From positions 765,902 through 829,901 of the forward strand of contig NZ_KB889965.1 of assembly GCF_000372865.1 (NCBI RefSeq): a DNA stretch of 64,000 nt. The letters run 5' to 3'. A program made the position numbers and the translations under genes. The notes under the pieces are model-generated. The model was given only the letters and a program-made list of their open reading frames with translations, ran no database searches and was not told the DNA's origin. Source of the stretch: Methylosarcina fibrata AML-C10. GTDB taxonomy: Bacteria; Pseudomonadota; Gammaproteobacteria; Methylococcales; Methylomonadaceae. Shown here piece by piece: positions 1 through 64,000 of the stretch (within the stretch, counting starts at the first letter, position 1; every line of letters begins with the position of its first letter).

Positions 1-8
1 CTCGATAG

Positions 9-34
9 GTTGGGCTGACGTCAGGAAGCCCAAC
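9..34. repeat. REP-like palindrome at window edge
   Basis: The arms GTTGGGCT (9-16) and AGCCCAAC (27-34) are perfect 8-bp inverted repeats around a 10-nt loop, followed by T-rich sequence. Short palindromes of this type are often dispersed between genes in proteobacteria. It could also end a gene lying left of the window. Copy number cannot be judged from here. Confidence 0.4.
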
Positions 35-71
35 ATTTCTGAACATTTACATATGTTGAATTTTGCTTTTT

Positions 72-362
72 ATGAAACGCCAACAAACGCTTGATATTCT
101 TGCCAGACTCAAACCTGAATTGGTTAAACGCTTTGGGGTAACCCGTCTGGCATTATTCGGCTCCACGGTTCGTGATGAGGCCAAGAAATCGAGCGATATC
201 GACATCCTTGTGGCTTTTGACGGCCCTGCCACATCCGAAAAATATTTTGGCGTGCAATTTTTATTGGAAGATGAGTTGGGACATCCTGTCGATTTGGTGA
301 CCGAAAAGGCGATGCGCGCCGAATTGCGTCCTTTTATAGAACGCGAGGCTATTAATGTCTGA
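72..362 (+). CDS. mntA: MntA-type nucleotidyltransferase antitoxin
   Basis: A 96-residue minimal nucleotidyltransferase. It shows the family motif GSx10DxD: G30-S31, then D42 and D44, which should bind metal and ATP. Known MntA antitoxins silence the HepT RNase by adding AMP to its active-site Tyr, and a HepT gene follows with an 8-nt overlap (355-362). The ATG at 72 gives the usual N-terminus; an in-frame TTG at 63 would add three residues. The size and gene order are typical of MntA-HepT pairs. Family assignment is strong; antitoxin activity is inferred from context. Confidence 0.85.
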   Translation: MKRQQTLDILARLKPELVKRFGVTRLALFGSTVRDEAKKSSDIDILVAFDGPATSEKYFGVQFLLEDELGHPVDLVTEKAMRAELRPFIEREAINV

Positions 363-690
363 GCGGGAATGGCGTTTTTATCTGGACGACATGATTCGCT
401 TTGCGGAAAATGTGTTGGCTTATTGCGAGGATTTAGATCAGGCAACATTTGAAGCCACGGGCTTGAATTATGATGCAACGCTTCGCAATCTGGAATTGAT
501 CGGTGAAGCCGCAACCCATATCCCTTCCGAAATTCGGGAAGCTTATCAGTCAATTCCATGGCGTCAGATCATCGCGACACGAAATCGGCTGATTCATGGT
601 TATTTGGGCATAGATAACGATACCTTATGGAGCATTATTAGGGATGATATTCCCAGGCTTATCATGGAATTAGAGCACATACACAAGTAG
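355..690 (+). CDS. hepT: HepT-like RNase toxin
   Basis: A 111-residue all-alpha HEPN protein. The HEPN RNase motif Rx4HxY is intact at R76, H81 and Y83 (segment RNRLIHGY), so the toxin looks catalytically competent. HepT toxins cut RNA, reportedly including tRNA, and are inactivated by AMPylation of the motif Tyr by MntA. The start ATG overlaps the end of mntA by 8 nt, which indicates co-translation. The gene ends 40 nt before a GC-rich hairpin shared with the convergent trhP. Confidence 0.85.
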   Translation: MSEREWRFYLDDMIRFAENVLAYCEDLDQATFEATGLNYDATLRNLELIGEAATHIPSEIREAYQSIPWRQIIATRNRLIHGYLGIDNDTLWSIIRDDIPRLIMELEHIHK

Positions 691-730
691 CGGATTGGAG
701 ATAAGATGTTTGCCCTGCCAAAACGTTAAG

Positions 731-753
731 GTCGGGGCTGCAAGCCCCGACCC
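731..753. terminator. perfect 10-bp hairpin between hepT and trhP
   Basis: GGTCGGGGCT (731-740) and AGCCCCGACC (744-753) form a perfect 10-bp stem with a 3-nt loop, between the convergent ends of hepT (690) and trhP (770). There is no long T run on either strand. It could be a bidirectional terminator or a dispersed REP-like palindrome. Confidence 0.5.
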
Positions 754-769
754 GCATCAGAAGCTCCCT

Positions 770-2110
770 TTAGAAATACCTCGCCATCAGCCCATACCCC
801 GCATTCGCTTCCGGAATCGGTATCTTTACCTCATATCCTGCCCCCGGCGCTTCTTGCATTTCCTGCCCGTGCAGGTCCTCCATGCGCTCGACGACGATGT
901 CGCGGTTGCCTTCGGGCAAAATCAGCTCGACCCTATCGCCGACCGCGAACTTGTTCTTGACTTCGATTTCGGCGAGGCCGGTCGCGCTGTCGTAATTCCG
1001 GATTTCGCCGCAGAACTGCTGCTGATGGCTTTTCGAATAGCCGGTGAGGTAGTTCTGGTAGTCCTGAGTGTGATGGCGCTGGTAGAAACCGTCGGTATAG
1101 CCTCGGTTGGCGAGGTTCTCGAGCACGCCCAGCAGTTCCGGATTGAACGGGCGGCTCGCCAGCGCGTCGTCGATCGCCTGGCGGTAGGTTTGCGCGGTGC
1201 GCGCCACGTAATAGTGCGACTTGGTGCGGCCTTCGATTTTCAGGCTGTCGACGCCGATCTCGACCAGGCGTTGTACGTGCTCGATCGCGCGGAGATCCTT
1301 CGAGTTCATGATGTAGGTGCCGTGCTCGTCCTCCATCACCGGCATCAGCTCGCCGGGACGGTTTTCTTCCTGCAGGAAATAGATGTTGTCGGCCAGGGGA
1401 TGGCGGTCATTGCCGCCGCAGCCGCCCTGGCTCAAATCGCTCATCGACAGCGGACCGCCGGACAGGACGTAGTCGCCCTCGGCGTTTTCCTGCGCCGGCA
1501 TCGTGTCGTATTTCCATCGGCAGGAATTCGAGCAGGTGCCCTGGTTCGGATCGCGGCGGTTGAAATAGCCGGACAGGAGGCAGCGGCCGGAATAGGCGAT
1601 GCAGAGCGCGCCGTGCACGAAGACTTCCAGTTCCATGTCCGGGCATTGCTGGCGGATTTCGGCGATTTCGTCCAGCGACAGTTCGCGCGACAGGATGATC
1701 CGCTCGACTCCGACGCTCTGCCAGAACTTGACCGTCGCGTAATTGACCGTATTGGCCTGCACCGACAAATGCACCGGCATCTCCGGCCAGGTTTCGCGCA
1801 CCATCATGATCAGACCGGGGTCGGCCATGATCAAGGCGTCGGGCTTCATCGCGACGACCGGCTCCATGTCCCGGAGAAAAGTCTTGACCTTGGCGTTGTG
1901 CGGAATTACGTTCGTCGCTAGAAAAAATTTCTTGCCGAGCCGGTGCGCCTCGGCGATGCCGATGCCGAGATTTTCGGCGAGAAAGTCGTTGTTGCGTACC
2001 CGAAGGCTGTAGCGCGGCTGCCCGGCGTAGACCGCGTCGGCGCCGAACGCGAACGCGTAGCGCATGTTTTTCAGGGTGCCGGCGGGAGAGAGAAGTTCGA
2101 TTTTTTTCAT
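770..2110 (-). CDS. trhP: tRNA 5-hydroxyuridine biosynthesis protein TrhP (U32 family)
   Basis: A 446-residue U32 peptidase-family protein, close to the about 450 residues of E. coli YegQ/TrhP. The N-terminus ELLSPAGTLKNM and the segment GADAVYAGQPRYSLR are characteristic. The U32 signature is complete, with EVFVHGALC followed by the second Cys in SGRCLLS, and more Cys in GTCSNSC. TrhP makes 5-hydroxyuridine at wobble position 34 of certain tRNAs in a prephenate-dependent reaction and is not thought to be a protease. The C-terminal quarter is a small beta-barrel-like domain (KFAVGDRVELILP). The gene stands alone and faces mntA-hepT. Confidence 0.93.
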   Translation of the reverse strand: MKKIELLSPAGTLKNMRYAFAFGADAVYAGQPRYSLRVRNNDFLAENLGIGIAEAHRLGKKFFLATNVIPHNAKVKTFLRDMEPVVAMKPDALIMADPGLIMMVRETWPEMPVHLSVQANTVNYATVKFWQSVGVERIILSRELSLDEIAEIRQQCPDMELEVFVHGALCIAYSGRCLLSGYFNRRDPNQGTCSNSCRWKYDTMPAQENAEGDYVLSGGPLSMSDLSQGGCGGNDRHPLADNIYFLQEENRPGELMPVMEDEHGTYIMNSKDLRAIEHVQRLVEIGVDSLKIEGRTKSHYYVARTAQTYRQAIDDALASRPFNPELLGVLENLANRGYTDGFYQRHHTQDYQNYLTGYSKSHQQQFCGEIRNYDSATGLAEIEVKNKFAVGDRVELILPEGNRDIVVERMEDLHGQEMQEAPGAGYEVKIPIPEANAGYGLMARYF

Positions 2111-2362
2111 GGAGTTAAAACACGGTTTGGCAATCCGCTATTTTAACCGATTAGCGGTTTTTGAATCTGGGTAATTGCAGGAAAATAGCCTTGTTCAGGC
2201 GGCACCGCCCAGAATTGATCCAGGGCCGCCGGATGCATACGTCGACAAGACGGATTCGCCACTAAAAATTCTTGTGTTTATCATGGCTTGAGAGTCTAAT
2301 TTAGCCGTAATTCGGGGCAAGATTTCCGGCTCATGGCTGAACACTATCGGAGGCGATTATTT

Positions 2363-3097
2363 ATGCGTACCACCCATTCATTTCAATGGCTGACCGTTTC
2401 AATGCTCCTGTGGCTGACGGGATGCGCCCATACCGACGTGAAGACGTCGAACGAACTTGCGAGTTCCGGGCTGCCCAGGCCGCAACAGGTGCTGATATAT
2501 AACTTTGCGGTGACTCCTGAAGACGTTAAACAAAATTCGAGCATTTTTGCGAGATTGGGCAGGAACCTGGGCGATTCCAACCGGACCGAGGAGCAAATTC
2601 AGGTAGGGCGCGAGGTGGCGGATGCCCTGGCGACCGAATTGACGCAAAAAATTGCCAACATGGGCCTGACCGCCACGCGTGCGATCGACAATGTGCCGGT
2701 GGCTCCCGGCTCGATCTTGATTACCGGCCGTTTCGTCAACATCGACGAAGGCAACCGTCTTCGCCGCAACCTGATCGGATTCGGATTGGGCGAGTCCTCG
2801 GTGGATGCGGAGGTTCGGGTGCTGGCTCCGGGGCCGTCGGGTTATACCGAGCTGGAGGTGTTTGAAGCCCACGCCGACAGCGGCAACATGCCGGGCGCCG
2901 CCGTTATGGGGCCCGCGGGAGCGGCGGCCGGAGCCGGCACGGCAGCGGTTCTGGCCACCAACGCGGCCATTGGCGGCGTCAAATCCTACAAATCGGCTTC
3001 CGCGCAGCAGGCCAAAAAAATCGCCGACAAGATTTCCGAACAACTGACCCAATATTTTGTCCGGCAAGGCTGGATCAGTCCGGACATGGCGCAATGA
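2363..3097 (+). CDS. DUF4410 lipoprotein
   Basis: A 244-residue predicted lipoprotein with a signal sequence ending LTGC, lipidated at Cys21. The mature part matches the DUF4410 pattern: a YNFAV strand near residue 50, a middle with LITGRFVNID, and a Gly/Ala-rich stretch (about 180-210) with small-residue repeats. The ATG at 2363 has GGAGG at 2349-2353; an in-frame ATG at 2333 would put ten charged residues before the signal and lacks a site. The role is unknown. A second lipoprotein and a DUF4105 protein follow on the same strand. Confidence 0.8.
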   Translation: MRTTHSFQWLTVSMLLWLTGCAHTDVKTSNELASSGLPRPQQVLIYNFAVTPEDVKQNSSIFARLGRNLGDSNRTEEQIQVGREVADALATELTQKIANMGLTATRAIDNVPVAPGSILITGRFVNIDEGNRLRRNLIGFGLGESSVDAEVRVLAPGPSGYTELEVFEAHADSGNMPGAAVMGPAGAAAGAGTAAVLATNAAIGGVKSYKSASAQQAKKIADKISEQLTQYFVRQGWISPDMAQ

Positions 3098-3191
3098 ACG
3101 TCGACTACCTCGACTAACTTGAGGCAACGGAAGGGCGGCCCACAGCAAAACACTATAACGCAATCCTTTTCCACGATTTTTCAAGCAGAAG

Positions 3192-3653
3192 ATGACCATG
3201 CATTTCAGTTCAGAACGCTTTACCAATCCGTTTTTCAATGCCGTGATTCTGGCGCTGCCGATTCTTGTCGGCGGTTGTTCCTTCTCGGACAGTTCAAGAA
3301 GCATTTCCGACAGTATCGAGAGTTCGTCGGATTCTTCCGGCTCCATCAGCGACTCTTCAGAATCGAATAAGGAAAAAAAATACGAGAATGAAGTCTCCGA
3401 CTACACGATGGCCTACGTCAAGTCCTCCAAAGAGGCCGACTACGCCGCGTATCAAAAAGGCTTGAGCGACATCGCCGCCAAGCGAGGCATCGTCAACTGG
3501 GATCAGGAGCCCAAGACCTACATAGCGATCGGCAAGGGCCTGAAGAAAGCAGGAATCGAAGGCGTCGCGTACGAAACCTATAAAAGAAATTTTGCCGGCT
3601 CCGACGAGGCGAAGATGCAGAACATCCAGAAAGGTTACGAATCGGAAAAATAG
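3192..3653 (+). CDS. small Ser-rich lipoprotein, function unknown
   Basis: A 153-residue protein with a signal sequence and lipobox LVGGC, Cys at residue 29. Just after the lipid site comes a low-complexity Ser/Asp tract (about residues 30-58, SDSS/SIS units), probably a flexible tether. The C-terminal 90 residues are compact and charged, with a Tyr-rich centre (DYTMAY, DYAAYQKG). The ATG at 3192 is followed by another at 3198. It lies between a DUF4410 lipoprotein and a DUF4105 protein, 38 nt before the latter, so it may share their envelope role. I do not recognise a named family. Confidence 0.7.
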   Translation: MTMHFSSERFTNPFFNAVILALPILVGGCSFSDSSRSISDSIESSSDSSGSISDSSESNKEKKYENEVSDYTMAYVKSSKEADYAAYQKGLSDIAAKRGIVNWDQEPKTYIAIGKGLKKAGIEGVAYETYKRNFAGSDEAKMQNIQKGYESEK

Positions 3654-3691
3654 CTTTTATCGTAGAATTCTCAAGGCCGTTCGTTCCGATC

Positions 3692-5683
3692 ATGATGGGC
3701 TCGAAACGGCTCGTTTTCGCCGCCGCCGCGATCGCGGCGGCGGCCTTGACGCTGGCGTCCTCGAATGCCTCGTCCGCCTCGTTCAATTACCTTTACATCG
3801 AAGCCAGCGAGGGCAATTCGAGCGGCGGTCATGCCGCAGTCCAGTTCGATGACGAGATTTATCACTTTCAGCACGTCGATTCCGGCCTGATTCGCCTGTT
3901 CCGGCAGGAAGAAAAGGAGTTCCATTTTATCTACCGGTATTTGCAGAACCGGCCTATGCATCTTGGTCGCATCGAAGTCGGTGACGATACGCTGGCGTTG
4001 CTGAAAGATCAGTTCAAACAGCGTTTTTTAGCGGAGGAAGGGCAGTTCAAACTGCTCGGCGATTTGCGCCGGGATCGCCTCTTGCTCCGGCATTTATTGC
4101 AACAATCCACCGGCGGCCGGGATCTCGCCGACCCCGAGGCCGCTTCGGTCTTGCGCTTGAAAGGCGTCGGCCTTTTCCATCCCGATCCGAGCCGGCAGGC
4201 CCCGCCGCCAAGCCACGAGGATGACCGGGAACAGTCGTTTATTATTCGCAACCTGCGCGAAAACATCGAGCGGCGCTACGGGCGCGGTTTTTTGCAGCGA
4301 AAGCGCAAACAACTGGAAGAAAGCATCGAGGCATTGACGCCTGTCGATTGGTCTGCCATCCATGCGGATCCGGACCTCGCCCGATTTCCGGCGTCTGTTT
4401 ATTCCTTTTCCGACCGTTACTCGGATTATCTGACGGCCTGGCATGCAGTCAAGGTCCTGGCCGAGGCAACGCCGCTGCGGCCCGACGTGCTCGTGCAGAC
4501 CGACCGGCAACCTTTCAAAATTTCCGAAGAGGAGAGGCGAGGGTTGCTGGCCCTGCAGCAGGATCTGTCTCATGCCCTGATTGAAGCGTTCGCAGCTTCC
4601 CGGCCGGACTGGGGCTATGCAGTTCTGATCAACCTGGCCCGCACGCTGGCGATCGCCGCCACGCTCCGGTCCGGCTATTGGGCCTTTGTCGACGATTTTG
4701 CCGAAGACAGCGAATGGCTGAAGCCGGCCCAATACCTTCCACACCGGGCTCGGTTAAGGACGTTGCTCAACGACGCCGGCGCATCTCTGGCTCGGCTCCG
4801 GCGCTCGGCCGCATCCCGTCAACGCCTGACCGAGGCCGACTACAGCCGGATCGAGATGGCCGCCAACCGCTCTCTCGAATTGTTAAAGAGCGAACAGCGC
4901 GTTGCATTCCGCTTTAACGGCGAAAAAGCGCTGCCGTCGAAAAGTCTCGGTTTTCCGGCCGGACCGCTGCCGAAATTGGCCCGCGCCCGGCTGTCGTCCG
5001 AGCTGGTCTCTTTGAACAACGTGGAAGAGGCGTTCGGGAAAACCTTGAACCGACACTACCGCTACGATCTGATCCAGCGTAATTGCGTCACCGAACTGTT
5101 CGGAACGATTCATCGGGCCTTGTTGACGTCTTACCGTTCGGACGAGCCGCTGACGGATCCGGAATCGTTCATCAAGCGGGAATCGGAAAAACGCCTCGGA
5201 GGCTACGTCGACGTTGCCGTGAACTTCATTCCCTTCGTGTCCTACCGCTCGGTCCGGAATCGTTATCGGGTGATACAGAATCTGGATCTTGACTCTTACC
5301 GGAGACTCGAACTGGCCAAGTTGATAAACCGGGATGACGGCCTGTTGACCGCTTTCCGGGAAAGCAGCATCCTGAGCAGCCGTTTATACCAATACAATCC
5401 GGACGATGCGTGGTTCGTGTTTTTTACCGACGATCAAACGCTGCTTCGTCCGCTGTTCGGCCTTGCCAATACCGCGGCCGGGATCGCTCAAGGGATTGCC
5501 GGGCTGTTCAGTTGGCCGGCCGATTCGGGAAAAAATCTGAAATCGGGCGCCACCGGCGTTTTAATGAGTGTGCCCGAGCTCTTTTTTTTCAATATGCGCA
5601 AGGGCAGCTACAAGTATCTGTCCTTTTCCCGAACGGCGCATACGGAGTCCTATAAAGCGTCGTCACAAAATCGAAACCCATAA
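3692..5683 (+). CDS. DUF4105 exported protein with permuted papain-like Cys/His pair
   Basis: A 663-residue protein with an Ala-rich signal sequence (cleavage near residue 30). DUF4105 features are a His in SSGGHAAVQF near residue 46 and, far downstream, a Cys in LIQRNCVTELF near residue 462. In permuted NlpC/P60-like folds the His precedes the catalytic Cys, so these may form the active site. Between them lies a long charged region specific to this family. The substrate is unknown; cell-wall peptides or lipid esters are reasonable guesses. Start choice is between ATGs at 3692 and 3695, and neither has a clear ribosome binding site. Confidence 0.8.
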   Translation: MMGSKRLVFAAAAIAAAALTLASSNASSASFNYLYIEASEGNSSGGHAAVQFDDEIYHFQHVDSGLIRLFRQEEKEFHFIYRYLQNRPMHLGRIEVGDDTLALLKDQFKQRFLAEEGQFKLLGDLRRDRLLLRHLLQQSTGGRDLADPEAASVLRLKGVGLFHPDPSRQAPPPSHEDDREQSFIIRNLRENIERRYGRGFLQRKRKQLEESIEALTPVDWSAIHADPDLARFPASVYSFSDRYSDYLTAWHAVKVLAEATPLRPDVLVQTDRQPFKISEEERRGLLALQQDLSHALIEAFAASRPDWGYAVLINLARTLAIAATLRSGYWAFVDDFAEDSEWLKPAQYLPHRARLRTLLNDAGASLARLRRSAASRQRLTEADYSRIEMAANRSLELLKSEQRVAFRFNGEKALPSKSLGFPAGPLPKLARARLSSELVSLNNVEEAFGKTLNRHYRYDLIQRNCVTELFGTIHRALLTSYRSDEPLTDPESFIKRESEKRLGGYVDVAVNFIPFVSYRSVRNRYRVIQNLDLDSYRRLELAKLINRDDGLLTAFRESSILSSRLYQYNPDDAWFVFFTDDQTLLRPLFGLANTAAGIAQGIAGLFSWPADSGKNLKSGATGVLMSVPELFFFNMRKGSYKYLSFSRTAHTESYKASSQNRNP

Positions 5684-5704
5684 AGAACGGCAGCCGGAAA
5701 TGAA

Positions 5705-5723
5705 GCCCTTCGTACAGAAGGGC
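5705..5723. terminator. hairpin between convergent genes
   Basis: GCCCTTC (5705-5711) and GAAGGGC (5717-5723) form a 7-bp stem with a 5-nt loop, between the DUF4105 gene (ends 5683) and the convergent lipoprotein gene (ends 5758). There is no T run, so a terminator role is only suggested by position. Confidence 0.35.
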
Positions 5724-5757
5724 GGTACCGCGCCGACGCCCGGCTGGCCAGATGGCA

Positions 5758-6930
5758 TTATTTTGAAATGGTAATGCTCGGAATCGCGTTGCCTCTAGGC
5801 AATTCGGACATCGTCATTTGAAAAATCTGCCACAACACACGAAATGCTTTTTTGTTCCAATTGTAATCCCGGTCCTCTTTAATGGAATAGTATTTACCTT
5901 GGTATTTGACGTTGAAATCCGATTCAGCCGGCAACGCGTCGGATTCCATGATGGCCAGGGTAAAAGTAGGGTTCTCGGAAACAAAAGGGGTACGCGGATC
6001 TTTTTGTATATCGTATTCCGGCTCAGTACCCAACGTCCGGCCGATAAAATAGAGAATATTGCTGAAACTTCTCAGCCTGAATCGGCCATGCAGCGGAAAT
6101 TCGCCTCCCCGATAGCCTTTACGAATGTCTACAATCACGTCATTCACGGCGCTATTTTCGCTCTCTTCGAGGAGTCTGCTTCGTTCTTGTTCCGATAACA
6201 GTTTAAGATCGTAATTGGTAATCACCATCCGGCCTTCCTTGCGTTTGTCGAGATGATAAACTCCTTTTCGAGAATCAAGCGTGATATTGAATTCTTTTTC
6301 TAATTCTTGAAATTCTTTCGGGTTCATTTGGCTGATCGGCAATTGCCAATGCTTTACGACCGTCAGCGGTTCGAAATAGAGTTCGTCCTGATCCTGTATC
6401 GAAGAAAGGTGAAGAACAATCCGGCGAAACAGAGCATAGTCCGTCCTATCTCGAGGACGATTGTGATAGACTTCCTCGGGTTTGCCGTCCATGGCCCGAT
6501 ATTCCAGTACCACCAATCTCAATAACAAATCTATATCGACGTTTTGTCTCAGCAATAAAGCCAGTTTATCTTCGCTGATGGGCGCCAGCATCCGCTTTGT
6601 AAATTCTTCGCCTTGCATCGGCACAATACTAATGGTCGGATTTTCCGCGGCGGCTACCCCGAAGGTTGGAACGAGCGTTGAGCCGCTACTGCCGGTAAGC
6701 GCCGGCGAAACGCCGAGATTGGCTTGAAAATTTAAAGTGGCGGCAATGTTCGATATCCCCGAGAAGTGAATGGGATCATCATTTTTAGCTCTCGCAATAT
6801 TCAAAAGCAATTGTTTGGAAATATCGTTTTGAGTGGCTTCGTTATATGCGAGGGATAAACTGTCCAGAGCAGCGGGTGAAAGGCAGCCGTCTAAAAACAA
6901 CGTCAGGCAGACAACAGTGACTCGAACCAT
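5758..6930 (-). CDS. predicted lipoprotein, function unknown
   Basis: A 390-residue protein with a short hydrophobic leader and a Cys at residue 16 (LDGC), a slightly unusual lipobox with Asp at -2. After it comes a helical stretch resembling outer-membrane-associated proteins (NEATQNDISKQLLLNIARAK), then a Gly/Ser-rich segment. The second half is mixed alpha/beta, with charged helices and a conserved-looking end (WQIFQMTMSE). I do not recognise the family. It converges on the DUF4105 gene and has about 380 bp of non-coding sequence upstream, so it is probably transcribed alone. Confidence 0.7.
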   Translation of the reverse strand: MVRVTVVCLTLFLDGCLSPAALDSLSLAYNEATQNDISKQLLLNIARAKNDDPIHFSGISNIAATLNFQANLGVSPALTGSSGSTLVPTFGVAAAENPTISIVPMQGEEFTKRMLAPISEDKLALLLRQNVDIDLLLRLVVLEYRAMDGKPEEVYHNRPRDRTDYALFRRIVLHLSSIQDQDELYFEPLTVVKHWQLPISQMNPKEFQELEKEFNITLDSRKGVYHLDKRKEGRMVITNYDLKLLSEQERSRLLEESENSAVNDVIVDIRKGYRGGEFPLHGRFRLRSFSNILYFIGRTLGTEPEYDIQKDPRTPFVSENPTFTLAIMESDALPAESDFNVKYQGKYYSIKEDRDYNWNKKAFRVLWQIFQMTMSELPRGNAIPSITISK

Positions 6931-7314
6931 TGAATTGAGAATAATGTTTATTAGTTATGTAAGGCTCTAATAAAAACAGGCGCGCCGATAAGTAGACAAA
7001 CTATATCAACCTATTGCTGCCGCTGTAAATTGAAGGGCATGACCGCGACCGACGCATTCTGATTGAATAGCTTATTCGGCAGAAGCCGGCCGTGATCAGC
7101 GCCGCCCAGGCTGCGAGAGAACCCGCAACGTGCTACCATGTTCTCCGACTCGATATGGGCGCTTGCCGTCCCGGCCAGTTTACCGGTATCTTGCAGCCGC
7201 AGTCTTTTTATAGAGCCGGAAGAGCGGGAACAAGGCGCGAATCCCTTGAATCCTGAAATAGAGTTCTTTCGTTAACGTGTCTTTCCTTTTCACTTGCATT
7301 ACGGAGTCGCCTTC
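6931..7314. other. non-coding gap between divergent genes
   Basis: About 380 bp separate the divergent lipoprotein gene and the DUF1993 gene. It should hold promoters for both. I see no convincing gene, repeat or RNA structure in it. Confidence 0.5.
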
Positions 7315-7821
7315 ATGCAAATTTCCATGTACCAAGCTTCAATCCCGGTATTCGTCCGCATGCTGGATAATTTATCGAAAATACTCGAGCACGCGGCTCG
7401 TTACGCCGACGAGAAAAACATCGAGCCGGGCGTTTTGATCAATGCGCGCCTGGCGCCCGACATGTATCCTCTGTCCCGGCAAGTGCAAATCGCCACCGAC
7501 ATGGCGAAAGGCTGCGCCGCGCGCCTGGCCGGTCTGGAAGTGCCCGTCTACGAGGATAACGAAACGACGTTTCCCGAGTTGCAGGCGCGCATCGCCAAAA
7601 CCGCCGCGTTCGTCCAGAGCGTTACGGCCGAACAAATCGACGGCTCCGAAGAAAAGCCGGTCACCCTCAAACTGCGCCATCAGGAAGTCAGCTTTTCAGG
7701 CTTGACTTATCTTGTCCATTTCGTGCTGCCCAATTTTTATTTTCACATCACGACCGCTTACGCGATTTTGCGCCACAACGGCCTGCCGCTCGGCAAAAGA
7801 GATTTCATCGGCGGCATTTAG
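7315..7821 (+). CDS. DUF1993 family protein
   Basis: A 168-residue DUF1993 protein, helical and DinB-like in fold by family knowledge. It starts MQISMYQASIPVFVRML, with conserved segments RLAPDMYPLSRQVQ near residue 50, FQEL-like FPELQAR, and a C-terminal PNFYFHITTAYAILRHNG typical of the family. The ATG at 7315 has GGAG at 7303-7306 with good spacing; an upstream TTG at 7294 is rejected. The biochemical role of the family is not known. The gene stands alone, with a palindrome 38 nt downstream. Confidence 0.88.
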   Translation: MQISMYQASIPVFVRMLDNLSKILEHAARYADEKNIEPGVLINARLAPDMYPLSRQVQIATDMAKGCAARLAGLEVPVYEDNETTFPELQARIAKTAAFVQSVTAEQIDGSEEKPVTLKLRHQEVSFSGLTYLVHFVLPNFYFHITTAYAILRHNGLPLGKRDFIGGI

Positions 7822-8441
7822 AGTCTTTTCGAGCCCCTGTCAGGCAGGAACAAATCGTCCGCATTCCCACGACCCGCCGTGGGAGTGCGGAAATCTTCAC
7901 TTTGTCCGTTTCCGTTTTCATGCGGATTTAATTCAAACCGACAACTGGTTTGAACCGCCGGCGGACTTGAACGCTGGCGCGCGAAGTTTCGGCTTCGACA
8001 AGGCCGGATGAACAGGCAGTGCTTGATTCCGTTCGGAGCAAGTCTTCGGTTAAGTTAATCACATGCAGGATACCAAGCCGTACCATTTCCGATGCGCCGT
8101 ATTGGACCAGGCGCCCAAAAGATACGCGGTGCATCCTTATATCCGTGCCGTCAGGATAAGGGGTTCCGTAGGCTGTACAGGCGAGCTGGAAAGGCGCTAA
8201 AAGCCGCGGGCTGGCTATGGCAGCTTGTCTTTCTCCGGCAGTCTTCCGATAAAGAGCCTTATTGCGCGGACGGCTACGACAACCGACCGATTAACCGTGG
8301 CATAAACATTGCTTAAGAATTGGTAAGGTAGAATTGATGTCGACCGGGCGTTTGCCGCTTGCGTCACAATTCTGTCGCATAATTGCTCTAAGATGGTCTT
8401 GTAAAAGATTTTTCTGCCAAATTTTATCGGAGGATAAGTCC
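7822..8441. other. non-coding gap with one palindrome
   Basis: About 620 bp between the DUF1993 gene and the fatty-acid-hydroxylase-like gene. Apart from the hairpin at 7859-7890 I see no supportable gene. Short open frames here lack ribosome binding sites and family resemblance. Confidence 0.45.
7859..7890. repeat. REP-like 13-bp palindrome
   Basis: Positions 7859-7871 pair with 7878-7890 over 13 bp, with one G-T wobble and a 6-nt loop. The stem core TCCCACG/CGTGGGA resembles dispersed intergenic palindromes of gammaproteobacteria. It lies 38 nt after the DUF1993 stop and could also act as a terminator, although no T run follows. Confidence 0.5.
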
Positions 8442-9449
8442 ATGTTGCCTATTTTTGCAGCTTTTACCGAGTTTATAAAAACCGCTTTTTCTTCTCATGT
8501 GTTTTTATCGGAGGAAATCACGGTTGTTTTTCTGATATCGGTTTTTATCGTTTTGTCGAGTCTGGAGTGGCGTGCTCCCAAAATTGAACACTCCCGAAAG
8601 AATAGAGCGCAATCCTACCGGACCAATCTGGGGATGTTCGCATTCAACAGCCTCATGTTTTCGGTTTTATCGATTTCATCGGTGTGGCTACTGATCGAAC
8701 CTTTTTCCGGAAAAGGCCTTTTGCACTGGATTGACCATCCTGTGATCAAGGGGGTGCTGTCGTTGCTGTTGCTCGATCTGTTCCATTATCTTTGGCACAA
8801 AACCTGCCACAGCTTCGACGGATTATGGATGTTTCACAGAGTTCATCACAATGACTCTTATCTGAACGTCTCGACCGCGTTCCGGATTCATCTGGTGGAA
8901 ATGATTCTCACGGCATTGTTGAAGGCGGTTTATATCGTGCTGCTGGGCATCGATAAAAAGGTCGTGCTGGCGTATGAAACGGTCTATCCGTTTTTTGTCA
9001 TGTTCCATCATACAAACATTGCCTTCCGGGGCGAAAAGTGGCTGGGGCATCTGGTTGTGACGCCCTCGTTGCATCGCACGCACCATTCGCAGGAACGCAA
9101 GGAGCACGACAGCAATTACGGAGCCATTTTGTCGATATGGGACAGCATGCTGCTGACCAGGAAAGAAGTGGAGCCCGCAGCGGTCGGCATCAAGGGCGAG
9201 TCTCCGCAAACCTTGCCGGCGCTGATCCGGTTCGGATTCAGGACGCTCAAACCTTCGGCGTCTGCGCCAGTGTTTCCCGCCGCGCCGGCAAAGGGATTCA
9301 CCCTCGACATTCACGCCATGATTGCGGAAGCGGCTTATTACAAAGCGGAAAAACGCTCTTTCTCTCCGGGGTATGAGCTGTACGACTGGCTGGAAGCAAA
9401 AAGGGAAATCTTCCGACAGGTTTACGGTGACCGCTGTGCCAACTGTTAA
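8442..9449 (+). CDS. fatty acid hydroxylase / sterol desaturase family membrane protein
   Basis: A 335-residue polytopic membrane protein. Hydrophobic segments lie at about residues 25-45, 65-90, 105-120 and 165-200. The His clusters expected for a di-iron hydroxylase are present: HYLWHKTCH (about residue 111), HRVHH (about 131), HH in MFHHTN, and HRTHH (about 210). Such enzymes use O2 to hydroxylate or desaturate sterols, carotenoids or fatty acids; the substrate here is unknown. The ATG at 8442 has GGAGG at 8429-8433 with 8-nt spacing. Upstream in-frame ATGs from 8334 give an unlikely charged extension. It converges with fumC. Confidence 0.88.
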   Translation: MLPIFAAFTEFIKTAFSSHVFLSEEITVVFLISVFIVLSSLEWRAPKIEHSRKNRAQSYRTNLGMFAFNSLMFSVLSISSVWLLIEPFSGKGLLHWIDHPVIKGVLSLLLLDLFHYLWHKTCHSFDGLWMFHRVHHNDSYLNVSTAFRIHLVEMILTALLKAVYIVLLGIDKKVVLAYETVYPFFVMFHHTNIAFRGEKWLGHLVVTPSLHRTHHSQERKEHDSNYGAILSIWDSMLLTRKEVEPAAVGIKGESPQTLPALIRFGFRTLKPSASAPVFPAAPAKGFTLDIHAMIAEAAYYKAEKRSFSPGYELYDWLEAKREIFRQVYGDRCANC

Positions 9450-9457
9450 ACGGCTTC

Positions 9458-10858
9458 TCAAGGCGGCGATTCGGTTTTAACCACGCCGCCTTGGGTTAAA
9501 TGGATCGGATCCAGCAACTTCTCCAGTTCCTCCCGGGACAGATCGGTCATTTCGACCGCCACCTCGATAATCGGCCGGCCTTGGCGATAGGCGGCTTTCG
9601 CTATTTCCGCCGCCTTGGCGTAACCGATGACGGGATTCAACGCCGTGATCAGAATCGGATTTTTTGCCAGGGAGCGTCCGATCGTGTCCTGATTGACCCT
9701 GAAATCGGCAATGGCTTTGTCGGCCAGCAGCCGGCTCGCATTGCCCAGAATGTCCAGACTCTGCAGAAGATTGTAGGCGATGACCGGAAGCATGACGTTC
9801 AACTGGAAATTGCCCGACAGGCCCGCCACCGCAATCGTCGCATCGTTGCCGATCACCTGTGCAGCCACCATCGCCACGGCTTCCGGAATCACCGGGTTGA
9901 CTTTGCCCGGCATGATGCTGCTTCCCGGCTGCAGCGCCGTCAGTTCGATTTCGCCGAGACCGGCCAAGGGGCCGCTGTTCATCCAGCGCAGATCGTTCGC
10001 GATTTTCATCAGGCTGACCGCGACGACTTTGAGCTGGCCCGACAATTCCACCGCCGTATCCTGGCAGCTCAGGCTTTCGCAAAAAGAATCGTTGGGCCGG
10101 AAGGGCAGGCCGGTTTCCTCGCTCAGCAGGGCGGCGAATTGCCCGGCAAAATCCGGATGAGCATTGATGCCGGTGCCGACCGCGGTGCCGCCCTGGGCCA
10201 GTTTGCAGAGCCGGGGCAGGGTGCTCTCGATCCGTTCCAGTCCCCGGCGGATCTGCAGCGCCCAGCCTGCCAGTTCCTGTCCGAACCGGATCGGCATCGC
10301 ATCCATCAGATGCGTACGCCCCGTTTTGGTGATGTGGTCGAGCGATGCGGCTTTCGCTTCCAGGGTTTCGACAAGGTACGTCAGCGCCGGCAGCAGATGC
10401 CGCCGGCAGGCCAGAGCCGCACTGACGTGGATGGACGTGGGAATGACGTCGTTGCTGCTTTGTCCGCAATTGACGTGGTCGTTGGCGCCGACCGGCCGGC
10501 CGAGCTTCCGGGTGGCCAGGGCGGCCAGCACTTCGTTGACGTTCATGTGAGTGCTGGTGCCCGAGCCGGTCTGGAACACGTCCACCGGAAACTGCTCCCG
10601 GTGTTCGCCGTCGAGCAGGCTTTGCGCGGCTTCAGAGATGGCTTCAGCGACCTCGGCGTCGAGCATCCCCAAGGCTCGGTTGCAGCGCGCCGCCGTTTTC
10701 TTAATCAACGCGAGAGTTTTGATGAACGCAGGCGGCATCGCCAGCCCGCTGATCGGAAAATTGTCGATGGCCCGCTGGGTTTGCGCGCCGTACAAGGCGT
10801 CTTCAGGGATTTCCATCGGACCCAGGCTGTCGTGTGCCAATCGGTATTTCTTGTTCAT
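9458..10858 (-). CDS. fumC: class II fumarate hydratase
   Basis: A 466-residue class II fumarase, which interconverts fumarate and malate in the TCA cycle without an iron-sulfur cluster. Visible motifs are TGSGTSTHMN, HVNCGQSSND, the catalytic-His segment TGRTHLMDA, and the signature GSSIMPGKVNP. The ATG at 10858 has GAGG just upstream; a GTG at 10867 would overlap that site. It lies 34 nt after amylosucrase on the same strand and so looks like the last gene of the sucrose operon, an uncommon partner. The related aspartase is less likely from the overall sequence. Confidence 0.93.
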   Translation of the reverse strand: MNKKYRLAHDSLGPMEIPEDALYGAQTQRAIDNFPISGLAMPPAFIKTLALIKKTAARCNRALGMLDAEVAEAISEAAQSLLDGEHREQFPVDVFQTGSGTSTHMNVNEVLAALATRKLGRPVGANDHVNCGQSSNDVIPTSIHVSAALACRRHLLPALTYLVETLEAKAASLDHITKTGRTHLMDAMPIRFGQELAGWALQIRRGLERIESTLPRLCKLAQGGTAVGTGINAHPDFAGQFAALLSEETGLPFRPNDSFCESLSCQDTAVELSGQLKVVAVSLMKIANDLRWMNSGPLAGLGEIELTALQPGSSIMPGKVNPVIPEAVAMVAAQVIGNDATIAVAGLSGNFQLNVMLPVIAYNLLQSLDILGNASRLLADKAIADFRVNQDTIGRSLAKNPILITALNPVIGYAKAAEIAKAAYRQGRPIIEVAVEMTDLSREELEKLLDPIHLTQGGVVKTESPP

Positions 10859-10892
10859 CGGTGCCACCTCTTGTCTCGTGCCGGACTTCGTT

Positions 10893-12848
10893 TTATTTTT
10901 CGGTCAGCCAATAAAAATGATAGGGCGGCAAGACGATCCGGCGCTCGTATTGAGCGGGGCTCCGGCCGCTGTATAAATCGATGAATTGGCTGTACAGGTT
11001 GATGCCGCTGCCGCTGATCGCCTCCAGATCCAGATATTGCGGATGAGCATCGAAATTGGCGACCACCAGAATCCGTTCCGACGGCCGCTGATGATTGAAT
11101 CGGATGAAGCACAGCAGATGATCGTTCCGGGCGTCCACCAGTTCGCGGTTGTTGAAATCGGCAAAGGCGGAAGTCTCCTTGCGGATGGCGATCAGCTTTT
11201 TGATTGCGTTGAAAATCGCGTATTCCACGGTGCCCTGCTTTTTCCGGTTTTCCGCGCGCTCCCAATTGATTTTGGGGCGATGAATCCAGCGGTTGTCGGT
11301 GTGCTTATGGGCGTCGTCGAGGTAACTGTAATCGTTCAGGACGCCGAACGCATCGCCGTTGTAGAGCAGCGGCATGCCGCCGAACGACAGAATGATGCTG
11401 TGCAGAAGGACGATCCGGTCGACGGCGGCCGAAACGAGCTCGGGATTGCCGTCTTCCAGCGCCGCCTCCAGCCCTGCGAGAGAGGCCAGGGAGCCGCTGA
11501 TGCGGGCGTCGCCGGTGGCCTGATTGGGCATGAATACCAGGCCCCGGGCCGGCGAACCGGCGAACCGTCCGCTGAAATAGTCGACCAGAAATTTTCTGTG
11601 GGCGAACGGCTCGTAGCCCGCGGCAATGACGTCGTTGTCGTCGAAACCGAAACCGATGTCGTCGTGGCAGCGCACATAGTTGAGCCAGGTCGCGCGTTCC
11701 AGTTTGGAAGGAAAATGTTTGATGCCCTGATACAGCAGTCGGGCGTTTCTGGTGGCAATGCCGTCCCAGAGCAGGGCCATCAGCGTCGCGTTGTAGGCTA
11801 TCTCGCATTCCTTGGCGATAATGGCGTCCTCGCCGAAATATTTGATGATTTCCACCGGCGCGACAATCGCCTCGGCGATGAACAGAACGCCGGGAGCGGT
11901 CACCTGACAACAGTCTTTCAGCAATTGCAGGATCAGATGGGCGTTGCGCTCGTTCTGGCAGGTCGTGCCGATTTTTTTCCAGAGAAAGGCGACCGCGTCA
12001 AGCCGCAGCACGTCGACGCCCCGGTTCGCCCAAAACAGGAGGATGTCGAGCATTTCGATGAACACCGCCGGATTGCTGTAATTCAAATCCCATTGATAAT
12101 GGTGGAAAACGGTCATGACCCATTTTTGCATGGCCTCGTTCCAGGTAAAGTTGCCGGGATCGTTCTCCGGAAAAATTTCCGGCATCGTTTGCTCGAACAT
12201 GTCGGGGATTTCGCGGTTATCGAACATGAAGTAATAATCCTGATACGAACGGTCGCCCATCGCCGCTTTTTTGGCCCATTCATGCTCGTCGGAAGTGTGG
12301 TTGACCACGATGTCCAGGACCAGCAGGATGTCGCGTTTCCTGAATTCTTCGGCGACCTTGAGAAAATCGTTCATGTCGCCGAGTCGGTCGTCGATTTGCC
12401 GGTAATCGCTGATGGCATAGCCGCCGTCGCTCTTGCCCGTAGGGCACATCAGGATCGGCATGACGTGCACCATGTTGATGCCGAGTTCCTGAAAATAGGG
12501 CGTTTTGTCGGCTAGGTCCGCCAGATTTTCCGCAAAGCCGTTGGTATAAAGTGCCATGCCCACCCATTTTTGCGACAAAAACCAGTTGTGGTCCTGTTCC
12601 CGCTGCATGTCGATCGCTTCCAGCTCGGCGGAACGGCGGATGTAGCCTTTGGCCATCGTTTCCACGAGACGCAGCATTTGCGGTTTAAAATCCGCCCGAT
12701 GACCGTAAAGCGTATAAAAAAGCGAATAGATGGCGTAAAAATTGGCGCCGAGACGGGTATAAAAATGCCGCAAATCCTGCCGGCTGATTTCCGGTCTTAA
12801 ATTGTCCAGAATGGCGTTCAATAAGGAATGGGAAACTTGTTCGTACAT
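10893..12848 (-). CDS. ams: amylosucrase (GH13)
   Basis: A 651-residue GH13 enzyme with an all-helical N-terminal domain (1-90) typical of amylosucrase, then the (beta/alpha)8 barrel and a C-terminal beta domain. Expected catalytic residues are in place: nucleophile D284 (RLDAVAF), acid/base E326 (IAEAI) and D396 (RCHDDIG), plus DIVVNHTSDEHEW. Amylosucrase cleaves sucrose to fructose and transfers glucose to glycogen-like glucan. With sps, spp and fruK it forms a sucrose make-and-use operon known in methanotrophs. It starts 6 nt after fruK. Length matches the about 640-residue Neisseria enzyme. Confidence 0.95.
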   Translation of the reverse strand: MYEQVSHSLLNAILDNLRPEISRQDLRHFYTRLGANFYAIYSLFYTLYGHRADFKPQMLRLVETMAKGYIRRSAELEAIDMQREQDHNWFLSQKWVGMALYTNGFAENLADLADKTPYFQELGINMVHVMPILMCPTGKSDGGYAISDYRQIDDRLGDMNDFLKVAEEFRKRDILLVLDIVVNHTSDEHEWAKKAAMGDRSYQDYYFMFDNREIPDMFEQTMPEIFPENDPGNFTWNEAMQKWVMTVFHHYQWDLNYSNPAVFIEMLDILLFWANRGVDVLRLDAVAFLWKKIGTTCQNERNAHLILQLLKDCCQVTAPGVLFIAEAIVAPVEIIKYFGEDAIIAKECEIAYNATLMALLWDGIATRNARLLYQGIKHFPSKLERATWLNYVRCHDDIGFGFDDNDVIAAGYEPFAHRKFLVDYFSGRFAGSPARGLVFMPNQATGDARISGSLASLAGLEAALEDGNPELVSAAVDRIVLLHSIILSFGGMPLLYNGDAFGVLNDYSYLDDAHKHTDNRWIHRPKINWERAENRKKQGTVEYAIFNAIKKLIAIRKETSAFADFNNRELVDARNDHLLCFIRFNHQRPSERILVVANFDAHPQYLDLEAISGSGINLYSQFIDLYSGRSPAQYERRIVLPPYHFYWLTEK

Positions 12849-12854
12849 GGCGGC

Positions 12855-13766
12855 TCAATAGTCGGATACATTCTTCGATAGATTCCATTGCTCGATAAAC
12901 GGGCGGTAAAAGGTAGGGTCTTCGACGGTCGCCCCGCGCCGGCCGACCAGGGCGCCGGCAAAGGCCTGCGCCCGTTCGAGAGCGGTCCGGAGCGGCCATT
13001 GTTCGACCAGGCCCAGCAGCAGCACCGCGGCGAAGGCATCGCCCGCGCCCACAGTATCGACTACCGTGATGCCGCCGGCAGGACGCACCGAAGTGAGACG
13101 ATGCAGTCTGTCGCAAGCCACGGCGCCTTGTCCGCCCCGGGTGACAATCAGGATTTCCGGATCGAACCGTGCGAAAAAATCCCGCATCGCGGTTTCAAGA
13201 TCCCGATGGCCGGGACAGAGCATGTCGAGTTCCGCTTCGTTCAGTTTGATCCAGTGGGCGCCGTTCAACAGCGTCAGCAAGAATTCCGGCTGCCACCAGG
13301 GCGGCCTTAAATTGACGTCGACAAAAATTTTGCCCCGGTGCGCGGCCTTGAGCCGGTTCAGCGTGGCCCTGGAAACGGGGTTTCTTGCCGCCAGCGAGCC
13401 GTGGTACAGGACGCCTTCGGTGGTAGGCAGCGCCAGAGGCTCCTGTCCGATAAAATCGTAGGCGCATTGGTCGACGACGTCGAAACGGGGCTCGCCGTGT
13501 TCGATCGTGATCCGGACGCTGCCGGTGGGATGCGCAGGATCGGTTTGCAGCGTCCTCCGGTTCATGCCCCAGGCCGTCATGAACCCCGAGATTTCATTGC
13601 CTTCCGGATCGCCGCCGATGCGACTGATGAAACAGGGCGCCTGACCCAGGGCTTGCAAATGCCAGGCGACGTTAAAGGGGGCGCCGCCCAACACGCGGCT
13701 GCCGTCGGGGAAATGGTCGAACAGCACTTCGCCGAAGATGTAAATCGGATGGTTATGAGTCGTCAT
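12855..13766 (-). CDS. fruK: fructokinase, PfkB family
   Basis: A 303-residue PfkB/ribokinase-family sugar kinase. It has an early GEVLFDHFPDG segment, GGAPFNVAWHL for substrate binding, and the C-terminal signature DTVGAGDAFAA with the catalytic Asp. In the methanotroph sucrose operon this protein phosphorylates fructose released by amylosucrase to fructose-6-phosphate, the substrate of Sps, closing the cycle. The ATG at 13766 gives the canonical N-terminus and overlaps the end of spp by 14 nt, suggesting translational coupling. Specificity for fructose is inferred from context. Confidence 0.9.
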   Translation of the reverse strand: MTTHNHPIYIFGEVLFDHFPDGSRVLGGAPFNVAWHLQALGQAPCFISRIGGDPEGNEISGFMTAWGMNRRTLQTDPAHPTGSVRITIEHGEPRFDVVDQCAYDFIGQEPLALPTTEGVLYHGSLAARNPVSRATLNRLKAAHRGKIFVDVNLRPPWWQPEFLLTLLNGAHWIKLNEAELDMLCPGHRDLETAMRDFFARFDPEILIVTRGGQGAVACDRLHRLTSVRPAGGITVVDTVGAGDAFAAVLLLGLVEQWPLRTALERAQAFAGALVGRRGATVEDPTFYRPFIEQWNLSKNVSDY

Positions 13767-14607
13767 CGGGTTGCATCCAAAGTCGCGTTTCAGGAAGAAA
13801 ATGATGGAGGCCTTCGAGAATGCCCGCACTGTAGTTGCCGTTCATGCCCAGAAAATTTCCTTGCGCCCGGTACAGGAACGCGAGGGTTCCTTGCTTGCGG
13901 GCCAGGTCTTCGGCTTGCTCGGCGACTTCGCGGCTGGCGTTGGCCACCAGCACGGACGGAATGGCGCTGATCAACACCGGCAAATCGTTGCCGCTGTCTC
14001 CGGCGAAAACCGTGCCGGCCGGATCGAAGCCCTGATGCTGCATCAAAAACTCGAGAGCATGCAATTTCGTCGCTCGTTCGGGCAACACGTCCAGAAGGCC
14101 CACCGAGGCGTTTTCGTCGGTGCTGAAGATCAAATCGGCCGCCACGCCGAGAGCGCGCAGGCGGAGCGTCATTTCGGCTTGAAGAGTCCGGACGGGCATC
14201 GGCAGCGGGACATAGTAACTCAGTTTAAAACGGTTTTGTTTGCTTTCTTCCTGCAGGCGCAGATTCGGCAAATCGGTAAACAAAGAGCGCAGTTCCCGAC
14301 TGGTCAGGCCGCGCCAGGCGGGAGCGATTGCCTCCTCCCACCGGGGCCATGGCCGCCAGCCTTCGGCATCGACCCGGTAAATCGTCGTGCCGACGTCGCC
14401 GACCACCCAGTCGGGCATCGGCAGGCCATATTCCAGGATCGCATCCTCCACCAGGGCGCGGCTTCTGCCGCTGACATAAGCCAGGGTGATCTCGGGGCGC
14501 GAAATCAGACGGTTAAAATAATTTCGAGCCTTCGGCGATTCCGGCTGGCTGCCGTTGGGCAGCAGCGTGCGGTCGAGGTCGGTGCAGATCAGAATGCGTT
14601 TCGTCAT
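13753..14607 (-). CDS. spp: sucrose-6-phosphate phosphatase
   Basis: A 284-residue HAD-superfamily phosphatase of the sucrose-phosphatase type. Motif I DLDRTLL with the nucleophile and acid Asp is at about residues 9-15, motif II at YVSGRS, the Cof-type cap with FKLSYYVPLP in the middle, and motif IV GDSGND near residue 210. It removes phosphate from sucrose-6-phosphate, making synthesis irreversible. It follows sps by 3 nt and overlaps fruK by 14 nt. All HAD motifs are intact, unlike the HAD-like tail of the neighbouring Sps. Confidence 0.93.
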   Translation of the reverse strand: MTKRILICTDLDRTLLPNGSQPESPKARNYFNRLISRPEITLAYVSGRSRALVEDAILEYGLPMPDWVVGDVGTTIYRVDAEGWRPWPRWEEAIAPAWRGLTSRELRSLFTDLPNLRLQEESKQNRFKLSYYVPLPMPVRTLQAEMTLRLRALGVAADLIFSTDENASVGLLDVLPERATKLHALEFLMQHQGFDPAGTVFAGDSGNDLPVLISAIPSVLVANASREVAEQAEDLARKQGTLAFLYRAQGNFLGMNGNYSAGILEGLHHFLPETRLWMQPDDDS

Positions 14608-14610
14608 CGG

Positions 14611-16752
14611 CTAGAGATTGAAAAAATCGTAATGTTCGATGGCTTCCAGGAGGCCCCAGGCGTGCGGCCGCTCGGCAAAGTAGATGGAGTTTGACGACTC
14701 GTCCAGCATCGACAGTTCTTCCCGGTGGCGGTTGGCGACGACGACGCCTAGGGTATTGCCTCGAACCATGTCTTCATCGGCGCCGGAGCCCCCGGCGACC
14801 AGGATCCGTTCCAGCGGAATGTTCCGTTGCCGGGCGAAATAGCGCAAGGCCTGACCTTTGGAGGCTCTGGCCGGAACAACGTCGAAAAATTGCCCGAACG
14901 ACAGGGTCGGATTGACCGACAACTCCTGCTGCCTGAGCAAGGTCAGAATTTCGGCCAGGGGCGGGGCGGCGGCGCCGTCATACAGATAAGACAGTTTAAA
15001 ACGGCTCTGCTCGCTTTTATGTTGCAGCCTCAGACCGGGAAGATCGCCGATCAGGCGCCTTAGCACGCGCGGCGTCCACAAATGATCGATGTGGTAGGTC
15101 CAGGCGATGTCGGCCAGCAATTGGGGCGTATAATAAATTTCGGTGCCGAGGCTGGTAATCAGGATATCCGGCAGCGGAATGCGGTGTTTTTTCAGTACCG
15201 CCAGCGTCGAATCGAGCCGCCGGCCGGTGGCGATGCCGAAGATCAGGCGTTTGCGATTGCCCCGGATGGTGCGGACGAACTCTTCCAGGCCGGCTTCGTC
15301 CCCGAGCAGGGTATGGTCGATATCGGTGAACAGCGCATGGTTCCGGTAGCGGCCGGTTTTCGCGATGAGCGGTGTTTTTGGAAGGCGCACCGTATGCAGC
15401 GTCAGCGGCTGGACTTTGTCCAGATAGGCCTCTGCGTGCGCGTCCCAGGAATAATGGCGGGCGACGTTGCGCAGGCCGTTTTCGGAAAATTCGCGCCAAA
15501 GCTCCGGGTTGTCCAGGATCGTCAACAGCGCTTCGGCAATCGCCGTTTTGTCCAGAGGATCGACCAGCAAACCGTTTCGGCAGTTACCGATGATGTCCAC
15601 CGGACCGCCGTTCTCGGTGGCCACCAAAGGCAATCCGCTGGCGGCCGCTTCCAGCAGCGTCAAACCGAACGGCTCGGTCAGGGCCGGATTGACGAAAACG
15701 CCGTGCGACGCCGCCGCCAGACGGTAAATATCGGCCACTTCTTCCGGAGCATGGCGCTTGGGCAGAGCGATCCGGCCGTAGAGATCGTGATAATCGGCGA
15801 CCAGCAATAACTCGGTCAGCACCGACTGGGGGCCTTCGCCCATTTCCCGGATGTCCTCGCGGTTGCCGGCGACGATCACCAGATTGGCCAGTTGCCGCAG
15901 GCGCGGCGATTCTCCGTAAGCTTCCAGAAGCGTCACGATGTTTTTCCGTTCGTCGGGCCGGCAGAGAGCCAGTATCATCGGTTTTTCCGGCGCGATCAGG
16001 AATTTTTCGAGGGTTTGGGCGAAGGCGGCTTCATTGCCGTCCGAGCCCGGAGGATGAAATTTTTCCAGGTCGGTTCCGGGCGGCACGACCGCCATCCGGT
16101 CCGACGAATGGCAATCGTAAAGCTCGTACTGGTCTTCGATTTCGTTGCGGGTGCTGGTGATGACCAGATCGGCATTGGTCAGGGTTTCTTCTTCGGCATC
16201 GATGCGCCGGGACATGTGGTAGCGCTGCTCGATGTCCGCCATCGTCAAGCCCAGAGCGAGCAGCCTTCGGCATTTGTCCCGGCCCAGGGAATGGCCGGTG
16301 TGAACGAGCGGCAAGCCGGTCCAATGCGCAAGGCGGACTCCGACGTAGCCTGCGTCGGCGTAATGGCTGTGCAGAAGATCCGGCCAGCGCGGCTGCCGGT
16401 GCAGCCAGCTCAGCAGATTGTCGGCAAAATAATCCAGGTGGTCCCAGAGTTCTTCCTTGCGGATATAGGCTTCGGGGCCGGCGTCGATGCGGACGATTTG
16501 CGCGTTTTCCGCCAAAGGCTCGACCGGTTCCGCATAGGAAAAGTCCACGCTGCCGTCGACGATCCGTCTCGTCACCAGATCGACCCGCTCGACCAGAGGC
16601 TGTTTAGCCAGCGCTTTGGCCAGTTCGACTACGTATTTGGTCTGACCGCCGGTGTCCGCGTCGCGCCCCAATTCCAGATCGCGGCCGCGAATCAGGCCGT
16701 GAATGCTGATCAATACGATATACAGCGAAGCGGTCTTGGTATTTTCAAGCAT
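14611..16752 (-). CDS. sps: sucrose-phosphate synthase
   Basis: A 713-residue protein with a GT-B glycosyltransferase domain (about 1-450) and a HAD-type phosphatase-like tail (about 470-700). It joins a UDP- or ADP-activated glucose to fructose-6-phosphate. Motifs are SIHGLIRGRDLELGRDADTGG at the start (acceptor loop), HSHYADAGYVG, the donor-site FVNPALTEPFGLTLLEAAA, and the HAD motif I FTDIDHTLLG. HAD motif IV reads GGSGADED, not GDSGND, so the tail may be inactive. The ATG at 16752 has GAGAGA with 9-nt spacing; an ATG at 16761 sits directly on that site. It is the first gene of the operon. Confidence 0.94.
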   Translation of the reverse strand: MLENTKTASLYIVLISIHGLIRGRDLELGRDADTGGQTKYVVELAKALAKQPLVERVDLVTRRIVDGSVDFSYAEPVEPLAENAQIVRIDAGPEAYIRKEELWDHLDYFADNLLSWLHRQPRWPDLLHSHYADAGYVGVRLAHWTGLPLVHTGHSLGRDKCRRLLALGLTMADIEQRYHMSRRIDAEEETLTNADLVITSTRNEIEDQYELYDCHSSDRMAVVPPGTDLEKFHPPGSDGNEAAFAQTLEKFLIAPEKPMILALCRPDERKNIVTLLEAYGESPRLRQLANLVIVAGNREDIREMGEGPQSVLTELLLVADYHDLYGRIALPKRHAPEEVADIYRLAAASHGVFVNPALTEPFGLTLLEAAASGLPLVATENGGPVDIIGNCRNGLLVDPLDKTAIAEALLTILDNPELWREFSENGLRNVARHYSWDAHAEAYLDKVQPLTLHTVRLPKTPLIAKTGRYRNHALFTDIDHTLLGDEAGLEEFVRTIRGNRKRLIFGIATGRRLDSTLAVLKKHRIPLPDILITSLGTEIYYTPQLLADIAWTYHIDHLWTPRVLRRLIGDLPGLRLQHKSEQSRFKLSYLYDGAAAPPLAEILTLLRQQELSVNPTLSFGQFFDVVPARASKGQALRYFARQRNIPLERILVAGGSGADEDMVRGNTLGVVVANRHREELSMLDESSNSIYFAERPHAWGLLEAIEHYDFFNL

Positions 16753-16849
16753 GACAATCATTCTCTCAAATAAAGATCCTTCCGAAAATGATTAGACCGA
16801 GGTTGGCGCAGGAGGTTTACAAAAAGTCGGGAAAGAATGGGACGGGAAT

Positions 16850-16887
16850 GAAGAAAAAAGACCTGCCGGGTTTTTGAAACCTGGCAG
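16850..16887 (-). terminator. intrinsic terminator of the TPR-protein gene
   Basis: Read on the minus strand, an 11-bp stem (16887-16877 with 16873-16863, one G-U) and a 3-nt loop are followed by a run of six T from the A tract near 16854-16859. It lies 46 nt after the stop of the TPR-protein gene and upstream of sps, so the sucrose operon should have its own promoter at about 16760-16850. Confidence 0.75.
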
Positions 16888-16932
16888 ATCTGGGGATCCT
16901 TGATGACGGGTCAAAGAGTTTTTAGCAATCGG

Positions 16933-17634
16933 TTATTCCGAGGCTTCGGAAGCCGGGGCTTTCTCTTCCGCTTCCGCTTTCGTTTCTTCGACCGGCTGGT
17001 TTTCGGACGGCGGGGCGTCCGCTTGCTTGGGTTCGTTCAGAGTTTCCATGAATTGGAGAAACCAGTCCTGGTCCTTGACGGAAACCAGATCGGGATCGTT
17101 GAGAATGTCGGAGGCGTCCGGCAGGCTGCCCTTGTTTTTGGCGTTTTCCAAGGCCTTGAGACAGGCTTCGGAGTTGCCCTGAAGCGCAGCGATACAGGCC
17201 AGGTTGTAGGAGGCCGCCCCGGCCTGGATGGCATTGGCTTTTTCAAATTCCTTCCGGGCCAGACTGTAGAGCTCGTCGTCGTAAGCTACCCCCTGAAGGC
17301 GAGCCAGATCCATGTAAGCGACGCCGCCGTCGATCGCCGCGGCCAGATAATTGGGTTCGATGGTCATGCAGAAAGAAAATTTGGCGACGGCGTCCCGGTA
17401 CAGCCTGGCCGCTTCGTCTCCCGCTTTGGTTTTGGCCTGGTGCAGGAGGGCATGTCCCCAGAAATACAGGGCTTCGGCCCGCAAAGGGTCGCCGCTGACG
17501 ATGTCGGCATAGCCCTGGTAGACCGTTTTGAACAAATGCTCCGCCTTGGCGCCTTCGCTTTTTCTGGCTTGCGCGGTCTGCTTGATGTACGAATTCAATC
17601 TGGATTTCTTGGTCAACGAATCCAATAACGACAT
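16933..17634 (-). CDS. tetratricopeptide-repeat protein, function unknown
   Basis: A 233-residue cytoplasmic protein made mostly of helical hairpins. TPR-like units include AEALYFWGHALLHQA (about residue 55), YRDAVAKFSFCMTIEPNYLAAAIDGG and FEKANAIQAGAASYNLACIAALQG. The C-terminal 40 residues are Glu/Pro/Ala-rich and probably disordered. The ATG at 17634 follows AGGAG; an upstream in-frame start at 17679 is rejected. It is probably a binding scaffold; no partner can be named. It sits 100 nt after rhlE on the same strand and has its own terminator. Confidence 0.75.
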   Translation of the reverse strand: MSLLDSLTKKSRLNSYIKQTAQARKSEGAKAEHLFKTVYQGYADIVSGDPLRAEALYFWGHALLHQAKTKAGDEAARLYRDAVAKFSFCMTIEPNYLAAAIDGGVAYMDLARLQGVAYDDELYSLARKEFEKANAIQAGAASYNLACIAALQGNSEACLKALENAKNKGSLPDASDILNDPDLVSVKDQDWFLQFMETLNEPKQADAPPSENQPVEETKAEAEEKAPASEASE

Positions 17635-17734
17635 TTTGAGGATCTCCTTTATTAAAGGTTCATGGAAAAGCCATAGCATATCAGCTCGTATTTCTTGCTA
17701 CACGAAAAAAATAAAGCTGTGGTAAATTAATCGC

Positions 17735-19009
17735 TTAGGTTTTTTTGCGGCGAGGACCGCCGGTGCTTTGCCTGTTGTTTCGTCGGGGCGCTTTTTTGGC
17801 GTGGCGATAGTCCTTTTTGCCGTTGGGATTAACCGGCGCATTTTTTTTGGGAGCATCCATCACTTTCAAGGAAACCGGTTCGTAGCCGGTATCGGCGACT
17901 CGCGGGATTTCTCTTTTCAGCAGTTTTTCGACGGCCTCGAGCAGATAAGCTTCTTCGGGACAAACCAGCGATATCGCCTCGCCCGACATGCCGGCGCGGC
18001 CGGTGCGGCCGATGCGGTGAATGTAATCCTCGGCCACCTGCGGCAAGTCGAAATTCACGACATGCGGCAGCTCTTCGATATCGAGGCCGCGCGCTGCGAT
18101 GTCGGTCGCCACCAGCACCGCGACGTTTCCGTTTTTAAAGGCCTCCAGCGCCCGGCTGCGGGCGCCCTGCGATTTGTCGCCGTGCAGCGCGGCGGTGCGG
18201 ATGCCGTCCTTGATCAATTGTTTTTCCAGCCGGTCGGCGCCATGCTTGGTGCGTACGAACACCAGCACCTGCTGCCAGCGGCCGTTGCCGATCAGATAGG
18301 ACAACAGTTCGCGCTTGGCTTCTTTTTTTATTGCGTAAACCCGCTCGCTGATATTGGCCGCGGTCGCGTTTTGCCGCGCTACTTCGACTTCGGCCGGATT
18401 TTGCAGCAACTGATTTGCCAGGGCCTTGATTTCGCTCGGAAAAGTGGCTGAAAACAGCAGATTCTGGCGCTTTTTGGGCAGAAACGACAGGATTTTGCGA
18501 ATGTCCGGCATGAAACCCATGTCCAGCATGCGGTCGGCCTCGTCCAGCACCAGAATGTTCAGCCGCGACAAATCGATGTTTTTTTGGTGCACATGGTCGA
18601 TCAGCCGGCCCGGCGTGGCGACGATAATGTCGCAGCCCCGGCGGAGGCTGCGGATCTGGCCGTTGATGCCGACGCCGCCGTAAACGGCTTCGGCATGCAG
18701 CGGCAGGTGTTTGCCGTAAGTTTTGACGCTCTCAAAAACCTGGATCGCCAGCTCCCGGGTCGGAGTTAAAATGAGCGCCTTCACTTCGCGCGGTTTTTGA
18801 CGTAAATCCGGATTTTCCATCAGCCGTTGCAGCAGCGGCAGGGTGAAGCTGGCCGTTTTGCCGGTGCCGGTTTGCGCTCCGGCGAGAACGTCCAGGCCTT
18901 CGAGAATCAACGGGATGGCCTGCTGCTGGATCGGCGTCGGTTTTTCGTAGCCTTGTTCGGCTACGGCTTTTAAAAGCGGCTCGGATAAACCGAGAGAGTC
19001 GAATGACAT
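17735..19009 (-). CDS. rhlE: DEAD-box RNA helicase RhlE
   Basis: A 424-residue DEAD-box helicase with all core motifs: Q motif ([10 protein letters not shown]), Walker [18 protein letters not shown], and [10 protein letters not shown]. The basic, Lys/Arg-rich tail (from about residue 385, ending RRKKT) fits RhlE-group proteins that act on ribosome assembly and RNA decay. The ATG is preceded by AGAGG with about 6-nt spacing. It is divergent from cysQ across a 330-bp gap. Confidence 0.93.
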
Positions 19010-19338
19010 TAATAACCTCTAATGTGTTGATTTTTTGAGCGCCTACTATAAGGTGCAAACGAGGATTTTTCTATGGAAAATTGGAAAACGGCGCACGTTT
19101 TGCTTTAGCTTCGGAAATCGGCAAATTCCGTAGCCGGGACCGATTCCCTGGGCTACACTTATCCGGGGGTGGTTCGAGTTTCGCCTTTAGCGTAACAATA
19201 CAAGCTAACCTTCTAATAAATAATTGAATTAAGAACTCGCCAAATGGCATCGTTTATGAAACAATGATTCGTTTGATAACCACGGTGTCAGGGCTCTGAT
19301 CGATCAAGCCGGCTTGATCGGTCGTTGACGAAAGGATA
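19010..19338. other. non-coding gap between rhlE and cysQ
   Basis: About 330 bp separate the divergent rhlE and cysQ genes and should hold both promoters. It includes the perfect palindrome at 19301-19320. I see nothing else supportable. Confidence 0.45.
19301..19320. promoter_or_regulatory. perfect 20-bp palindrome upstream of cysQ
   Basis: CGATCAAGCC at 19301-19310 is followed at once by its exact reverse complement at 19311-19320. It ends 18 nt before the cysQ ATG, so it lies in the promoter or leader of the glycan locus. With no loop it looks more like a dimeric protein site than a terminator, but this is inference. Confidence 0.35.
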
Positions 19339-20151
19339 ATGGATTCTATGTTTGAACAACTGCTGTCCCAGGTGATGGCCATCGCAATCGATGCGGGCAG
19401 GGCCATTATGGAGATTTATGAACAGCCCGCAGGCAATGTCGTATTGAAACCGGACCAATCGCCTTTGACGGAAGCGGATCTGGCGTCTCATCGCATCATT
19501 ACCGAAGGCTTGTCGAAACTGGAGCCGAAATGGCCAATTCTTTCCGAGGAATCGACTCAGATTCCCCCGGAACGGCGCCAGAGCTGGCCGAGATTCTGGC
19601 TGGTCGACCCGCTGGACGGAACCAAGGAGTTCCTGAAGCATAATGGTGAGTTCACGGTCAACATCGCTCTGATCGACAACGGTTCTCCCGTGCTGGGCAT
19701 TGTTCATGCGCCGGCTCTGAACGTCTGTTATGCCGGAGCGAAAGGACTGGGCGCCTACGTGCAGCGCGGCGATGCCGAAAAGCAGCGTATCGAAGTCGTA
19801 CCGCACCGGGAAAACGAGCCGCTTCGCATAGTCGCCAGCCGTTCGCACAGCGACCCCAGGACCGCAGCCCTTCTCGAACGACTGGGAGACCATGAATGCG
19901 TCGGCATGGGCAGCTCCCTCAAGCTGTGCCTGGTGGCCGAAGGCGTGGCGCATCTTTATCCGCGTTTGGGTCCGACCATGGAATGGGACACCGCCGCGGC
20001 GCATGCCGTGGTCAATGAAGCGGGCGGCATGGTTTGCGACATTTCGGGACGCGAGCTCGCATACAATAAGGCCGATTTACATAATCCCGAATTTTTCGTA
20101 CTGGGAAAAACCGAACAGGCAATGCTGGCAACCCTCAGGCACTGGATATGA
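19339..20151 (+). CDS. cysQ: 3'(2'),5'-bisphosphate nucleotidase CysQ
   Basis: A 270-residue member of the inositol-monophosphatase superfamily. Metal-binding motifs are SEES near residue 70, [12 protein letters not shown] near 92, and the C-terminal [11 protein letters not shown] near 215. CysQ turns PAP, the by-product of PAPS-dependent sulfotransfer or PAPS reduction, into AMP. It overlaps cysC by 4 nt (ATGA), so PAPS formation and PAP removal are co-expressed. The start could also be the ATG at 19348. A sulfotransferase lies in the same run of genes. Confidence 0.93.
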
Positions 20152-20771
20152 ACGATACCAACACAAACTTCACCTCAACCAATGTTGTCTGGCATCATGC
20201 GACCGTCACCCGCGAGCGTCGGGAACAATTAAACGGCCACCGGGGCGCGATACTCTGGTTTACCGGTTTATCGGGCGCCGGCAAATCGACTCTGGCGCAC
20301 GCGGTCGAAGAAAAGCTGCATCAAATGGGCTGCCGAACCTTCGTTCTGGATGGGGACAACGTCCGCCACGGCTTGTGCGGCGATCTGGGTTTTACCACCG
20401 AAGCGCGCATCGAAAACATCCGCCGGGTCGGCGAAGTCGCCAAACTGTTCATGGAAGCGGGCGTTATTGTCCTGACCGCTTTCATATCGCCTTATCGGGC
20501 CGACCGCGACCGCGTGCGCAGCATGGTGGTTCCCGGCGATTTTCTGGAAATTTATTGCAACAGCCCGATTGAAATTTGCGAGACCCGCGACGTCAAGGGC
20601 CTCTACAAAAAAGCGCGCGCCGGGCAAATACAGGAATTCACGGGAATTTCCTCTCCCTACGAAGTTCCGCTTCATCCCGATCTGACGGTCGATACCGGCT
20701 CCGTGGATCTGGATGCGTGCGTTCAGCAAACTCTGAAGTTTTTGGCGGGCAATCAGGTCATCAGGCTCTAA
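20148..20771 (+). CDS. cysC: adenylyl-sulfate kinase CysC
   Basis: A 207-residue APS kinase that phosphorylates APS to PAPS, the universal sulfate donor. The P-loop GLSGAGKST is at residues 40-48, followed by DGDNVRHGL, the APS-binding [10 protein letters not shown] and the lid segment GLYKKARAG. No ATP sulfurylase (cysDN) is nearby, so APS must come from elsewhere in the genome. Its start overlaps the cysQ stop. Placement at the head of a glycan locus with a sulfotransferase suggests use in sulfation as well as, or in place of, cysteine synthesis. Confidence 0.95.
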
Positions 20772-21027
20772 CAACGGTTCAGACTCTTATCGAATTTGTA
20801 TTTTCTTCGGTTTAAATGACCGTATCAAAAAAATCAGCGTTCCTCACAACTTCAAATTTATCGGGAAATATTCTTCGTTTGCACAGATCTTTCAACTCGG
20901 GCCCATTCCGGTCGCAGGGGAACCGGCTCCGAATATTGGGTGCGGGAAAATGACCGGCGCCTGGGTAAAACTCGAAATAATCGTTGGTCGTTAACCTTCA
21001 ATTCCCTATTATTTCAGCACGACAGTT

Positions 21028-23022
21028 ATGAAATCTCTTCACTATCGACCGGACATCGATGGCTTGCGAGCGGTTGCCATTGGTTCCGTGGTACTCTATC
21101 ACCTGGATTTTTCAACATTCAGCGGCGGATATACCGGCGTCGATGTCTTTTTTGTGATATCGGGTTTTCTGATTACTTCCATCCTTTATCGGGAAATCGG
21201 CAATCGGAGTTTTTCCTTTATTTCCTTTTACGAGCGGCGAATACGGCGAATTTTCCCGGCTCTGTTCGCAGTATTTCTCGGCACTTCGGCTTGCGCTTAT
21301 TTTTTGCTGCTGCCTAAAGATCTCGAGTCGTTTTTTCAAAGCATTACCGCAGCGACCTTATTTTCATCAAACATTTTATTCTGGAAGACGGCCGGTTATT
21401 TCGACTGGCCTGCCGAGATGAAGCCTTTGCTGCATACCTGGTCTTTATCGATCGAAGAGCAGTTTTATATCGTTTATCCTTTGTTGCTGCTATGGATGGC
21501 GCGTTTAGCGCCCGGAAGGACTCCGCTGTGTTTGGCGGGCATCGGATTGGTTTCACTCTTTTCAAGTGAGTTTTTTCTTCATGGCCAATCGCCCTCCGTC
21601 TTTTATTTGCTGCATTTTCGTGCCTGGGAACTGCTGTTGGGCGCTCTGCTGGCCCTTGATATTACGTCTTCTCCAGTGCCGCAGTCTGTACGCGAGGCTC
21701 TTTCTCTTATCGGCTTGATATTGATTGCCGTCGGTGTCTTTATTTTCGATGATCAGACTCTTTTCCCGGGCGTCAAGGCATTATTTCCGTGTTTGGGGGC
21801 GGCTATGATCATTTATGCCGGCAAACAGGGGCACACGGTAATCGGCAAGCTGCTCAGTTTAAAACCTTTGGTGTGGATCGGCCTGATATCGTATTCTTTG
21901 TACCTGTGGCATTGGCCATTGATCGTCTTCGCCAAATATTATGTCGTTCATCCGCTAGAGAATCATGAAAAAGCGATTTTGCTGATTTTTTCATTTTTTC
22001 TGGCCGCCGTGTCATGGCGTTTCGTCGAGCGGCCTTTCCGCGGCAAAAGCGGTGTTCTTTCGAGAAAAACTCTGATCGGCTCTGCCGTGTTAGGAATGAG
22101 CGGCTTTGTTGCAGTCGGTTTACTCGGCCACTTCGCTAAGGGATTTCCGGGCAGACTGCCTGACTCGGTCGTCGCTTTGGCCGATGCTTCGTTTAAAACC
22201 CGGCAGTTGGACGGCAACTGCATCGATATTTCTCGTTCGAGGATCGATAACGGGGAAGCCTGCCTGCTGGGAGATAACTCCGGTACTCCTGCCAGTTTTG
22301 TCGTCTGGGGCGATTCCCATGCACTTGCGATGGGGGAAGCCATTCATCTTGCGGCGGATAAAATCGGAGTAACCGGATTGTTGTTTGCCCATTCGAGTTG
22401 CCCCCCTCTACTGGAAGTGGAGCGTTTCGATGCTTTTGAACGGGGATGCCGTGAATTCAACCAGGCCACCCGGTTGTGGCTGGAAAAAAACAAAAATATC
22501 CGAACCGTGTTTCTGGTGGCGCGTTGGGCCATATCCGCCGAAGGCACGCGCTACGGCAGTGAACCGGGGCGCCCCGTGGTGATTTCGTCCGAGGGAATCA
22601 AAGGCAATCCTCAGGCTTTAAAAGCCGGCCTGCAACGCACTCTGCATTTTCTGAACGAACGCGGCATCCGGGTGGTTCTGGTGGCTCAAATGCCGGAAAT
22701 CGGCTGGAACGTGCCGTCGACACTGGCAAGAGCGCAATTATTCGGTCACCATGTTTCCATGGTCATGCCTACTTACGAGGCTTATCGGGAGCGGCAACAC
22801 ACTATGAGCCGAATAATCGACGAACTTTCGGCGCAGTATCCGTTCAAGGTTTTTGAGGTCGCCCGTGTTATGTGCCCGTCGGATGCTTGCCTCATCGAGA
22901 AGGGCGGGCGTTCCTTCTATAAAGACGATGATCATATCAGCATCTATGGCGCCGAGTTGCTGGCCGAACCCTTAACAGACATGTTTCAAACCCATCTAGC
23001 GGACTACCGGCATGAGAGATAA
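21028..23022 (+). CDS. OafA/YrhL-family O-acyltransferase with SGNH domain
   Basis: A 664-residue membrane acyltransferase. The N-terminal acyltransferase-3 domain (about 1-360) has the motif YRPDIDGLRAVA, the segment FFVISGFLI, and about ten membrane spans. After a linker comes a periplasmic SGNH domain, with VWGDSHA (Ser430) and a C-terminal DDDH (about residue 641) completing the Ser/Asp/His set. Such fusions O-acetylate or otherwise acylate O-antigen or exopolysaccharide sugars. The last 11 nt overlap the next gene. The acyl donor and target sugar are unknown. Confidence 0.9.
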   Translation: MKSLHYRPDIDGLRAVAIGSVVLYHLDFSTFSGGYTGVDVFFVISGFLITSILYREIGNRSFSFISFYERRIRRIFPALFAVFLGTSACAYFLLLPKDLESFFQSITAATLFSSNILFWKTAGYFDWPAEMKPLLHTWSLSIEEQFYIVYPLLLLWMARLAPGRTPLCLAGIGLVSLFSSEFFLHGQSPSVFYLLHFRAWELLLGALLALDITSSPVPQSVREALSLIGLILIAVGVFIFDDQTLFPGVKALFPCLGAAMIIYAGKQGHTVIGKLLSLKPLVWIGLISYSLYLWHWPLIVFAKYYVVHPLENHEKAILLIFSFFLAAVSWRFVERPFRGKSGVLSRKTLIGSAVLGMSGFVAVGLLGHFAKGFPGRLPDSVVALADASFKTRQLDGNCIDISRSRIDNGEACLLGDNSGTPASFVVWGDSHALAMGEAIHLAADKIGVTGLLFAHSSCPPLLEVERFDAFERGCREFNQATRLWLEKNKNIRTVFLVARWAISAEGTRYGSEPGRPVVISSEGIKGNPQALKAGLQRTLHFLNERGIRVVLVAQMPEIGWNVPSTLARAQLFGHHVSMVMPTYEAYRERQHTMSRIIDELSAQYPFKVFEVARVMCPSDACLIEKGGRSFYKDDDHISIYGAELLAEPLTDMFQTHLADYRHER

Positions 23023-24181
23023 TTCGGCATCAAGGCCTCTAGCGATTCATGGAGCCGCGCCTGCCTTCAAAGAACCGCTGCATGTGGGCCGGCCCAATAT
23101 AGGCGATCGCGAAGAGTTTCTGAAATATGCCGAAGAAATATTCGACCGACGCTGGCTCAGCAATAACGGCCCGATGGTGCAGGAGCTCGAGCGGCAAATT
23201 GCCCGGTATCTCGATGTGAAGCATTGTGTCGCCATGTGTAACGGCACGGTGGCCCTGGAAATTGCGATCCGCGCGTTGGCGCTTGAAGGGGAAGTCATCA
23301 TTCCTTCCTACACTTTTATTGCGACCGCTCATGCATTGCATTGGCAGGCCATTACGCCGGTATTCGCCGATATCGATCCGGCTACTCATACCCTCGATGC
23401 CGAAGCGGTCCGCCGTATGATAACGCCTCGTACGACCGGCATCATCGGTGTTCATCTCTGGGGGCGGGGTGCTGCAGTCGAAGAGCTGCAGTCGATTGCG
23501 GACGAGCACGGGCTCCGGTTGATGTTTGATGCGGCGCATGCTTTTGCTTGCTCTCATAAAGGCCGAATGATCGGCAATTTCGGCGCCTGCGAAGTGCTCA
23601 GCTTTCATGCGACCAAGTTTTTCAATACTTTCGAAGGCGGCGCCGTAGTCACCAATAATGATCAATTGGCCGAGACCATGCGGCTGATGCGCAACTTCGG
23701 CTTTGCCGGGCTGGATAATGTAATCTATCCCGGCACCAACGGCAAAATGATCGAAATCGCGGCCGCCATGGGATTGGTCAATCTGCATGCTCTTGACCGG
23801 GTCATCGACGCCAATCTCAGAAACTATCGGATTTATCAGAGGGACCTGGCGGACCTGCCGGGCATTACCCTGCTTTCGTTCGACGAGAGCGAACGCAACA
23901 ACTATCAGTATGTGGTGATGGAAGTGGGAGCAGAGTGTCCGGTCAGTCGTGACCAAATTATTCAGGCTTTGCATGCGGAAAACATACTGGCCCGGAAATA
24001 TTTTTGGCCGGGTTGCCATAAAATGCAGCCTTATCGCGAACTGTATCCGCATGCCGGGCTGTTATTGCCGAATACGGAGCAGGTGGCGGACAGGGTGGTG
24101 GTGCTGCCGACGGGGACCACAGTCAGCGAGGCCGACGCAGCGACAATTTGCGGCATTCTGCGTTCATTTATAAAAGGTTAG
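23012..24181 (+). CDS. DegT/DnrJ/EryC1-family sugar aminotransferase
   Basis: A 389-residue PLP-dependent aminotransferase of the family that aminates nucleotide-linked keto-sugars. The PLP lysine is K202 in SFHATKFFN; other features are NGTVALEIAIRAL, DAAHAFAC and FEGGAVVTNN. The enzyme is expected to convert a 4-keto or 3-keto-6-deoxy sugar nucleotide to the amino sugar. The next gene encodes an N-acyltransferase-like protein 4 nt away, which fits acylation of this amino group. The start overlaps the acyltransferase gene by 11 nt. Regiochemistry and sugar cannot be read from sequence. Confidence 0.9.
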   Translation: MRDNSASRPLAIHGAAPAFKEPLHVGRPNIGDREEFLKYAEEIFDRRWLSNNGPMVQELERQIARYLDVKHCVAMCNGTVALEIAIRALALEGEVIIPSYTFIATAHALHWQAITPVFADIDPATHTLDAEAVRRMITPRTTGIIGVHLWGRGAAVEELQSIADEHGLRLMFDAAHAFACSHKGRMIGNFGACEVLSFHATKFFNTFEGGAVVTNNDQLAETMRLMRNFGFAGLDNVIYPGTNGKMIEIAAAMGLVNLHALDRVIDANLRNYRIYQRDLADLPGITLLSFDESERNNYQYVVMEVGAECPVSRDQIIQALHAENILARKYFWPGCHKMQPYRELYPHAGLLLPNTEQVADRVVVLPTGTTVSEADAATICGILRSFIKG

Positions 24182-24184
24182 AGG

Positions 24185-25132
24185 ATGGAATATATTAAAT
24201 TTAATTCCGCTTTGTCATTTGATGAACTCGTCCATCTGTCCGGAATGATCCTGGGACCGAACCGGACTCCGGAAAAAAAAGTTGTCAGGGAGCCCTTGCC
24301 GCCGGTTATTGGGGTCTCCAACGGCCGAAATGCCGTTCCCGGCACGGTGTGCTTCATCGACAGGATGCCCGATCCGGACGCGCTGGCGCAGTTGAAAGAC
24401 GCTTACATAATCACCGATCGGGAAATTGCAGCGCTGCTGGCCGACTGTGCTTTGATCGTGGTCGACGATCCGAGAGCCTTGTTCATCGATTTCATCAATC
24501 ATATGCTTGCCCGTCGGGATTTTGCCGTGTTCACGTCGTTGATCGCGAGGCCTCCCGCCGTTCATCCGGATACGGATATCCACCCGCGCTCGGTTGTCGA
24601 GGAGGGCGTATCGATCGGTCAAGGGTGCCGGATAGCGGCCGGCTGCGTCATCAAGCAGGGCACCTGCATTGGCAATCATGTCATCGTTCGTGAAAATACG
24701 GTCATCGGCTCAGACGGCATCGCTTTGTATAAGGCAAAAGACGGGCGAGTGCTCCGTTTTCCCCATCTGGCGGGCGTTCTTATTGAGGACAACGTGGAAA
24801 TCGGCGTATCCTGCGTCGTGTCGCGGGGGGTCATGAATTCGACCCGGATCGGCAGGGATACGGTCCTCGGCAATCTGTCCAATGTGGGTCACGGCAGCCA
24901 AATCGGGGCCAAGGTCTGGATGTCGGTGGGGTGCCTGATCGGCGGGAACTCAACGATCGGTGACAACAGCACCCTGGGTTTGGGGGTCAGTTTCCGCGAC
25001 AATTTTCATATCGGCAAAAATTGCTCGATCGGAATGGGATCGGTCGTGGTGAACAATTTGCCGGATAACAGCTCGGTCTTCGGCAACCCGGCCAAACGAT
25101 TGCCCAATGTCAACGCCGGGCCGGAGCGTTAA
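24185..25132 (+). CDS. LpxD-like left-handed beta-helix N-acyltransferase
   Basis: A 315-residue protein resembling LpxD: an N-terminal alpha/beta domain (about 1-110), then many hexapeptide repeats (about 115-305, such as IGQGCR, IGNHVI, IGDNST). A His in NVGHGSQIG (H236) matches the position of the catalytic His of E. coli LpxD, which moves a 3-hydroxyacyl chain from ACP to an amino sugar. It is unlikely to be the lipid A gene: no lpx, fabZ or bamA neighbours, and it sits among an aminotransferase, a ketosynthase and an ACP. It probably acylates the amino sugar made by the preceding enzyme. Confidence 0.8.
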
Positions 25133-25155
25133 ATTAGGAGTCGGAGGAATCATCG

Positions 25156-25758
25156 ATGAAAGTCAGACAGGTCCGGTTTCAATTCAAGGGGGCTCGGCAG
25201 TATATCCAGGGCCCGGATCTTTTCAACAAAATGATCGATGTCGGCTATCCGATCGAGCGTTTGAGCAATATTCGTTTCCATGCACATCATTTTGTTTGTT
25301 CTCCTTTAGCACAGATGTATCTGACCTCTAACCGGGAAGATCTGAATGGGCTGGAGGATATCAGTGCGCGCTGCCAGTTTGATGTCGACCGCACTACCTG
25401 CTGGGTGGCGCTGAAACAGCTGGCCGCCGACGAGGCCGGAGAACGGTGCGATTTCGACGAGGATCGGATCATTTCCTTATGCCGGCTGCGGGGAGAGACG
25501 ATTACGCTGACCGAACCGAGTCCTTTCTCTTTTATTGAAACCATCGTATCGATGAACAAGCATTTGCATCAGAATCTGTTTCCCGAGGCCGGCGGTAAAT
25601 GGATTTTCACCCGGGTGGATCTGGACGCAGGCTGCGAGAAAAGGGAAAAGCTGGAACTGCACTTCAAGCATAATATGCAGTATCGCTTGACTAAGAGCGA
25701 CATATGGGTGGAAGGTCAAAAAATTGGGGATCTCTTTTTTTCATTGGTAAAATCATGA
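25156..25758 (+). CDS. unrecognised protein in acyl module, possibly hotdog fold
   Basis: A 200-residue soluble protein with a strong ribosome binding site (GGAGG at 25143-25147). I do not recognise the family. The C-terminal half has a helix with FIETIVSMNK followed by strands ending DIWVEGQKIGDLFFSLV; this order and the VxG turn resemble FabZ/thioesterase hotdog domains, with the Glu where FabZ keeps its catalytic Glu. The FabZ His motif is absent. The N-terminal half may be a second degenerate copy. It overlaps the ketosynthase gene by 4 nt (ATGA), so it very likely acts on the ACP-bound acyl chain. Confidence 0.65.
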   Translation: MKVRQVRFQFKGARQYIQGPDLFNKMIDVGYPIERLSNIRFHAHHFVCSPLAQMYLTSNREDLNGLEDISARCQFDVDRTTCWVALKQLAADEAGERCDFDEDRIISLCRLRGETITLTEPSPFSFIETIVSMNKHLHQNLFPEAGGKWIFTRVDLDAGCEKREKLELHFKHNMQYRLTKSDIWVEGQKIGDLFFSLVKS

Positions 25759-26693
25759 TTGGCATACAGTCGATAGGAACTTATATTCCCGAAGACCGGA
25801 TCGATAACCGGCAAAGAACCGAGCAATTCGAAGTCGATGAGACTTTTTTATCGGAAAAAACCGGAGCGCTTCGCCTAGCCGTTAAAGCGGACGATGAGGA
25901 GACCTCCGATCTGTGCTGCAAAGCTTTTTACAACTTGCAAAGCAAGACCGGACTGCGGGCCGAGGAGGTCGAATGCGCGGTGGTATGCACCCAAAATCCC
26001 GACCATCATGGTTTGCCTCATACCTCCGCCATTGTTCATGCCAAGCTGGGGCTGCCCGAGAGTTGTCCTGTTTTCGATATTTCTCTCGGCTGCTCAGGCT
26101 TTGTGTACGGGCTGTCGATCATTCAGGGATTCATGCAAGCCAATGGATTCCGCAAGGGCGTATTATTTACTGCCGATCCTTATTCCAAAATAATCGATGA
26201 ACAAGACAAAAATACCAGCCTGTTGTTCGGAGACGGGGCAACCGCAACGCTCATCGGCGATACGCCGGTATGGAGAAGCGGAAAATTTCTGTTTGGTTCT
26301 CAGGGCAAGGAAAGTTCCTCCATCCGGGTGGGAAAAGACAGCGGAAAACTGTCGATGAACGGCCGGGCCGTTTTTTCGTTTTCAGCCACTGTGGTGCCGA
26401 AAAACATTACCGCCATGTTGGCCGCCAATCAATTAACCGTGCAGGATGTCGATCTTTTTGCCCTGCATCAGGGCAGCCGGTATATTATCGATACTCTTAG
26501 GAAAAAACTGGATATCGAAGAACGGAAGGCGCCTTTTGTCGCATTCGATTACGGCAATACCGTTTCTTCTTCGATTCCGCTGATTTTAAGCGACCTCGAC
26601 CCCGACGCCCGCAAAGTGATTGTCATCGCCGGGTTTGGCGTCGGCCTGTCCTGGGCAAGCACCGTATTATTTAAAGTTGATCAAGGAAAATAA
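25755..26693 (+). CDS. FabH-like 3-oxoacyl-ACP synthase III
   Basis: A 312-residue KAS III-family condensing enzyme with an intact triad: C113 (ISLGCSGF), H238 (ALHQGS) and N268 (YGNTVSSS), matching C112/H244/N274 of E. coli FabH. It joins an acyl-CoA or acyl-ACP to malonyl-ACP. It lacks fatty-acid-synthesis neighbours and sits between an unrecognised protein and an ACP, so it is a specialised copy, probably building the short or branched acyl group for the amino sugar. The ATG at 25755 overlaps the previous stop; longer starts from 25704 are rejected. Confidence 0.88.
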   Translation: MIGIQSIGTYIPEDRIDNRQRTEQFEVDETFLSEKTGALRLAVKADDEETSDLCCKAFYNLQSKTGLRAEEVECAVVCTQNPDHHGLPHTSAIVHAKLGLPESCPVFDISLGCSGFVYGLSIIQGFMQANGFRKGVLFTADPYSKIIDEQDKNTSLLFGDGATATLIGDTPVWRSGKFLFGSQGKESSSIRVGKDSGKLSMNGRAVFSFSATVVPKNITAMLAANQLTVQDVDLFALHQGSRYIIDTLRKKLDIEERKAPFVAFDYGNTVSSSIPLILSDLDPDARKVIVIAGFGVGLSWASTVLFKVDQGK

Positions 26694-26696
26694 AAG

Positions 26697-26930
26697 ATGA
26701 AAGCGACTCTAGAAGATATTCTTTCAATCATGGAAAATGCGGGTGTTTCGGCCGACATTTCCGCATTAAAAGGGGATACCAAACTGGATAAGACTGCCGG
26801 CATCGATTCTCTGGAAATGATGAGCGTATTTCTGGGAATTGAAGAAAAATTCGGAATCCATATTCCCGATGATGATCTCGACAGTCTCGATACCATCGAT
26901 GCGATCGTCGGTTATCTGCAGCGTTTGTGA
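26697..26930 (+). CDS. acyl carrier protein
   Basis: A 77-residue acidic four-helix carrier. The phosphopantetheine attachment site is S38 in GIDSLEMM. Length and the second-helix sequence GIEEKFGIHIPDDDLD are typical. It follows the ketosynthase by 3 nt and has AAGGA overlapping the end of that gene, so they are co-translated. It is probably dedicated to the acyl-sugar pathway, since no other fatty acid genes are near. Confidence 0.92.
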   Translation: MKATLEDILSIMENAGVSADISALKGDTKLDKTAGIDSLEMMSVFLGIEEKFGIHIPDDDLDSLDTIDAIVGYLQRL

Positions 26931-26999
26931 TGGATGGTTTTAAGCTTGTGCAGGACCCTCTGAATCTGTATTTACGGCATCATTTCCCTGCCTCATCCG

Positions 27000-27018
27000 C
27001 TGCCGTCCGGGACGGCAG
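27000..27018. other. hairpin in the ACP-flippase gap
   Basis: CTGCCGTC (27000-27007) and GACGGCAG (27011-27018) form an 8-bp stem with a 3-nt loop within the 262-bp gap. No T run follows. It could mark mRNA processing or a weak terminator separating two transcription units of the glycan locus. Confidence 0.3.
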
Positions 27019-27192
27019 GCCATGGATTTGTCCTATTTTGATCGTCGCAACCGAAGCGCCCGGATTATCCAAAGACATTCCTGACCTTCATGGGTTAGAT
27101 CATGGATGCTTTTAAAGCAGCTTGACGAATCCGATTATTTTGATGGAACTCATTTGTCTTAAGCCTTCTTTCGCATTTGCCTTAAATTCGAG

Positions 27193-28662
27193 ATGACCTC
27201 GTTTCAAAACAAAATAGTAAACAGCGTCATCTGGAGCGCCGTCGATGTCGTTTTGCGTCAAGGCATGCAATTTCTCATTCTGATCGTTTTGGCCAGGATT
27301 TTAGCGCCTGAAGATTTCGGGGTCATTGCCTTGCTGGCATTGTTTGTGGGAATAGCCGGCATTTTTGTCGACGGCGGATTCAGTTCGGCGCTCATCCAGA
27401 GGCAGAATGTTACCCGCATCGACGAGTCGACGGTCTTTTATTTTAATTTGGCGATGGGCGTCGCGGCTTCTTTGACGCTGTGTTTTGCGGCACCCTCTAT
27501 TGCCGGTTTGTTCGAAAAGCCGGTAATTGAGCCTCTGATTTACGCGATGGCCCTCAATGTATTCATCAACGCTTTCGGCTCCATCCATACGACGCTTCTG
27601 ACCAAGGAAATGAATTTCAAATTGATCGCCAAAGTCAGCGGAGCGGCTTCCTTTCTGTCCGGAATGCTGGCGATCGTGTTGGCGGTCAAGGGCTTTGGAG
27701 TATGGAGCCTGGCGCTGCAGACACTGGCGGCAAGCCTCGTATCGACGGTTTTGTTATGGAGTTGGCACGCGTGGCGGCCCGTTCTGTCTTTCAGTTGCCA
27801 TTCGTTGCGGTCTTTTTTTCGGTTCGGCGGCTATTTGATGATCGTAGGAATCATCGACACGCTCCATACCAATCTGTATTCGGTTCTTATCGGCAAGTTC
27901 TACCCCATTCAGGAAGTCGGCTACTATGACCGTGCGCAAAAAACGCAGCTACTGCCGGTCAATCTGATTATGCTGGTAATCAACCGGGTGGCTTTTTCCG
28001 CTTTCTCTTCGGTCGCGGAAGAGCGGGAAAGATTGGCCCAGGCGTTTCGTAAAGCGCAGCGGCTGGTCATGTTTGTGAACATCCCCCTTTCGGTGATTAT
28101 CATCGTGCTTGCGGAACCCGTTATTCTGACCTTATTTGGGGAAAAATGGCTGGCTAGCGTCCCCATCCTGCAAGTCCTGGGGATTGTGGGACTGATGTGG
28201 CCCATGCATATTCTTAATATCAACGTGCTCAAGGCTCAGGGACGCTCTGATTTGTTTTTCAATATCATGCTGATAAAGAAAATCGTGGCAATCGGTTTGA
28301 CCGTGGCCGGCAGTTTTTACGGAATCATGGCGATTGCCTGGGCACAGGTGATCGCTTCGATTTTTTCAATCGGGGTGAATGCCTATTACAGCAAGGTTTT
28401 TTTAAATTACGGAGCAGCCCGGCAATTGATGGATCTGCTTCCCAGCCTGTTTATCGCGACTCTTATGGGAGCATTGATGTGGCTGGCGGCGTATGGCTGG
28501 GATTTCTCCTATTATGTCGAGCTGGCGCTGGCCTCATCGGCAGGGGGAGCATACTACCTAATGATGGCTTATTTATTGCGGATCAAGGCGCTTCCGGAAA
28601 TTGGCCGATTATTGTTGAGCAGAAACAAACCCGTTTTGGCAAAGGATCAGATAGCGAGATGA
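27193..28662 (+). CDS. Wzx/WzxC-type oligosaccharide flippase
   Basis: A 489-residue MOP-superfamily membrane protein with about 12-14 predicted spans. The start NKIVNSVIWSAVDVVLRQGMQF and the motif ARILAPEDFGVIAL are typical of TuaB/WzxC-like flippases. It would turn an undecaprenyl-diphosphate-linked oligosaccharide across the inner membrane. The stop overlaps the sulfotransferase start by 4 nt. Specificity is unknown, and no Wzy-type polymerase gene accompanies it here. Confidence 0.9.
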   Translation: MTSFQNKIVNSVIWSAVDVVLRQGMQFLILIVLARILAPEDFGVIALLALFVGIAGIFVDGGFSSALIQRQNVTRIDESTVFYFNLAMGVAASLTLCFAAPSIAGLFEKPVIEPLIYAMALNVFINAFGSIHTTLLTKEMNFKLIAKVSGAASFLSGMLAIVLAVKGFGVWSLALQTLAASLVSTVLLWSWHAWRPVLSFSCHSLRSFFRFGGYLMIVGIIDTLHTNLYSVLIGKFYPIQEVGYYDRAQKTQLLPVNLIMLVINRVAFSAFSSVAEERERLAQAFRKAQRLVMFVNIPLSVIIIVLAEPVILTLFGEKWLASVPILQVLGIVGLMWPMHILNINVLKAQGRSDLFFNIMLIKKIVAIGLTVAGSFYGIMAIAWAQVIASIFSIGVNAYYSKVFLNYGAARQLMDLLPSLFIATLMGALMWLAAYGWDFSYYVELALASSAGGAYYLMMAYLLRIKALPEIGRLLLSRNKPVLAKDQIAR

Positions 28663-29321
28663 CCGGCTTTTTATACAGGCAGTTAAACAAACTATTTTTT
28701 TTTAAAAGACCCAAGATATTTTGTATCGGCGCCAACAAGACAGGCACCACCTCGGTGGAACTGGTGTTTCGTTCTCTCGGGCTGAAGGTCGGCAATCAGG
28801 CCAGGGCTGAGCGGTTGTTACACGACTGGGCGCGGCGGGATTTCCGGAAAATAATCGGTTACTGCCGCCGGGCCGAAGCTTTTCAGGATATTCCCTTTAG
28901 TTATCCCGATACCTTTCGTTACATGGATGAAGCCTTTCCCGGTTCCAAATTCATTTTGACGGTGCGCAATAACTCCGATGAATGGTTTGACTCGCTCGTG
29001 CGGTTCCATACCAAACTGGTGGGTAAAAACCGGATACCCACCGCCGAGGATTTGCGCCGGTTTCATTATCTTTATTCCGGGTTTCTCTGGGACACTCAGC
29101 GGTTTCGTTACGGCGCCGATGAGTCCACTTTGTATGACCGTCAGTTATACACTCGCTGCTATGAAGAGCATAATCGGGCGGTGCTGTCCTATTTCAAGAA
29201 CAGGCCGGATGACCTGCTGGTTTTAAACGTCGCCGAGCCCGAGGCAATGAAGAAGCTGTTAACCTTTTTGGGTTATGCCTATTCCGGTCAAAAAATGCCG
29301 CATGTGAATGCATCCAAATGA
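28659..29321 (+). CDS. PAPS-dependent sulfotransferase
   Basis: A 220-residue sulfotransferase-family protein. The 5'-phosphosulfate loop GANKTGTTS is at residues 24-32, and the 3'-phosphate region reads TVRNNSDEWFDS near 107. These contact PAPS in known carbohydrate sulfotransferases. It starts in an ATGA overlap with the flippase gene, so it belongs to the glycan pathway. With cysC and cysQ at the head of the locus it predicts sulfation of a glycan or lipid. Length is on the short side, as in bacterial family members. The acceptor is unknown. Confidence 0.85.
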   Translation: MTGFLYRQLNKLFFFKRPKIFCIGANKTGTTSVELVFRSLGLKVGNQARAERLLHDWARRDFRKIIGYCRRAEAFQDIPFSYPDTFRYMDEAFPGSKFILTVRNNSDEWFDSLVRFHTKLVGKNRIPTAEDLRRFHYLYSGFLWDTQRFRYGADESTLYDRQLYTRCYEEHNRAVLSYFKNRPDDLLVLNVAEPEAMKKLLTFLGYAYSGQKMPHVNASK

Positions 29322-29462
29322 AATCTGTAAGCCCTCCCGATCCGTTTTTAATCGAGAAGGCGTTTTCATTCTTCATTGCCTGCCGGAAAAATGAGAAAAT
29401 GAACGATTGTGGATTAAAAGCCGCCCCTTTGCATTTGGGCCGCTATTTTAAAGGACCGTTTT

Positions 29463-30530
29463 GTGGATAAATTCAGTATTTCCAGTTTCAGACAAGCCCG
29501 GCTGCCTGGAGAAAACGAAATCATGTCGTCCTGGACCGGCTCCAAGCCCCTGGTTAGCGTGATTTGCACCGTGTTCAACCATGAACGATATATCGAAGAC
29601 GCCATTCGTGGATTTTTATTGCAGAAAACCGGTTTTCCCTTCGAAATCATCATCCATGACGATGCCTCGACCGATAAGACAAGAAGCTTGATCAGCCGTT
29701 ATGCGGAGGCCTATCCGACGATAATCCGACCGATACTTCAGGATGAAAATCAGTATTCCAAAGGCGTGATGATGCTTCTGCACGCGGCCGGTTATGCCAA
29801 AGGCGACTATATCGCCTTTTGCGAAGGCGACGATTACTGGAGTTCCGAGGATAAGCTCCGGATTCAATTGGAGGCTTTAAGAGCCCAGCCCGACTGTGAA
29901 ATTTGTTTTCATCCGGCGGTTAAAACGATAAAAGAAGTTCCGGGCGATCTGCTTTTTTGTCGTCGAGCAAAAGGCGACGCGATTCTGGACGTCGGAGCGA
30001 TTATCCGGTGCGGCGGTTCCTTCATGCCGACGGCCGCCATGCTCATACGGAGATCTTTTTTCGACCGTATTGCGCTGGATGACACCGGATTTTATAAGAG
30101 AAATCTGGATGCCTATTTTTTTCAGATATTTTGCTCTCTTGCGGGCGGCGCTTTGTATATCGATCGCCCGATGTCGGTCTATCGAAGTTTTGCCGAAGGT
30201 TCATGGACCGAAAGGATATTGCAGGACCAGTCGTTTTATATCGGCTGGCTGTCGAAGCATCTGCTCAGGCTACGGGAAGCCGATGCCATGACGAACCATC
30301 GCTATACCGAGGATTTCTCAGTTGCGATCAAGCGTTCTTATTTGAGCGCATTGAATAATATCAGTTTGGATATCGGATTCAGGCGGGATTTTTATAGTAA
30401 ACACCGGCAGGAGCTCGGTTTTTTAGGCGCTGTATTATGGTATGGTGTTTTCCAGCTTCCCCAGGTTCATGTCCTCTTTCTGCGCTTGCGATCCGTGATT
30501 AACGAGAAGCTTAAACAAGGGCTAATTTGA
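29463..30530 (+). CDS. family 2 glycosyltransferase
   Basis: A 355-residue GT2-type transferase (GT-A fold). Residues 30-40 (VSVICTVFNHE) start the nucleotide-sugar fold, with HDDAST near 67 and the metal-binding EGDDYW near 120. No membrane span is obvious. The GTG at 29463 has AAGGA with 7-nt spacing; an ATG at 29523 is an alternative. It likely adds one sugar to the lipid-linked glycan on the cytoplasmic side. It overlaps the next gene by 4 nt if that gene starts at TTG 30527. Confidence 0.88.
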   Translation: MDKFSISSFRQARLPGENEIMSSWTGSKPLVSVICTVFNHERYIEDAIRGFLLQKTGFPFEIIIHDDASTDKTRSLISRYAEAYPTIIRPILQDENQYSKGVMMLLHAAGYAKGDYIAFCEGDDYWSSEDKLRIQLEALRAQPDCEICFHPAVKTIKEVPGDLLFCRRAKGDAILDVGAIIRCGGSFMPTAAMLIRRSFFDRIALDDTGFYKRNLDAYFFQIFCSLAGGALYIDRPMSVYRSFAEGSWTERILQDQSFYIGWLSKHLLRLREADAMTNHRYTEDFSVAIKRSYLSALNNISLDIGFRRDFYSKHRQELGFLGAVLWYGVFQLPQVHVLFLRLRSVINEKLKQGLI

Positions 30531-31510
30531 TTGAACTGATTATGATTGTCGCCATTACCGGAGGAACGGGTTTTATCGGAAGACATTTGGTTCGGAGGCA
30601 TTTGGCCTTGGGCAACGAAGTGCGTTATCTAACCCGTCAAGAGCCTCGATCGGAGCTAAATGGAGCAGTGCCGTTTGCCGGTCATTTGAACTCCTCCGCC
30701 GCAAGTTTACGAGAATTTTTATCGGGAGCCGAGGTGGTATACCATTGCGCGGCGGAATTGCGGGAGGAGGGGCTTATGCATTCCACCAATGTTGAGGGTA
30801 CGGCCAATTTGCTCGAGGCCGCCAGGGGGGAAGTCAAGCGCTGGGTCCAGTTGAGCAGTACCGGCGTGTACGGCAATCCTAGACACAAGGACATTCGTGA
30901 GGATTCGGCAATCGGTCCCGTCAATGCCTATGAAAAATCGAAAACCGCCGCAGATGAGCTGATATCGGCCGAAGCCGCAAAATCGAAAATGGAATTCGTC
31001 ATTCTCAGACCTTCCAATGTTTACGGAACCGATATGCCTAATCAGTCCCTTTTTCAAATGATCCGTATGATCGATAAAGGCCTGTTTTTTTATATCGGCA
31101 AAATCGGCGCAATCGCCAATTATATCCATGTGGAAAATGTTGTGGATGCCCTGCTGCTGTGCGCCAGGGCTTCCTTGCCGGCCAACGGTCGGATTTATAT
31201 TGTATCGGACCATTGCCGGCTGGAAGAGTTTGTCGCGACCGTGGCGGCGGCTTTGCATCAGCCGGCTGCTCGGGTTCGACTGCCGGAAGGCCTGATTCGC
31301 CGGTTGGCGGCGATTGGCTCCAGCCTGGGAAAAAATCCCTTGACGCAATCCAGAATTGACGCGTTAACCAATACCACCGTATATAGGAGCGACAGAATTC
31401 GCTCGGAACTGGGTTACAGCCATCGCATACCGATGCAGGACGGCATCGCGGAATTGGCTCGCTTTTGGAAAAACGGCGTTTATTCATCTGCTGAAAGCAC
31501 GGAACGATGA
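30527..31510 (+). CDS. NAD-dependent sugar epimerase/dehydratase (SDR)
   Basis: A 327-residue extended SDR. The NAD(P) loop is GGTGFIG, and the active-site set is seen as QLSSTGVYG and YEKSK (YxxxK). It probably modifies a nucleotide sugar; the reaction type cannot be told from sequence alone. The TTG at 30527 has AAGG at good spacing and overlaps the previous stop; the ATG at 30542 gives the usual SDR start but no clear site. It overlaps the following glycosyltransferase by 4 nt. Confidence 0.85.
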   Translation: MIELIMIVAITGGTGFIGRHLVRRHLALGNEVRYLTRQEPRSELNGAVPFAGHLNSSAASLREFLSGAEVVYHCAAELREEGLMHSTNVEGTANLLEAARGEVKRWVQLSSTGVYGNPRHKDIREDSAIGPVNAYEKSKTAADELISAEAAKSKMEFVILRPSNVYGTDMPNQSLFQMIRMIDKGLFFYIGKIGAIANYIHVENVVDALLLCARASLPANGRIYIVSDHCRLEEFVATVAAALHQPAARVRLPEGLIRRLAAIGSSLGKNPLTQSRIDALTNTTVYRSDRIRSELGYSHRIPMQDGIAELARFWKNGVYSSAESTER

Positions 31511-32664
31511 CGGCGAAACATAATAAATCGATGAAAAAAATTTGTTATGTAGCTACCGTACCTGCAGCAGTGAATTCTTTTATGAGGGGACATATCGATG
31601 CGGCTGCGGAAAAATGGACGGTTAAAATCAGCAGTCATCCGAAAGGGTCCGAGCTGTTAGACGGCTTGGCCGCTCCATTTCTACCCTTGCCGTTTGAACG
31701 CAAAATAGCCCTCCGGCGGGATTTATGCGCTTTATGGCAATTGGTGACATTGTTTCGCCGCGAACGGTTTGATCTGGTGCATTCGATCATGCCTAAAACC
31801 GGGCTGTTAAGCATGTTCGCGGCCTGGGCCTGCGGCGTTCCCCACCGGGTCCACACCTTTACCGGACAAGTATGGGCGACGAGGCGGGGCTGGAAACGCA
31901 CGGCATTGAAACTGTTCGATCGGCTCATCGTCCTGTTCGCTACCGATATTCTGGTCGACAGTCCGTCGCAACGCGATTTTCTCATTGCCGAAGGGATTCT
32001 TTCCGAACACAAAGGCAGCGTCATCGGCAGGGGCTCGATCTGCGGCGTCGACGGGCAAAAATTCCGACCCGATGCTTCCGCCAGGCAGTCCATTCGTAAA
32101 CAACTGGCGATCGGCGACGACCGGACAGTGATTCTTTTCCTGGGCAGATTGAACCGGGATAAAGGCATTTTCGATCTGGCCTCCGCTTTCGCCTTGCTCG
32201 CGGCGCATCGGCCCGATGTCGTGCTGGTGCTGGTGGGGGCCGAAGAAGATGCGCCGTTCGAGCGCGTTCGGGAAATTTGCCGGGCTTCGGTCGATCAACT
32301 GAGAAAAGTCGATTTTACGCCTGAACCGGAAAGCTACATGGCCATGGCCGATATTTTTTGCCTGCCCAGTTACCGGGAAGGCTTCGGTCAGGTTATCATA
32401 GAGGCGGCCGCCGCCGGCATTCCCACCGTGGCTTCTAGGATTTACGGAATTACGGATGCGGTCGAAGACGGCGAGACCGGGCTGTTGATTCCGGCCGGCG
32501 ACGTTCCGGCATTGACGGCTGCCTTGTCGTTATTGGTTAACGATGAAGCCTGCCGGCGGCAAATGGGGAATGCAGCCAGGATCCGAGCTCTGGCGCTGTT
32601 TTCCAGTCGGCAAATTACTGCGGATTTAATGAAATTCTACGACAAGGTGTTCGCACAAGCTTAA
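31507..32664 (+). CDS. family 4 glycosyltransferase (GT-B)
   Basis: A 385-residue GT4-type transferase. The N-terminal half resembles the family of EPS transferases with HTFTGQVWATRRG; the C-terminal half has FLGRLNRDKGIFDLASAF and the donor-site SYREGFGQVIIEAAAAGIP (the family EX7E). The start is in an ATGA overlap with the SDR gene, with an alternative ATG at 31531. It probably adds the second or third sugar of the lipid-linked unit. Confidence 0.9.
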   Translation: MTAKHNKSMKKICYVATVPAAVNSFMRGHIDAAAEKWTVKISSHPKGSELLDGLAAPFLPLPFERKIALRRDLCALWQLVTLFRRERFDLVHSIMPKTGLLSMFAAWACGVPHRVHTFTGQVWATRRGWKRTALKLFDRLIVLFATDILVDSPSQRDFLIAEGILSEHKGSVIGRGSICGVDGQKFRPDASARQSIRKQLAIGDDRTVILFLGRLNRDKGIFDLASAFALLAAHRPDVVLVLVGAEEDAPFERVREICRASVDQLRKVDFTPEPESYMAMADIFCLPSYREGFGQVIIEAAAAGIPTVASRIYGITDAVEDGETGLLIPAGDVPALTAALSLLVNDEACRRQMGNAARIRALALFSSRQITADLMKFYDKVFAQA

Positions 32665-32679
32665 TCATCCGACATTTAC

Positions 32680-33666
32680 ATGAATGTTCCATTGAAACCT
32701 ATTTCTTCCGGTGGAGCCGTCCTGATTACCGGCGCCAACGGATTCATCGGCCGCGAATTGTGCGGCCAACTCTCCGGTCAGGGATGGCGGGTCAGGGCGG
32801 CGGTTCGCTCAGGCCGGCCGATGCTTCGGGCTATCGATACGGTGACGGTCGATGCGATCGATGAAAGGACCGATTGGGGCTCGGCCCTGGACAGCATCGA
32901 TGCGGTCATCCATCTGGCCGGACGCGCGCACGTGGTCAACGATAGCGCGTCGGATCCTTTGGCCGATTTCCGGCGCATCAATGTCGAGGGCACCCGGAAT
33001 CTGGCCCGGCAGGCGGCCGATGCCGGCGTCCGGCGATTTGTGTTTATCAGTTCGATCAAGGTGAACGGCGAAAACACGTCGGCGGATTGTCCTTATACCG
33101 CGGCGGATCGGCCCGCGCCGGCCGATCCCTACGGCATTTCCAAGCACGAAGCGGAAGAAGCCTTGCGCGGTCTGGCCTCGGAGTCGGGCATGGAAATGGT
33201 CATCATCCGTCCGCCTCTGGTTTACGGGCCGGGCGTACAGGGTAATTTTCTGACGATGATGCGCTGGCTCGATAAAGGGATCCCGTTGCCGTTGGGTTGG
33301 ATAGCCAATAAACGGACGCTGGTGGCGTTGAATAATCTGGTCGATTTGATCATCACCTGTATCCATCATCCGGCAGCCGCCAACCAGACCTTTCTTGCCG
33401 GAGACGGCGAGGATTTGTCCACGACGGAGCTCTTGAAAAGATTGGGGGATGCCCTGGGAAAAAAAGCCCGGCTTTTGCCGGTGCCGGTAGCGCTTTTGTC
33501 CCTGTTTCTGGGATTGTTGGGCAAACGGGCGGAAACGCAGAAGCTGTGCGGATCGCTTCGGGTCGACATCGGCAAGACGCGGAATTTGCTGGGCTGGACG
33601 CCGCCGATGAGCGTCGATGAAGCGTTGCGGCAGACGGCCGAGGATTATTTAAGGACAGCCCGATGA
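32680..33666 (+). CDS. SDR nucleotide-sugar epimerase/reductase, WbpV-like
   Basis: A 328-residue extended SDR with the loop TGANGFIG, the segment SSIKVNGE and the catalytic YGISK. Gene order SDR, WbpL-like, WbpM-like matches the end of several Pseudomonas O-antigen loci. There WbpV reduces or epimerises the 4-keto sugar made by WbpM to give UDP-QuiNAc or UDP-FucNAc. The stop overlaps the next gene by 4 nt. The exact product is inferred from neighbours. Confidence 0.85.
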   Translation: MNVPLKPISSGGAVLITGANGFIGRELCGQLSGQGWRVRAAVRSGRPMLRAIDTVTVDAIDERTDWGSALDSIDAVIHLAGRAHVVNDSASDPLADFRRINVEGTRNLARQAADAGVRRFVFISSIKVNGENTSADCPYTAADRPAPADPYGISKHEAEEALRGLASESGMEMVIIRPPLVYGPGVQGNFLTMMRWLDKGIPLPLGWIANKRTLVALNNLVDLIITCIHHPAAANQTFLAGDGEDLSTTELLKRLGDALGKKARLLPVPVALLSLFLGLLGKRAETQKLCGSLRVDIGKTRNLLGWTPPMSVDEALRQTAEDYLRTAR

Positions 33667-34688
33667 CGGAATTGTTGCGGGTGCTGCTGCCGGCTCTGAT
33701 TGCCGCAGCGGTACTGACCGAAGTTTTTCGCCGCTATGCGCTGGCGGCGAATCTAATGGATGCCCCCAATCGGCGCAGTTCTCATGTGCTGCCGACTCCC
33801 CGCGGCGGCGGCCTGGCCATCGTCAGCGTCTTTTTGCCGGGTCTTGCGGTCCTGAACCGCATGGGCTTTTTGCCCGATAACGCGTTATGGGCATTATGCG
33901 GTGCCGGCGGCGTGGTGGCATTGATCGGATTTTGGGACGATCATCGGCATGTTCCGGCGCGCTGGCGGCTGTTGGCGCATTTTCTCGGAGCCGGTTGGGG
34001 ATTGTATTGGCTGGGAGGCATGCCGCCCTTGAGTTTCCTGGGGCATACGCTGGACCTCGGCTGGCTCGGCCATTTTCTGGGATTGATCTATCTGGTGTGG
34101 CTGCTCAATCTCTACAACTTCATGGACGGCATCGACGGCTTGGCCGGCATGGAGACGGTCACCGCGTGCCTGGGCGGCATACTGTTATTATCTATAACAG
34201 CTCAAGACCATTCCCTGGCTTTGCCTCCGGCGCTGTTGGCGTCTGCGGCCGGCGGTTTTTTAGTATGGAATTTTCCACCGGCCAAAATTTTCATGGGCGA
34301 CGTGGGCAGCGGTTTTCTGGGTATGGTTCTGGGTTTGTTTTCGCTCCAGGCCGCCGCCGTTTCGCCGCAGTTCTTCTGGAGCTGGGTTATTTTACTCGGC
34401 CTGTTTATCGTGGATGCCACGTGGACGTTATGCCGCCGGTTTTTTCGCGGCGAGCCCGTGCACGAAGCGCATCGCAGCCACGCCTATCAGAAGGCCTCCC
34501 GCCGGTTCGGCGCGCATCAGCCGGTCACGCTCGCGGCCGCGGCGATCAATCTGGGCTGGCTGATGCCGCTGGCGTTGGCGGTAGGTTTGGGCAAGCTGGA
34601 CGGTGTTCTTGGCGTGGCGCTGGCTTATTTGCCTCTGGTGTTTCTGGCGATCCGGTTCAAAGCGGGCGAGCGGGAGGCCGATCGATGA
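33663..34688 (+). CDS. WbpL/WecA-type undecaprenyl-phosphate sugar-1-phosphate transferase
   Basis: A 341-residue polytopic membrane protein of the MraY/WecA family, with about ten spans. Family motifs are NLYNFMDGIDGLAG (Asp-rich, about residue 144), IFMGDVGSGFLG (about 210) and HEAHRSHAYQ (about 262). It transfers an N-acetylated sugar phosphate to undecaprenyl phosphate and starts the glycan. Start and stop both overlap neighbours by 4 nt. Confidence 0.92.
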   Translation: MTELLRVLLPALIAAAVLTEVFRRYALAANLMDAPNRRSSHVLPTPRGGGLAIVSVFLPGLAVLNRMGFLPDNALWALCGAGGVVALIGFWDDHRHVPARWRLLAHFLGAGWGLYWLGGMPPLSFLGHTLDLGWLGHFLGLIYLVWLLNLYNFMDGIDGLAGMETVTACLGGILLLSITAQDHSLALPPALLASAAGGFLVWNFPPAKIFMGDVGSGFLGMVLGLFSLQAAAVSPQFFWSWVILLGLFIVDATWTLCRRFFRGEPVHEAHRSHAYQKASRRFGAHQPVTLAAAAINLGWLMPLALAVGLGKLDGVLGVALAYLPLVFLAIRFKAGEREADR

Positions 34689-36670
34689 TGTCAAGCCTGG
34701 CCAGATGGTTTATCGGCCGCTCCCGTCCGGTCAAAGCAGCGATCTTGATCAGTGCCGACGTCTGCTTTGCCGTATTGGCTTTGTGGCTGGCTTTTTCCTT
34801 GCGTCTGGGCGTGCTCTACAAGCCCGGCGCCGTGGATTGGTATCTTTTTATCATTGCGCCGATGCTCGCGGTGCCGATTTTTATCCGGTTGGGTCTGTAC
34901 CGGGCCATCATTCGCTATATCGAAGTCAGGGCGTTGTGGACGATCATTCAGGCAATCACGATTTATGCGTTTGTTTTCGCGGGCATTTATTTTTTGCCGT
35001 TCATCATTTATGAAAGTGGCATTCGTAATCTGCCGCGGACCGTACCTCCATTGAATTGGCTCATCATGCTGCTTCTGGTAGGGAGCAGCCGATTCTTCGC
35101 GCGCTGGTGGCTCGGCGATATTTATCTGCAGCGGGCCGGAGAACGGCATCTTCCTCATAAGCGAAGACGGAACGTGATCATTTACGGGGCCGGCAATGCC
35201 GGCGTGCAGTTAGCTTCTGCTCTGGAGCACGGGCGCGAGTTCAGGCCGGTCGCGTTCATAGACGACGATGCCTTGCTGCATAAACGGAAAATCAACGGCC
35301 TGCGGATTTATCCGTTCAGTTCGCTCAGCTATTTGATCGATCGGCATCAGGTATCGGACGTGCTGCTGGCGATGCCGTCCGAGAAACGGGCGCGCAAAAG
35401 CGAGCTTATCCGGTTGCTGGAACCTTTCGCCGTCCACGTCATGTCGATGCCGGGCCTAGCCGATATTGCCCAGGGGAAGGTGACTTTCGATGCCCTGCAG
35501 GAAGTGGACATCGGCGATCTTCTGGGGCGCGATCCGGTGGCGCCCGATCCCTCCCTGCTGCATGCCGACATCACCGGCAAGGTGGTCATGGTCACCGGCG
35601 CCGGCGGCTCCATCGGTTCGGAGCTGTGCCGGCAGATCGTCCAGTTGCAGCCGGTCTCTCTGATTCTGTACGAGTTGAGCGAATATGCTCTTTATCAGAT
35701 CGAGAAGGAACTGTCTCGCTTGTTGGACAAATTGTCCGAAAAATCCGAATTGATCGCCATTCTGGGTTCGGTGGCCGACTCCGAGCGCCTGCAGAAAGTC
35801 TGCAAGACTTATCGGGTAGAGACCATTTATCATGCGGCCGCCTACAAGCACGTACCCATCGTGGAAAAAAATCCGGGCGAGGCGATCCGGAACAATGTGT
35901 TCGGCACCCTGCACGCGGCCCGGGCGGCGCTGTCGGCCGAGGTCGAAACGTTCGTGCTGATTTCGACCGACAAGGCGGTCCGGCCGACGAACACGATGGG
36001 CGCTACCAAACGTTTTGCGGAACTGATCCTGCAGGCCATGAGCCTGGATTACGGGAAGCGGCACCGCACGCGCTTTACGATGGTGAGGTTCGGCAACGTC
36101 CTGGGCTCGTCCGGATCGGTGGTGCCTTTGTTCCGGGAGCAGATTGCCCGGGGCGGTCCGGTGACGGTGACCGATGCGCGCATCATTCGCTATTTCATGA
36201 CGATACCGGAGGCCGCGCAACTGGTGATTCAGGCCGGCGCGATGGGCAACGGCGGCGACGTGTTCGTGCTGGATATGGGCGATCCGATCCGCATTCTGGA
36301 TCTGGCGAAAAGAATGATTCATTTGAGTGGGCTGGAAATAAAGGATGAAACCCACCCGAACGGCGAAATAGAGATCGTGTTTACCGGTTTGAGGCCCGGA
36401 GAAAAACTGTACGAGGAATTATTGATTGGAGACCAGGTCTCCCGGACCAGTCATCCCAGGATCATGCGAGCCGAAGAGCACGTGATCGCCTGGGCCGCTC
36501 TGGAGCCGTTATTGTTCTCTCTGGAAGAGGCTGCGGAACAGGACGACTTCGAGCAGGTACGTGAACTGTTGGGAAAGGCCGTGACCGGTTTTGTGCCGCA
36601 ATGCGAAATTGAAGACTTGTTGTGGAAGAAAATCAGGTTGAATGCCGGGCATTCCACTGTGGTTTCATAG
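34685..36670 (+). CDS. WbpM/CapD-type UDP-GlcNAc 4,6-dehydratase
   Basis: A 661-residue protein with four N-terminal membrane spans (about 15-140), a CoA-binding-like Rossmann domain (about 160-290), and a C-terminal SDR dehydratase domain with TGAGGSIG. The active site carries the WbpM-type Ser-Met-Lys variant, with M438 and K442 in NTMGATKR in place of YxxxK. It makes UDP-4-keto-6-deoxy-GlcNAc, precursor of QuiNAc/FucNAc. It is the last gene of the glycan run. The ATG at 34685 overlaps the previous stop; an open frame extending back to 33887 is rejected because it lies inside the WbpL gene. Confidence 0.93.
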   Translation: MMSSLARWFIGRSRPVKAAILISADVCFAVLALWLAFSLRLGVLYKPGAVDWYLFIIAPMLAVPIFIRLGLYRAIIRYIEVRALWTIIQAITIYAFVFAGIYFLPFIIYESGIRNLPRTVPPLNWLIMLLLVGSSRFFARWWLGDIYLQRAGERHLPHKRRRNVIIYGAGNAGVQLASALEHGREFRPVAFIDDDALLHKRKINGLRIYPFSSLSYLIDRHQVSDVLLAMPSEKRARKSELIRLLEPFAVHVMSMPGLADIAQGKVTFDALQEVDIGDLLGRDPVAPDPSLLHADITGKVVMVTGAGGSIGSELCRQIVQLQPVSLILYELSEYALYQIEKELSRLLDKLSEKSELIAILGSVADSERLQKVCKTYRVETIYHAAAYKHVPIVEKNPGEAIRNNVFGTLHAARAALSAEVETFVLISTDKAVRPTNTMGATKRFAELILQAMSLDYGKRHRTRFTMVRFGNVLGSSGSVVPLFREQIARGGPVTVTDARIIRYFMTIPEAAQLVIQAGAMGNGGDVFVLDMGDPIRILDLAKRMIHLSGLEIKDETHPNGEIEIVFTGLRPGEKLYEELLIGDQVSRTSHPRIMRAEEHVIAWAALEPLLFSLEEAAEQDDFEQVRELLGKAVTGFVPQCEIEDLLWKKIRLNAGHSTVVS

Positions 36671-36680
36671 GCCCGGAAAT

Positions 36681-36716
36681 AAAAAAGCCTCCTTCGCTCT
36701 TGCAAGCTAAGGAGGC
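36681..36716 (-). terminator. intrinsic terminator on the minus strand
   Basis: GCCTCCTT (36687-36694) and AAGGAGGC (36709-36716) form an 8-bp stem. On the minus strand it is followed by TTTTTT (A tract 36681-36686). It therefore ends the small membrane-protein gene. On the plus strand it may also slow polymerase after the dehydratase gene, but there it is followed by A, not T. Confidence 0.75.
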
Positions 36717-36787
36717 AAAAAATCAAGCAGGAGTACTATTGAGGAGGATCTGCTTGTCAGTTAAACACTAGAGGGAAGTGATAGTCG

Positions 36788-36940
36788 TTAATGATGGGAC
36801 CGAGCGCGCATCGCAATGTTGCTGTAGATCGCCGCAACGGCGAACGATACGGTGGAAATAATGAACTGACCGTAAATAAAGGATCCGACGCCGGTAATCA
36901 ACAACAAGCCTATTAAAATGTCGTTTTTGAAATTGTTCAT
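36788..36940 (-). CDS. 50-residue membrane protein, function unknown
   Basis: A 50-residue protein with two hydrophobic segments (about residues 8-24 and 26-44) and a basic C-terminus ending RSHH. The ATG at 36940 has GGAG with 7-nt spacing, and an intrinsic terminator follows on the same strand. These support a real gene despite its size. A longer in-frame start at 37033 is rejected. It lies opposite to the glycan locus and is separated from the LysR gene by a repeat. I do not recognise a family. Confidence 0.6.
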   Translation of the reverse strand: MNNFKNDILIGLLLITGVGSFIYGQFIISTVSFAVAAIYSNIAMRARSHH

Positions 36941-37424
36941 GATCAATCTCCGGGAATGACGTTTTAGATAACTGTAACGATTGAAGCTGTGCAAAAGAAT
37001 TTGTTTATAGACTGATTTAGTAATACTATACATTGATAATAACAGGATACAATATAGTAATTATTAAATGGATTGTTTCCTAATATGAAACAACTAAAAA
37101 TGTCAACTTATTTTGCTATTCGGCTTCGCTTCGCATTGGAAAAGATTGAAGCGCCGGGTCATGGAAAGAGGCAATTCCTGCCGGTCTATCGTTAGGGTTT
37201 GGATGTAAATTATTTCCCCGTTTAAGGCATAGGATGCTGCCGACGATAGGAGGCGCACTTGTGCCCCAGAGGGTATCGTTCGCGATGGATACCCTAAAGG
37301 GCACAAGTGCGCTTCACTTCGTTCAGCACATCCTGTTCTATGATTCCGGTTAAAGAAGTCATTTTTGACCGTGTCTTTAATAGGAATCGACAATCCCTGT
37401 GACTACTATTTAGAGGAAACCTCG
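36941..37424. other. AT-rich gap with palindromic repeat
   Basis: About 480 bp between the small membrane protein and the LysR gene. It contains an AT-rich first half and the large palindrome at 37253-37312. An open frame across 37103-37393 on the minus strand translates repeat sequence and is not taken as a gene. Confidence 0.5.
37253..37312. repeat. 60-bp imperfect palindrome, dispersed-repeat type
   Basis: Arms 37253-37277 and 37288-37312 are 25 bp each: an outer perfect 14 bp (GCGCACTTGTGCCC) and an inner perfect 7 bp (GGGTATC), separated by a 4-nt unlike segment, around a 10-nt loop. The flank (TTCACTTCGTTCAGC at 37313-37327) is the kind of sequence seen in dispersed repeats, whose translations read AERSEA. 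It may be a MITE or REP unit. Copy number is not visible from one window. Confidence 0.6.
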
Positions 37425-38333
37425 GTGGATAAACTGACCAGTATGAATGTTTTCGTGCGGGTGGCGAAAGCGGGAAGTTTCGCTGGCGGCGCTCGGGATC
37501 TGGATATCTCCAGGGCCATGGCGACCAAACACATCATTCATCTTGAAGGGTGCCTCGGCACTCGCCTGTTTAACCGGACGACGCGCAGCCTGAGCCTGAC
37601 CGAAGTCGGCGCGGCCTATCTTGATCGATGTCAGCAGGTTTTGCTCGACGTCGAGGAAATGGAAGCGGCGATTACCCATCTTCAGACCGAACTTCGGGGC
37701 GTATTGAAAATCAGCGCTCCGCCCGTGATCGGAGCGACTCACATCTCCCAGGCAGTCTCCGAATTCCTCAAGCTGCATCAGGACTTGAACGTGGAACTGA
37801 TTCTGCAAAGCAGTCCCGGTGATCTGATCGATGACGGCATCGACCTGGCGATTTATCTGGGACCGCTCGATGATACCAGCATGTTCGCCCGAAAACTGGC
37901 CAGTTCGAGCCTGATGGTTTGCGGTTCTCCCGATTATTTCGCCAAACAGGGCACTCCCGAGACGCCCGAAGATCTCGTCCGACACAGTTGCCTGGTCAAT
38001 TGGGCAATTCCTCCCAAAAACAAATGGCCTTTCAAAACCGAAACGGGCTATAAGACCATTCCCGTCACCGGCCGAATGCAGGCCAACGTGGCCGATGCCA
38101 TTCGCATTGCCGCCATTAACGGCCTGGGCCTGATCATGCTGCCCATTTACATCGTCGGCCGCGATATCGAAAAAGGCCGGCTGGTTCCGGTTCTGGAGCA
38201 ATACTCGCCGCCGCCGCTGGAAGTTCATGCGGTCTATCCGCATAGAAAATATCTGTCGGCCAAGGTGCGGCAGTTTATGGATTTTCTGCAAGCCTGGCTG
38301 GAACCTCGGGTCAGCAAGCCCGGACCGGAATGA
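37425..38333 (+). CDS. LysR-family transcriptional regulator
   Basis: A 302-residue LysR regulator. The winged HTH is at about 1-60 (FVRVAKAGSFAGGARDLDISRAMATKHI shortened as SFAGGARDLDISRA), followed by a periplasmic-binding-like effector domain (about 90-295) with the family's DLAIYLGPL. The GTG at 37425 has GAGG at 37413-37416 with 8-nt spacing; an earlier in-frame start at 37365 lacks one. It overlaps the methyltransferase gene by 4 nt, so it is transcribed with the genes it may control. The effector is unknown. Confidence 0.9.
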   Translation: MDKLTSMNVFVRVAKAGSFAGGARDLDISRAMATKHIIHLEGCLGTRLFNRTTRSLSLTEVGAAYLDRCQQVLLDVEEMEAAITHLQTELRGVLKISAPPVIGATHISQAVSEFLKLHQDLNVELILQSSPGDLIDDGIDLAIYLGPLDDTSMFARKLASSSLMVCGSPDYFAKQGTPETPEDLVRHSCLVNWAIPPKNKWPFKTETGYKTIPVTGRMQANVADAIRIAAINGLGLIMLPIYIVGRDIEKGRLVPVLEQYSPPPLEVHAVYPHRKYLSAKVRQFMDFLQAWLEPRVSKPGPE

Positions 38334-38911
38334 TGGAAGCGCCGGACGAAAAATGGGATCGTATCTACCGTGAGTCCGAGCCGGACCTTGCCCCGCCCGC
38401 TCAGGTTCTGGAAGACAACGAGTATTTATTACCGGAGACCGGAACCGCTCTCGATCTGGCGTGCGGCCTGGGCGCCAACGCCATTTTTCTTGCGCGGCGG
38501 GGATTGAACGTAACCGCCCTTGATCGGTCTCGAGTCGCCATCGACAAACTCGGCCGATACGCCGGGGCCTACCGGCTTCCGATCGAAGCCCGGAGGCAAA
38601 ACGTCGATTCATTGTCTTTACCGGAAGCGATCTACGACGTCGTCGTAATCAGCCGTTTTCTTGACCGGACGTTAAGCGATGCGATAATAGCCGCCTTGAA
38701 ACCGGAAGGTTTGCTGTTTTATCAAACCTACACACGGGAAAAACAAATGGGCCAGGGACCCGATCGTCCGGAGTTCCTGCTCGGAGTCAATGAATTGCTG
38801 GCGATGTTTTCATCGCTGAGAGTCGTTTATTACCGGGAAAACGGCTTTATCGGCGATTGCCGGCTCGGATTGAGAAACGAGGCCCGGTTTATCGGTCAAA
38901 AAATCAGGTGA
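38330..38911 (+). CDS. class I SAM-dependent methyltransferase
   Basis: A 193-residue methyltransferase with the SAM motif ALDLACGLGANAIFLA near residue 40 and an acidic second strand ALDRS. It resembles small TehB/UbiE-like enzymes, some of which detoxify tellurite or thiol compounds. The start overlaps the LysR stop by 4 nt, and a rhodanese follows 7 nt later. Substrate is not known. Confidence 0.85.
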   Translation: MMEAPDEKWDRIYRESEPDLAPPAQVLEDNEYLLPETGTALDLACGLGANAIFLARRGLNVTALDRSRVAIDKLGRYAGAYRLPIEARRQNVDSLSLPEAIYDVVVISRFLDRTLSDAIIAALKPEGLLFYQTYTREKQMGQGPDRPEFLLGVNELLAMFSSLRVVYYRENGFIGDCRLGLRNEARFIGQKIR

Positions 38912-38918
38912 GGTTATC

Positions 38919-39311
38919 ATGATCGAACAGTTAAATCCAAAACAGGCCTGGGAATTGATGCGGCAAAACAGCAAGGCTGTCATCGTCGACGTCAGGACGA
39001 AAATAGAACACGGCTTCGTGGGCCATCCGCCCGGCGCTGTCCTGATTCCCTGGAAGGAAGGGCCCGACTGGCAGTTGAATCCGAATTTTATCGGCGAGGT
39101 CAAACAAGCGGTGCCGGATATCGAGGCGCCGGTCTTACTGCTGTGCCGGAGCGGGCAGCGTTCGCAGGACGCCGCCGTGGCGCTCGAACAGGCAGGTTAC
39201 CGACATCTGGTCAATATCGTCGAAGGTTTCGAAGGCCCTCTGGATGAAAACAGGCACCGGGGCAATCTCGGCGGCTGGCGATTCCACGGCTTGCCCTGGG
39301 AGCAAAGTTAG
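38919..39311 (+). CDS. rhodanese-domain sulfurtransferase
   Basis: A 130-residue single rhodanese domain. The catalytic Cys is C76 in LLLCRSGQRSQ, a typical active loop. The end GGWRFHGLPW is common in small proteobacterial rhodaneses. The ATG at 38919 follows GAGG. It carries sulfane sulfur in an unknown pathway. Together with the upstream methyltransferase and the downstream TauE/SafE-type permease it suggests a small sulfur-handling group. Confidence 0.9.
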   Translation: MIEQLNPKQAWELMRQNSKAVIVDVRTKIEHGFVGHPPGAVLIPWKEGPDWQLNPNFIGEVKQAVPDIEAPVLLLCRSGQRSQDAAVALEQAGYRHLVNIVEGFEGPLDENRHRGNLGGWRFHGLPWEQS

Positions 39312-39513
39312 GCATTCCGGTTTATGCAGCCGGCCGAGCGAAGACGCCGACGCTCTTCCTCGCCCGGCTCTGCGGGCTGAAGAGGCCCCGGCCGGGCAGG
39401 ATGTCCTTACCGCCGTTGAAAAAGGCCGGTCCAGCCGGGTCCCGTCGGTTTTTCGCGCCCGATAAGGGCCGAAACCGCAATGAAAGTCCCCTCTGCCAGC
39501 CAACAGTCGATCC

Positions 39514-40320
39514 ATGTTTTCCACCATGATTCCGGATTTTTCTTTTTATCAAATGGCGTGCATCGCCCTCGTGTTCGTCTGGACCGGATTCGTCCGGTCG
39601 GGCCTCGGGTTCGGCGGCGCGGCCCTGGGCTTGCCGCTGATTTTGTTCGTTCAGGACACCCCTCTTTTATGGCTGCCCATCATCGGCATGCACTTGTTGT
39701 TTTTTTCCGGCCTGACGCTGCTCAATCGGCTGCATAACGTCGACTGGCGTTATTTGCGCCGCACCTCGATCTATATTTTTCCTGCGGCCATCGTCGGCGT
39801 CTTCGGCCTGTTGAATCTTCCGGCCTTGTGGCTGAACAGCTTCATTTATTCGGTTACCTTGTTTTACGGTTTTATCTGGCTGCTCAACCGGGGCATTGAA
39901 AGCCGCCATGTCTGGGCGGACAGAGGACTGCTGGTGCTGGGCGGCTACGTGGCCGGCATTTCCCTGTCCGGGGCGCCGTTGATGGTGGCCGTTTACATGC
40001 GCAACGTCAGCAAACATCAATTGCGCGACACTCTGTTCGTGTTGTGGTTTATCCTGGTGACCCTCAAGATGACAACGTTCGTCGCTTTATCGGTCGATCT
40101 GCATTTTCCGATGGCGCTGGCGCTGCTGCCGGTTGCCGCGATAGGGCATCTGCTCGGCCTGAAGGCGCACAACGCCATCCTGCGTCATGATGTGCTGTTC
40201 AAACGCTGGACCGGTGGCGGTCTGGTCGTGGTCAGCGCTTTGGGATTATGGAACTTGTACGGCGCTTCGCTTAAAGATTTTTACGAGTGCATCGCGATTA
40301 ACACGTGCTTTCTTCCTTGA
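39514..40320 (+). CDS. TauE/SafE (TSUP) family permease
   Basis: A 268-residue membrane protein with about eight spans and the family segment SGLGFGGAALGLPL near residue 30. TSUP proteins are thought to export sulfite, sulfoacetate and similar anions. It lies 200 nt after the rhodanese on the same strand. The start may be ATG 39514 or 39526. The transported anion is inferred only from family and context. Confidence 0.85.
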   Translation: MFSTMIPDFSFYQMACIALVFVWTGFVRSGLGFGGAALGLPLILFVQDTPLLWLPIIGMHLLFFSGLTLLNRLHNVDWRYLRRTSIYIFPAAIVGVFGLLNLPALWLNSFIYSVTLFYGFIWLLNRGIESRHVWADRGLLVLGGYVAGISLSGAPLMVAVYMRNVSKHQLRDTLFVLWFILVTLKMTTFVALSVDLHFPMALALLPVAAIGHLLGLKAHNAILRHDVLFKRWTGGGLVVVSALGLWNLYGASLKDFYECIAINTCFLP

Positions 40321-40594
40321 ATTCTTCATATTCTCCACGACAGGCTTTTTCCATGCCTGTTCCGAGGCCCTACGGCACCGATTGGCATGCGCTATTTATT
40401 AATTCAGGATCATCGGGTTATAATTGAAAGTTTTTATCCGCTGGGTATCTTGGTCGAAGCGTTTTACAGTGCAGGCACAAACCATTAGAGTCGGGCCGAA
40501 CAAGCGCCGGCCTGGACATAAAAACCGGATAACTTTCGGATAGGGACGGCCTGGCCTCTCTATTTTCAATCAAGCTCTTTTATTTTAAAAACTT

Positions 40595-42418
40595 ATGACT
40601 ATCAGCAAGTTAAGAAACGTTGCCATTATTGCTCACGTTGACCACGGTAAAACCACTCTGGTCGACAAGCTGCTGCAACAATCGGGAACGTTCGCCGCGC
40701 ATACCAAGATGGGTGAGCGGGTCATGGATTCCAACGATCTGGAGAAGGAACGGGGCATTACCATTCTGGCCAAGAATACGGCGCTGGATTGGAACGGCTA
40801 TCACATCAACATAGTCGATACGCCCGGCCATGCCGATTTCGGCGGCGAAGTCGAGCGGGTCCTGTCCATGGTCGATTCGGTCTTGCTGCTGGTGGATGCG
40901 GTCGACGGGCCGATGCCGCAGACCCGGTTCGTTACCCAGAAGGCGTTTGCCCTGGGATTAAATCCGATCGTGGTCATCAATAAAATCGACCGGCCCGGTG
41001 CGCGGCCGGATTGGGTGGTCGATCAGACCTTCGACCTGTTCGACCGCCTGGGCGCCACCGACGAACAACTGGATTTTCCGATCGTGTATGCGTCGGCGAT
41101 CAACGGTTATGCAGGGCTTGATGCGAACGTGACCGGCGGCGACATGACGCCTTTGTTCGAAACGATCGTCGAGAAAGTCAGCCCGCCCAAGGTCGACTTG
41201 GACGGACCTTTCCAGATGCAGGTTTCCAGCCTGGATTACAATACTTACGTCGGCGTGATCGGCATCGGCCGCATCCAGCGCGGCACGGTCAAGCCCGGCA
41301 TGAACCTGTCGATCGTCAGCAGGGAAGGGGTCGAGAGAAAGGGACGCATGCTGCAATTGTTCGGATTCCACGGACTGGAACGGATCGAAGTGCCCGAAGC
41401 CCGGGCCGGCGACATCATCGCGTTCACCGGCATCGAAAAACTGGAAATTTCCGACACCCTGTGCCATCCCGACGCGGTCGAAGCCCTGCCGCCGTTGACC
41501 GTCGACGAACCCACGGTGACCATGACCTTTCAGGTCAACAATTCGCCGTTTGCCGGCAAGGAAGGCAAATTCCTGACCTCCCGACAGATACGCGACCGGC
41601 TGGAGAAGGAATTGCAGCATAACGTGGCGCTTCGGGTCGAGGATACCGGCGATCCGGACAAATTTAAAGTCTCGGGCCGGGGCGAGCTGCATTTGTCGGT
41701 GCTGATCGAAAACATGCGCCGCGAAGGCTTCGAGCTGGGCGTTTCCCGGCCCGAAGTCATCATCAAGGAGATCGACGGCGAAAAATGCGAACCGTTTGAA
41801 ATGGTGACGATCGAACTGGAAGAAATTCACCAGGGTGCGATCATGGAGAAACTGGGCGAACGCAAGGGCGATCTGCTGAACATGGTTCCGGACGGCAAGG
41901 GCCGGGTGCGCCTGGAATACATGATGCCGTCGCGCGGGTTGATCGGTTTTCAGACCGAATTCATGACGGCGACATCGGGATCCGGCTTGTTTTACCATGT
42001 TTTCGACCATTACGGGCCGATGAAAAAAGGCGAGCTGGGAGCGCGCAAACGCGGCGTGCTGGTGTCCATGGTGCAAGGCAAGGCCCTGGCGTATGCGTTG
42101 TTTGCCCTGCAGGAGCGCGGCGAATTGTTCGTCGTGCACGCCGATGAAGTTTACGAGGGGATGATCGTGGGCATTCATTCCCGGTCGAACGATCTCGTGG
42201 TCAATCCGACCAAGGCCAAACAACTGACCAATATCCGCGCCGCCGGTTCCGACGAAAACCTGATTCTGACGCCGGTGCAAAAAATGACCCTGGAACAGGC
42301 GCTGGAGTTTATCGACGAAGACGAACTGGTCGAGGTGACGCCGAAGTCGATCCGGTTGCGCAAAAAGCTGTTGCTCGAGCATGAGCGCAAACGAGCGGCC
42401 AAGGACCGGGCCGACTAG
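40595..42418 (+). CDS. typA: ribosome-associated translational GTPase TypA/BipA
   Basis: A 607-residue translation-factor GTPase. G motifs are AHVDHGKTT (G1), RGITI (G2), DTPGHADF (G3) and NKIDRPGA (G4). Domains follow the EF-G-like plan with the BipA-specific C-terminal domain ([30 protein letters not shown]). BipA supports ribosome assembly and growth at low temperature or under stress. The start has a plausible upstream site, and a 270-bp non-coding region precedes it. Length is standard. Confidence 0.97.
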
Positions 42419-42429
42419 AGCCTCCGCAA

Positions 42430-42457
42430 GGGGAGCGGATCATTTATTCCGTTCCCC
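42430..42457. terminator. hairpin after typA
   Basis: GGGGAGCGGA (42430-42439) pairs with TCCGTTCCCC (42448-42457), one G-T, with an 8-nt loop, 12 nt after the typA stop. No T run follows, so it is only a probable terminator. Confidence 0.4.
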
Positions 42458-42581
42458 GGCCGAATGCCGGGGTTGGATCGAGTACGGCGGCCGGATTTCT
42501 CCCGCAGGAACCTCGATAAAGAAGCCGCGTGTGAATTCAATCTTGATCCGGCCCGATGCCTGGGTAGCCCTGTCCTGTGCT

Positions 42582-43076
42582 TCAATCTTTTTTTATTACG
42601 CTGATCGTGCCGTTCGCTTCGATATAGCTTTGCTTGACTTCTTCCAGGCGCTCTATCCCTTCTTCCCGCAGCTTTCCCATTAATTCTTCTTCGCTGACCA
42701 TTTCCAGCCTCAGGTTCCGCCGCTGGAGCCGCCCATCCTTGATCAGAAGCCGGGGAGGCGGACGCAGCAGGCGCTGCACCGCCGGAAAGTGATAACCCAG
42801 CCAGTCGAGAAAATAATCCCAGAACGCCAGCGTGGAGACGAGAACAAGCCCTTCCGTGATCGACTTGTAGTCATGGGCCATGGCGTTTTGCGCGGCGTCG
42901 GCGATCAGTACGACGACGAGGAGGTCGGAAATGCCCAGCGCTCCCGCTTCACGCCTGAGCAGCCGCAGCACGATGAAGAGAAAGAAATACACGATCGTGC
43001 CGCGCAGGAAGATTTCTCCGATAGGCAGGGAAGGAATGAAAAAGGCTTGCCAATCGATTGAATGAAACGTGCTCAC
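42582..43076 (-). CDS. DUF421 (YetF-like) membrane protein
   Basis: A 164-residue DUF421 protein with three N-terminal membrane segments (about 22-95) and a cytoplasmic alpha/beta domain. The segment SDLLVVVLIADAAQNAM and LLIKDGRLQRRNLRLEMVSEEEL are family hallmarks. The ending (NGTISVIKK) is typical. Function of the family is unknown beyond membrane association. It converges on typA. Confidence 0.88.
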   Translation of the reverse strand: MSTFHSIDWQAFFIPSLPIGEIFLRGTIVYFFLFIVLRLLRREAGALGISDLLVVVLIADAAQNAMAHDYKSITEGLVLVSTLAFWDYFLDWLGYHFPAVQRLLRPPPRLLIKDGRLQRRNLRLEMVSEEELMGKLREEGIERLEEVKQSYIEANGTISVIKKD

Positions 43077-43166
43077 TGCGTTTGCTCCCGGGTACGATGC
43101 CGCGCAGCCGGAACTCCGGATGCCAGAGCCGGGCTTTTCTTTCGCTGTGCGGCGGAAGGATGTTTA

Positions 43167-43586
43167 TCAGATTAGAGCTGGCGAAAGATGAAATAAATCC
43201 CTTGTTTTGGAGGCTGCCCGCGTGACCTGGCGTTTGTTTTGTCGTCTCGCCGAGGTTGGGTTAGAGTATTTTCGATTGACATGCAAAGGACTGCCGGAGC
43301 AGGAGCGAATTCCTTCGATTTTCCGGGTTTCGCTGCGGAGAATGATGAACAGAGGGACGCAAGGCAGTCCGTCGTAGAAGAAAACGCCGATCGAGCCTTT
43401 GGCGGAGCCGTCTATCCGGGTCATGACATCTTCCAGTGAAACTTTGAACAATTTGGAATAATCATTGAATTCGTGCTCATTGAATCCGGTCGTTTCCGTG
43501 GCGCGTAACTTGTCGATACGGCTGTCCGGTTTGCTTTGCGCCAGGAAGATCGCGTGACATTCCGGATGAAAATAAAATGGTGCGGC
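43167..43586 (-). pseudogene. open frame downstream of and in frame with the SPOR gene; possible gene remnant
   Basis: Directly after the TAA of the SPOR gene (43587-43589) the same frame stays open for 139 codons to 43167. The first 80 codons look protein-like (FYFHPECHAIFLAQSKPDS, SKLFKVSLEDVMTRIDGS, VFFYDGLP), while the rest is less so. No ATG or GTG with a ribosome binding site starts it; the first ATG is at the codon in VMTRIDG and a TTG is at 43451. It could be a remnant of a lost gene. I do not recognise the family. Confidence 0.3.
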
Positions 43587-44837
43587 TTAACTGTTGGCCA
43601 CCCAGATGGAATCGAGTTGCAATGGTTTTTTTATTTTTTCGGCGTAAGCCGCGGCTTGTTCCTGCCGGGTAAAACCGCCCACGCGCAGCCGATACCATTT
43701 GGACTGATCAACTTCGACTTCGACGATTTCGGTGCGAACGCCTTTTTTGATCAATTGCAGGGCCTGCTGTTCGGCATCGCTTCGCTGTCTGAAGGAGACT
43801 AAATTAACGAACCAGCCCGGTTTGGCATTCGTCGTTTCCGGCATGGTAAAGGCTTTGCCGGACGATGAAGAATGACTGCCGGCATCGAAGGATTTTTCAA
43901 ACGAGGTCTGCCGGATTGTTCCGCCGTTTGGCATCGCAACGGGCAACAGGGTTTCGGAAGGCGTTTCGTGTTCGGCCGTTTTTCCGATTCCGTTGTTTTG
44001 AGCAGGCCCCGAGGTTTCTTGCCGAGGCAGCCCGGTCTGAGCGGATAATCCCGGTGCTTGCCGTGACGGCTCAGTTGCAGTCAGCGCGAAAACCGCGACG
44101 GCGGCCGATCCGACGCTGATCCCTAAAGCAATGCAACTGAAAACGAAAGCTTTTTTTGTTTGGGCTGCCATCGCGTTCCGGAACTCTTTTTCTTCCGCGC
44201 TGATGACGCGTCGTTCGGAAGTCCCGTACTCCAAAACGGGGAGAGGTTCTTCATCAATCGAAGAGGATTGGCTTTGGCCGAAAGGTACCGGCGTTTCGGC
44301 CGGATCGTCCTCGATCGGTTCGATCCGGCTGGGAATCGTCCCCAGCTCGACCAGATCTTCAATCCGAAGCTTTTCTTCACGAATGGCCCCCGGCAGAGCA
44401 AGCGCCGAGTGCTCGTCCAGGCGCCAGGATTCGGATTCGACGGCAAAATCGATGGTTTCGGCGGCTGCGGAATTGTCGGCAAACGGCGGTTCCGGCCGGT
44501 TCTGAACCGGATCGATTGAGGACAAGGAAACGGCGGGGGCTTCTTCGTCAAGCGTTATGAGAGGCTCGATTTTATTGGCCGCAGGCCGTTCTTCGACAAG
44601 GGTTGCAAAATCGACCGGTCCTTCCCGTTCCTCAATCCAGGGGTTCCACGGAGCAGGGGGCTCGTGGTCGTTTTCTGCATCGAATCCGGTGTTCATGAGT
44701 AAACGATCGATGGCATCTTCATCCTCCAGATCTTCGGTCAACGGCGCATAAAGATTCGCGTCCGAGGGTGCAAATACGTCGCGGTATCGTTTTTCTTTAG
44801 ATTTTTTGTGCAGAGAAACTGTCATTTTTGTACTCAT
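43587..44837 (-). CDS. SPOR-domain membrane protein
   Basis: A 416-residue bitopic protein: a long acidic cytoplasmic region (1-228), one membrane span (231-253), a Pro/Ser-rich periplasmic linker, and a C-terminal SPOR domain (about 341-416, GWFVNLVSF to WYRLRVGGF). SPOR domains bind denuded septal peptidoglycan, so a cell-division role is likely, as for DamX or DedD. The cytoplasmic part is unusually long and low in complexity (many Glu/Pro/Asp). Starts at ATG 44837 or 44825 are both possible. Confidence 0.85.
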   Translation of the reverse strand: MSTKMTVSLHKKSKEKRYRDVFAPSDANLYAPLTEDLEDEDAIDRLLMNTGFDAENDHEPPAPWNPWIEEREGPVDFATLVEERPAANKIEPLITLDEEAPAVSLSSIDPVQNRPEPPFADNSAAAETIDFAVESESWRLDEHSALALPGAIREEKLRIEDLVELGTIPSRIEPIEDDPAETPVPFGQSQSSSIDEEPLPVLEYGTSERRVISAEEKEFRNAMAAQTKKAFVFSCIALGISVGSAAVAVFALTATEPSRQAPGLSAQTGLPRQETSGPAQNNGIGKTAEHETPSETLLPVAMPNGGTIRQTSFEKSFDAGSHSSSSGKAFTMPETTNAKPGWFVNLVSFRQRSDAEQQALQLIKKGVRTEIVEVEVDQSKWYRLRVGGFTRQEQAAAYAEKIKKPLQLDSIWVANS

Positions 44838-44989
44838 TAATAGTAAGATAGGAATAAATTTCGGCCTTGGTATTCAATGTTAGTCGCTATCGAAATAAAT
44901 GTCTTTCGTTTAAGGGTAATCAAACTTAAAGCTAGTACAGCGCAGTGATTAATAACAGGATAAACCTACAGAATCATAAGAACAAAATA

Positions 44990-45514
44990 ATGAAACTGGC
45001 TCTCACCGTTCTAGGTCATAACCCGTCCACTCTCATTTCGGATATATTACCGGCCATTCGCGATAGCCGATGCAGTATCCTTGAATTAAGATCGTCGCGC
45101 CTGGTTCAGGCCTACGGCGCTTACCTGCTGATCCAGGGAAACTGGAACCAGATCGCCAAATTCGAAAGCGCCCTGGAAGCCATCCAGAAAAGAACGGAAA
45201 TAAAAATTCATGCCATCCGGCCGGAACAAAAAGAAAAGGGGAGGGACTACGTGCCTTATTCCCTGGAAACCATCTCCCTGGACCGCGACAACATCATCGA
45301 ATCCCTCACGGCCTTTCTCTGCGAACGGGAAATCGAAATCGAAGAAATAACCGGCAGCGCCTATCAAGCGCCTTATATTCAGACTTCGGTGTTTTCCACC
45401 CGCTTTATCATTTTAATACCTCCGCAACTGCGATTGCTGGCCTTACGCGAAGAATTTCTGGACTTTTGCGACCAATTGAATATCGACGCCATTCTTGAAC
45501 CCATTAAACGCTAG
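44990..45514 (+). CDS. GcvR-like ACT-domain protein
   Basis: A 174-residue protein with two ACT-like domains (about 1-80 and 90-170), in the manner of the glycine cleavage repressor GcvR. The N-terminus MKLALTVLGHNPSTLISDI lacks the Asp of the usual GxDrPG pattern (GHNPS), and the second part has RDNIIESLTAFLCEREIEIEEI. It ends 7 nt before the bcp start, and gcvR-bcp is a common gammaproteobacterial gene pair, which supports the call. A longer start at 44945 is less likely. Confidence 0.8.
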   Translation: MKLALTVLGHNPSTLISDILPAIRDSRCSILELRSSRLVQAYGAYLLIQGNWNQIAKFESALEAIQKRTEIKIHAIRPEQKEKGRDYVPYSLETISLDRDNIIESLTAFLCEREIEIEEITGSAYQAPYIQTSVFSTRFIILIPPQLRLLALREEFLDFCDQLNIDAILEPIKR

Positions 45515-45521
45515 GTTATTG

Positions 45522-46001
45522 ATGACTCCCCTGACTCTCGGCAGTTCCGCCCCGGATGTGGAAATCCCGGCCACCGGCGGCCAATCGATTAATTTAACAA
45601 ATTTTAAAGGCCGCTTCATCGTTTTATATTTTTATCCCAAAGACAGCACTCCCGGCTGTACGCTGGAAGGGCGCGATTTCGGCGCTCATATCGATCGCTT
45701 CCAGGCAATGAATGCCGTGGTTTTCGGTGTGTCCAGAGATTCGTTGCGATCTCATGAAAATTTCAAATGCAAACAGGCCTTTCCTTTCGACCTCTTGTCG
45801 GATCCGGACGAGACGTTGTGCCGTCTGTTCGACGTCGTCAAGATGAAAAACATGTACGGCAAACAGGTCAGAGGCATCGAGCGCAGCACTTTTTTATTCG
45901 ACCCTCAGGGCATTCTGGTACGCGAATGGCGCAAGGTGACGGTTAAAACCCACGTCGCCGAGGTGTTGCGGGCGCTCTCGGAACTTGCCGCCCCGCAATA
46001 A
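45522..46001 (+). CDS. bcp: BCP/PrxQ-type peroxiredoxin
   Basis: A 159-residue peroxiredoxin that reduces hydrogen and organic peroxides. The peroxidatic Cys is C46 in STPGCTLEG. The resolving Cys five residues later, found in E. coli BCP, is absent (Arg/Asp region), so it should act as a 1-Cys type or use another Cys (for example in FKCKQAF or ETLCRLF). FFKYPKD-like FYPKDSTPGC is present. It follows a GcvR-like gene by 7 nt. Confidence 0.92.
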   Translation: MTPLTLGSSAPDVEIPATGGQSINLTNFKGRFIVLYFYPKDSTPGCTLEGRDFGAHIDRFQAMNAVVFGVSRDSLRSHENFKCKQAFPFDLLSDPDETLCRLFDVVKMKNMYGKQVRGIERSTFLFDPQGILVREWRKVTVKTHVAEVLRALSELAAPQ

Positions 46002-46011
46002 GGCGGTTTTT
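45988..46011 (+). terminator. short intrinsic terminator at bcp stop
   Basis: CCGCC (45988-45992) and GGCGG (46002-46006) form a 5-bp GC stem whose 9-nt loop contains the bcp stop codon, followed by TTTTT (46007-46011). The stem is short but the layout is that of a rho-independent terminator. Confidence 0.45.
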
Positions 46012-46204
46012 CGCACGGTTGCGCCCGTTCCCGTCATTCATGTACCGAATCGCCATGCGCCGCCTTCTTTGTTCTTGAATGGTTCCGAATGTCCGACCTT
46101 TTCCGTGAACGACCGCCGCGGCAGGACGTCGAGCGCCGGCCGATCGATGGAATTTAAGCTAATCTATAAATTGATCCCACTTATCCCCGAGTTCCGTATT
46201 GTCG

Positions 46205-47623
46205 ATGAATATTAAAACCACCCCGGATAAAAAACTGTTTGTTTTGGATACCAACGTTCTCATTCACGATCCGTCGTCGATATTCCGCTTTCAGGAGCAT
46301 GACATCTTTATTCCGATGATCGTTCTGGAAGAACTGGACCATTTCAAGAAAGGCCTGACCGAAATGGCCCGTAACGTCCGCCAGGTCAGCCGCTTTCTCG
46401 ACGAGCTGATACGGGACGCCAACCAGCAAACCATCGAAGACGGCTTGCCCTTGTCGCTGATCGAACGCGGCGTGATTCCTGCCGAAGCCGACAGAATGGG
46501 GCGGCTGTATTTTCAAACCCGGGCCATGACCGGACTGCTCCCGGAAAGCATGCCCGGTCGTACGCCCGACAACTCGATCCTCGGCGTCGTTCTTGCCCTC
46601 AAGAAGCAATTGCCGAACGTCAATGTGATTCTGGTCTCCAAAGACATCAACATGCGCATCAAGGCGGCGACGCTTGATTTGCCGGCCGAAGATTACCACA
46701 ACGATCAGGTGCTCGAAGACATCGATCTATTGTACAGCGGCGCCGACGCACTGCCTGAGGATTTTTGGGAATTGCACGGCAGCAAGATGGAGTCCTGGCA
46801 GGAAAAAGGAAGAACGTTTTATCGGCTCGAAGCGCCTCTGGTGGCCGAATGGTATCCCAATCAATATCTTTACATCGAAAAGGACTCCAATTTCGAAGCC
46901 ATCGTCAGGGAATGCAATCAGCGTCAGGCGATTCTGGAACTGGCCAGGGATTACCGCAGCAAACACAACAACGTCTGGGGAATCACCGCCAAAAACCGCG
47001 AACAGAACTACGCATTCAATGTTTTGCTGGATCCTGAAATCGATTTCGTTACGCTCCTCGGCACCGCCGGAACCGGCAAGACTTTGCTGGCGCTGGCGGC
47101 GGGTTTGACGATGACGATGGAGCAGAAGCTTTATAACGAAATCATCATGACCCGGGAAACGGTGCCGATCGGAGAGGACATCGGTTTTCTACCCGGAACC
47201 GAGGAAGAAAAGATGGCGCCGTGGATGGGGGCGCTGATGGACAATCTGGAACTGCTGGGCAACCGCAGCGGCCGCAATGAATGGGAACAGAGCGCGACCA
47301 ACAATCTGTTGATGAACCGGGTGAAAATCCGCTCGCTCAACTTCATGCGGGGACGCACCCTGCTCAACCGCTACCTGATCATTGACGAGGCCCAGAACCT
47401 GACGGCGAAGCAGTTGAAAACCCTGATCACCCGCGCCGGTCCCGGAACCAAAATCATCTGCATCGGCAATCTTTCGCAAATCGATACGCCCTATTTGACG
47501 GCCACCACCTCCGGGTTGACGTATATCGTGGATCGCTTCAAACGATGGCCGCACAGCGCGCACATCACCTTGCGCCGCGGCGAGCGCTCGCGTCTGGCCG
47601 ATTACGCCTCGGAGACGCTGTAA
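46205..47623 (+). CDS. PIN-PhoH (YlaK-type) ATPase
   Basis: A 472-residue fusion of an N-terminal PIN RNase domain (about 8-140, LDTNVLIHDPSS with the first catalytic Asp) and a C-terminal PhoH-type ATPase (about 230-460). The P-loop is GTAGTGKT and Walker B is LIIDEAQN. PhoH2-like fusions are thought to unwind and cut RNA. The ATG at 46205 is preferred to the TTG at 46199. It probably stands alone, with the bcp terminator upstream. Confidence 0.92.
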   Translation: MNIKTTPDKKLFVLDTNVLIHDPSSIFRFQEHDIFIPMIVLEELDHFKKGLTEMARNVRQVSRFLDELIRDANQQTIEDGLPLSLIERGVIPAEADRMGRLYFQTRAMTGLLPESMPGRTPDNSILGVVLALKKQLPNVNVILVSKDINMRIKAATLDLPAEDYHNDQVLEDIDLLYSGADALPEDFWELHGSKMESWQEKGRTFYRLEAPLVAEWYPNQYLYIEKDSNFEAIVRECNQRQAILELARDYRSKHNNVWGITAKNREQNYAFNVLLDPEIDFVTLLGTAGTGKTLLALAAGLTMTMEQKLYNEIIMTRETVPIGEDIGFLPGTEEEKMAPWMGALMDNLELLGNRSGRNEWEQSATNNLLMNRVKIRSLNFMRGRTLLNRYLIIDEAQNLTAKQLKTLITRAGPGTKIICIGNLSQIDTPYLTATTSGLTYIVDRFKRWPHSAHITLRRGERSRLADYASETL

Positions 47624-47779
47624 CGGCGCTCATCCGTTCGTTCCCCGGCGCACAGGAAGAGAATCGGAGCGGGCGATTTCCGGTTCAAATCGTGGTCAGA
47701 ATGGTTTGTCCCCGTGCGCTGGAGCATTTTCACGTCGCGTGGCCGAATGAATTCGCCTCTGCAAGTGATAGGAAACGCT

Positions 47780-48880
47780 CTAATAATAGTCGTGCTTCTG
47801 ATCTCCGATTCGAGGCCAGGCCGTCAGCACCGCCTGGACGACGGTCGCTAAAGGAATGGCGAAAAATACGCCCCAGAAGCCCCATAGGCCGCCGAAAAAC
47901 AGGATGGCGACAATGATCGCGATGGCGTGCAGGTTGACGGCTTCGGAGAACAACAGGGGCACCAGAATGACGCCGTCCAGCATCTGAATGATCGAGTAGG
48001 CCATGAGCACATACATGAAGTCGTCTCCGCCCAGGCCCCACTGGAAATAAGCGATGCCCAGCACCGGAAAGGTCACCAGGGTGGCCCCGATATAAGGAAT
48101 GATCACCTGAAGGCCCATCAGGACCGCGAGCAACAAGGCGTAATTCAGCCCCATCGCCGCAAAGGTGGCATAGCTTACCACCAAGAGGATAAATACCTCG
48201 ACAATTTTTCCGCGCACGTAATTGCCGATCTGCGTGTTCACTTCATTCCAGACCCGTACCGACAAATAGCGGTCCCGCGGCAGAAACTGCACGAACCAGG
48301 CGATCAGCTTGTGTTTGTCCTTGAGAAAGAAAAAAACCATCATCGGCACGAGAAACAGATAAACCAACACGCTGACCAGGCCAACCACCGAGGCGGCCGA
48401 AGCCGACAGCATGTTTTGTCCGTAAATGATCAATTCCCTTTGCAGGGTATACAGCATTTCCAGGATTTTTCTTTCCGAAAAGAATTTAGGATACATTTTC
48501 GGCAGCCGCATGATCCCGGTTTGAGCTCTTTCGATGATCATCGGTATGTTTTGAATGAGTTCCATCGCCTGCTGGGAAATGATCGGAATGAGATAAAACA
48601 GTAAAAAGATCAGGCCGGCCATAAACACCGAAAACACCAGACAGACCGCCGGCAAGCGCGGTATTTTGTAACTTTCGGCCTTGGCCACCAGGCCTTCCAA
48701 TAAATAGGCGATGACGATTGAAGTAAATGCCGGCATCAGAATGTCTGACAAAGAGTAGATCAGAACGAAGCTGACTACCAAAATGATGGCTAATGATACC
48801 GCCTGAGGATTGGGCAGAATCCGCCTGAAATATTCCCGAAATAACTGTATGTTTACAAACTGGTTTTGAGGAGTCATCAA
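47780..48880 (-). CDS. AI-2E family (PerM-like) permease
   Basis: A 366-residue membrane protein with seven to eight spans. Family traits are an early pair of spans, the long periplasmic segment (about 90-160), and the conserved PYIGATLVTFPVLG and GFWGVFFAIPLATVVQAVL near the end. Some members export autoinducer-2 or Na+/H+; the substrate here is unknown. It converges on the PhoH gene. Starts at 48880 and 48877 are equivalent. Confidence 0.9.
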   Translation of the reverse strand: MMTPQNQFVNIQLFREYFRRILPNPQAVSLAIILVVSFVLIYSLSDILMPAFTSIVIAYLLEGLVAKAESYKIPRLPAVCLVFSVFMAGLIFLLFYLIPIISQQAMELIQNIPMIIERAQTGIMRLPKMYPKFFSERKILEMLYTLQRELIIYGQNMLSASAASVVGLVSVLVYLFLVPMMVFFFLKDKHKLIAWFVQFLPRDRYLSVRVWNEVNTQIGNYVRGKIVEVFILLVVSYATFAAMGLNYALLLAVLMGLQVIIPYIGATLVTFPVLGIAYFQWGLGGDDFMYVLMAYSIIQMLDGVILVPLLFSEAVNLHAIAIIVAILFFGGLWGFWGVFFAIPLATVVQAVLTAWPRIGDQKHDYY

Positions 48881-49057
48881 TGATAAATAATGGATAGGAA
48901 TGGCTGATTTTCTATTCTATCTCGACACGCTGCTCTAAACTCTTCTTTATTGGAAAGAAGGAATTGGACTTTGGCTGGTCGCGTGCCCGCCAAGGCAGGC
49001 GTCGAAACACATTGGAATCGGAATGAGGAAATTATACGGAAAAATACCGGAAAATTT

Positions 49058-50080
49058 ATGAAAATGCTTTACCCCTTGTTAATCAGTATCATCTTATGCA
49101 TCGGCGTGTTGTTGGGTTGTATGCCGATGATCTACCCCCCCGGAGAAAAAAACTACACGGCGCAATTGCTTGGAAACACCATCGTAACGGAAGACGGCGC
49201 CCGTTTGCCGTTAAGATTTTGGCTGCCGGAAACCGAGCCTAAGGCGGTTATCATTGCCTTGCACGGGTTCAACGACTACAGCCGGTTTTTCGATCAGCCG
49301 GGCCGCTTTTTCAGCAAGCAGGGGATTGCCAGTTTTGCCTACGATCAACGCGGTTTCGGGGCCGCTCCGAAACGCGGCCTGTGGGCCGGAAGCAAGGCCT
49401 ATGCCGACGATTTGAAAACCGCAGTGAGGCTGATCGCCCGGCGTTATCCGCAACTCCCCATTTATCTTTTGGGCGAAAGCATGGGGGGAGCCGTCATTAT
49501 CACGGCGATGAGCGGGAAGGACAGGCCCGAAGTGGCGGGAATCATTCTGGCCGCCCCGGCGTTATGGGCCAGAGAGACGATGCCCTGGTACCAGACCGGC
49601 TTGTTGTGGACGCTGGCGCACAGCTTGCCCTGGCTTACCCTGACCGGCGAGGGCGTTAAAGTGACGCCTTCCGACAATGTAGAGATGCTCCACGCTCTGG
49701 GCCGGGATCCCTGGGTGATCAAAAGTACCCGAGTGGAAACCTTGTACGGCCTGACCAATCTGATGGACAAAGCGTTCGACAGCGCCGGCTTGTTGCACGC
49801 CAATACACTGCTGCTTTACGGAGAGAAAGACGAAATCATTCCGAAAGAGCCGACTTATGCCTTTCTTCAACAGTTTTTGAGCGCCAGGCCTGCTACGGTG
49901 AAAACCGTTGCTTTTTATCAGAACGGCTATCATATGCTGCTTCGGGATCTGCAGGGAGAGACGATCTGGCAGGACATAACGGCATGGATCGAAGCCGGCT
50001 CCGGAAGATTGCCGTCGGGAGCCGATCAACGCGCCCAGATTCTGCTGGCGCCGTCCGCAGGCGACAAGCTGGAAAATTAA
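49058..50080 (+). CDS. lipoprotein alpha/beta hydrolase, monoacylglycerol-lipase type
   Basis: A 340-residue hydrolase with a signal sequence ending LLGC (Cys21), so probably an outer-membrane lipoprotein. The Ser hydrolase core is complete: oxyanion HGFNDYS, nucleophile GESMGG (about residue 147), Asp in GEKDEIIP and His in NGYHMLLRD. It resembles lysophospholipase/monoacylglycerol lipases. The ATG at 49058 is favoured; the frame is open further back to 48950 without a signal-like start. Substrate is inferred. Confidence 0.82.
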   Translation: MKMLYPLLISIILCIGVLLGCMPMIYPPGEKNYTAQLLGNTIVTEDGARLPLRFWLPETEPKAVIIALHGFNDYSRFFDQPGRFFSKQGIASFAYDQRGFGAAPKRGLWAGSKAYADDLKTAVRLIARRYPQLPIYLLGESMGGAVIITAMSGKDRPEVAGIILAAPALWARETMPWYQTGLLWTLAHSLPWLTLTGEGVKVTPSDNVEMLHALGRDPWVIKSTRVETLYGLTNLMDKAFDSAGLLHANTLLLYGEKDEIIPKEPTYAFLQQFLSARPATVKTVAFYQNGYHMLLRDLQGETIWQDITAWIEAGSGRLPSGADQRAQILLAPSAGDKLEN

Positions 50081-50192
50081 AAATCGGCCTCGACTCATCG
50101 CTTCGGCCGTTCTCGGCCGGTCTTTTCGGTTAAGTTCCGTCGGCAGGGCTGCCGGGCATAGCGGATGACAAAGAGCCGGGCAGGGCACCGCT

Positions 50193-51503
50193 TTAACGCC
50201 GGTGCCGGCGGTCCAGTTGCTTTAAATACTTGAGTTTTTCACCGATTTTAATCTCCAGCCCCCGGTCGACGGGCTGATAGTAACTTCTGTCCTGCAACGG
50301 TTCGGGAAAATAGTTTTCGCCCGCGGCATAGGCTTCGGCTTCGTCATGCGCATAGCGGTATTCCTTGCCGTAATCCAGCGCCTGCATCAAGGCGGTCGGA
50401 GCATTCCGCAAATGCACCGGCACTTCCAGACTGCCGTGCTGCCTGGCGTCCTGCATGGCCGCGTTATAGGCCTTGTAGACGGCGTTGCTTTTCGGCGCAC
50501 AAGCCAGATAAACGACCGCTTGCGCCAGGCTGAGTTCGCCTTCGGGACTGCCCAGACGTTCCTGCGCTTCCCAGGCATTGAGGGCGATTTGCAAGGCTCT
50601 CGGATCGGCATTGCCGATGTCTTCGGACGCGATCCGGACGATGCGGCGGGCCAGATAGGCCAGGTCGCAGCCGCCGTCGATCATCCGGCACAGCCAGTAC
50701 AGGGCGGCATCCGGGGAGCTGCCGCGTACCGATTTGTGCAGCGCCGAAATCTGATTGTAAAATTCGTCGCCCTGCTGATCGAAGCGCCGGACGCTGCCGC
50801 TCAGCACCTCGCGGGCGCAGGCTTCGTCGATGTTCCGGCTGTCGTGCGCGGCCGCGAGTTCTGCGGCCAGTTCCAGCAGATTCAACAATTTTCTGGCGTC
50901 GCCGTCGGCCGCCTGGGCAAATTGCCGCTTGACGTCCTCGCTCACGGCCAGACCCAGGCCGCCCAGACCTTTGCCGGAATCGGCAAGCGCCGCGTTCAGG
51001 ACCGTCAGCAGATCCTCGGCCGTCAATGACTTGAGCACGTACACCCGCGCTCTTGAGAGCAAGGCGTTGTTGAGGGCGAAAGAAGGATTTTCGGTGGTCG
51101 CTCCGACAAAATACACGGTGCCGTCTTCGACGTGCGGCAGAAAGGCATCCTGTTGGGATTTATTGAAACGATGCACTTCGTCGACGAACAACACCGTGCG
51201 CCGGTGTTGCGTCTGCTGAATCGATTTGGCTTCGGCGACGGCCGCCCTAATTTCCTTGACGCCGGCCAAAACCGCCGAAACCGGCATGAACTCGGCATCC
51301 GAATGTCGGGCGATCAGACGGGCCAGCGTGGTCTTTCCGGTGCCGGGCGGCCCCCAGAATATCATCGAATGCAGCCGGCCCGAGCGGATCGCTTCATACA
51401 GCGGCTTGCCGGCCGTCAGTATATGCTGCTGGCCGACGTATTCTTCCAATGAGTGGGGGCGCATCCGGTCGGCCAGCGGCTTGGTCAGGTCCTCAAACAT
51501 CAT
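50193..51503 (-). CDS. rarA: replication-associated recombination protein A
   Basis: A 436-residue AAA+ ATPase of the RarA/MgsA/WRNIP1 family. Walker A is [10 protein letters not shown], Walker [11 protein letters not shown], with sensor GATTENPSF and the C-terminal helical domain ([22 protein letters not shown]). It acts at stalled replication forks. It lies 72 nt after lolA on the same strand, the lolA-rarA order common in proteobacteria. Confidence 0.95.
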
Positions 51504-51575
51504 AAAGGCAAACGAGCATCCTTCGGCAAGCGGTCGAGGCCGTCCTCCGACGGCGGATCAGGCCTCCAATCCGGT

Positions 51576-52226
51576 TTATTTATCGGAAAAAACGTCCACT
51601 CCTTTCGGAGGCGTGAATTGGAAGAGCGTCTGTTTCAGCGGAGGATTGACGATGACATCGGAAAAATAAATGCGGGTCAACTGGCCGAAATTGTCGCTTA
51701 ATTCCATGCCGCCGAGGATCCCTTTGGTCAAGCCGATGAGGATGTATTTGAAAGTGCTTTCCTCGCTTTTCGGCGACAGCTTGATCCATTGCATGTCGCC
51801 GTCGATGCCCTGATCTTCCATGATAAAGTTATCTTCCAGCGAAATCTGTCCGCTTAACAGCAAGGCCGGGGTGGAGCCCAGCGACTCGTCCAGTTTTTTG
51901 ATGGTCACCTGTTCCAGATCGGTATCGTAAAACCAGACTTTGCCGGCATCGGCGACGATTTCCTGGGTAAAAGGCTTCTCGTAATTCCAGCGGAATTTTC
52001 CCGGCCTTTGCAGATAAAAAACGCCGTAGCTGGTCCTCACGGGATTGCCCGCTTCATTGAGCAGCACTTGTTTAAAATTCGCGCTGAGCGATTTTGAGGT
52101 CGCCAGAAAAGTTTTCAACTGCTGAATCGGCTTGTCTGCCGCCAAAGCCTGGCCGGTGCACGTCAGCCAGGCGATTAAGATCAGGTTGTAAAAATTGATT
52201 CTAGACATGGCAATCCCGTCGATCAT
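51576..52226 (-). CDS. lolA: outer membrane lipoprotein carrier LolA
   Basis: A 216-residue periplasmic chaperone that carries lipoproteins from LolCDE to LolB. It has a cleavable signal (ends TGQALA), then the family pattern SLSANFKQVLLNEAGNPV, FYLQRPGKFRWNYEKPF and GKVWFYDTDLEQVTIK. The ATG at 52226 overlaps the mrcB stop (TAATG), implying coupling; an ATG at 52208 gives a more usual signal peptide and may be the true start. Confidence 0.93.
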   Translation of the reverse strand: MIDGIAMSRINFYNLILIAWLTCTGQALAADKPIQQLKTFLATSKSLSANFKQVLLNEAGNPVRTSYGVFYLQRPGKFRWNYEKPFTQEIVADAGKVWFYDTDLEQVTIKKLDESLGSTPALLLSGQISLEDNFIMEDQGIDGDMQWIKLSPKSEESTFKYILIGLTKGILGGMELSDNFGQLTRIYFSDVIVNPPLKQTLFQFTPPKGVDVFSDK

Positions 52227-54565
52227 TATTGCGTAAATAAATCATTAAACCAGTTGCTATCCTGTTGGGTTCCCGGCGTCGGGCTGCACGAAGAATAAGC
52301 CGTCGGTTCGGAGCCGGAAATGTAAGGATAATTCCTGGCGCCTGGGCAGGTCTCGCCGGCCAGCAAGCCGTTGTAGGGATCCACCCAGACCATCTTGATG
52401 TTGTCGGGCGGAATCAGATCGACCGGTTGCGTCGAAATTTGCCGCATCAGAGCCGTCCAGACCTGCAGCGCGCCGGTGGCGCCGGTGAGCCCTGCCGGTT
52501 TGTTGTCGTCGCGTCCCACCCAGACCACCGATAGATAATCCCCGCTGTAACCGGCAAACCAACTGTCCTTGGCATCGTTGGTGGTGCCCGTTTTGCCGAC
52601 CAAGCCATACCCCGGAGGAAAGGCGGAATAAGCCGATTGGCCGGTGCCGCTCTGCATGACTTCCTGCAAAATGGTGTTGACGATGTAGGTCGCCGAAGGG
52701 TCGACGGCCTGCCGGACGGTGAAAGGATAACTTTGAAGACGCTCGCCGCTGGACGAAAGGACTCCTCTGATCGCTTTCAAAGGCGGCGAAAAACCGTCTC
52801 CGGCCAACGTTTGATACATTTGGGTCACTTCCATCGGGGTCAATTGCATGGCGCCCAACAGGAATGACGGATACAATTCCACCTTGCGGGTCACGCCCAT
52901 GTTTCTCAAGGTTTTGGCCGTTCGCGCAATGCCGACGTCCATGCCGATGCGGACCGTGGCGAGATTGTAGGATTTGGCTAGAGCGGTATGCAGGGGGACG
53001 GTGCCATGCTCCCTATTGTCGTAATTTTTAGGGCTCCAGTCGTTGCCGTTCGGACCCTTGACGAAAACGGCCGAATCGCTCACCGGCGAGGTGATGGTGT
53101 ACCGGTTCGGATACTCGAGCGCGCTGAGATAGACGACCGGCTTGATCAACGAGCCGATCGGCCTGACGGCGTCGAGGGCGCGGTTGAATCCCGATGCCGA
53201 ATTTTTCCGGCCGCTGGCCAGAGCGGCAATTTCACCGCTGTCCCGATGGGTTACGACGACCGCGGTTTCAAGATTTTTGGTCTTGGGCAGTTTTTCGAGC
53301 TGACTCAATTTGCTGGCGACCGTCTGTTCCAGCGTATCCTGAATCCGGGTATCCAGGGTAGTGAAAATGACCAGCCCTTCGGAGGTCAGGTCTTCCTCCC
53401 GGTAATCGCGTCTGAGCTGGCGCTTGACCAGATCCAGAAATCCCGGATAGCGGTTGGCCGAGCGATGGGTATTGGCGATCACGTTCAAGGGTTTGGCTTT
53501 GGCTTCTTCGGCTTGCTCGGTGCTCAGGTAGCCTTCCGCCGCCATCTCGTCCAGCACCAGATTGCGCCGTTGCAAAGACCGTTCGGGAAAGCGCCTCGGA
53601 TCGTATTCGGAGGGCCCCCGAACCAGCGCCACCAGGGTCGCCAGTTGTTCCATCGGAAGATTCTTCAAGGAACCGCCGAAATAAAATTCGCTGGCCAGAC
53701 CGAAGCCGTGGACGGCGCTGGCGCCGTCCTGGCCGAGATAGATTTCGTTTAAATAGGCTTCCAGAATTTCATTCTTGCTGTAGCGGTATTCCAGAATCAA
53801 CGCCATCAAGGCTTCTTTTACCTTTCGGGACAAACTGCGCTCGGACGTGAGGTAAAAGTTTTTAACCAGTTGTTGAGTGATGGTGCTGCCGCCCTGAACC
53901 ATGCCGCCGGCCCGCATGTTGTTCCACATCGCCCGGGCGATGCCGCGCAGGGAAATGCCGAAATGCTGGTAAAAATCCCGGTCCTCGGAAGCCAGGAGGC
54001 CCTTGATCAGCATGTCCGGAGCTTCTTCGAGCTTGATCAGAACCCGGTCTTCCTTGATGGTAGGGTAAAAGCTGCCGATCAGCACCGGATCCATACGGAT
54101 AATGGCAATGTCTTTTTTTTGCGTTAAATCGGTAACAGCGCTGATGCCCGATTGGTTAAAGTCGACGCGCAGGGTGGTACTCGGCTGCTTTTGGTCCAGA
54201 AAAGTAAAATCACGGGTTTTTACGATGATTCCTTGATCTTTTTTAAAAAAGGTGCCGTCCGCCGATAGAAGAGGATCGGTCCGATAGTGCAGTTGCCCCA
54301 GCAATTCCTCGAATTTGGCCTCCGTCAGGTTATAGCCGGCATAAAGTTCGACCGGATTCGCGTACACTCTGGCAGGAATCGCCCAGCGCTTGCCTTCGAA
54401 CTGTTTCCGGACGTTGTAATCGAGATAGCCGAGATAGCTGGTTAAAACAAACGCAAACCCGACAAGACCTATTAATAGAAGGGTTCCAAACCAGTGCGAG
54501 GCCCGACGGCCTCGGGGCTTTTTCGGATTGTATCGGGATCCACGCTTTTTAGCTCTTTCTGTCAT
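52226..54565 (-). CDS. mrcB: bifunctional penicillin-binding protein 1B
   Basis: A 779-residue class A PBP. A short basic cytoplasmic tail and one span (about 25-47) precede a UB2H-like region, the GT51 glycosyltransferase domain (catalytic Glu in ASEDRDFYQH, about residue 193; GGSTITQQLVKN) and the transpeptidase domain (active Ser in PIGSLIKP, about 470; KTGTTND). The enzyme polymerises and crosslinks peptidoglycan. Length is close to the E. coli protein. The lolA gene overlaps its stop. Confidence 0.95.
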   Translation of the reverse strand: MTERAKKRGSRYNPKKPRGRRASHWFGTLLLIGLVGFAFVLTSYLGYLDYNVRKQFEGKRWAIPARVYANPVELYAGYNLTEAKFEELLGQLHYRTDPLLSADGTFFKKDQGIIVKTRDFTFLDQKQPSTTLRVDFNQSGISAVTDLTQKKDIAIIRMDPVLIGSFYPTIKEDRVLIKLEEAPDMLIKGLLASEDRDFYQHFGISLRGIARAMWNNMRAGGMVQGGSTITQQLVKNFYLTSERSLSRKVKEALMALILEYRYSKNEILEAYLNEIYLGQDGASAVHGFGLASEFYFGGSLKNLPMEQLATLVALVRGPSEYDPRRFPERSLQRRNLVLDEMAAEGYLSTEQAEEAKAKPLNVIANTHRSANRYPGFLDLVKRQLRRDYREEDLTSEGLVIFTTLDTRIQDTLEQTVASKLSQLEKLPKTKNLETAVVVTHRDSGEIAALASGRKNSASGFNRALDAVRPIGSLIKPVVYLSALEYPNRYTITSPVSDSAVFVKGPNGNDWSPKNYDNREHGTVPLHTALAKSYNLATVRIGMDVGIARTAKTLRNMGVTRKVELYPSFLLGAMQLTPMEVTQMYQTLAGDGFSPPLKAIRGVLSSSGERLQSYPFTVRQAVDPSATYIVNTILQEVMQSGTGQSAYSAFPPGYGLVGKTGTTNDAKDSWFAGYSGDYLSVVWVGRDDNKPAGLTGATGALQVWTALMRQISTQPVDLIPPDNIKMVWVDPYNGLLAGETCPGARNYPYISGSEPTAYSSCSPTPGTQQDSNWFNDLFTQ

Positions 54566-54902
54566 AGCCTCTCGATCTATTGGGAATGCCGGAATGCATC
54601 ACGGCAGTTAAACCGGATATTATACATCATCAGGACTGGAAACCTCATGACGGATGAATGTATCAATTTCAGGATGAATGAAAAGTGAATAGAAGAAAAA
54701 GTTCTGCCGCTGCTTGATAAAAAGGAAAAATTTTCAATGGTTGGAGTCGTGTCTGTTTTGCCCCGAGAAGGCCTGGATTGTAAATTATTGGAACAATCCG
54801 ACTTTGAACTTTAAATTCGAAGATTAAATTCGAAGATTGACAAAGAACGGCTTCCGTTTCCTATTCCATTCTCAAAAAAATCCAAAAAACCGGCGGGGAG
54901 CA
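54566..54902. other. AT-rich non-coding gap
   Basis: About 340 bp between mrcB and the HEAT-repeat gene. It is AT-rich and includes a short tandem duplication at 54811-54836. Besides promoter space for mrcB nothing can be supported. Confidence 0.45.
54811..54836. repeat. 13-bp tandem duplication
   Basis: TTAAATTCGAAGA occurs twice head to tail (54811-54823 and 54824-54836), in the non-coding gap. It is probably a slippage or small duplication event. Confidence 0.6.
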
Positions 54903-55562
54903 TTATTCGCCGGCCAGAGCCAACGCCAATTCGGCAGCTTCTCTAATTTGCTCGTTTTTATCTTTGCTCAAGCTGCTCAATCGCTCGATCAACTGGGGAT
55001 CATCCACCTCGGATATCGATTCCAGAGTTAGGACGACGATATCGGAATTATTGTTTTCCAAGGCGGCAATCAATAGTCGTTGCCGCTCTTTTGCGTCTCC
55101 CCATTCGCTGATCTGAATGACCGCCTGCTCTCTGACATTCATGTCGGGATCGCCCAAAGCAAACAAAATACCTTCCTTTGCGTTATCGGTCGCGTATTCG
55201 CCTAGAGTCATGACGGCTAATTCCCGGTCTTCCGCCTCCTGATCGTTATGCAAAGAGTGCAAGGCTTCTTCGACCATTTGAAGGCTGTCGGGATCGTTTG
55301 CCGACTGTTTTGTAAAGGCCTGTTGTTCCGTTGCCGCCAGATATCGTTGCCGCAAAACTTGATTGAATGAGTTCGATCGGGAAGTTATTGAAGCGGGCTT
55401 TGAAGGCTGTTCCGGATGGCGGGTTCTAGCCGAATTACTGAAGGTTGAATAGACGGCTTTAATTTTCGCCGTTATGGGAGGGAAAAAATACGCTGCAAAC
55501 GGGATGGCAACGATCAATAGTATGAAGCGAGAAATAGCTTTCTTATTATTAACGCTCACCAT
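54903..55562 (-). CDS. HEAT-repeat protein with N-terminal membrane anchor
   Basis: A 219-residue protein: one N-terminal hydrophobic segment (about 11-28), a Ser/Pro-rich linker, and HEAT repeats from about 105 to the end (AVMTLGEYATDNAKEGILFAL, QAVIQISEWGD, LTLESISEVDDPQLIERL). It is likely anchored in the inner membrane with its repeats in the periplasm, for protein binding. A second HEAT protein lies beyond the next gene. The start is ATG 55562; no named family is seen. Confidence 0.75.
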   Translation of the reverse strand: MVSVNNKKAISRFILLIVAIPFAAYFFPPITAKIKAVYSTFSNSARTRHPEQPSKPASITSRSNSFNQVLRQRYLAATEQQAFTKQSANDPDSLQMVEEALHSLHNDQEAEDRELAVMTLGEYATDNAKEGILFALGDPDMNVREQAVIQISEWGDAKERQRLLIAALENNNSDIVVLTLESISEVDDPQLIERLSSLSKDKNEQIREAAELALALAGE

Positions 55563-55780
55563 TTTACATTAACTTGATGAAATTTATTAAAATTATTGAT
55601 TTTTATATAGAAGTTGATAGAGGAAATCATACTAAATATAATGATACCGGTTTGCGGCCGATTTCTGCGGGACCGAGAAATCGCAAACCGAAAGCTTAAT
55701 TTAACCGATTCGGATTGACAATAGGATAAGTTGAATTGGGCTATTTAAATAAAACTTATTAGAGAGGATGTGATAGAACT

Positions 55781-56524
55781 ATGAAAAAAATGATACTAAA
55801 AGGTTCAATCCTGGCGCTGATTTCTACAGGCGTATTCGCCGCTCCGCCCAAGGACTGTCCGGTGACTTACGACCAGTTGAAAGCGGCATTGGATGCGGCA
55901 GTCACTCAGGATAACGGGGGCTTGGGTTTTGACATGTGGGGTACCGTTGTCAATGCCGACGGCAGAGTTTGCGCCGTTGCCAGAACGGGCGAAAAATTAA
56001 ACGATCAATGGTTGGCCAGCCGCATTATTTCGGCTCAGAAAGCCTATACGGCGGCGACCTTGAATAACAACCAAGGATCGAGCGCCAATTCCACGGGCGG
56101 TTTTGCTTTTTCTACTGCCAGTCTCTATGGTGCCGTGCTCGAAGGCGGTCCGCTTTATGGTCTTCAGCACAGTAATCCGGTCGATACAAAATGGGCTTAT
56201 GCGGGTAACAGCGAAAAATTCGGTACCAATAAAGATCCACTGGTAGGACGAAGGATCGGCGGCATCAACGTATTTGGCGGCGGGTTGTCCTTGTTTGACG
56301 CAAACGATCAGGTGGTGGGCGCCGTCGGAGTCAGTGGCGACACTTCCTGCGCGGATCATAATATTGCCAGACGGGTTAGAAACTATTTCGCGACCAACGG
56401 TATCGCCCAGGCTCCGGCAACCGAAGCCGATATCGATTATGCGGGAGGGTATCCTGACTGTTCCGGAAGTTCGGCGACTTTTTATACCGAGAACATCGTC
56501 GGTTTGAGTCAGCGCTTTCCTTAA
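55781..56524 (+). CDS. GlcG/HbpS family (heme-binding-like) exported protein
   Basis: A 247-residue protein with a clear signal peptide (about 1-20, ends GVFA). The mature part matches the GlcG/HbpS (DUF336) fold: TYDQLKAALDAAV, AVARTGEKLNDQWLASRIISAQKAYTA (shown in part) and GGGLSLFDANDQVVGAVGVSG. Extracellular HbpS binds heme and senses redox stress; other members have other roles. Three Cys (residues 26, 66, 193) and a Cys near the end may pair. The gene stands alone, with a strong terminator. Confidence 0.85.
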   Translation: MKKMILKGSILALISTGVFAAPPKDCPVTYDQLKAALDAAVTQDNGGLGFDMWGTVVNADGRVCAVARTGEKLNDQWLASRIISAQKAYTAATLNNNQGSSANSTGGFAFSTASLYGAVLEGGPLYGLQHSNPVDTKWAYAGNSEKFGTNKDPLVGRRIGGINVFGGGLSLFDANDQVVGAVGVSGDTSCADHNIARRVRNYFATNGIAQAPATEADIDYAGGYPDCSGSSATFYTENIVGLSQRFP

Positions 56525-56545
56525 AAAAATCTCTGATTTAACGTG

Positions 56546-56585
56546 GGGAACCGGATGACTTGTCCGGTTCCCTCAAACTTTTTTA
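56546..56585 (+). terminator. intrinsic terminator of the GlcG/HbpS-like gene
   Basis: GGGAACCGGA (56546-56555) and TCCGGTTCCC (56563-56572) form a perfect 10-bp stem with a 7-nt loop, followed by TCAAAC and a T run at 56579-56584. It lies 21 nt after the stop codon. Confidence 0.8.
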
Positions 56586-56676
56586 ATATTGAACTTGCCG
56601 CTCCTTCCGGACTCTTTCTGCTTCTCCAGGCTAACTCAAATGCATGTCTTCCACAATTTTTAATGACTGAAAAAAG

Positions 56677-57312
56677 ATGATAAAAAAGCGAGTGACAATG
56701 GTCGTGCTGGCATTGACCCTGTGCGCGTGCAACGATACCGGCAAGGAAGGCGAGGGCGGTAACGACACCCGGACGCTTTTCCAAAAAGCCCTTCAGCAGG
56801 ATTCCCGCAAGATCGATAAAACCCCGGATTCAAACACTCCGTCAAAGAAAACGGAATCCGCCGGTAACCGGCCTTCGTTTACGCCAACGGACGGGGCCGA
56901 GGCTGATGAAACCGTCGACGCCGAAGAGCTGGAAGAATTCCGGCAGGACTATGAAGGAGCGGCCGATGTCGAGGAAAAATCCGAGGCGCTCATTGCTTTG
57001 GTGCAGGCCGACGAAAAAAACGCAGTGGCCTTGTTAAAGGAAGCCTATACCAGTCCGGAGCCCGAATTGCGGAGAGAAGCCATCTTGCAATTGCAGGATT
57101 TCAGCGACGATGAGCAGGCGGTGGATTTGATGTTGAGAGCTTTGGACGATCCGGACTCGGAAGTGGTTATGAATGCGGTGGAAGGCCTGTCCGGACAAGA
57201 AAGCGCCCGTGTCGCGGAAAAATTAAAAAAAGTGGCGCAGTCCCATCCCGACGAGGCGGTCAGAGAACTGGCCCAGGATTATCTGGATCAAGCGAATGAA
57301 TACAGTCAATAA
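56677..57312 (+). CDS. HEAT-repeat lipoprotein
   Basis: A 211-residue protein. The leader ends LCAC, with Cys18 as probable lipid site (Cys at -2 is unusual). A Pro/Thr-rich acidic linker (about 20-90) leads to HEAT repeats (about 100-200: LRREAILQLQDFSDDEQAVDL, VVMNAVEGLSG). Domain plan and repeat style resemble the protein encoded at 54903-55562, so the two may be relatives. Probably a periplasm-facing binding protein of unknown partner. Confidence 0.75.
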   Translation: MIKKRVTMVVLALTLCACNDTGKEGEGGNDTRTLFQKALQQDSRKIDKTPDSNTPSKKTESAGNRPSFTPTDGAEADETVDAEELEEFRQDYEGAADVEEKSEALIALVQADEKNAVALLKEAYTSPEPELRREAILQLQDFSDDEQAVDLMLRALDDPDSEVVMNAVEGLSGQESARVAEKLKKVAQSHPDEAVRELAQDYLDQANEYSQ

Positions 57313-57592
57313 ATATTAATCGATTCGACAAAAAGAGCCGATTAACGGCGTATCAAGCCGGAAGATTCCAGGATGAACGTTGTTTTCGATGAAGTCCGGC
57401 TGTCGGTCAGGACTGTTTCGCTAACCGGCCATAACGGCCCTTTAAAACCAAAGATTTCCATGTTACGGCCGGACCGAAATTTTCCAGGATAGTTGCCGTA
57501 TATTTATGCCGCTTCTTTTCTAATGGCTTCATTTGATACGGCCATATTTTCCGTTTTACCGAAAATTTCTCACCGGCTTGATAAACAAGTTC

Positions 57593-58264
57593 TTAATTCA
57601 CCGTTTCTATGCATTTTTCGGAATCGTACATTGGGTTGTTGACTTTCCTGCTCACCGGCCAGGCCGCCATCTCTTCGCTAGGATAGGGTTTCAGCAGGTT
57701 TTGAAGGCGATGAGTGTCTCTCGCTCTTAATTCAAGCCAGTCATTCCAATGAGCGGGAGCCAGAACGACCGGCATACGATTATAAATCGACCGCAAAAGG
57801 GCGTTCGCTTCCGTTACAATGATGACGCAGCTTTCCAAATTCTCTCCTGCCGGACTCCGCCATTCTTCCCATAGTCCAGCCAGTGCCATGGGAAGTTGAT
57901 TACGCAGTACGATAAACCACGGTTGTTTGGCCTTCGAGCCGGCCACCGCTTGCCATTGGTAATAGCCATCCGCCGGTATCAGGCAGCGCCGTCGCTTGAA
58001 AGCCTCCCGGTATCCCGGTTTTTGGGCCACTGTTTCCGCCCGGGCGTTATAACTGGTATAGCCGACTTCTATCGTCTTCGCCCAATGCGGAACCAGACCC
58101 CATCTGGCCAAAGTAAATTGCCTTTTATTGCTTTCTTCCCGGATGATTAGAATGCTTTGTGTCGGCGCAATATTAAATCGAGGCGGCAAATCCAAAGGCG
58201 CCTCTGTACTGAAGCGGTGAGATAAAGCATAAGGATCGCTGTAAAGAGCGAATCGGCCGCACAT
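57593..58264 (-). CDS. SRAP-domain protein (YedK/HMCES type)
   Basis: A 223-residue SOS-response-associated protein that crosslinks to abasic sites in single-stranded DNA. The catalytic Cys must be residue 2; the ATG at 58264 gives MCGRFALY, so this start is chosen over the upstream in-frame ATG at 58324. Other conserved parts are FNIAPTQ, WGLVPHWAK, NARAETV, RCLIPADGYYQW, and a C-terminal MPVVLAP. The gene lies 28 nt after a small membrane ORF on the same strand. Confidence 0.93.
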   Translation of the reverse strand: MCGRFALYSDPYALSHRFSTEAPLDLPPRFNIAPTQSILIIREESNKRQFTLARWGLVPHWAKTIEVGYTSYNARAETVAQKPGYREAFKRRRCLIPADGYYQWQAVAGSKAKQPWFIVLRNQLPMALAGLWEEWRSPAGENLESCVIIVTEANALLRSIYNRMPVVLAPAHWNDWLELRARDTHRLQNLLKPYPSEEMAAWPVSRKVNNPMYDSEKCIETVN

Positions 58265-58292
58265 AGGATCAATCGTTGTTTTGAATTGAGCT

Positions 58293-58415
58293 TTAAATAC
58301 CGTTATTGCCTTTATCGTCGTCATTAATTTTATTTTCTTCGGTGCTCGCCTTCATCATCCATAGTCCGATGACTACCGCCAGTACCATGACGACTTCGAA
58401 TACCATCCTCAACAT
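58293..58415 (-). CDS. possible 40-residue membrane protein upstream of SRAP gene
   Basis: Reading on the minus strand from the ATG at 58415, a 40-codon frame gives one hydrophobic helix (VVMVLAVVIGLWMM) and a hydrophilic, acidic tail (TEENKINDDDKGNNG). AGGGGG lies 6 nt upstream of this ATG, and another in-frame ATG at 58421 sits on that site. The frame ends 28 nt before the SRAP start, so the two may be co-transcribed. No homology can be claimed; base composition and the good ribosome binding site are the only support. Confidence 0.45.
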   Translation of the reverse strand: MLRMVFEVVMVLAVVIGLWMMKASTEENKINDDDKGNNGI

Positions 58416-58421
58416 GGTCAT

Positions 58422-58776
58422 CCCCCTTTGTCAATTATATGGTTAGGGCCGGCAGCATAGGAGCGCTCGCCATTTGAAGAATCCGTCAATTGTTTAGTAT
58501 GAATCTAAATAAAAGATTCCAAAATGGAAAGTTTGTTCCAAAGAGTGGCAGGAAACTCTTGAAAGAACATTCTCGCAGACGAGCCTTTCTGACCTCTCCG
58601 TTTGCAAACGTTCCAGGTAATTCATTGCAGGCTGAAGACGGCAGTCATTAGATTTATTGCAGAGATTGAAGCCAAAGCAGGCATATCGCTTTGGCGGGTT
58701 TGAAAAAGGATGTAAATGCGATAGTCAGAAATCCTGAGCGGCACAGGGCTTATTTTTCCATGCCGCTCGGGGTGAC
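58422..58776. other. non-coding gap
   Basis: About 350 bp lie between the small ORF and the beta-propeller gene. It holds the hairpin at 58736-58768 and probably the promoter for the small ORF and SRAP gene. I see no other feature. Confidence 0.45.
58736..58768 (-). terminator. hairpin after beta-propeller gene
   Basis: GAGCGGCA (58736-58743) and TGCCGCTC (58761-58768) form an 8-bp stem just after the beta-propeller gene's stop (minus strand). Only scattered T follow, so termination is likely but not certain. Confidence 0.4.
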
Positions 58777-60267
58777 TTATTGAACCGTAAATCCGTTTTT
58801 CCGAATTGCTCTTTGGCCGTCGGGATTGATCAGCGTCAAAATTTTAGTTCCTTTCGGTGCCGTGCTGGTAACGTTCACTGTCACTTGACAACTGGTCGAG
58901 CTGAGATATGTTATCTGCTGCACCACCACGCCGCTCCCTACAGGACCGACTGTCGCGCTAATCCCGGAGACAAAACCGGTGCCGGTCAGGGTCAAGGTGG
59001 CCGTTGTGCCCCGTGCTACGGAAGACGGGCTCACACTGCTGATGGTCGGTGCAGGGGGCGGCGCGTCGCAGGCATCGCCGATGCCGTTGCCGTTGCTGTC
59101 AATCTGATCGGGATTGGCTACCGACGGGCAGTTGTCGCTGCTGTCGGGGATGCCGTCGCCGTCGCCGTCCGCCGGAATGCCGGGGGTGAGATCGGTAGCT
59201 AACACGGTCCAGGGATTAAGACCGGTCGTGATTGTATTGGTCACGGTCAGACTGGCGGTATCGATGACCGAAACGGTGCCGGCCGGCGGGCTGGTAACGT
59301 ACAGTTTGCTGCCGTCAGGGCTCAACTCTGCCCAGTAGGGGCCGGTGCCAACCGGTATGGTGGCCAGGACTGTCCGGCTGGCCGTATCGATGGCTACGGC
59401 GGCATTGCCGTTGGCGACCTCGGTAAATGCCCGCTTGCCGTCGGGCGAGATGGTTATATTCCAGGGCGTCGGGCCGACCGAGATGGTATTTTCCAGGGCT
59501 TGTGTCGTGGTATTGATGACCGAAACGGTGCCGGAAGTGGTGTTGGTGACATAAATGTAAGCATTGTCCGGCGTTACGGCCATATAGGAAGGATTGGTGC
59601 CGGCGGCGGCCGTCCAGGCTACGGTCTTGGTGGCGGTATCGATGGCCGTGACCGTATTGGAACCGAAGTTGGCCACATAGACCCGGCTGCCATCCGGCGA
59701 GGCGGCAATGCCTCGAGGCGCTTGGCCGACAAGCAGGTTTTGTACCACGGTATCGGTGGCCGTATCGATGATTGAAACGGAGCTGGCTCCGGTGTTGCCG
59801 ACGTAGATATAGCCTCCGGTATAGACCATGAACCGCGGCTGGGTCCTTACCGTGATGGTATTAATCACGGTAAAGCTGGTCGTATCGATCACCGAAACAG
59901 TGCCGTCATCCTTGTTATCGACGTAAAGCTTGTTGTCGGTTGGATGGTGCACCATAAACTCCGGTTTGTTGCCCACCGTGATCGTGGCGATAATATTGTT
60001 CGTCGCCGTGTCGAGTACCGACACGCTGCCCGAGGTCTGGTTGGATATAAAGACTTTCGATCGGTCGGGAGAAATCACTGCTCGAACCGCAGTATTTCCT
60101 CCGGTTGTCTTGTGGGAAAGAGCGGCCGAGGTGACGCCGTCAACAACGTCTACCGATCCGGGTGACCAGTTATTGACGATATAGGTACGGTATGTTGCCG
60201 CCTGGGCGCCAATGGCGAAGCTCAAGGTAAAGAGGAAACAAAATAGTTTTCGAGCAAGTTGGTACAT
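58777..60267 (-). CDS. exported YncE-like beta-propeller with TSP3 and IPT domains
   Basis: A 496-residue secreted protein. A signal peptide (about 1-23, ends AQAA) precedes seven or more YVTN/YncE-type repeats (about 30-365; SPDGSRVYVANFGSNTV and SVIDTAT recur). Next is a Ca-binding thrombospondin type-3-like segment (about 372-400, DGDGDGIPDSSDNC) and an IPT/TIG Ig-like domain (about 405-496). It is likely a surface or extracellular binding protein. The ligand is unknown. It probably has its own promoter in the gap above 60267. Confidence 0.9.
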   Translation of the reverse strand: MYQLARKLFCFLFTLSFAIGAQAATYRTYIVNNWSPGSVDVVDGVTSAALSHKTTGGNTAVRAVISPDRSKVFISNQTSGSVSVLDTATNNIIATITVGNKPEFMVHHPTDNKLYVDNKDDGTVSVIDTTSFTVINTITVRTQPRFMVYTGGYIYVGNTGASSVSIIDTATDTVVQNLLVGQAPRGIAASPDGSRVYVANFGSNTVTAIDTATKTVAWTAAAGTNPSYMAVTPDNAYIYVTNTTSGTVSVINTTTQALENTISVGPTPWNITISPDGKRAFTEVANGNAAVAIDTASRTVLATIPVGTGPYWAELSPDGSKLYVTSPPAGTVSVIDTASLTVTNTITTGLNPWTVLATDLTPGIPADGDGDGIPDSSDNCPSVANPDQIDSNGNGIGDACDAPPPAPTISSVSPSSVARGTTATLTLTGTGFVSGISATVGPVGSGVVVQQITYLSSTSCQVTVNVTSTAPKGTKILTLINPDGQRAIRKNGFTVQ

Positions 60268-60932
60268 TAATGATACTCCGGTTTATTTTTTGATTTATGG
60301 GTTTTTTTGCTCTGGCCGAAACAGAATATTAATAAATTTGCAATTATCCATGAGTCAGATTTTTAAACTTATTCATTAACATCTGTCCTTTAAGGCTGTT
60401 TTCTGAATATCGTCAACAAATAGATTTAATACATCGGTTACATGATAATCTGGCTACCCGAATTAAACATCAAGCAGATATCCCGATTTTTCAGGGATAT
60501 TTGCCCTCGACAAGCCGGACTGAATCGGGATATTTGATACAGGAGGATAAGAGAAGCGATTTTTTAAAGTTTTATAACGGAAACAGTGATTCCGCCGCGA
60601 ATCACTTGATGTCGTCATTTAAGAAGAACGGTTTGACGCCGGCTGAAGGATTTATTTTGGCTAGCCGTGCGGACACGGTCCTTGGAAAATACTCAATGCT
60701 TATCGTGAGCTGCTGCTATGTAAATACTCGAGATTCCTTACAGATTTTGGCTTTTCGATGGATAATTAATTTATCCATTCTCTATGTTTAAAATATCATC
60801 GATTGAATATTTAAACTTTTAACTGACAATTATAAACTTTGTTTTATTGAAGAACATTATTTGACTAATCGTGTCATAAAAAATAGGAAAAAGAAAAGTC
60901 GACATTAAACTTGTAAATCGAAGAGATCGAAA
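60268..60932. other. AT-rich gap with inverted repeats
   Basis: About 665 bp between the beta-propeller gene and the hicB-like gene. A perfect 11-bp inverted repeat is at 60478-60488 and 60523-60533. A short open frame (60501-60791) lacks a convincing start and is not called. Otherwise nothing is seen. Confidence 0.4.
60478..60533. repeat. 11-bp inverted repeat
   Basis: ATATCCCGATT (60478-60488) and AATCGGGATAT (60523-60533) are exact inverted repeats 34 nt apart; a nearby GGGATAT at 60494-60500 could pair with the first arm instead. Such alternative pairing could be chance or a small structured RNA. Confidence 0.4.
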
Positions 60933-61208
60933 ATGAAATTAGTAGCGATTGTCCAACCCAGTTATCAAGGTTTAACAAAACGTTTTTCAGCTTATAGCCC
61001 GGACATTCCAGGATGCATAGCCAATGGATCGACCGAAAAAAAAGCCATAGAAGCACTGAGAGTAATGATCACTCATCAAATAAACAGGCTGGAAGAAGTA
61101 GGGATGGAGCCTCCTCAAAGTTCTTGTAAAATAGAAATTCTCAATATTGAAACTAAAAAAAGCCAGGAAAATGGCGACGAGTTTGTTCCATTAAGCCGAT
61201 TACAATAG
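60933..61208 (+). CDS. orphan HicB-family antitoxin-like protein
   Basis: A 91-residue protein with the HicB-type partial RNase H fold: the start MKLVAIVQ, then SAYSPDIPGCIANGSTEKKAIEALR, typical of the family. The C-terminal tail (about 65-91) lacks a clear DNA-binding domain. No HicA toxin gene is found next to it in the surrounding non-coding sequence. It may be a decayed or solitary member. Confidence 0.75.
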   Translation: MKLVAIVQPSYQGLTKRFSAYSPDIPGCIANGSTEKKAIEALRVMITHQINRLEEVGMEPPQSSCKIEILNIETKKSQENGDEFVPLSRLQ

Positions 61209-61923
61209 ACATAAGTAAACCGGTCCAGGGAAAACGGGAGAATACCTGCCCGCATCTTTGACATTTTCTTAGCCGATTCTGCAGTTCTTCTGTAGATGCC
61301 GATCTCCAGTTATAAAAATCTTGCCTACCTCAAAGCCAGATGGTATTTTGTATTCGATCCTGATTTAGAGAGGAGAATCGAAAGCCGTCACATGCATCCA
61401 ACCGTCCGGTCCCCTGCCTTTAGATTACGCGCTTCTTGACGCAAGCTGATACAGGTTCTTCGCAATTCCTGATTATTTCCCGTCATTATCATTCTAACTA
61501 TTGCAAAGCTTTGATAGTTATAAAGAGACTTTGAAGCTCACTTTTTTCCTGCTGTTAAAATGACAACTTTCAGGCGTCGAATAAGCCTGTCGACCGGTCG
61601 AGAATTTATATCCTTTTGATCGGTCTGATTCCGACCGCTGCAAGGCGTCATCTTAAAGCGAGCTGCATGGCTGCGTTATTACAGACGGAGAAGAACGGTC
61701 TGACGAATGGTTCAATATCAATTTTACGATTGAGAACGGAATTTGGATCGTATTGATACGCTTAAGCAAAAATTGGCCGGAGTCGGCTAAAACACAATAA
61801 TGATCCGGAGGAAAAAATAAAAAACTGAAGTAAAAATTTTGGGGGAATTGTTGGTTAGGAGGCCAACTGGAAAAAGAGCTTGATCGGCAAGCTCGCTTCA
61901 TTATCCTAAACAGAGAATCCCTT
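61209..61923. other. long non-coding gap
   Basis: About 715 bp between the hicB-like gene and the FN3-SGNH gene. It includes a 12-bp palindrome TCGACCGGTCGA at 61590-61601. No open frame here has a convincing start or family resemblance. It could hide a small RNA. Confidence 0.4.
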
Positions 61924-62838
61924 ATGAACACACGAATAAATTATGTTTTGTTTTTCATCGTTTTGTATCTCGTCAACGTACCGGCCTTTTCGATCACTTT
62001 CGATCGCACCAGACCGACCACTCCCACCAGCCTCACGGCGGCGCCGATATCCACTTCGGAAATTGACTTATCCTGGGTTAAATCCAGCGATGCCGGTACC
62101 GGCGTCAAAGGCTACCGTATCTATAAAAATGGCAAATATTCTTCTTCGACAAACACTACTTCGTTTAAGTCAACCGGATTGACTGCCGGAACTTCCTATA
62201 GCTTTGCCGTATCGGCTTATGATGGCGCCGGAAACGTCTCGTCCTTGTCCAAAACCGTTCAAGCGACCACGTTAACCTCGGGTGGCGGAGGTGGCGATAC
62301 GGTTGCGGAAGTTGGTTATATCGGTTGTTCGATGACGATGGGAGCAGTCGACGGGGCACTGGATTTAGGTTCAACAATCTTTTGGAGCACAAAGCCCGAT
62401 TATGGCGGCGGCGGGGTTTGGCAGTGGGCGCAAAGCTTTAGCAATAAATTCTGGACCGCTTTCCAGACGGCTTACAATGCCCAGCCGGTGAACGTTATCT
62501 GGTGGCAATTATGTTCGCTCGATGCTTATAAGAATAACGAAACGTATGACAATGCACTTTTGGTGATTGACGAACTCAAGAGCCGTATTCCGGGAGTCAC
62601 CGTCTATGTTTCCGCTCAACCCGTTTACGATCCTGTAGACCATGTTTGCACGCTGGCCGGTGAATCGGGTCCCACCCGGATGGCGACTTTGGCGGCGCAA
62701 TTGACCACGAACGGCGAGGCTCTGGCAGGACCGGTGACCGGCCCATTAAATTATCCGGAACAGACCAAAGACAGTTGTCACCCGAATGCCTCCGGCGAAC
62801 AATTGATGGGGCAACAAGTCATCGATTTTTTTGACTAG
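61924..62838 (+). CDS. exported FN3-SGNH protein
   Basis: A 304-residue secreted protein. A signal peptide (about 1-23, ends PAFS) leads to one fibronectin type III domain (about 30-115, SLTAAPISTSEIDLSW), a Gly-rich linker (120-124), and a SGNH/GDSL-like domain (about 128-304). Block I reads IGCSMT with S136, and block V reads DSCHPN with D283 and H286, so Ser, Asp and His are kept while the Asp of GDS is Cys. It may be a carbohydrate esterase or related hydrolase. It has no gene partner nearby. Confidence 0.75.
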   Translation: MNTRINYVLFFIVLYLVNVPAFSITFDRTRPTTPTSLTAAPISTSEIDLSWVKSSDAGTGVKGYRIYKNGKYSSSTNTTSFKSTGLTAGTSYSFAVSAYDGAGNVSSLSKTVQATTLTSGGGGGDTVAEVGYIGCSMTMGAVDGALDLGSTIFWSTKPDYGGGGVWQWAQSFSNKFWTAFQTAYNAQPVNVIWWQLCSLDAYKNNETYDNALLVIDELKSRIPGVTVYVSAQPVYDPVDHVCTLAGESGPTRMATLAAQLTTNGEALAGPVTGPLNYPEQTKDSCHPNASGEQLMGQQVIDFFD

Positions 62839-63061
62839 GGGAGTCCCGGAATACGGCGAGCGGGTCTGTTCGAAATAAGTAAAGTTGTCTCTTGAAAAAC
62901 GAAGAAATAATCTTCCTAATTTTTTTAAATGCTTGAAAATAAAATGTGATTAATGTCGCATTTTTGCAATAAAGTGCTAGGCTTAGATAGGATTTTGTTA
63001 GTTTTTGACCTATCCAGCCAATCACGCCTATTCGAACGCAGACTTATTCGGAGACCTTAAC

Positions 63062-64000
63062 TTGGAAGAAGACTTAGCCACTGATTTATTGGTACTGCAA
63101 AGCCATTTGGACGGAATGATCGACCTGGTTGCGAAAAATAACGCGAGCTTGAGGCAGTATCGCGATTTTGAAATGCGTTTGCTAAATCTTGATTCCATGT
63201 CCGAAATCATTGAGCACATATTGGATGATGCGAAAAAATATTTTGATTTTGAAGTGATCAGCCTGTGTCTGGTGGACGAAACCTTCGAAATGGAAAAAAT
63301 CTTGAACGATCAGGGACTCGATATAAAATCGAGAAAAGAAGTGATTTTTCTAAAAGACAAAGAGCTTTTACAATCGACTTTCGGCTTTGCGGTTCGTCCT
63401 TACATCGGAGCCTTTCAGAAAACCTTTCTGTCTTCATTTTTCAGCGAAAACAAACAACCCGTCAGCGTGGCCATCACTCCCTTGATTCGCCGCCGGAAAT
63501 ACCTGGGGACGTTGAATTTAGGAAGCTACAAAGCCGACCGTTTTGCCGGTCCCGCAATGATGGAATATCTCGTTCATTTAAGTTCGGTGATCAGCATTTG
63601 CCTGGAAAACAGCCTCAACTTCGAAACCATAAAAAGAACCAGCTACATCGACACCCTGACGGGAGTAAATAACAGGCGTTTTTTCGAGCAGCGCATCAAC
63701 GAAGAATTGGATCGCTGCCAACGCAACGCCGATCCTATCTCCTGTCTGTTTCTGGACATCGATCGCTTTAAGGCGATCAATGATAAATACGGGCATCAAG
63801 GCGGCGACCAGGTGCTGGCTCTGGCAGCGAAGACCATAAAAACCCAATTACGGAATAACGATGTGCTGGCGCGTTATGGCGGTGAAGAATTCGTCGCCCT
63901 TCTGACCAATATTGACGGGGATAAAGCGTTCGAGATCGCGGAACGCATACGCAAGACAGTGGAAAACTTGGTGATTAAATATCACGACACTTCAATTTCC
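63062..64000 (+). CDS. DUF484-GGDEF diguanylate cyclase, cut by window end
   Basis: At least 313 residues, open to the end of the window. The N-terminal part (about 1-180) resembles DUF484, a GAF-like domain (SHLDGMIDLVAKNNASL, then FEVISLCLVDE). The C-terminal GGDEF domain (from about 195) has DTLTGVNNRRFFEQR, FLDIDRFKAINDKYGH and the signature GGEEF (273-277), with a c-di-GMP inhibitory RxxD at 264-267. It should make c-di-GMP and be product-inhibited. The TTG at 63062 has GGAG with 8-nt spacing; a TTG at 63005 is weaker. Confidence 0.85.
   Translation, partial: MEEDLATDLLVLQSHLDGMIDLVAKNNASLRQYRDFEMRLLNLDSMSEIIEHILDDAKKYFDFEVISLCLVDETFEMEKILNDQGLDIKSRKEVIFLKDKELLQSTFGFAVRPYIGAFQKTFLSSFFSENKQPVSVAITPLIRRRKYLGTLNLGSYKADRFAGPAMMEYLVHLSSVISICLENSLNFETIKRTSYIDTLTGVNNRRFFEQRINEELDRCQRNADPISCLFLDIDRFKAINDKYGHQGGDQVLALAAKTIKTQLRNNDVLARYGGEEFVALLTNIDGDKAFEIAERIRKTVENLVIKYHDTSIS

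Follow-up and report, generated by a model that had tools for sequence, protein, structure and literature searches.

A five-gene module of Methylosarcina fibrata that probably puts a short N-acyl chain on an amino sugar of a surface glycan

What do a sugar aminotransferase, an LpxD-like acyltransferase, a condensing enzyme and an acyl carrier protein (ACP) do side by side in a surface-glycan locus? The genes in question lie in a stretch of 64,000 nucleotides of Methylosarcina fibrata AML-C10 (the window), in which an earlier note had seen five adjacent, tightly packed genes and from them proposed a dedicated pathway that builds an acyl chain and attaches it to an amino sugar, giving a possibly lipid-like product. 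The reading preferred here, with a probability of roughly 0.6, is that the product of the module is a single amino sugar with a short N-acyl chain, destined for the surface glycan; the acyl group on the private ACP is probably short (C4), and we infer this chain length as well as the reaction of HD and all the substrates named below. The five genes are as follows.

23012 to 24181, forward strand: DegT/DnrJ sugar aminotransferase, DesI/VioA-like (PF01041)
24185 to 25132, forward strand: LpxD-like left-handed beta-helix N-acyltransferase (hexapeptide repeats and a weak LpxD N-terminal match)
25156 to 25758, forward strand: HD (a working name), a protein with a double hot-dog model and no family
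25755 to 26693, forward strand: KAS III (FabH-like) condensing enzyme (PF08545 and PF08541)
26697 to 26930, forward strand: dedicated ACP (PF00550, 34.4 bits, DSL serine)

All five open reading frames are uninterrupted and found at the expected coordinates, and the tight packing is borne out in the sequence. The gaps between the DegT and LpxD-like genes and between the KAS III and ACP genes are 3 nt each and that between the LpxD-like and HD genes is 23 nt; the HD and KAS III genes overlap by 4 nt (ATGA, with the KAS III ATG at 25755 and the HD TGA at 25756-25758). The longest KAS III open reading frame starts at 25704.

The genes around the module, all on the same strand, include the following.

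19339 to 20151, forward strand: CysQ PAP phosphatase, sulfation side path (TIGR01331, 307.6 bits, above cut-off)
20148 to 20771, forward strand: APS kinase, PAPS supply (TIGR00455, 270.2 bits, above cut-off)
21028 to 23022, forward strand: AT3-SGNH membrane acyltransferase (PF01757 and PF19040)
27193 to 28662, forward strand: Wzx-type flippase of the glycan locus (PF13440, 301.5 bits)
28659 to 29321, forward strand, start approximate: sulfotransferase (PF17784, 77.4 bits on the long reading frame, which starts at 28479)
33663 to 34688, forward strand: WecA-like GT4 polyprenyl-phosphate glycosyltransferase (PF00953, 122.4 bits)

The AT3-SGNH gene overlaps the DegT gene by 11 nt, so the transcription unit probably begins upstream of the 23012-26930 interval and the two genes probably belong to the same unit; a 65% identical AT3-SGNH gene stands directly upstream of DegT in locus L009/L015, and the enzyme is likely to modify the glycan. 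A candidate sulfotransferase at L016:10793-11632 looked like one by eye, had no Pfam support and is not counted.

The aminotransferase matches PF01041 with 355.8 bits. Its best NCBIfam model is TIGR04427 (DesI), at 489.7 bits and below the curated cut-off of 650, and its best match among PDB sequences is 2po3 (390.5 bits; the next has 184.6), which we take to be DesI. From these likenesses, its reaction is probably the conversion of dTDP-4-keto-6-deoxyglucose to dTDP-4-amino-4,6-dideoxyglucose. Signs of dTDP sugars are the cell's own RmlB, located elsewhere in the genome (506.6 bits), an RmlA-like reading frame (judged by its start) and a GDP_Man_Dehyd-type gene, both before DegT in L020, and FdtA in L027 and in Pontibrevibacter.

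The second protein resembles the LpxD of lipid A synthesis in its left-handed beta-helix repeats and in an aligned histidine. Enzymes of the LpxD family use an amine acceptor and an acyl-ACP donor, and the beta-helix histidine of LpxD is catalytic. The earlier note had seen the catalytic histidine in the module protein; His236 aligns with the LpxD histidine region and is kept in 12/12 rows (window included; L018, a near-copy of L017, left out). The module protein differs from LpxD in falling below the curated cut-offs: the match to the LpxD N-terminal domain in Pfam, found beside the hexapeptide repeats, has 21.0 bits (cut-off 30.8), the protein scan gave 146.1 and 141.6 bits against two LpxD models with cut-offs of 207 and 242.5, the second being TIGR01853, and the genome scan gave 121.6 bits against the TIGR01853 cut-off of 242.5. 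Its counterparts in four other genomes reach 115.7 to 139.7 bits with TIGR01853. A true LpxD is encoded elsewhere in the same genome (G000:C1:3023415; 347.8 bits, above the cut-off of 242.5), and in a tree five LpxDs form one clade that excludes 12 module proteins (support 97/98), three of which are long-branched. The protein is thus distinct from the cell's LpxD, as had been supposed, and is predicted from its sequence to transfer an acyl group from ACP to the amine of the sugar. Two points count against the preferred reading here: the module acyltransferases group together in 37% of bootstrap trees and so do not form a clear clade, and LpxD itself takes long 3-hydroxyacyl chains, which by sequence would allow a longer chain in the module.

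The condensing enzyme bears on the length of the chain. It shares with FabH the KAS III N and C domains (PF08545 and PF08541, 70.4 and 69.7 bits) and the Cys/His/Asn triad; the triad, described as intact in the earlier note, is indeed present in 14/14 rows (window included, L018 left out). All 14 also have HQGS in place of the HQAN of FabH. The score against the FabH model TIGR00747 is 190 bits, below the cut-off of 292.1, and the protein is 27.5% identical to the cell's own, separate FabH. KAS III enzymes as a rule carry out one condensation, and the module enzyme is predicted, by sequence, to make acetoacetyl-ACP. No elongating ketosynthase was seen among the identified genes, part of the reading frames having been scanned. 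The three nearest plasmid KAS III proteins outside HD loci (from P. veronii, Azospirillum and B. glumae) were then compared. The P. veronii protein, 49.8% identical, is encoded next to phbB and phbC in a PHB operon, the one example of this context, and that of B. glumae (37.5%) lies with vioA, ACP, SDR and acetyltransferase genes in a viosamine-type operon. Both are C4 contexts, which argues against a lipid-like chain. The Azospirillum protein (L080) is 40.0% identical and its gene adjoins an ACP-like reading frame, with no DegT, LpxD-like, HD or reductase match within about 6 kb on each side. Together with the PHB example it shows that related KAS III enzymes occur in other settings too, a point against the preferred reading. 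The HD profile matched nothing in L079, L080 or L081; it found its positive control, L014, which is nearly identical to a profile row.

It is unlikely that the module builds a longer chain which the LpxD-like enzyme moves to give a lipid-like sugar outside lipid A. The LpxD-like acyltransferase and the dedicated ACP would suit such a pathway, but the sole ketosynthase identified in the scanned part of the loci is a KAS III, PHB and viosamine contexts account for two of the three plasmid proteins outside HD loci that are nearest to it, and the LpxD-like protein lies far under the LpxD cut-offs.

The third protein, HD, has no credible match, but a few chance-level ones, in Pfam, NCBIfam, PHROGs, PADLOC or PDB sequences. 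Its AF2 model is confident (pLDDT 94.7) and has a double hot-dog fold, so that the guess of a possible hotdog protein was right at the level of fold. Among the 50 fold matches listed are TesB and PKS dehydratase (DH) domains with Z up to 12.1; the top match is the TesB protein 4r9z (Z 12.1, rmsd 3.4, 167 aligned), and the next rows, PKS enzymes, are within 1 of it. LnmK is not among the 50 listed, which excludes nothing. HD belongs to an undescribed family with this predicted fold, and its predicted substrate is the KAS III product or the acyl-ACP. Seven residues (R14, Y16, D21, E102, E128, K135 and W149) are invariant in 14/14 distinct rows. HD has, to our knowledge, no recognised catalytic dyad, which counts against the preferred reading. 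Whereas the fold is shared with PKS DH domains and TesB thioesterase II (Z 10 to 12), HD has about 200 amino acids against mostly 240-290, and it has no conserved histidine. The TesB C-terminal family PF20789 gave one sub-threshold match in 101 order genomes and the AfsA hot-dog PF03756 one in 185 class genomes; none of the 15 HD members has a match to PF03756 at an E-value of 1 or less, a comparison of sequence that says nothing on kinship of fold.

Could HD be a dehydratase that, with FabG, converts acetoacetyl-ACP to crotonyl-ACP, so that the sugar would carry an unsaturated C4 amide? The fold is near that of the PKS DH domains (Z about 11), and the model places the invariant Glu128 close to where its second long helix begins. 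However, dehydratases of this fold use a histidine with Asp or Glu, and the best histidine column of HD reaches 6/14, which makes a textbook dehydratase unlikely. Nor did hhalign detect a sequence relation to PKS DH domains: against a rough DH alignment, in which L061 did not align and some rows were possibly cut wrongly, the global comparison (20 domains) aligned 6 columns and the local one (15 domains with the His motif) had a probability of about 0.1%; no residue mapping resulted. A dehydratase is on balance unlikely.

It is also improbable that HD supplies or edits the ACP, be it as a thioesterase or as an LnmK- or Mad-type acyltransferase/decarboxylase that loads it. TesB 4r9z heads the fold matches, tied within 1 with PKS enzymes, and one report calls LnmK a decarboxylase with a double hot-dog fold and gives a loop Asn the key role in MadB, with LnmK using one too (PMC8666670). 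No Asn is invariant in HD, the best column reaching 12/14 in an alignment made without structure-based residue mapping, and a plain thioesterase would waste the acyl-ACP.

If the module is a functional unit, do its genes travel together? It recurs at 14 loci of named records in several phyla; L017 and L018 have identical HD sequences, which leaves 13/14 distinct. HD is directly upstream of KAS III in 14/14 and an ACP gene is nearby in 14/14 (12 in the main comparison; L026 and L028 were found separately), the HD-KAS III-ACP arrangement extending from gammaproteobacteria to Synechococcus and Balneolaceae. The LpxD-like enzyme is present in 12/14 and DegT (>100 bits) in 10/14, two of the four loci without DegT being contigs of 4.6 and 7.8 kb. 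Among 201 order genomes, HD and the module KAS III clade share the same five, and their co-occurrence is more than chance. The HD search of these genomes had given six matches; the sixth (G185, E 2.4e-5) was discarded as a chance match, having no module gene nearby (L013) in a genome without a clade KAS III. There is some overlap between the sets: the contigs of L015, L016 and L023 belong to three of the five order genomes, and L026 is from the same species as the plasmid match L014. Against 398 phylum-wide genomes the HD profile found the window's own HD alone. The genes thus co-occur elsewhere as the earlier note would have it, and this recurrence supports its dedicated N-acylation of an amino sugar, while the lipid-like part of the claim is unsupported: no elongating ketosynthase is among the identified genes and the C4 contexts of the related KAS III enzymes point the other way.

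The loci are not uniform. DegT is distant in L019 (31% identical, 6 kb off), L024 (28%, 4.2 kb) and L027 (28%, 3.3 kb), which counts against the preferred reading. L024, where an LpxD-like gene is lacking, may also use another acceptor. On the 4.6-kb contig of L022 an AAC(3)-type acyltransferase gene adjoins HD-KAS III-ACP and no LpxD-like gene is found; in this arrangement the three genes look like an acyl-making core. It is very improbable that the product is a small acyl metabolite with no connection to the glycan and that the module merely happens to lie in the locus: four of the 14 loci lack a DegT above 100 bits and related KAS III enzymes occur in a PHB operon and in an Azospirillum setting of no identified context, but DegT is present in the other ten and Wzx, RmlA-like or FdtA glycan genes surround the module in several loci.

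N-acylation of an amino sugar by way of ACP and KAS III is already known as a kind of pathway. Pseudomonas syringae pv. tabaci 6605 has a viosamine island, with a counterpart in the flagellin glycosylation island of P. aeruginosa PAK, that is described as acylating a dTDP amino sugar in this way, and dTDP-N-(3-hydroxy-1-oxobutyl)viosamine was proposed as its product from mutant mass spectrometry (PMC3927599). Aminotransferase, KAS III, ACP and acyltransferase genes are clustered there as in the module, and the proposed product is likewise a dTDP-N-(C4-acyl) amino sugar; we read the module as a variant of it. According to the same paper, the island has its own ketoreductase (vioR), methyltransferase (vioM) and a VioB of 213 aa and serves flagellin, and its seven-gene table holds no HD-like gene (PMC3927599). 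The module, in contrast, has HD, a 315-aa LpxD-like enzyme and sulfation genes in a glycan locus, with no reductase found. The Burkholderia glumae pBGF3 cluster (L081; vioA-KAS III-ACP-SDR-acetyltransferase) is also alike, with DegT 38.7% and KAS III 37.5% identical; it differs in having an SDR, no HD match, an acetyltransferase 26.9% identical over 130 aa only, and fliD and fliT as neighbours. Apart from the viosamine-island paper, the literature search brought up no direct parallel, an absence that is weak evidence as subscription journals were mostly outside the search. Relative to the known pathways, distinguishing features are the undescribed HD family, the lack of a reductase alongside and the predicted use of an LpxD-like enzyme for the last step.

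A full-length match to a FabG/VioR-type ketoreductase was found in 0/14 loci, which counts against the preferred reading. The BLAST queries were FabG (a partial query), PhbB and the B. glumae SDR, all three of which found each other as a control; an earlier search had used a strict motif without a positive control. A single 68-aa partial reductase match lies in an Epi2-type reading frame of L024. Since the known C4 systems carry a reductase and the module does not, a 3-hydroxy product would rest on an unlinked FabG.

In the short-chain pathway preferred here, dTDP-4-keto-6-deoxyglucose from the cell's RmlB would be aminated by DegT to dTDP-4-amino-4,6-dideoxyglucose. KAS III would carry out one condensation between malonyl on the private ACP and a starter bound to CoA, in all likelihood acetyl-CoA, to give acetoacetyl-ACP, and the C4 acyl-ACP would be processed or handed on by HD, whose gene overlaps that of KAS III; optionally, a general FabG may reduce acetoacetyl-ACP to 3-hydroxybutyryl-ACP. 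The amine of the sugar would then be acylated from the ACP by the LpxD-like enzyme, and the sugar would enter a Wzx-dependent glycan whose locus also has O-acyltransferase and sulfation genes.

A bolder proposal, possible and offered tentatively, is that HD founds an undescribed family of double hot-dog enzymes that would act on a KAS III-made beta-ketoacyl-ACP without a His dyad, replacing the viosamine-type ketoreductase. The acyl amide on the glycan would then be different from 3-hydroxybutyryl and might in some loci be sulfated in addition, and HD-KAS III-ACP would be a portable acyl cassette; if so, this core has been joined to different sugars (dTDP-4-amino, FdtA-type) in several phyla and paired with different transferases (LpxD-like, AAC(3)-like). 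The Azospirillum locus, where both HD and a reductase were looked for and not matched, argues against the two being strict alternatives. An HD gene immediately before that of an HQGS-type KAS III, accompanied by an ACP, may serve as a signature by which uncharacterised glycan loci for an unusual N-acyl amino sugar could be recognised, and as HD is a compact family tied to defined partners its chemistry is directly testable. In Pontibrevibacter, the sole annotated example, HD and the LpxD-like protein are both labelled 'hypothetical protein'.

The five open reading frames of the module (DegT, LpxD-like, HD, KAS III and ACP; 23012-26930) are uninterrupted, closely spaced and on the + strand; read from the sequence, DegT and LpxD-like lie 3 nt apart, LpxD-like and HD 23 nt, and KAS III and ACP 3 nt, and HD and KAS III overlap by 4 nt (ATGA). 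With its reading frames intact and tightly packed, the five-gene module noted earlier in the window was borne out. An AT3-SGNH acyltransferase gene lies upstream of DegT, overlapping it by 11 nt, and is itself preceded by a CysQ-APS kinase pair; 3' of the module are found a Wzx-type flippase, a sulfotransferase, glycosyltransferases and a WecA-like enzyme. Elsewhere in the window (14611-16761, - strand) a glycosyltransferase is fused to a sucrose-phosphate phosphatase domain; sucrose synthesis is known in methanotrophs, and the fusion protein is in line with it.

A scan of genome contigs gave 14 loci encoding HD (the protein of 25156-25758), of which L017 and L018 share one HD sequence, leaving 13 distinct. 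They carry the following names:

Methylomicrobium, two other Methylococcaceae, Aeromonadales MAG, Chromatiales MAG, gammaproteobacterial pair, Thiomicrorhabdus, Thiotrichaceae, Piscirickettsiaceae
Phycisphaerae, Pontibrevibacter, Balneolaceae, Synechococcus RCC307

KAS III follows HD at every one of the 14 loci and an ACP is present at all 14 (12 by scripted BLAST scan, with L028 and L026 added separately); an LpxD-like gene is found at 12/14 and a DegT above 100 bits at 10/14. Among 72,556 plasmid records HD gave one tblastn match, in Pontibrevibacter nitratireducens, where the gene order is ACP, LpxD-like, HD, KAS III, FdtA/QdtA, DegT. The survey of 201 genomes of the order returned six HD matches, five of them credible (that in genome G185 was dropped), and the KAS III clade (E 1e-80) was found in the same five genomes. 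Since three of these five are the loci L015, L016 and L023, the named-locus and order-genome surveys are not independent. The HD family is rare, as the window's own genome was the sole carrier among 398 sampled phylum-wide. The earlier note had proposed a dedicated ACP pathway acylating an amino sugar of the glycan, and this reading is well supported by the module's recurrence elsewhere. At the Balneolaceae MAG locus a PAPS-reductase-family ORF (L027:11728-12432) overlaps the end of the module ACP gene.

The LpxD-like protein scores under the LpxD cut-offs and shares 30.4% identity with the cell's own LpxD across 240 residues. In each of the five HD genomes of the order a separate LpxD, above the cut-off, is encoded elsewhere, and the module proteins of these genomes all fall below it. 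A tree of 22 proteins groups the five LpxDs on a single branch (97/98) that excludes the 12 module proteins, and the latter form no clear single clade; the acyltransferase may therefore have been recruited into the module more than once. Two loci fit such repeated recruitment: L022, where the neighbouring acyltransferase is of AAC(3) type (PF02522; L022:143-949) and lies directly upstream of HD-KAS III-ACP on a contig of only 4.6 kb, and L024, with only a weak GNAT match nearby. The former could possibly represent an alternative acyl acceptor pathway; a DUF4910 gene lies downstream of the L022 trio. The cell's FabH, with which the module KAS III shares 27.5% identity, lies elsewhere in an apparent plsX-fabH-fabD-fabG locus (plsX and fabD named by eye), and the module ACP matches PF00550. 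A further LpxA-like protein, so named by look only, occurs in the window's own genome (C1:2672474, L031) and in genome G140 (C2:89549, L054); the two pair (98/95) apart from the remaining LpxA-like rows of the tree.

Outside the HD loci, the closest plasmid KAS III (49.8% identity) is from Pseudomonas veronii, beside phbB and phbC. On this plasmid (1YdBTEX2; L079, 5136-8930) the KAS III gene comes after phbB and overlaps phbC, with fabI, ackA and pta near; the set is possibly a malonyl-CoA route to PHB. The second is from Azospirillum sp. B510 (40.0%), with an adjoining ACP-like ORF (L080, plasmid pAB510a, 5842-7154) and no DegT, LpxD-like, HD or reductase match within about 6 kb on each side. 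The third, from Burkholderia glumae (37.5%), has vioA, an ACP, an SDR and an acetyltransferase alongside. In the KAS III tree, which has long branches, the P. veronii and Azospirillum proteins group within the module enzymes (99/95), followed by the B. glumae protein, with FabH outside. As PHB and 3-hydroxybutanoyl-viosamine are both C4, two of these three contexts point to a C4 acyl group as the simplest reading; the lipid-like acyl sugar that had been suggested found no support.

Dedicated reductases accompany the known C4 systems, namely VioR in P. syringae, the SDR of B. glumae and PhbB of P. veronii. In P. syringae, deletion of VioR abolishes modified viosamine (PMC3927599). Neither a motif scan nor a partial FabG query found a reductase in the 14 HD loci, and the sole match to three reductase queries there was a 68-residue partial one at L024, in an ORF that, among the window's proteins, matches the epimerase Epi2 best. 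HD was not found in the P. veronii, Azospirillum or B. glumae loci (L079, L080 and L081). HD and a reductase were thus not observed together, but the Azospirillum locus has neither, so outright replacement of the dedicated reductase by HD is only suggested.

None of the sequence libraries searched returned a credible match to HD. Its AlphaFold2 model, built from 15 aligned rows (14 distinct), has a pLDDT of 94.7 and a pTM of 0.90 and groups with double hot-dog proteins, namely TesB-type thioesterases and polyketide dehydratase domains (Foldseek, VIA-align). Among the matches listed, 35 VIA rows reach a Z of at least 10, with 162 to 176 residues aligned at 3.4 to 4.2 Å; the highest-ranking rows are tied, and the predicted fold would therefore fit thioesterase and dehydratase alike. 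The polar and aromatic residues R14, Y16, D21, E102, E128, K135 and W149 are invariant in 14/14 distinct rows, in which the best His column reaches 6/14 and no Asn is invariant. Dehydratases of the double hot-dog fold use a His plus Asp or Glu, and HD, having no conserved His column, is therefore unlikely to be a textbook dehydratase; profile comparison of HD with a rough PKS DH alignment also found no relation.

The best-scoring model for the DegT protein is DesI (489.7 bits, short of the model cut-off of 650). Among PDB sequences the protein matches 2po3 most strongly (390.5 bits, the next being 184.6); 2po3 is DesI, a 4-aminotransferase acting on dTDP-4-keto-6-deoxyglucose. RmlB is present in the window's genome outside the window (506.6 bits), L020 has an RmlA-like ORF (named from its start sequence) and a GDP_Man_Dehyd-type dehydratase before DegT, and L027 has FdtA; these support a dTDP route with a sugar that varies from locus to locus. 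By analogy with the viosamine island of P. syringae we infer the chemistry of the module; what is new here is the HD family, and an LpxD-like transferase in such a setting.

The sulfotransferase family PF17784 is found in 31/201 genomes of the order and in 3/5 of those with HD, in each as the sole copy and less than 4 kb from HD. At 5/14 named loci (L015, L020, L026, L027 and L028) there is either a match to APS kinase or a sulfotransferase with Pfam support, many loci being short contigs. Sulfate may be carried by the glycan or even by the acyl group. In the window, genes for PAPS supply (CysQ and APS kinase; 19339-20771) and a sulfotransferase gene (28659-29321) flank the module.
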